Shown in pieces: positions 1 through 21,252 of a DNA stretch of 21,252 nucleotides (position 1 is its first letter; every line of letters begins with the position of its first letter). The translations under genes were made by a program, and so were the position numbers. Below the pieces are notes generated by a model. It was not told the origin of the DNA. It searched no databases and saw nothing but the letters and a program-made list of their open reading frames with translations. This stretch comes from a virus, in IMG/VR virus record IMGVR_UViG_3300030329_001459, positions 1,949-23,200 of that record. One strand, written 5' to 3'.

Positions 1-3000
1 ATACTTCATTTAACGTAGATGTATGTGAATCCATTTCATCTTGACTATCGTAGTACTTACCTGAAAGAGCTTTAAATTTATTAAATAGTGATCTAACATT
101 ATCACTAGTAATAGCCCCTAGTTCTTCAGTAGAAGTTATTTCACCTTTAGGAAAAGCGTCTAAAGAATGAAGACCCAATTTTTTACCTAATTTTGTAAGT
201 TTTATATCTAAATCTTTATTATAAGCAGGAAATAAATTAGTTTGCTCTCTATAGTGTTTATTAAAATTACCACTATCTCTAGATATCTTTGGGTTATAAC
301 CCATAGATTTTCCCATTGCTTCAAAAGATGTAAAGCTAAATGTTTCTGTATTCTTATTATAGTTTTGTTCAAACTCATTTAGTGTGTCAGTTTCAGATAA
401 TTCTTCATTAGATAAATTATACATATGGTCTATATTAGTGTAGCCATCTTCTAGTAGCTTTTGTCTTTGCTCACGTACTTTTTGTGTAATTGCTTTAGCT
501 CTTTCAGATATAACACTAAGACTAGATTTGTCATTCCACTCAAGGTATTCTGGATTAGCTTCCCATACACGCATTTTTACTTTATCTAATCTAGTAAGTG
601 TTTTACCTACCTTGGCATTCTTAAATCCCATTCTCAATCTGTCAGCGTCAAGTTTATGTTCCTTTATAAAATCATTTAATTTTGCAGCTTTAGTTCGATT
701 ATCTATATCTTGTCTAAACTCTTCCATTAATTGAATAGCTTTAGCAGTTAATTTTTCTTCTCTAGCTATTCGTTTTTGTTCTTTCTCAGTTAGTTCTATA
801 GCATCTACTATATCTTTACGATCTGTATTACGCAGAACCCCTAGCATTTGATTATGCATTGCTTCCATAATGCTATGGGTTGTATTGAGTTCCCAGTGTA
901 TTTTGTTATAGGTTCTTGTTAAGTAATTTGCCCAATTACTACTGGCATTAAATCCATCATGAAGAGCATTTATTTCTGCTTTTTTCAAAAGTAGCCTAGT
1001 CATAGCTGATGCGTCTTGGTTGATAACCTGACGAATTAGCACAGCTAATCCAGCTGCATCGAATACCAATGATCGTTTAGGTGTAGATCTGGATGTATCT
1101 TTTTGTCTTTCACGATCATAAAAGTTAATTTCAGCTTGGTTCTCTTCTATATCACCTTTGTTAGTTGTAAATTTAGTAGAACTTAAATCAATACCACCTT
1201 CAATTGTTCCATCTTGGAGCCTTGTAGCTAAAGCACCAGCTACTTGAGGGTAGAATTTCATTAAGCCTTGTTTATCCTTAACCAGATCAATAACTTCTTG
1301 TTTAGTTAAACCAGGCCTAACAGCCCTAAGTTGCTCAGTAGCCTTATCCTCAATAGCTTTGCGAGTCTTCGCTGCCATGTTTTTAGGAGCAGGTTTGCCT
1401 GTTTTCTTATTAGTAATGCTAAAGCCATCTTTAGTCTTTATAACGTTAAACGTATAGGCGCCTTGTGTAACTTCAACAGGTACATCTTCCATAACAGGGG
1501 CATCTAAATTAATTTCATCTAATTTATTCTTAATAGCCTCTTCAAAATGAACCATAAATACTTGGTGTAGTACGTCTCCCATTTCGACTATTGATTGTCG
1601 AGGTTCTACAGTATCCCCAAGTAACTCATCTAAACTAGCTTCAAATCTAGGAGCAACACGAGTATTTAATTCTGCACGTACCTGTATGTCATTAAGCTTT
1701 ACTTTAAAAGCAGGAGGAGTTATACCTAAATCTTTTTTAGTACCTTCTATTAACATTCGACCAAGAGCTCCTCGATCTGTTTGATTAAATGCATTTAGTG
1801 TTTCTAAAGCATCCATAAAAGGTGTAATAATTTGCTTTTCATAATTTTTTCTATTTTCAAAAAATCCATATCTTTTGTATTTATGGGTGTCTACAGGAAG
1901 CGCTGTTTTTGAGGTTTCTTCTACCAAATCTCTTAGTACATCTGCATGGCTAGGTTCCGACAATGTCGTGTAGTAAACTAATTCTTTATCATCTAAATTA
2001 CCATCACCAATTTGTTTACGAATCCATTTTCTACGGTTAGGTTCTACATCTTGATGGGCTGTACCCTCTAACCATGCTTTATAATTATTAACAGCAGTTT
2101 TTATATCTGGTGTTTTGATAGTACCTGGGATATCTCTAGACGCCCAAGGATTTCCAAAATGCTGAGATGCAGTTAATCCTGGAATAGTATTAGAATTAAA
2201 AATTCTTAATGTATAAATTCTATTTGTAAGATCTTCTTTAGCATATTGTTTAGCGTCTGGTACTCCTTTTCTATTAGTAACTTTAGTAAGGAATGCAGGT
2301 ATATCTGAACGTAGGAGTTCCTCTTCTTCATTATTAAAAATCTCTTTGTATTCTTTTTGAATAGTACTAATTCGTGAGTACATAGCTTTATTTACTTCAT
2401 TACTTACCTCATTAGCTATATTAGCTATTCCTCCACCATACATCTTCATAATAAAAGGATACTTAACAACCTCCCTCATAGATTCCTGATCTCTAAACTC
2501 TGGATAGATAATTATAAGAGCGGCATTAATCTTGTTATAGTCCTCTTTAAAATTAGCTTCTCCCTCTTTTGTCAGAGTATATCTTTTTTTATCAACTAGG
2601 TCTTTTGACACTCTTGAAAATACTTTTTTCTTATACTTATCTTTGTACCATTCCCAAGCAACATCAGCAGAGTCATTATTCTGCATAAATTTAACTAGAT
2701 CTTCATAAACACCAGGTTCTTTTGGATCAAAGGACTTATCTTTAAGATTATGGCCTACTTGACTATTCTTACGTATACGTTCTTCTTTGTCCCACATAGG
2801 AAACTGGAGTACATTTATAGCCCAACCATTAGAAGTACCGTCCCTTTCAGTATAAAGATCAGTTTCAAAAGTAGATTTTGATTTGTCTTCAATTCGTCTA
2901 AAATTCTTAGTATATCTTTTATTTCTACTTGGATAACCTGCTTTAGTTTTCTGAATAGCTTCTACTGTCATGTATTTAGATAATGCAGTAATACCATTTA

Positions 3001-6000
3001 GGAGAGTAATATCAGCTTCTTTAAATGTATTATCTTTTTTAATTGCTGATAAAGCTGAGGATAGATCTTGAGAAGCTCTGTCTTTATCCTTCTTAGCCTT
3101 GGCATCTTTAGGTTTAGTTCTAAGAATTCCTTTAGCGGCATTAAGACGTTGCATAGCTTCTACAGCTGCTAGAACATTTGAGTGATTAATAATATTCTGA
3201 AAGGCTTCTTCTGATTCAACTAAATCTTTTTTCTCTACAGCAAAAGCTTCATTAATTGCTAATTTAAAATTAGTAAACTGTTGTTCATTATCTACGGAAA
3301 TTTTATTAAGTCCCCAAGCACCTACTAAGCCTCTAGTAAGTTTACTATTTTGAGGATTAATCTTACCTACCTGCATATACCTATGGTGGCTTTGTAATTT
3401 CCAAGCTAAATGAAATGCTGTTAATTCCCCACGATCATATGCCTGTAATAGTTCCTGCAAAGTATCTAGCATTCCATTATTTCTAGATGTTTTACTGGCT
3501 ATTTCAACGTCATGGAATAATTGTATTTTTTCACCATCCTCAGTAGTTTCGTATAACTCCTCAACATCCATTAGCTCTTTCAAGACATCTGTGTCTCGTA
3601 AATCAGCCACAAGATCCATGGACTCTAATTTACTCCATACAACATTTTGAAGTCTTTTAAGTGTTTCATAAACTTCCCCACCTTTAGGAGCTTCTGTAAA
3701 AGTACCTGTAGATGGGTTTATTGGAGGAGGAGTTTGAAAAGGGCCAGGACTATTAATCATATTAGCCTTAGAGATACTTTTCATTTCTTCTAAGGCATCA
3801 AAAGTACTTTGGTTCCATTTTTGATTTTCATCTACTTTAATATGTAAGTAATGCTGTTGTTGTTCTAATGGTATAGGTTTACCTTCTGGATATTTTTTTC
3901 TAATCTCTTCATTATCAGAGACTTTTTCATGCGTAGGTGCATTGTTAAAAGCCCTATTTTCATTGTAATCATCAAAATTCCAATATTTTTTCTCTACAGA
4001 AAAATAAGCACCTTTATCAGTGCCTTGAGCAATTTCTAAGGCCATCATTCCAAGTGCAGGAGCTAGGAGTTCAAAATATAGATCCGCTCCTACTTGGTCT
4101 ATAGGACTGTCTTTAGGGATTTTTTTAGCTCTTAGATCTAAAATACTAATAGCATGGTTTCCCATATCCATAGCTGCATCATGGTACCCAAAACCAACGT
4201 CATTAAGTTCCTCATCTTCATTTCTATTAAGTGTTTGGTTCTTACCACTATATAGAAAAGCTTCTTTTGCAAAGTCGTTATCCTTAAATCTATTATTGTT
4301 AGGGGTACGTTGTCTAAAAGACATAGCTGTTAACATCATGGTAAATACTATCTGATTAGGTAGTACACCTTGATTGTTATTACCAGTAGGATCTTCTTGA
4401 AGAAGTAAAGTTAACGGGGCTCTTAAAGCATGATTTCTAACATTTAATAGTTCAGATGTAGGCAATACCTTAGTCGTGGTCTGAATATTACCAGATGCAT
4501 CTTTAATCTCTCTACTTACTCTAGTGTATTGACCATCTTTATCATATGCATCATTTATGTCTCTACTTAATTCTTCTACTTTCCATAGAATAGGATTCCC
4601 ATCTTTATCTACGTCTGTAACATTATTAACCGTCCGTATTACAACCTCTTTTCTTGATAAATCTATAGAACTAACTTGATCATATCTATTTTTAAAATGC
4701 GTAAAGTTTTTAGATAATGTTTCAGCCGATGCTTGTGTTACACCTAAATTCATTAAGGCATTAACTAACGATTCCTGAGTATCAAAATCTTCATCCATCA
4801 GAGTATTAACAGCATCTTTTAATGTAGGTCGTGTGGATCCGATTTGAACTAAGTCTGTAAAATACGCACCAAGTACTTTTAACTGCCGTTCTAAATTAGT
4901 AGCCGTTAATTTACCGCCTAATACTTTAAGTACACCTCCTGTAATAGCTCTTTTGTATATTCGTTTGCTGCCTTCAATAAAATTAGGAAACAGATTTAAT
5001 TGTGTTCCTTTTTCTGTTGTATCTTCGGCAGATCTGTCGAATAACGAGAGTTGCTCTCCTTTTTCACCCGGTCTAGGAGGTGGAGTAGTCTCATCAAAAG
5101 GTGTAGTAGTTGGGCCAGGTGGTTCATCAGATCTTTCAGGGACTTCACCTTCTGGAAAAAGGTCAAGTTGTTCTCCTGGTTCTGCTCCTTCAATCTTTTC
5201 TCGTCCTTGAATTTCTTTATTGAGAGCAATATAGCTTTGTTGGAGAGATTCGTGTTCATTTTTTTCCTCTGGAGTTATTGTACCCTCGTCTATTTTCTTT
5301 TTAAGTTCCAACCCTCTTTGTAAAATAGCTTCTAGGTTTTCTTTAAGAATAGCAGTCGGAGTTGTAGGAATGTCTTCAACTGATATTCCCTCTATTGTTG
5401 CTTCATCTATTTCAGGTGCTTTAAGAGAATCTTTAGCTTTTTTTAATCTTCTTAAAACTTCTTCGTGTTCAGCAAGATTTCGGGCTTTATTGAATTCATT
5501 TTTAGCCATAGAAGTATTTCTATGTCCTTCAACTACCCCCATAATCCAATTACCATAATTTACTTCCCCAGCAAGCGTATCAATTAATCTACCTGAGTTT
5601 TTATCTATTTTTGTAACATACGCAAATTTTCCATTATATAATTTCTTTTTATGTGCTTCATCAATTTGAGTCTCGGTCATATCTGTTACTACTTCATAGG
5701 TCATATCTCTACTATTTTCAGCTTTAGTACCCACAACAGCTACGGCTTTACCAGTACTAGTAAATATTTCATAGGCATTATCAAATGCATTTAATTTATT
5801 GTTTATATTAGTAGCATGAGTACGCATATCTGAAACAAGAGATTCAAGTCGTCTTGTGAGTTTTACATGATCTGTTAATTCAGTAAGGGCTGTTACAATG
5901 TCTGTGTAGTAAGCATGTAATCCTTTAAATTTCTTGCTCTCCCCTTCAAGAATTTCCTCATGTACCGTTGCCATATCTTTATCAATAGCGTCTTGTTTTT

Positions 6001-9000
6001 CACCTCTTTCTTTTTGAATTCTTTTTTGATTAAGTTTAGCTGTCCAGAATTTTATGTCATCTGGGGACTTGGCTTCTGCTAATTTCTTTTCTAATTCTTC
6101 TGGAGTTAACTTTTCTATTTCATCAAGCCTATCTTCTAATGACCCTAGAACTCTCTTACCAGTTCCTATTTTTTCTTCTAGTTCTTTTATTTCTTTTGAG
6201 AGTTGTTCTCGTACTTTTGTAATCTGTGCATCAGTTAAATCTTTATCAATTAATGCCTCTACATGATCTAATTTTGTAGAAGGAGTTGTATCAGTTCGTG
6301 GTTTATTTCCAAATATTAATGAATCAATTGGGACAGTTTCAGTTACTCCTGCAAGTTTTACATGAACCTTCCCATCTCTTTCTTGTTTGCCTAGGATTGT
6401 TTCAATAACAAATCCTTGTTCACCTTTTTTAAGTAATTCTTCATCAGTTGTATTTAAATGAACTACGTCTCCTGGTTTAAACTTTCCACTTGGATCAAAA
6501 TTCGTAATATCTGGATCTTCTTCTTCGCTCATCTTTTTAATTAATGTAATTTGAGCATCAACTTCTTCATCTGAAATTTTGTCTACATCTCTACCTGTTC
6601 CATCAGCCCTAAATCCTTTTGGATTTGCGGATCCTGGCATAGTCGGAGACTTAGGACTTGCTTTATATGATTCATTTTCAAGTACCTTAGTTCTTCTATC
6701 ATTAACGTCTATTAATTGTTTTTCATAGACTTTGAGCATTGTTGGGTTAAGAGGAGCTTGCAACTCATTAAGCAATTTATCCTGTTTTTTAATTGCTCCT
6801 TCTAGGTATGTAGCATGTTTCTGTTCTTCTATTTTAATAGCTTCCTGTTTTTTCGGCCCAGGTATGTCACTTTGATTAATCTTTTCAACATTACTCTTAT
6901 GTTCAGCTATTTTTGTTTCTAATTGGAGTTCAAGTTCTAAGAGTTCAGTCATTTTTCTTGCCCCAATCCCTACAGGTACTGCTTTGCCCTCATGTTGTAC
7001 ATATTCAACAGTATCTTCAAGTGTGATTGGATCAGGCAGTTGCTCTTCTAAATTAGTTTTCTCTTCTAGTCTTTTCTCTATTTCAGCTTCTAAATCATCA
7101 TTCATTGCTTCGATAGCGTCATCTAATGACATGGCACCATCTGAAACTAACTGTTCATAAGGCTTATATAGCTTTTTCAGTAAGGTATTAGTAGTTTCCA
7201 GTTTTCCAGGTCGACCAGGTAAACTTAAAGTTTTACCGTGTAGATTGGGTATTTCATCATAAGCATCTTGTAAATCAGTTAATTGTTCAGTAAGAGCGTC
7301 TAATTTAGATTTTAAATTAGAAGGTGCTTCTTGCATCTTTTTAATTTTTTCTATTTTTTCTTGAGTGCTCTTTATTTCATTTTCAATTTTTTGTTTAGTT
7401 GCTTTGTCTGTTTTAGCTGCTGCTTTCTTTCCAGAAGGATCCCATGCTTTTTTAGCAACTTTTTTAGTTACCTCTTTGGCTGTTCCTCCAACTGCCATTG
7501 CTGGTGCCATAGTACCAACTGCAAATCCTTCTGGAATTCCTCCTTCAACTGCTGCTTTACCAATATCAACTTTTTTCTGTAATGCCGCTTGTTCCAGCAT
7601 TGAATTAGTTGTTCCTTGTACAAACTCAGCACCAAACATTTTAGGAGGAGCCCATACTACTTTACCTAACGTACGTACAGTAGGATGTATAGTTGCCAAT
7701 ACACCATTCGTTATCTGTGTGCCCCATAAACCAGCACCACCTAATCCTGGGATTAATTTAAGTTGTTTTACAACTATACCTGCACTTACTTTTTCAGATA
7801 CTTCTTGTAAAGTAGAAAATATTTTAATATCCGTAAGTATTTCAGGTGTTAATGCCTTTTCACCATGCTCGGCAACATACTGCTCAATATTAGCCTTAGT
7901 TCTGCCTCTAGCTAAGCCAGTAAGTAGCCCAAGTTGGACAGGTATATTTCCATATACTAATGCTACCGTATATCCAAAACTATCAAGACCTTGTAGGGCA
8001 AGAGTACCTTTGTATTCTTTAAATAGCTCTAAAGCTGCTGCCGCATTGCCATGCTCTTTAGCAATTACACGCATTGCTGTAGTAGCACTTTCAATATATT
8101 TTCTATTATATGGATGTGCTTCATGCCATATTTTAGAGAATTCTTTAAGCTTAGCTTGTTGGTCTTGGTTTTCTTTCGCATCCTTATCTAAAGTAGCAAT
8201 TACTTGATACTTTTCACTATCCTTAAATGCCTGCAACTCAGCTGATAGTCCTTTATTTTCTTGAATTGCTAAATAGTTTAATTTGTCTTGCTGAGTAATT
8301 TCATCATTAGGATCATGTGTAATAGACGACAGAAAACTTCCAGCTTTAAGTCTATTATTATGATCATTAATATGTTCTGTTAAAGTTGTAGCTCCTACAA
8401 ATCCTTGAAATATAGTTTCAACAGGATCAACTAAACCTCCTACTAATTTATTGTACATTCCTGATACTGATGTTTCTTCAGGATGATCCAAAAGATTAGC
8501 TTGATAGTTTGCAATATCATAAGCCATGAATACTTGAGCTTCGATTTTATCGCTAAAAGGCATCCATGTACCGTCTTGTGTAAGTAGACGATATGTTCCA
8601 TCTTGTAATTCTACTAAGTTACGATTTACAGATACTATTGGAGATGATGGAGTAAAATCTGGTAGTTTATAAATTTCTTTAATCAGTGCTTCATTAGGAG
8701 TTTTGTAAGAACTGTATAAATCCTCATAAGTTTTAGCCTCAGCAGGGCGAGGAGTAGCAGGACTATAAATATTTTCACTAACTGTTTTTGGTACAGATCG
8801 AGGACTATAAATATCTGGCTCTGGAACATCTATTTGCGGAACTGCTTCTGGTGTTACTTCTGGTACCGTTTCTGGAACTTCAGGAGTAACAGCAGGTTGT
8901 TGATAAGTTCCTTTAGGATCAGAAATAATTTCTGCTCTCTTTGTAAGAGCTTGTTTACGTTTGTTATCAAAATAAGCAGAATCATGTTTATCTTCTATAA

Positions 9001-10543
9001 TTTTTTTATTGGTCTGGACATTGTCCATAATGGTATCAAGACCAGAATTTAAATACTGATTTGCGGAAAGATCCTGACGTCCAGTTGCAAAATCTCCATA
9101 ACCACTAAGACTATCCACACTAAACTTCTTTTGTTTTTTACGGCTACTTAGTTCTTGATCTATTCTTTTAAATTTTCGTTGTTCTGCTTGCAGTTTTTCT
9201 GCTCTTGCACGGTCTTTACCTGGATCTCTTCTATCTATATCAACACTAGGAGGTTTAGTAATAGGTGTAGGAGGCTTGTGCTCTTTAAGATGAGGTAATT
9301 TGTGAGTAGGTGTTAAAACAACTTCTTCTTTATCTGCCTTATTAGTAATTTTTCTAAGTTCATCTATTCGTTTAAATTCTCTTCTTTGTGCTTGTAGTCT
9401 TTCAGCTTTTCTACGATCTGCCCCAGTATCTCGTAAATCTACATCAGCAGGAGGAGCTTCTTGTACAGCCTTTGCAATACCACCAGGAGCACTAATATCA
9501 ACAGATGGATCAATTGTTTTAATAGGAGGAGGTGTTGGTTTGTCTTCTGGTTTATGTGTTTGACTAGATACTGGCTTGGACGTCTCCTCAACTGCTTCTG
9601 GCATTTTTGTAACAAACGGTGTTTGAGGAGTAGGTTTAGTAAAATCTTGTAATACACCATCTTTGTAATGAATTTTTTTCCAATGCCCCATACCTTCTTT
9701 AAAACTATCAAGATCTTTACGTTTTTTGGTAGCTACTTTTTTTCCACCAGGGCCTTCTTTAACTCCACCTTTAAATGGTCGTTGTTTAAATAGAGCAATA
9801 CCAGCAGTTTCTATTTCTTGCATTGTAGGATGAGTTTTTTTAGTTGCTTTAATAGCTTCCAGCACACGACTAAAACCAGTATTATATGATGCAGCAGCTA
9901 ACTGTTGAGCTTGTCGTTCGTCAAATCCTTTAAGTTTCCATCTATTAACATGCTTAGATAAGTACTTAGCTCCAGCATACAACTGATGAGCGGCATTATT
10001 TACATCGCCACCAGGTAACATTTCTTCCATGGTTTGTTGTGTTACTTGAGCTATACCTCTAACATTGGTTGGAGATTTAGCAGTTTGTTTATTGCCTGAT
10101 TCTTCAAAAACTAACGAACGAAATAATGCTTTAGGAAGTCCAAATTCTTCAGCAGCTCCATCTATAGCCGTAAAAATCTCATTTTCTTCTGTAAAAGATT
10201 TAGGAGTAGTAAGAGGGTCAGCTGTTACATCTGTAACTACAGGGTCTGGATTTACTTTATCAGAAAACGTAACATTACCAAATTCACCTGTAGATAAAGT
10301 ATCACTGTTAGTACCGACTACATTGGGAGTTGCCCCACCCATACCATATTTGTGATTTATAACCTGTGCTAATCTAGTAGCTTTAAGATTATGGACACTA
10401 TTGCGTTTAGCATTTAGTACATTAGCTAAACTAGCGGCTTTAGTCTGTAAAAGGGAGTCTCTTGCGGAAGGTTTTGGTGGAGTTGCGCCATTAGTTAACG
10501 CTTGAACAATGTCTGCGTTATGTAGCTCTTCTTTAAGTGCCAT
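1..10543 (-). CDS. Giant virion RNA polymerase with N-terminal lytic transglycosylase (partial)
   Basis: At least 3514 codons without a stop, running off the left edge. It corresponds in place and type to N4 gp50, the polymerase packaged in the virion and injected to read early genes. Domains: lytic transglycosylase (about 125-235; E148-S-G, GIAQV 163-167, ASYNTG 218-223); two copies of a basic helical repeat (367-394, 434-462); a hydrophobic and helical region (about 860-1035); coiled-coil-like sequence (about 1048-1300); a small SH3-like stretch (about 1354-1416); a Pro-rich linker with QLDLF, QLSLF and QLNLF (1792-1852); then a T7/N4-type polymerase. Catalytic residues: R2388 (HHRYMQVGKINPQNSKLTRG), motif A DGTSNG with D2568, motif B R2690-x3-K2694-x7-Y2702-G, motif C HDGF with D3196. 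Motif B spacing equals T7 R627/K631/Y639. The ATG lacks a ribosome site. Fusion with the transglycosylase and the clamp motifs are unusual. Confidence 0.95.
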   Translation of the reverse strand, partial: MALKEELHNADIVQALTNGATPPKPSARDSLLQTKAASLANVLNAKRNSVHNLKATRLAQVINHKYGMGGATPNVVGTNSDTLSTGEFGNVTFSDKVNPDPVVTDVTADPLTTPKSFTEENEIFTAIDGAAEEFGLPKALFRSLVFEESGNKQTAKSPTNVRGIAQVTQQTMEEMLPGGDVNNAAHQLYAGAKYLSKHVNRWKLKGFDERQAQQLAAASYNTGFSRVLEAIKATKKTHPTMQEIETAGIALFKQRPFKGGVKEGPGGKKVATKKRKDLDSFKEGMGHWKKIHYKDGVLQDFTKPTPQTPFVTKMPEAVEETSKPVSSQTHKPEDKPTPPPIKTIDPSVDISAPGGIAKAVQEAPPADVDLRDTGADRRKAERLQAQRREFKRIDELRKITNKADKEEVVLTPTHKLPHLKEHKPPTPITKPPSVDIDRRDPGKDRARAEKLQAEQRKFKRIDQELSSRKKQKKFSVDSLSGYGDFATGRQDLSANQYLNSGLDTIMDNVQTNKKIIEDKHDSAYFDNKRKQALTKRAEIISDPKGTYQQPAVTPEVPETVPEVTPEAVPQIDVPEPDIYSPRSVPKTVSENIYSPATPRPAEAKTYEDLYSSYKTPNEALIKEIYKLPDFTPSSPIVSVNRNLVELQDGTYRLLTQDGTWMPFSDKIEAQVFMAYDIANYQANLLDHPEETSVSGMYNKLVGGLVDPVETIFQGFVGATTLTEHINDHNNRLKAGSFLSSITHDPNDEITQQDKLNYLAIQENKGLSAELQAFKDSEKYQVIATLDKDAKENQDQQAKLKEFSKIWHEAHPYNRKYIESATTAMRVIAKEHGNAAAALELFKEYKGTLALQGLDSFGYTVALVYGNIPVQLGLLTGLARGRTKANIEQYVAEHGEKALTPEILTDIKIFSTLQEVSEKVSAGIVVKQLKLIPGLGGAGLWGTQITNGVLATIHPTVRTLGKVVWAPPKMFGAEFVQGTTNSMLEQAALQKKVDIGKAAVEGGIPEGFAVGTMAPAMAVGGTAKEVTKKVAKKAWDPSGKKAAAKTDKATKQKIENEIKSTQEKIEKIKKMQEAPSNLKSKLDALTEQLTDLQDAYDEIPNLHGKTLSLPGRPGKLETTNTLLKKLYKPYEQLVSDGAMSLDDAIEAMNDDLEAEIEKRLEEKTNLEEQLPDPITLEDTVEYVQHEGKAVPVGIGARKMTELLELELQLETKIAEHKSNVEKINQSDIPGPKKQEAIKIEEQKHATYLEGAIKKQDKLLNELQAPLNPTMLKVYEKQLIDVNDRRTKVLENESYKASPKSPTMPGSANPKGFRADGTGRDVDKISDEEVDAQITLIKKMSEEEDPDITNFDPSGKFKPGDVVHLNTTDEELLKKGEQGFVIETILGKQERDGKVHVKLAGVTETVPIDSLIFGNKPRTDTTPSTKLDHVEALIDKDLTDAQITKVREQLSKEIKELEEKIGTGKRVLGSLEDRLDEIEKLTPEELEKKLAEAKSPDDIKFWTAKLNQKRIQKERGEKQDAIDKDMATVHEEILEGESKKFKGLHAYYTDIVTALTELTDHVKLTRRLESLVSDMRTHATNINNKLNAFDNAYEIFTSTGKAVAVVGTKAENSRDMTYEVVTDMTETQIDEAHKKKLYNGKFAYVTKIDKNSGRLIDTLAGEVNYGNWIMGVVEGHRNTSMAKNEFNKARNLAEHEEVLRRLKKAKDSLKAPEIDEATIEGISVEDIPTTPTAILKENLEAILQRGLELKKKIDEGTITPEEKNEHESLQQSYIALNKEIQGREKIEGAEPGEQLDLFPEGEVPERSDEPPGPTTTPFDETTPPPRPGEKGEQLSLFDRSAEDTTEKGTQLNLFPNFIEGSKRIYKRAITGGVLKVLGGKLTATNLERQLKVLGAYFTDLVQIGSTRPTLKDAVNTLMDEDFDTQESLVNALMNLGVTQASAETLSKNFTHFKNRYDQVSSIDLSRKEVVIRTVNNVTDVDKDGNPILWKVEELSRDINDAYDKDGQYTRVSREIKDASGNIQTTTKVLPTSELLNVRNHALRAPLTLLLQEDPTGNNNQGVLPNQIVFTMMLTAMSFRQRTPNNNRFKDNDFAKEAFLYSGKNQTLNRNEDEELNDVGFGYHDAAMDMGNHAISILDLRAKKIPKDSPIDQVGADLYFELLAPALGMMALEIAQGTDKGAYFSVEKKYWNFDDYNENRAFNNAPTHEKVSDNEEIRKKYPEGKPIPLEQQQHYLHIKVDENQKWNQSTFDALEEMKSISKANMINSPGPFQTPPPINPSTGTFTEAPKGGEVYETLKRLQNVVWSKLESMDLVADLRDTDVLKELMDVEELYETTEDGEKIQLFHDVEIASKTSRNNGMLDTLQELLQAYDRGELTAFHLAWKLQSHHRYMQVGKINPQNSKLTRGLVGAWGLNKISVDNEQQFTNFKLAINEAFAVEKKDLVESEEAFQNIINHSNVLAAVEAMQRLNAAKGILRTKPKDAKAKKDKDRASQDLSSALSAIKKDNTFKEADITLLNGITALSKYMTVEAIQKTKAGYPSRNKRYTKNFRRIEDKSKSTFETDLYTERDGTSNGWAINVLQFPMWDKEERIRKNSQVGHNLKDKSFDPKEPGVYEDLVKFMQNNDSADVAWEWYKDKYKKKVFSRVSKDLVDKKRYTLTKEGEANFKEDYNKINAALIIIYPEFRDQESMREVVKYPFIMKMYGGGIANIANEVSNEVNKAMYSRISTIQKEYKEIFNNEEEELLRSDIPAFLTKVTNRKGVPDAKQYAKEDLTNRIYTLRIFNSNTIPGLTASQHFGNPWASRDIPGTIKTPDIKTAVNNYKAWLEGTAHQDVEPNRRKWIRKQIGDGNLDDKELVYYTTLSEPSHADVLRDLVEETSKTALPVDTHKYKRYGFFENRKNYEKQIITPFMDALETLNAFNQTDRGALGRMLIEGTKKDLGITPPAFKVKLNDIQVRAELNTRVAPRFEASLDELLGDTVEPRQSIVEMGDVLHQVFMVHFEEAIKNKLDEINLDAPVMEDVPVEVTQGAYTFNVIKTKDGFSITNKKTGKPAPKNMAAKTRKAIEDKATEQLRAVRPGLTKQEVIDLVKDKQGLMKFYPQVAGALATRLQDGTIEGGIDLSSTKFTTNKGDIEENQAEINFYDRERQKDTSRSTPKRSLVFDAAGLAVLIRQVINQDASAMTRLLLKKAEINALHDGFNASSNWANYLTRTYNKIHWELNTTHSIMEAMHNQMLGVLRNTDRKDIVDAIELTEKEQKRIAREEKLTAKAIQLMEEFRQDIDNRTKAAKLNDFIKEHKLDADRLRMGFKNAKVGKTLTRLDKVKMRVWEANPEYLEWNDKSSLSVISERAKAITQKVREQRQKLLEDGYTNIDHMYNLSNEELSETDTLNEFEQNYNKNTETFSFTSFEAMGKSMGYNPKISRDSGNFNKHYREQTNLFPAYNKDLDIKLTKLGKKLGLHSLDAFPKGEITSTEELGAITSDNVRSLFNKFKALSGKYYDSQDEMDSHTSTLNEV
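956..3382 (-). other. Single-subunit RNA polymerase catalytic core of the giant protein
   Basis: Covers R2388 to D3196. Motif A (D2568) and motif C (D3196) hold the two metal ions; motif B (R2690, K2694, Y2702) binds the incoming nucleotide and selects ribonucleotides. The motif order and residues match the T7/N4 family. The A-to-B distance (126 residues) is close to N4, but the B-to-C distance (494 from Y to D) is much longer than in T7 (173) or, as I recall, N4 (273), so a large insertion sits between them. Confidence 0.9.
4988..5170 (-). other. Three beta-clamp-type motifs in a Pro-rich linker of the giant protein
   Basis: Residues 1792-1796 are QLDLF, 1831-1835 QLSLF and 1848-1852 QLNLF, each preceded by Gly-Glu or Gly-Thr. 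The bacterial sliding-clamp binding consensus is QL[SD]LF, so the first two are exact matches and the third is close. The stretch between them is rich in Pro, Glu, Gly and Thr and should be flexible. It lies about 535 residues before the first polymerase motif noted here (R2388). Confidence 0.8.
9158..9244 (-). repeat. Basic helical repeat, copy 2 (protein residues 434-462)
   Basis: Residues read VDIDRRDPGKDRARAEKLQA and then EQRKFKRID, with one extra residue near the start compared with copy 1. The DNA copies have diverged while the protein pattern is kept, which suggests selection on the protein. Confidence 0.85.
9362..9445 (-). repeat. Basic helical repeat, copy 1 (protein residues 367-394)
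   Basis: Residues read DVDLRDTGADRRKAERLQAQ and then RREFKRID. Copy 2 lies 39 residues further on. The copies share the core R-D-x-G-x-D-R-x-[KR]-A-E-[KR]-L-Q-A and the end F-K-R-I-D. Both are preceded by a Pro-rich stretch. Confidence 0.85.
9839..10171 (-). other. Lytic transglycosylase domain of the giant protein
   Basis: Residues about 125-235. The order E-S-G (E148), G-I-A-Q (163-166) and A-S-Y-N-T-G (218-223) is that of the SLT family, in which the Glu is the catalytic acid and the YN motif lines the glycan groove. T7 gp16 carries a comparable domain at its N-terminus, used to open peptidoglycan during DNA entry. All key residues are present, so it is probably active. Confidence 0.88.
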
Positions 10544-10575
10544 ATTTCTGAGTTATTCATATCTAGATTAGTAGA
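10544..10575 (-). promoter_or_regulatory. Leader of the giant gene without a Shine-Dalgarno sequence
   Basis: The 32 nt between the 688-residue gene and the giant gene read on the minus strand as an A/T-rich leader ending CTCAGAAAT before the ATG. No AGGAG-like site is present, unlike nearly every other gene here. An in-frame TAA four codons upstream excludes an earlier start in this frame. An out-of-frame ATG at 10560 opens a 21-codon frame that overlaps the true start. Confidence 0.6.
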
Positions 10576-12642
10576 TTATTGCCTACCCATTAGAGTGTAG
10601 GCTGCCATTTTTTCTCTACTTATTATTTCCGTCTTACCATTAGGTAAAGTTACCTGAAAGGTTCCATTGTCTAATTCTACAACGTTTGGATTTGCAGTCG
10701 GAGTTCCTCCTGTATTCTGACTTGGAATTGGTTGACCAGTAGTAGATGGTTGATAACGATTTCCTACTCCTCCTTGTGAAAATTGATATAGTGGATCAAG
10801 ACCTTGTGAATAAGTAGAACTAACCCTAGACTTTGATATTTGTGGTGTTTGTGATTTAACACTTTTAAGAGCGTCATTGGTTGCCGTTATTAGGCTTTTA
10901 GATCCTTCTTTAAGTTTTCTTTCATTTTTCTCAGCTTTTCTAAGAGCGTTAGCAGGTATAATATTCTCTTTAAATCTATTATACAGATCTACTTTATTTG
11001 GAAAATTATCCCACCATTCAGGACTTATATTCCCTGGGGCGCCTACCATTCCGAAATCAGCTTTTACTACAGTATATCCTCCGACTGTGAATTTTGTGTC
11101 CCAAGTAACACTATTTAGCATTGTTCGTTTAAGAGCTAAATTATAAGCATCCCTTTCGGGGCCGCTTTCAGGAAGTTTTCGACCTATAGCATAATCATAT
11201 AGATTTTTAGTCCTTCTTATTGATTCCTGAAGTTCCATCCCAGTACCTGGGTCAAAGTCTTCATCTTTATAGTCGCTTTTAAGTTGTTCCATTAACGATC
11301 TAGTAATATGACCCTCAACAGTTTCATACTCCATTGCATTTGCATCTCTGTTCGCTCTTGACCAGAATTCCTCTTTGTTCTTCATATCTATGGCAATAGT
11401 CTTTGCCCTAGCTGCAGCATTCGCAGCTCCTTGTGTAATAGCTGCTGATATACCACTTCCTGCGTTATTTTTGAGTTTGTCGTAGTGCTGATCAAAAATA
11501 CCATCTGTAAGTTCAGGATATAGATTTTGGTAGTGTCTACGTATTGCCCCTTTTATGCTTTGTGCAGTACTAACTTTAATTGCACCACTATTTAATTCTG
11601 CTAACCAACTAGTATTGTTTTTAACAACACTGTCTAAAGATAGGCCGTCTCGTTGTAGTGCTCTTAATATTGGAGCTTGTAGATTTTTTGCGTTTGGATG
11701 ATCGCTTCCAATATTATTTTTATTCATAAAAGTAATTAAAGCATTAACACTATCTCTATATACTTTATTATTTTGAGCAAGGACTTCTCCCGTTCCTTTA
11801 CCATAATTCTGAGCAGCGTTACTTATATCACTTTGCATTCGTTCTATTGCAAGCGTATCAATTGTATCAGTAGCTTCATCTGCAATTCCTAATGTAAAAT
11901 TTTGACCGTATTTAGAATTAGCTAGTAAAGTACCTGCTCTAGTTTTGAATACAGACCTGTCTGTTATTCCAGGATATTTTTTAGCCATGTTATCGGCTAT
12001 TTTATTAATCACACCTGCTTGTGCTGATTTAGTAAATGCTTTTGCACCACCTTTTGATAGATTCTCTAACGTAGTAGTCGTATCTGCTGATAGTGTAAAG
12101 GGATCATTATCGAATATACTTCGATACAGAGCTTTTTCTTGAGGAATAGCAATATTGTTTCTTCTAGCTTCGGCAATATTACTTTCTAAGCTTGTTTGAA
12201 AAGCAGGATTTACGGAACCGTCATCTAAAAATTGATTAGGAAGATCACGCATGTGCTTTGTATCCCAGTCAATATCATGTTGCGTTTTAAATGCTTTTTG
12301 TGCCTCTTGACCTTTTAAATAATCAATAGGAGCTTGTTTTCGAATATTTCTCAGTCCTACATTAACTTTACCCATATCAATTAAACCAGGGTCTGCTTTC
12401 ATTTGTTGAACTAACTGATTTCTCGCTAAAAGATCCTGTGTAGGATCACCCGTATTAACAGCTTCTATATCTGAAAGAAAATCCTGTGCAGAGATATCTG
12501 CATATCGTTGAACTCCCTGCTCAGCTAGATTAGCTTGACCCTGCATTAAGTCGATATTAGTATCAACTCCACTTTTTAAATTGCCTAATAATCTGGTATT
12601 AAGGCTTTTTAAAATATTCCCTGGTAAGTTAGTTCTTGCCAT
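10576..12642 (-). CDS. Internal virion protein-like, T7 gp15-type position
   Basis: A 688-residue, mainly helical, soluble protein with no clear transmembrane segment. It starts MARTNLPGNILKSLNTRLLG, continues with long charged helices, and ends with a Pro/Thr/Asn/Gln-rich linker (about 580-650) plus a short beta-like module (653-688) beginning NVVELDNGTF. That module resembles residues 642-676 of the giant polymerase. Length and composition fit the internal virion proteins of podoviruses (T7 gp15 is about 750 residues), and it sits immediately before the transglycosylase-carrying gene just as gp15 precedes gp16. AGGAG lies 6 nt before the start. Function in forming the ejection channel is inferred; no catalytic motif is seen. 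Confidence 0.68.
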   Translation of the reverse strand: MARTNLPGNILKSLNTRLLGNLKSGVDTNIDLMQGQANLAEQGVQRYADISAQDFLSDIEAVNTGDPTQDLLARNQLVQQMKADPGLIDMGKVNVGLRNIRKQAPIDYLKGQEAQKAFKTQHDIDWDTKHMRDLPNQFLDDGSVNPAFQTSLESNIAEARRNNIAIPQEKALYRSIFDNDPFTLSADTTTTLENLSKGGAKAFTKSAQAGVINKIADNMAKKYPGITDRSVFKTRAGTLLANSKYGQNFTLGIADEATDTIDTLAIERMQSDISNAAQNYGKGTGEVLAQNNKVYRDSVNALITFMNKNNIGSDHPNAKNLQAPILRALQRDGLSLDSVVKNNTSWLAELNSGAIKVSTAQSIKGAIRRHYQNLYPELTDGIFDQHYDKLKNNAGSGISAAITQGAANAAARAKTIAIDMKNKEEFWSRANRDANAMEYETVEGHITRSLMEQLKSDYKDEDFDPGTGMELQESIRRTKNLYDYAIGRKLPESGPERDAYNLALKRTMLNSVTWDTKFTVGGYTVVKADFGMVGAPGNISPEWWDNFPNKVDLYNRFKENIIPANALRKAEKNERKLKEGSKSLITATNDALKSVKSQTPQISKSRVSSTYSQGLDPLYQFSQGGVGNRYQPSTTGQPIPSQNTGGTPTANPNVVELDNGTFQVTLPNGKTEIISREKMAAYTLMGRQ

Positions 12643-12651
12643 GATAGCTCC

Positions 12652-12858
12652 TTATTCTGGACTAAAATACTTATCTACCATATGTAGCATTTCATCGTAT
12701 TTAGCCAAGGATTCCACTTCTTTCGATATAGTTTCAATATGGTCTGGGTGTTCTGCAACACCTACATTATTCGTTATAAGATTTTCAATGTTCATTTTAT
12801 GCTTTTCAATATGCCCTGTGTAGTAGGCTCGTAAAGCATTTAACATGTGTTCTCTCAT
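12652..12858 (-). CDS. Small conserved phage protein of unknown function
   Basis: A 68-residue, mostly helical protein beginning MREHMLNALRAYYTGHI, with the pattern GVAEHPDHIETI in the middle and AKYDEMLHMVDKYF at the end. I recall close look-alikes as small conserved proteins in marine phage structural regions, without known function; this is memory, not a search. The ribosome site AAAGGAG overlaps the previous stop, and its own stop TAA is part of the next ribosome site (TAAGGAG), so it is tightly coupled to both neighbours. It could be a chaperone or a minor virion component for the large proteins beside it. Confidence 0.75.
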   Translation of the reverse strand: MREHMLNALRAYYTGHIEKHKMNIENLITNNVGVAEHPDHIETISKEVESLAKYDEMLHMVDKYFSPE

Positions 12859-12868
12859 AATAACTCCT

Positions 12869-13747
12869 TTAAACTGCTGTAGGTAATTTTTGAGACTCTA
12901 AGAATTTATCATCTAAAGCTACTCGTCTATTGTAGTCTTTCATAGTTAGATCCCAACGTCTATTTACATCAGCTTGATCAAATGCCATGGCTTTTCGTAC
13001 ATCATCCATATATGCTTTATTTTGTGACAAAGCTCTATTTTGGTTTATTTGTTTCCATAAATCTAAACCAATACCTGCAGCTTTCATTGGATTCTTGCCT
13101 GTCCACTCTTTAATCCCGCTCCATATTGAATCTGATCCATACTTAGAGGGATCAATTAATCCTGTAGCGGATGATCTCATCTGGTCTACTGAAGGTTCAC
13201 CTACATCAAATGGATCATACAAATCTGGATCATCTTCATCCTTAGTTGTACCAGTACCAGTACCAGTACCAGTATCCGTATCAAACCAACTACTACCACC
13301 AATATTAGCACTACCGTATGTTTGTGCTAGCTCATTTGCTGTGGGTAGGTTAAGAAAATTTTGATTTCCACTAAGCCTTGCTAGACTTTTCCATCTATCA
13401 CGACCACTACCACCACCGAAATTCCAATCATCTGGAACTACGCCTTCTGACATTGCATAGTAGCTAGGCATTCTTGCATCCACACCACCAGTAGCACTAT
13501 AGGGATTCGCTTTCCACCCAGGTAAATACCTTTCTTTTGTTTGTGGATTTACAGAATAAGCGTTCTGATCTGCCCAACTATATGAACCTGCTGAATCTGT
13601 GGGTATCACTGCGGGCATTGATTGTTGTGGATTAGCTAGATATTCCCACCCAGGAGGTTGTTGCGGTCTGCCCCATGTAGGTCTACTTGCTCTACGGGCA
13701 TATTGATTAATATATTGTTGCCATAAAGGAATATTATTTTCTGCCAT
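12869..13747 (-). CDS. Virion protein, candidate small ejection protein
   Basis: A 292-residue protein. The first ~120 residues are rich in Pro, Gln, Trp, Tyr and Gly (for example RPTWGRPQQPPGW). A TGTGTGTG run at about 158-167 separates this from an acidic patch (KDEDDPDLYDPFD). The C-terminal ~60 residues are helical and charged (ALSQNKAYMDDVRKAMAFDQ onward). No enzyme motif is visible. It heads the cassette 292, 68, 688, giant polymerase, which resembles the arrangement of T7 gp14, gp15 and gp16, where a small internal protein precedes two large ones; similarity in place and helical C-terminus is the only basis. AGGAG lies 6 nt upstream of the start. The stop TAA runs into the ribosome site of the next gene. 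Confidence 0.68.
   Translation of the reverse strand: MAENNIPLWQQYINQYARRASRPTWGRPQQPPGWEYLANPQQSMPAVIPTDSAGSYSWADQNAYSVNPQTKERYLPGWKANPYSATGGVDARMPSYYAMSEGVVPDDWNFGGGSGRDRWKSLARLSGNQNFLNLPTANELAQTYGSANIGGSSWFDTDTGTGTGTGTTKDEDDPDLYDPFDVGEPSVDQMRSSATGLIDPSKYGSDSIWSGIKEWTGKNPMKAAGIGLDLWKQINQNRALSQNKAYMDDVRKAMAFDQADVNRRWDLTMKDYNRRVALDDKFLESQKLPTAV
13248..13275. repeat. Hexanucleotide tandem repeat inside the 292-residue gene
   Basis: Four perfect head-to-tail copies of GTACCA (plus strand), followed by two degraded copies (GTATCC, GTATCA). In the minus-strand gene they encode alternating Thr-Gly, extending into Thr-Asp. The unit is two codons long, so slippage would change the length of this linker without breaking the frame. 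Confidence 0.85.
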
Positions 13748-13773
13748 ATCAAACTCCTATCTTTATTACCCTA

Positions 13774-13802
13774 ATAATACCGTTATTTAAATAAATTGTC
13801 AT
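13774..13802 (-). promoter_or_regulatory. Candidate sigma70-type promoter for the ejection-protein genes
   Basis: In the 62-nt gap after the 938-residue gene the minus strand reads ATGACA (5 of 6 to TTGACA), a 17-nt spacer, then TATTAT (5 of 6 to TATAAT). It would start a transcript about 20 nt before the 292-residue gene. N4 late genes are read by host sigma70 RNA polymerase, so such a site makes sense. The region is very AT-rich, so a chance match is possible. Confidence 0.35.
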
Positions 13803-13809
13803 TACCTAT

Positions 13810-16626
13810 TTATGCGTAATCATAAGGATCATGATCCCAAGGATACATAAAAGTAGAATCAATACGCATAGGAACATATGCTCCTATACAAGCATCAAGA
13901 TACACAGGAGCCGATATACCTTCTGGTAATCCATTATTAGATCGTCCTCCTCCTACTCTCCATTGTGCAGTTAGTACTGGTGCTAGATTCACTGCTTTAC
14001 GACTATCCAACCAATTCTCCATTTCATTGATTTCCTGTAACTTACTTGCTCTTTCTACGCCCCATGCTGCGGTATCTGCTGCTAAAGTCTCAGCTAGAGC
14101 TCCTACAGCCATAGATTCTAAACTTCCTATACCTGTTACAAATTTTGTAGCTATTTCAGCTAAATCTAAAAAAGTCAAAGAAGATAGACTTTTAAATTTC
14201 ATTCCCGTAGATCTAAAACTCCATGATGTGCTAGGTGAAGGCGTAGTTAAACTACCACCTCCTGCTCCAAGTGTCGCTCCTCCTGTATGCCCATAAGTAC
14301 CTATAGGAGCACCTGTTGGCCCAAATGTTACGCCAGGATCCCACATAGATATAGCTACTGAGGCTACGATATTAAGAATCATGGCTAATTCTGGGTTATC
14401 CTTAGCTATCTCCTCAATTGCTAGCTGAATTACATACTGAGCAGCAAATTTTATAAGCATACTAGGGATAGCTTCTAAAAACATAGTCCATGCTACGCTT
14501 AAAAAGTTTCCTGCTAGTGCAGCTGATGTTAATTTTGCTATACCCGCCTTCATAGCTGCAAAACCCGCTTTAATTGTTGGCCAAGCAATTACGACTATAA
14601 CTACAATAACTACAATCATTACTAAGGCCGTAAGAAAACTCATGCCTGCGTGGACTATTACTTCATAATGAGCTATATAGATAGATACATGACATCCTGC
14701 TAAAAATAATTTACTAACTTCGGCATGAGATAGATCCTTAATAAATGTATGAATAAATGGAACCATGAGATCCTGTTGAGCCCCAAGGTTAAATTTAACC
14801 ATTTTAAATTTACCAGTATCTCCATCAATAACTTTTAAAGCACCTATTGGCTGGGCAACTGTATATGCATCTAATCCTGATGGTTTAATGCAATAGTAAG
14901 TTATTGATTGTCCTATAGTTGTTTCTTCTGAAGCTTGCTGAACTAAGCGTAATACACCAGATCCATTATTTTCATAAACTGCGTCAGGAGTTAGATATAT
15001 TAATGAGCTAGTACTTCCATCAGATTCCTGTAATACAGGAGAAGGATTGTTATAGCTCATTCTTTCAGTTACTTGTAACCAATTAGTTGCTTCCCCAGAC
15101 GTAGTACCAGGATTAGGTACCCCATTCCCATCTAAGAAATCCTGTACTTCATCTAAATTATCCGCTTTATACCCTACGTTATACGTCCCTTTACCAGAGG
15201 AACTATAGTAGTTATATTTTAATAGTCCATCATCCCCAAATTTAGACATATCTGAATAGTAGATACCATTTTCGACACTCCCAGTATCAGCATCAATATC
15301 GATTAATGGGGTATGTGTATAGGTAATATAGCTAAACTGAAATGCATATTCGTTGTCATCTGTCGAAGTAAGGATATTATTCTGCGGTTTATCATCCCCT
15401 GCTGGAGAATTATCATAATCTCCTTGTGTGGTGCCTTGGGCTGGGTATAAATTCTCAAACATTCTGTATAAATAGGACATACCTGCTTGAGATGTATCCC
15501 ACATTCTTACACCGAAATTTACATAAATATTATCTATATCCCCTAGATTACTTGCTACTCCAGGGTCAGTTAAAATAGAGTCTAGAACTTCCGCTGCATC
15601 TAGATGTATTATTTTTAATATATCTTCTATTGCTGCTTGTTTAGTTGCCCCAAATGTAGTGTAGTTAGAATTACTTATTCTTAAAGGAACTGCGGGAAGA
15701 ACTTCAAGCGTACTGCCATCTATATCAATAGGATCCTCTATTGTATCTAAATCTGTATATGTTCCAGATCCTGCTTGATAAATAAATAGATAGATTCTAC
15801 TTGGATCCACATCTCTATAATAAGTTACAACATAATGAACTTGTCCCGGTCGTGATGGAACAGTATAAGGGAGGGTTATTGTTACACCAGCGTCATTATA
15901 AGCTTCAACAGTATAGTCGTCTGTGCCTGAATTATACACAATAGTATTTAAATTAACATACCACCGCATATCAACTAAGACATCGTCTGACGTAGCCATT
16001 TCACTAGTTATATCTATTTGAAAATGATTTACTGATGGCGTGACATTAACAGTATCCGCAGCAGGAATACTAGGCGTGGTAGTTACTTCTCGATATTCGG
16101 TACCCAGTCGATTAAGACCTACATCATATCCTTTATTATCTTGTAACCAAGACTTAACCCAATCAGATTTTGATAAAGCTCTTAAATACGCATTTTCAAT
16201 TGTACAAGGGACACCATTAATAGTATTTAATACATCAGTTACTTCATCATAATCTATAGTTAAAATATATGATTCTATTGCGGGAAAGTTTTCAAAATAG
16301 TTCCCATTGTCAATAAAATCCATAAATTCTTTAACGTTTCCTTTAAGGCTACGAAACGCAAGATGATAAATAAGACTACTAACTAAGTCTTTATCTGCCA
16401 GGATACTTTGAAGAATAGCGGAGGCGGTGGGATTTTTCTTATCTACATCATCAAACAAGGGGATATTCTGAACTTCGTAATACTCAATTATTTGGGTGGA
16501 ACCCCCATCCCACCCAAGTAATACCATAATTAACTGCACAACCATCTCAACTACTTGTACAACTGCTTCAACTATCGCTACAACAACATCAACAATAGCG
16601 GTAAAAATATTAGCAATAAACCCCAT
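13810..16626 (-). CDS. Large virion protein with membrane-like segments, candidate ejection protein
   Basis: A 938-residue protein. Residues 1-38 form a Val/Ile-rich amphipathic or hydrophobic helix (TAIVDVVVAIVEAVVQVVEM). The next ~580 residues are mixed, rich in Asp, Thr, Ser and Tyr with many short beta segments. A very hydrophobic run of about 22 residues (661-683, ALVMIVVIVVIVVIAW) looks like a true transmembrane helix, and helical hydrophobic sequence continues to about 760. A Gly/Thr/Pro-rich linker (about 766-790) and a helical, charged C-terminus follow. The start has AGGA 8 nt upstream. Long phage proteins with a soluble body and a membrane-inserting part, placed in the virion gene cluster, often form the channel or tape used in DNA ejection. 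That function is inferred; a tail or surface protein is the alternative. Confidence 0.72.
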   Translation of the reverse strand: MGFIANIFTAIVDVVVAIVEAVVQVVEMVVQLIMVLLGWDGGSTQIIEYYEVQNIPLFDDVDKKNPTASAILQSILADKDLVSSLIYHLAFRSLKGNVKEFMDFIDNGNYFENFPAIESYILTIDYDEVTDVLNTINGVPCTIENAYLRALSKSDWVKSWLQDNKGYDVGLNRLGTEYREVTTTPSIPAADTVNVTPSVNHFQIDITSEMATSDDVLVDMRWYVNLNTIVYNSGTDDYTVEAYNDAGVTITLPYTVPSRPGQVHYVVTYYRDVDPSRIYLFIYQAGSGTYTDLDTIEDPIDIDGSTLEVLPAVPLRISNSNYTTFGATKQAAIEDILKIIHLDAAEVLDSILTDPGVASNLGDIDNIYVNFGVRMWDTSQAGMSYLYRMFENLYPAQGTTQGDYDNSPAGDDKPQNNILTSTDDNEYAFQFSYITYTHTPLIDIDADTGSVENGIYYSDMSKFGDDGLLKYNYYSSSGKGTYNVGYKADNLDEVQDFLDGNGVPNPGTTSGEATNWLQVTERMSYNNPSPVLQESDGSTSSLIYLTPDAVYENNGSGVLRLVQQASEETTIGQSITYYCIKPSGLDAYTVAQPIGALKVIDGDTGKFKMVKFNLGAQQDLMVPFIHTFIKDLSHAEVSKLFLAGCHVSIYIAHYEVIVHAGMSFLTALVMIVVIVVIVVIAWPTIKAGFAAMKAGIAKLTSAALAGNFLSVAWTMFLEAIPSMLIKFAAQYVIQLAIEEIAKDNPELAMILNIVASVAISMWDPGVTFGPTGAPIGTYGHTGGATLGAGGGSLTTPSPSTSWSFRSTGMKFKSLSSLTFLDLAEIATKFVTGIGSLESMAVGALAETLAADTAAWGVERASKLQEINEMENWLDSRKAVNLAPVLTAQWRVGGGRSNNGLPEGISAPVYLDACIGAYVPMRIDSTFMYPWDHDPYDYA

Positions 16627-16631
16627 TGCTA

Positions 16632-17156
16632 TTATCCTGTAGGTTCTGCGTTAGTTATTTGCGTATTAATATTACCTGTTCCAGTTGTATTAAGAGCAAC
16701 TACACCTGTAGAGGCAACACCAGCAGTTGAGACATTTACGCTCCAAGCGTCTAATAGAGTTTTAAGGTATTTCTGATCGGCATTCCATTTAAACCCTTTA
16801 GCTTGTTCAGTAGACAAGTTATTTGCTCTCCCTGCTACAGAAGTAGTTGTTGGGGCAGTTTTAGTACTTTGTTCAGTTTGAGCAAATTCCGTAACTTCTT
16901 TTTGGAAAAGTAGGGATTCTTCAGCATTGCCTTTTTGCATCCCTATTACATAAGCTACAGCTTGCTGAACAGCTGCTTGCATAGCGGTCAAATACACTGT
17001 TGCGTAGTCACTGCCAGTAATACGACCTAAATTAAATTGAGCGGCCATATGTGCATTTACTGTTTCCATTAGATCATCAAATACACCTGTACCTGTTACT
17101 ACGTTATTAGCATCAGTAGCAACTCCAGCAGTTAAATCAGCAATAGTAATAGCCAT
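16632..17156 (-). CDS. Conserved virion structural protein
   Basis: A 174-residue protein with a Thr/Ala-rich start, a long amphipathic helical stretch (about 25-100, with VFDDLMETVNAHMAAQF and YLTAMQAAVQQAVAYVIG), then an element reading GFKWNADQKYLKTLLDAW near 120-137 and a Gly/Thr/Asn-rich C-terminus. I recognise this combination from phage structural regions, without a confirmed function. The helical part could assemble as a bundle, for example in a head-tail or internal complex. Its ATG overlaps the previous stop (TAATG), and GGGAG lies 7 nt upstream. Only 5 nt separate its stop from the next start, so it shares one transcript with its neighbours. Confidence 0.7.
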   Translation of the reverse strand: MAITIADLTAGVATDANNVVTGTGVFDDLMETVNAHMAAQFNLGRITGSDYATVYLTAMQAAVQQAVAYVIGMQKGNAEESLLFQKEVTEFAQTEQSTKTAPTTTSVAGRANNLSTEQAKGFKWNADQKYLKTLLDAWSVNVSTAGVASTGVVALNTTGTGNINTQITNAEPTG

Positions 17157-17788
17157 TAGTTATCTCCCGTATGGAATGCTGGATTAGCTGCTTGAGCGGC
17201 AGCTAGTCTTTCCAATTCTTCTTTAGTAAGGGGATCCAATACTCGTACGTTAAATTTTTGAGTAATGTAAGGCTCTAATACTTTCTCACCATTAGGACGA
17301 GTAACAGTTTTAAACTTTTGCATCTCAGCATGTTTTATCTGATTATAAATAATATTAGGAACATGCCAGCCTTCTTCGTTATTAAATGGAACAAATTTCT
17401 TAATCATTCTTCCGTTATTAAGGCCAGAAGCTCCTACTGTAAATATAAGGCCAGGGTAACTACTCATAAGTGGATCATTAGGAGTAACTACAATACGAAC
17501 TAATTTTAATGCTTCTTGTTCTCCAGTTCGTTTCATTGCTTTAGTAGCTGCAGCTATAGCAGCTTCACTTGCATTAGGATTACCGCCTTCATATGGGCGA
17601 TCTGTAGCTACGTCTTCATTATCAAAATCCTGTACCATGCTTTCAGGATTTTTTCTAACATCAGCTAGTAATTCCGCTAATTTAGCTTGACCTGTTTTAT
17701 GGTGAAACACAACTCCATACTCTTTTAACTCTTGTTTGAGTTCGTCCTGAGTCATTTGATCAATTGGTGTTAACTTCACATCTTCCAT
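17156..17788 (-). CDS. Conserved virion protein with HeH/SAP-like N-terminus
   Basis: A 210-residue protein. Residues 8-45 (TQDELKQELKEYGVVFHHK, then AKLAELLADV) have the helix, extended link, helix pattern of HeH/LEM/SAP-type modules, which often bind nucleic acid. A variable linker follows. From about residue 98 to 190 a second domain shows ALKLVRIVVTPNDP, FTVG and FVPFNNEEGWHVPNIIYNQI. This 'VPFN ... VPNII' pattern is one I recall from phage structural genes near the capsid gene. The start has a textbook AGGAGG site, and the stop overlaps the next start as TAATG. A role in the virion or head completion is inferred from location; no enzyme motif is visible. Confidence 0.7.
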   Translation of the reverse strand: MEDVKLTPIDQMTQDELKQELKEYGVVFHHKTGQAKLAELLADVRKNPESMVQDFDNEDVATDRPYEGGNPNASEAAIAAATKAMKRTGEQEALKLVRIVVTPNDPLMSSYPGLIFTVGASGLNNGRMIKKFVPFNNEEGWHVPNIIYNQIKHAEMQKFKTVTRPNGEKVLEPYITQKFNVRVLDPLTKEELERLAAAQAANPAFHTGDN

Positions 17789-17796
17789 AGTTCCTC

Positions 17797-18114
17797 CTAT
17801 TTTAATAGCTTGTTTTTAATATCTGGGGATAAGCGATCCCATCTTTTATCATTCTTTCTGTTTCTATACATGTCTCTGTATTTTTCTAACTGTACTTCAC
17901 TAAAACCACCTTTTCCCTTTTTAGCTGTTGTCGCTTTAGGTTTAGCTTTAGCTGGTGTACTACCTGCTTTTTTTCCAGCCTTTCCAGGCATATATTTAAA
18001 CCAGCTAGGGTTTTCTTTTATAACTTTCTGTCTTGCTGCAGGAGTACCTCCTGCTTTTTTCATTGCAGCAGATACAAGCTTACTAAATTTAGGTATTACT
18101 GCCCATACTGGCAT
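17797..18114 (-). CDS. Small lysine-rich protein C with a histone H1-like linker
   Basis: A 105-residue protein with about 28 Lys plus Arg. The N-terminal half has a short hydrophobic start (MPVWAVIPKFSKLVSAAM) and a PSWFKYMPG element. Residues 44-68 are an Ala/Lys/Pro run (AKAKPKATTAKKGKGG) like the tail of histone H1. The C-terminal 35 residues look helical and charged (EKYRDMYRNRKNDKRW). It does not share the N-terminus of proteins A and B, so it is not simply a third copy. AGGAG lies 7 nt before the ATG. The stop is 8 nt from the next gene, whose AGGAGG site lies in that gap. The function is unknown; a DNA-binding virion protein is the best guess from charge and position. Confidence 0.72.
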   Translation of the reverse strand: MPVWAVIPKFSKLVSAAMKKAGGTPAARQKVIKENPSWFKYMPGKAGKKAGSTPAKAKPKATTAKKGKGGFSEVQLEKYRDMYRNRKNDKRWDRLSPDIKNKLLK

Positions 18115-18129
18115 AACTGTACTCCTATA

Positions 18130-18396
18130 TTATGGTAGATCTATTTCATGTTTCTTTTTTCTTTTTGGATCTACTCGTTTACTAGGTGGTTTTTTGCCTA
18201 TAAGTGCTTTCTTACTGGGTATTCGTTGTCCTGGATTTTTATAAGCAAATTCTTCTGAAGCTAAGTCATGTTCCCAATCTTTATGCTTTTTTGCTTTATT
18301 TCGAGCTACTCTAGTTTTCTTACTAGCTTTTTTCTTAGTGTAGCTACGACTTTTCTTTTTCATTAAATGCTTAGCTGCTTTACCTATAACAGACAT
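18130..18396 (-). CDS. Small lysine-rich protein B, duplicate of protein A
   Basis: An 88-residue protein with about 30 Lys plus Arg. Residues 1-14 match protein A almost exactly, and the following basic run (KKKASKKTRVARNKAKKHK) aligns with protein A's. A short acidic patch (HDLASEEF, about 43-50) and a second basic region (IPSKKALIGKKPPSKR and the C-terminal KRKKKHE) are extra, so this copy has gained a tail. The ribosome site AAAGGAG overlaps the stop of the previous gene. There is no hydrophobic segment and no recognisable enzyme motif. The composition resembles histone tails or virus core proteins, which suggests DNA binding inside the head, but this is inference. Confidence 0.75.
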   Translation of the reverse strand: MSVIGKAAKHLMKKKSRSYTKKKASKKTRVARNKAKKHKDWEHDLASEEFAYKNPGQRIPSKKALIGKKPPSKRVDPKRKKKHEIDLP

Positions 18397-18408
18397 AACT
18401 ATACTCCT

Positions 18409-18591
18409 TTAAAATGGCATTTTACCCCATTTATATTTGTCTCGTTCATACCTGTATTCTTTGTCCATGTCTTGATTATAGCGAGATCTTGCTTTTGCTT
18501 TAGCTCTCTTTATTCTAGTTTTCTTATTAGGTTTTTTCTTAGCTTTTGTTTTCTTTACTAGATGTTTTGCCGCTTTACCTATAATAGACAT
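18409..18591 (-). CDS. Small lysine-rich protein A, candidate DNA-binding virion protein
   Basis: A 60-residue protein with about 23 Lys plus Arg, mostly packed between residues 6 and 37 (runs such as KKTKAKKKPNKKTR). The C-terminal third is rich in Tyr, Asp, Glu and Arg. The N-terminus, MSIIGKAAKHLVKK, is nearly the same as that of the next protein (MSVIGKAAKHLMKK), so the two arose by duplication. The start is supported by AAGGAA about 9 nt upstream and by that shared N-terminus. The TAA stop runs straight into the ribosome site of the next gene (TAAAGGAG), so translation is coupled. It lies just after the capsid gene and its hairpin. I do not recognise a named family. A role in binding or neutralising packaged DNA is inferred from charge and location. 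Confidence 0.75.
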   Translation of the reverse strand: MSIIGKAAKHLVKKTKAKKKPNKKTRIKRAKAKARSRYNQDMDKEYRYERDKYKWGKMPF

Positions 18592-18618
18592 AGTCTAATT
18601 CCTTATCTAAAATCCCTC

Positions 18619-18648
18619 CCTTTCCAGACCCTTACGGGTCTGGAAAGG
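18619..18648 (-). terminator. Intrinsic terminator or attenuator after the capsid gene
   Basis: On the minus strand CCTTTCCAGACCC and GGGTCTGGAAAGG form a perfect 13-bp stem closed by GTAA, which as RNA is a GNRA-type tetraloop. It starts 17 nt after the capsid stop. The tail on this strand is GAGGGATTTTAG, so the U-run is short and delayed. The element may therefore pass part of the transcription, or protect the 3' end of the capsid message. It is the only strong hairpin I see in the window. Confidence 0.75.
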
Positions 18649-18665
18649 TCGGAATATTTTATTGG

Positions 18666-19976
18666 TTATACAGCTGCCAAGGCAGTCCAGATAATTCCTA
18701 GACGTTCTGGGCGAAGTGCCATAAAACCATAGTACCATTTGATAGAGTAGAACCCTACTTCACCATACGGATCATCCAAAGAAGCTATTTCTTTACCAGG
18801 CTTCTTATGATTGATGGTAAATTTAACGCTCTTTCCATCAGTTTGAAAACCGATAGTAGTGAAAGCACCATCACCAACAACTAGCATTGGATAGATGTCT
18901 GCACCATTATCACCAGTACCTGCTGTATCAGCAGCAGAAGCACCACCGTTTTCAGTAAACTGCATTTCTGGAACAACAACGATTCGGAATTGATCAACAG
19001 AACCAATCTCACCATTCATGATATTGCTAGCATCTGCATATTTCTCAACAGAAACAAATGCAGGTTGGCTATGCAAGTCTGTCATAGCTCGGAGAACTGG
19101 AATCAATTCAGAACCTACATACATAACACGACCGCCATTAACAGTCTTCGTATCAACCATACGAGAACCACTAATAATCTTTGTTTGCTTAGGAGTTTTA
19201 TTATCGTCCAAAGCAATAGAAAGATTCATTAAATCTCTATAAGTAACAACTTCATCAACGTCCAATTTACTACCTGTCGTTACGGCAGGAGTAGCTGAAC
19301 AATAATAAGCTGTACCATTAGCAGTTGCATTAGTAATAAGATCTGCCTGAAGCTCTGCTTCAGTCAACTCATTAGCACCAACAAGAGCTTCCTCAGTAAT
19401 ATGCATTAACAAATCTGAATCAGAATCGAAATCCATTGATTCCTGAGTGTACTCTGTAAAGAAACCACGTTTAAGCAATTCACCTTCAATTTGCGTACGG
19501 GTGAATCCAACACGGTTAACTCGACCACCGTTTTCACGGAGAGTCGGGATTTTAGATTTAATAGTACCAGTATCTTTGGAAGAGCCGTAAAGATTCTGGT
19601 CATTTAGAGCTACTTCGCCATCAACACCAGCTGCAGTTCGAGCAGCAGCTCTATCAGCGGCAGAAGAAGTTTGTAGAACACCAGCAGCATTCCACGCAGA
19701 CCATGTACCAGCAGTTAAAGCCGTACCTGCTGCATCTAGTCCTTGGTCACCTGTATTCAAAACATCAAGCAATGGAACATATACATCTTGCTTAATTTTT
19801 TTACCCATATGTTTAGGCATAGCACGTACATCAGCCAAAGGCATGAAATACATACGATCCCGAACAGCAATCAGGGCTTTCTTAAAATAATAATCAGTTC
19901 TTGCTTGTGCGCCTATATCTGACGCAGTCCCACTAGCAGTACTAGAAGGGGAGTTATACATATTTTCGTTAGCCAT
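18666..19976 (-). CDS. Major capsid protein, N4 gp56 family
   Basis: A 436-residue protein that forms the icosahedral shell. The length matches the N4-gp56 family of capsid proteins (about 400 residues). Typical features are the polar N-terminus, a segment with GFTRTQIEGELLKRGFF near residues 155-175 followed by the acidic run around DFDSDSD, the helical EALVGANELTEAELQADLI near 195-215, and a C-terminal part rich in short beta segments with YPMLVVGDGAF. The assignment is from memory of the family plus position after a scaffold-like gene. Base composition is less AT-rich than in the neighbours, as expected of a highly expressed gene. AGGAC lies 7 nt before the ATG. A strong hairpin follows 17 nt after the stop, so this gene probably ends a heavily transcribed unit. 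Confidence 0.85.
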   Translation of the reverse strand: MANENMYNSPSSTASGTASDIGAQARTDYYFKKALIAVRDRMYFMPLADVRAMPKHMGKKIKQDVYVPLLDVLNTGDQGLDAAGTALTAGTWSAWNAAGVLQTSSAADRAAARTAAGVDGEVALNDQNLYGSSKDTGTIKSKIPTLRENGGRVNRVGFTRTQIEGELLKRGFFTEYTQESMDFDSDSDLLMHITEEALVGANELTEAELQADLITNATANGTAYYCSATPAVTTGSKLDVDEVVTYRDLMNLSIALDDNKTPKQTKIISGSRMVDTKTVNGGRVMYVGSELIPVLRAMTDLHSQPAFVSVEKYADASNIMNGEIGSVDQFRIVVVPEMQFTENGGASAADTAGTGDNGADIYPMLVVGDGAFTTIGFQTDGKSVKFTINHKKPGKEIASLDDPYGEVGFYSIKWYYGFMALRPERLGIIWTALAAV

Positions 19977-20002
19977 AATCTTGTCCTAGTTAATAATGAT
20001 AA

Positions 20003-21169
20003 CTACCGTACAGCATACTTCTTCATAAATTCCTCATCGGACAGACCTAAAAAGTCGTCATTAGAAGGAGATTTTTTAACAGTCGTTTGCTTTACGGGGG
20101 CTACTGCTTTTCGTTTTTTATTACGATCTTCAGTAGCCTTTTCATCAGGTTTACTTGATACTTTTGATGCACTAGGAGCTTCAGATGACTGATTTTTAAA
20201 CATTTTATTTTTATGCATAAATTCAGCAGTTTGTCTGTACGCTTCAACATCAGGAATATTAGCTAATTTACCTAATGCCCTATCTTGTTGAAGCCGTGCA
20301 TTAACTTGATCATAAACACCATTTGCAATATGAGCATTAAGAATTGTGATAATCTCAGGTTGGTCAGAAATAACACTTCTACTTTCCATATCCCAAATCT
20401 TAGTCATAACCTCAATAGTCTTATTGAATGTGGGGGTTTCTTTGATCTCATCTAAAATACGATCCAAATTGTACTCTTTATCGGTAATAGAGTAGTTAGT
20501 CGGTTCGTAATCCGTAGGTGCATCTTTGTCGATCTCTAAAGGATCTAAGTCACTTTCTTTAATTAGCGTAGCGATGGCTTTAGGGTCTTTTTTAGCTAGA
20601 TCAATTAAGTTATTTAACTTTGCCTCATCAAGGAGTTCATTGTTTTCTAGCATTTTAATTATCTTAAGATTGGGCTTTAACTGGCTCATTTTCTTTTGAT
20701 AATTAGCACCCATTTGCATTAAACGAATAATGTCCTCGGGCTTTGTAACCTGCATGTCAACGCCATTGGCTTTGAAAGGACTAGTTACCTTTTCAAAAGC
20801 ACTTTTGTAATCAAACTCGGTAGTTTCCTGGGTATCCCCTTCTGTTTCAGTTGAGTCTAAATCACTAGTATCAAGAGATTCTGTAGTGTCACCATCTTTA
20901 AAAGGTTCATGCTCCGCTGGGGTATCCCCCGTTGGTTGGCTTACTTCTTCGTCAACAGTCTCTACTTCAGTTTGCTCCTGTGCTTCACTACTCTCTGATA
21001 TGTCAGTATCAGAGGTTGTTTCAGTTTCATCAGTTTGATCTGATGATTCTTCTTTTATATCTAATTTTTCTTCAGCTGATGGTTCTTCTGTAACTTCTTC
21101 AGAGAAAAAGTCAGCTGGATTTTTTTCTAAAAATTCTTGATCTGATAATCCTAAAGAAGTATCGGTCAT
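20003..21169 (-). CDS. Scaffold-like head assembly protein (N4 gp57 position)
   Basis: A 388-residue protein placed directly before the major capsid gene, which is the usual place for a phage scaffold. Residues 1 to about 140 are very rich in Asp, Glu, Ser and Thr and look disordered. Residues 145-220 are helical, with an IIRLMQMGANYQKKM segment followed by a Leu- and Asn-rich run; I recognise this pattern from scaffold-type proteins of marine phages, by memory only. A basic, low-complexity stretch (about 325-370) precedes the C-terminus. The motif LGLSDQEFLEK at residues 6-16 reappears as LGLSDEEFMKK at 374-384, so both ends carry the same short element. The start overlaps the preceding stop (ATGA) and has a GAGG ribosome site about 6 nt upstream. 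The stop is TAG, 26 nt before the capsid start. The role is inferred from position and composition; an internal head protein that stays in the virion is the alternative. Confidence 0.7.
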   Translation of the reverse strand: MTDTSLGLSDQEFLEKNPADFFSEEVTEEPSAEEKLDIKEESSDQTDETETTSDTDISESSEAQEQTEVETVDEEVSQPTGDTPAEHEPFKDGDTTESLDTSDLDSTETEGDTQETTEFDYKSAFEKVTSPFKANGVDMQVTKPEDIIRLMQMGANYQKKMSQLKPNLKIIKMLENNELLDEAKLNNLIDLAKKDPKAIATLIKESDLDPLEIDKDAPTDYEPTNYSITDKEYNLDRILDEIKETPTFNKTIEVMTKIWDMESRSVISDQPEIITILNAHIANGVYDQVNARLQQDRALGKLANIPDVEAYRQTAEFMHKNKMFKNQSSEAPSASKVSSKPDEKATEDRNKKRKAVAPVKQTTVKKSPSNDDFLGLSDEEFMKKYAVR

Positions 21170-21252
21170 TTAAGTACCTCTTCTCTTAAAATTTCTTCCC
21201 GAGTTTGTTCATGCTCTCCAATAGCTTGATCCATTTCAGCCCCACGCCTCAT
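21166..21252 (-). CDS. C-terminal end of an upstream late gene (partial)
   Basis: The last 28 codons and the TGA of a minus-strand reading frame that reaches the window edge. The visible peptide is strongly acidic and helical (it contains the run TREEILREEVLK before the stop). Its stop overlaps the start of the scaffold-like gene as ATGA, so the two are translationally coupled and in one operon. An ATG happens to lie at the very edge, but nothing shows that it is the true start; the gene probably continues beyond the window. In N4-like phages the genes upstream of the scaffold-like gene lead to the portal, so a small head protein is plausible, but the fragment is too short to assign. Confidence 0.6.
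   Translation of the reverse strand: MRRGAEMDQAIGEHEQTREEILREEVLK

Follow-up and report, generated by a model that had tools for sequence, protein, structure and literature searches.

The window analysed here is a stretch of 21,252 nucleotides from the 24,843-base virus record IMGVR_UViG_3300030329_001459. It derives from a marine N4-like (Schitoviridae-type) virus, an assignment that follows from its major head protein, its tail and virion proteins, and its N4-type virion RNA polymerase (vRNAP). The N4 vRNAP is a model of injected polymerases, and gyrase and SSB are the host factors known to assist it. In the window, the vRNAP gene and its domains are arranged as follows:

2..10543, minus strand: open reading frame of the giant N4-type vRNAP, aa 1-3514 of about 4638 (PHROG 2206 virion RNA polymerase, E 1.4e-39)
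9833..10165, minus strand: N-terminal SLT lytic transglycosylase domain of the vRNAP, aa 127-237 (Pfam PF01464, E 4e-13)
3350..3388, minus strand: T/DxxGR-type region 'HHRYMQVGKINPQ', aa 2386-2398 (N4 residues 1410-1471 align to aa 2377-2437)
2825..2851, minus strand: RNA polymerase motif A 'TERDGTSNG' with the catalytic Asp 2568 (N4 counterpart VEADGVTNG, D1556)
2429..2464, minus strand: RNA polymerase motif B 'KYPFIMKMYGGG', aa 2694-2705 (N4 residues 1663-1703 align to aa 2690-2730)
941..967, minus strand: RNA polymerase motif C 'ALHDGFNAS' with Asp 3196 (N4 counterpart KIFDGMNIG, D1948)

The full-length vRNAP was pieced together from the overlapping loci L006 and L007, and in the part that the window covers, the assembled protein and the window protein differ by a single residue. 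With 4638 residues it is about one third longer than the N4 protein (3500 aa), and the vRNAP of L009 reaches about 4933 residues. An SLT lytic transglycosylase domain is joined to its N-terminus. As in Schitoviridae vRNAPs, the T7-like single-subunit motifs T, A, B, and C are present in a giant virion protein encoded beside N4-type head genes. PDB sequence searches with the polymerase region returned no meaningful match. A fold search with aa 1760-2740 as modelled by AlphaFold2 (mean pLDDT 67) yielded the N4 mini-vRNAP and the RNAP domain of the N4 vRNAP as best PDB matches (E 1.6e-4 to 9e-4); since the superposition is loose overall (TM about 0.24), this match gives the family, not the fine structure. 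Likewise, a tblastn search of cultured phages with the vRNAP part of the window alone gave no match, and matches appeared when the region was extended to the C-terminal domain (CTD).

Within 61 residues of the vRNAP we located three similar pentapeptides, QLDLF, QLSLF, and QLNLF (window 4988-5170, minus strand), which confirms the observation behind the original prediction. Their position just ahead of the polymerase was borne out as well, given that motifs T, A, B, and C follow at aa 2386, 2568, 2694, and 3196 and that the best PDB match of the model is the N4 mini-vRNAP. A fourth motif of this type, QTNLF at aa 3434, had been overlooked.

5156..5170, minus strand: clamp-binding-type motif 1, QLDLF, aa 1792-1796 (counterparts QLDLF in L065, QFKLF in L066, QLELPF in L071, L072, and L082)
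5039..5053, minus strand: clamp-binding-type motif 2, QLSLF, aa 1831-1835 (counterparts QEEFDF in L065, a weak QTTFL in L066, QLPL[LP]F in L071, L072, and L082)
4988..5002, minus strand: clamp-binding-type motif 3, QLNLF, aa 1848-1852, immediately ahead of the folded polymerase region
230..244, minus strand: clamp-binding-type motif 4, QTNLF, aa 3434-3438, between polymerase and CTD (site 2)
4991..5206, minus strand: predicted disordered linker from the N-terminal part to the RNA polymerase domain, aa 1780-1851 (AlphaFold2 pLDDT < 50, model residues 21-92)

The published binding motif (CBM) for the beta clamp (DnaN) takes two forms, Q-phi-x-[L/M]-[F/L] and Q-phi-x-[L/M]-x-[F/L]; the form QL[S/D]LF is credited to Dalrymple 2001 in the same review (PMC11139829). 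The three linker motifs fit this consensus exactly, and QTNLF departs from it at position 2 only. QLDLF is the strongest peptide reported, QLNLF is the motif of Pol V, and QTSMAF of the Pol III epsilon subunit is a weak binder; the flanks of CBMs tend to be acidic (PMC11139829).

The original prediction also held that three copies in a row are very unlikely by chance, and this claim stands. When a linker segment of 140 aa was shuffled 20,000 times, matches to the strict pattern Q[LIVM]x[LM](x)F averaged 0.007 per shuffle, as compared with 3 in the actual sequence, and none of the shuffles contained three. Moreover, six representative vRNAP linkers (100 aa each, 600 aa in all) contain 12 forward motifs, seven of them pentamers and five hexamers, and reversed, Q-to-N, and Q-to-E control patterns gave no match in the same 600 residues. 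The background in a 74-kb relative (G001) amounted to one hexamer-type match in 16,917 aa of its other open reading frames of at least 100 aa. At the DNA level, the three copies read CAA CTT GAC CTT TTT (QLDLF), CAA CTC TCG TTA TTC (QLSLF), and CAA TTA AAT CTG TTT (QLNLF); as their Leu codons differ, they do not stem from a recent DNA duplication. Two further candidates were discarded: QRDLF at aa 4044, for which the nearest relatives carry R or K instead of Q within a conserved CTD segment, and the Q-x-x-[LM]-F matches of L065 and L066 near window aa 4310, which belong to conserved CTD sequence and were excluded from the count.

In the AlphaFold2 model, pLDDT falls below 50 at aa 1780-1851, a stretch that spans motif 1, motif 2, and the larger part of motif 3. 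The model thus predicts for the three motifs the setting of a CBM, that is, a disordered tail, a linker, or an exposed loop. According to a structure preprint, the N4 vRNAP consists of three folded units, with a linker of about 100 residues between the N-terminal domain (NTD) and the RNAP domain (907-1007) and one of 23 residues between the RNAP domain and the CTD (2102-2123) (PMC12633501). Compared with this layout, the three motifs lie at the NTD-RNAP linker and QTNLF lies at the RNAP-CTD linker. The latter placement follows from motif C at aa 3196 and from a conserved C-terminal region that starts near aa 3465 and resembles the CTDs of N4-like phages. A second structure model covering the region of QTNLF (aa 3182-3761) was poor throughout, with a mean pLDDT of 43.

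Scans of IMG/VR provided about 20 vRNAPs that span the first linker, a number that includes near-duplicates. At the position of motif 1, the pentamers QLDLF (window and L065) and QFKLF (L066) correspond to the hexamer QLELPF in L071, L072, and L082. At the position of motif 2, QLSLF of the window corresponds to QEEFDF (L065), to a weak QTTFL (L066), and to QLPLLF or QLPLPF (L071, L072, L082). Motif 3 is a pentamer in the window (QLNLF), L065 (QLKLF), and L066 (QLGLF), and a hexamer in L061, L083, L059, L068, L056, and L057 (QLEFSF, QIEFSF, QFEFSF, QFEFPF, QLEFAF, or QLEFPF). The alignment tool placed these hexamers a few columns away; both forms share a frame in which 'GEQ..F' (G[ET]Q for the window) precedes 'NF[IV]E' at a distance of no more than a few residues. 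Site 2 carries a motif in seven genomes, namely QTNLF (window), QMELF (L066), QEEMF (L065), QTELF (L073), QTSFDF (L061 and L083), and QTEFDF (L068). Thus, equivalent positions hold a pentamer or a hexamer while most of the linker diverges among these metagenomic relatives, and key positions are kept within the varying linker in L065, L066, L061, L083, L059, L068, L056, L057, L071, L072, and L082. Within the window lineage and the L061/L083/L068 lineage, every genome that covers both sites has motifs at both; L071, L072, and L082 carry motifs in the first linker only, with none at site 2.

We also observed further clamp-type motifs elsewhere in distant vRNAPs, at aa 583 of L093 and at aa 1065, 1145, and 1080 of L071, L072, and L082, respectively (QLSLF; QFELGF), as well as a lone QLGMF in a 648-aa protein upstream of the vRNAP (L016/G005, 8312-10255).

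An absence of QLxLF from close relatives with a conserved linker, which would have refuted the original prediction, was not observed: L065 (QLDLF, QLKLF) and L066 (QFKLF, QLGLF) keep such motifs, but L055 retains part of the linker without them. L055 and L067, the sisters of the window group, have neither linker motifs nor site 2, and a helicase-bearing clade (L009, L014, L022, L025) and L091 are without motifs at both sites. Among 18 cultured Schitoviridae-type vRNAPs, including those of N4, LUZ7, LIT1, and roseophages, no tandem motif was found, only scattered single matches; one such lone CBM-like match is QMDLF in phage RG-2014, and in the N4 vRNAP the patterns applied detect nothing that resembles a CBM. 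As L055 lacks the motifs despite a partial linker and N4 lacks any, they represent a trait of a lineage and not of vRNAP biology in general, and the tandem arrangement belongs, as far as sampled, to this metagenomic group.

In a tree built on the polymerase region, with the linker left out, the pentamer genomes form one clade (support 100/98), and the hexamer genomes fall into two other lineages with motif-free lineages in between. The motif state requires at least three changes on this tree. This leaves two histories: an old motif with repeated losses, or independent gains or transfer by recombination. A clear kinship connects the linkers of L071 and L072 (GEQLELPFKEGELPKGKTPVSDE) with that of L065 (PEQLDLFPEGTLPKGTTPVSDE) despite the large distance between their polymerases, and this speaks for an old motif or an exchange of linkers.

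Taken together, the consensus match, the predicted disordered linker, the homologous positions, and the switch between pentamer and hexamer uphold the reading of these peptides as beta-clamp-binding motifs, and judged from sequence we consider it probable that they are; which of the three roles proposed for them applies is not singled out by these data. Since sites switch between the two forms during evolution, the cognate pocket should accept both, as that of DnaN does, and DnaN would accordingly be the candidate partner. Counting against this reading, motif 3 and site 2 of the L061/L083/L068 lineage carry Phe at position 4, which lies outside the published [L/M]; a Phe at this position weakened a pentamer peptide (PMC11139829). 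With respect to a clamp encoded by the phage itself, no DnaN-type gene with PF00712 was found in ten records, mostly fragments, and the T4-type clamp profile PF02916 gave no match, nor did it match its own controls. A scan of genome contigs revealed no host-linked relatives.

Among the three proposed roles, tethering fits the anatomy of the motifs best. CBM-type sequences occur in the linker at either side of the injected polymerase, three between NTD and RNAP domain and one between RNAP domain and CTD. After injection, these would dock in the peptide pockets of the host DnaN dimer, and several motifs per chain would provide avidity. A vRNAP held on clamps around the incoming phage DNA would stay with that single template and could slide to promoters and re-initiate without leaving, similar to the action of T4 gp33 and gp55 on gp45. 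In T4, the motifs that keep RNA polymerase on gp45 are carried on linkers of gp33 and gp55, and they favour a one-dimensional promoter search (PMC7892883). By analogy, we give an even chance to the notion that the linkers of the injected vRNAP dock on host DnaN as a topological tether. Slightly below even we place the fuller proposal that, in this marine N4-like lineage, host DnaN acts as a mobile tether for the injected vRNAP at the start of infection through motifs that flank the catalytic domain. Several points speak against a tether. Clamps are loaded at primed junctions, and the incoming linear genome may carry none of them early in infection. The N4 vRNAP is thought to remain tied to the inner membrane (PMC12633501). 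Finally, L055, L067, the helicase clade, and the 18 cultured Schitoviridae vRNAPs do without the motifs.

The same motif evidence would equally serve a model in which binding to host DnaN brings the vRNAP to host replication forks or helps to start phage DNA replication rather than early transcription; beta indeed targets enzymes, including transposases, to the replication fork (PMC4549789). However, the genome of the relative G001 specifies a PolA-type DNA polymerase, a primase, and a Dda-like helicase of its own, as well as an N4-type RNA polymerase subunit, and nothing connects the motif with any replication gene of the phage studied here, which renders this role unlikely. Since the vRNAP is packaged and ejected alongside other ejection proteins (PMC12633501), the peptides might instead bind a partner other than a clamp, for instance another virion ejection protein or a phage-encoded factor. 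We regard this as rather unlikely, given that a change between pentamer and hexamer at matching sites is characteristic of the DnaN pocket, that the reversed, Q-to-N, and Q-to-E patterns are missing from the linkers, and that sister genomes of the same virus type lack the motif.

The original prediction further considered that the injected polymerase might occupy the host clamp; such occupation could serve to block host replication or to free the clamp from host enzymes. Each chain offers several strong consensus motifs, overexpression of the CBM peptide MGPRQLDLF inhibits growth of E. coli, and Gp168 of phage Twort inhibits the clamp, though by a different route (PMC11139829). This role nevertheless fits poorly with the number of molecules and appears improbable, as N4 injects 4 +/- 1 vRNAP copies, probably too few for the clamps of a cell (PMC12633501; PMC4496689), even if vRNAP made later could do more. 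A chance resemblance in a low-complexity linker, to which a biased composition and lone CBM-like matches elsewhere in these proteins and in cultured phages might point, is highly improbable in view of the shuffles, the control patterns, and the recurrence at corresponding positions with diverged flanks.

The putative tether has partial parallels in known systems. The motifs share with bacterial CBMs the residues at positions 1, 2, 4, and 5/6, the pentamer and hexamer forms, and a disordered, partly acidic setting, but they differ in belonging to a virion RNA polymerase that is injected, in their number, with as many as three in a row and one more on the other side of the enzyme, and in the Phe-4 of some relatives. 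As regards motif and linker, the arrangement corresponds to T4 late transcription, where gp33 and gp55 contact gp45 through short motifs on flexible linkers and a one-dimensional promoter search has been proposed (PMC2988020, PMC7892883), with the clamp contact being putative in our case. T4 differs in that it employs its own clamp, the host RNA polymerase, and late genes, as opposed to a host DnaN-type motif on a single-chain early virion polymerase; if the phage lacks a clamp gene, its arrangement would be at most an analogue of that of T4 that uses the host clamp. With N4 gp50, the protein shares the NTD-RNAP-CTD layout, the T7-like motifs, and the linkers at the same places, and N4 provides the best PDB match of the model; gp50 differs in its length (3500 aa versus 4638 aa with an N-terminal SLT domain here) and in the lack of any CBM-like match to the patterns applied. 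Transposases with beta-binding motifs are likewise enzymes of mobile elements that carry QLxLF, reportedly at distinct locations among homologues, but they usually possess a single C-terminal motif, and their binding has been shown experimentally (PMC4549789).

Our literature search, from whose scope subscription titles mostly fell out, revealed no report that joins a virion RNA polymerase to a sliding clamp. As motif and protein family are each already known, the novelty lies in their combination, with motifs that are repeated in tandem and flank the catalytic domain on either side. If true, contact with the host clamp would bring a replication factor into early phage transcription and would be a second, independent instance of an RNA polymerase served by a sliding clamp. 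Moreover, the tandem motifs touch on an open question in the clamp field, namely the role of several CBMs in one partner (PMC11139829).

Two further peculiarities of the vRNAPs concern inserted domains. First, in vRNAPs of the sister clade without linker motifs, a superfamily 1 helicase-like domain is inserted between polymerase and CTD, namely in L009 (aa about 3060-3700) and also in L014, L022, L025, and L028, with AAA_30 and UvrD_C_2 matches in L009 and L022. Second, a segment of about 145 residues that contains 'FGNPW' is found at aa about 2748-2891 in the window (about 1871-2302), at aa 2146-2281 in L009, in the motif linker of L072, and in L022. The insert region of L022 matches DUF7831 (PF25176), and the window segment has no Pfam match. 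As its place differs among the vRNAPs of the relatives, the segment with 'FGNPW' looks like a mobile domain.
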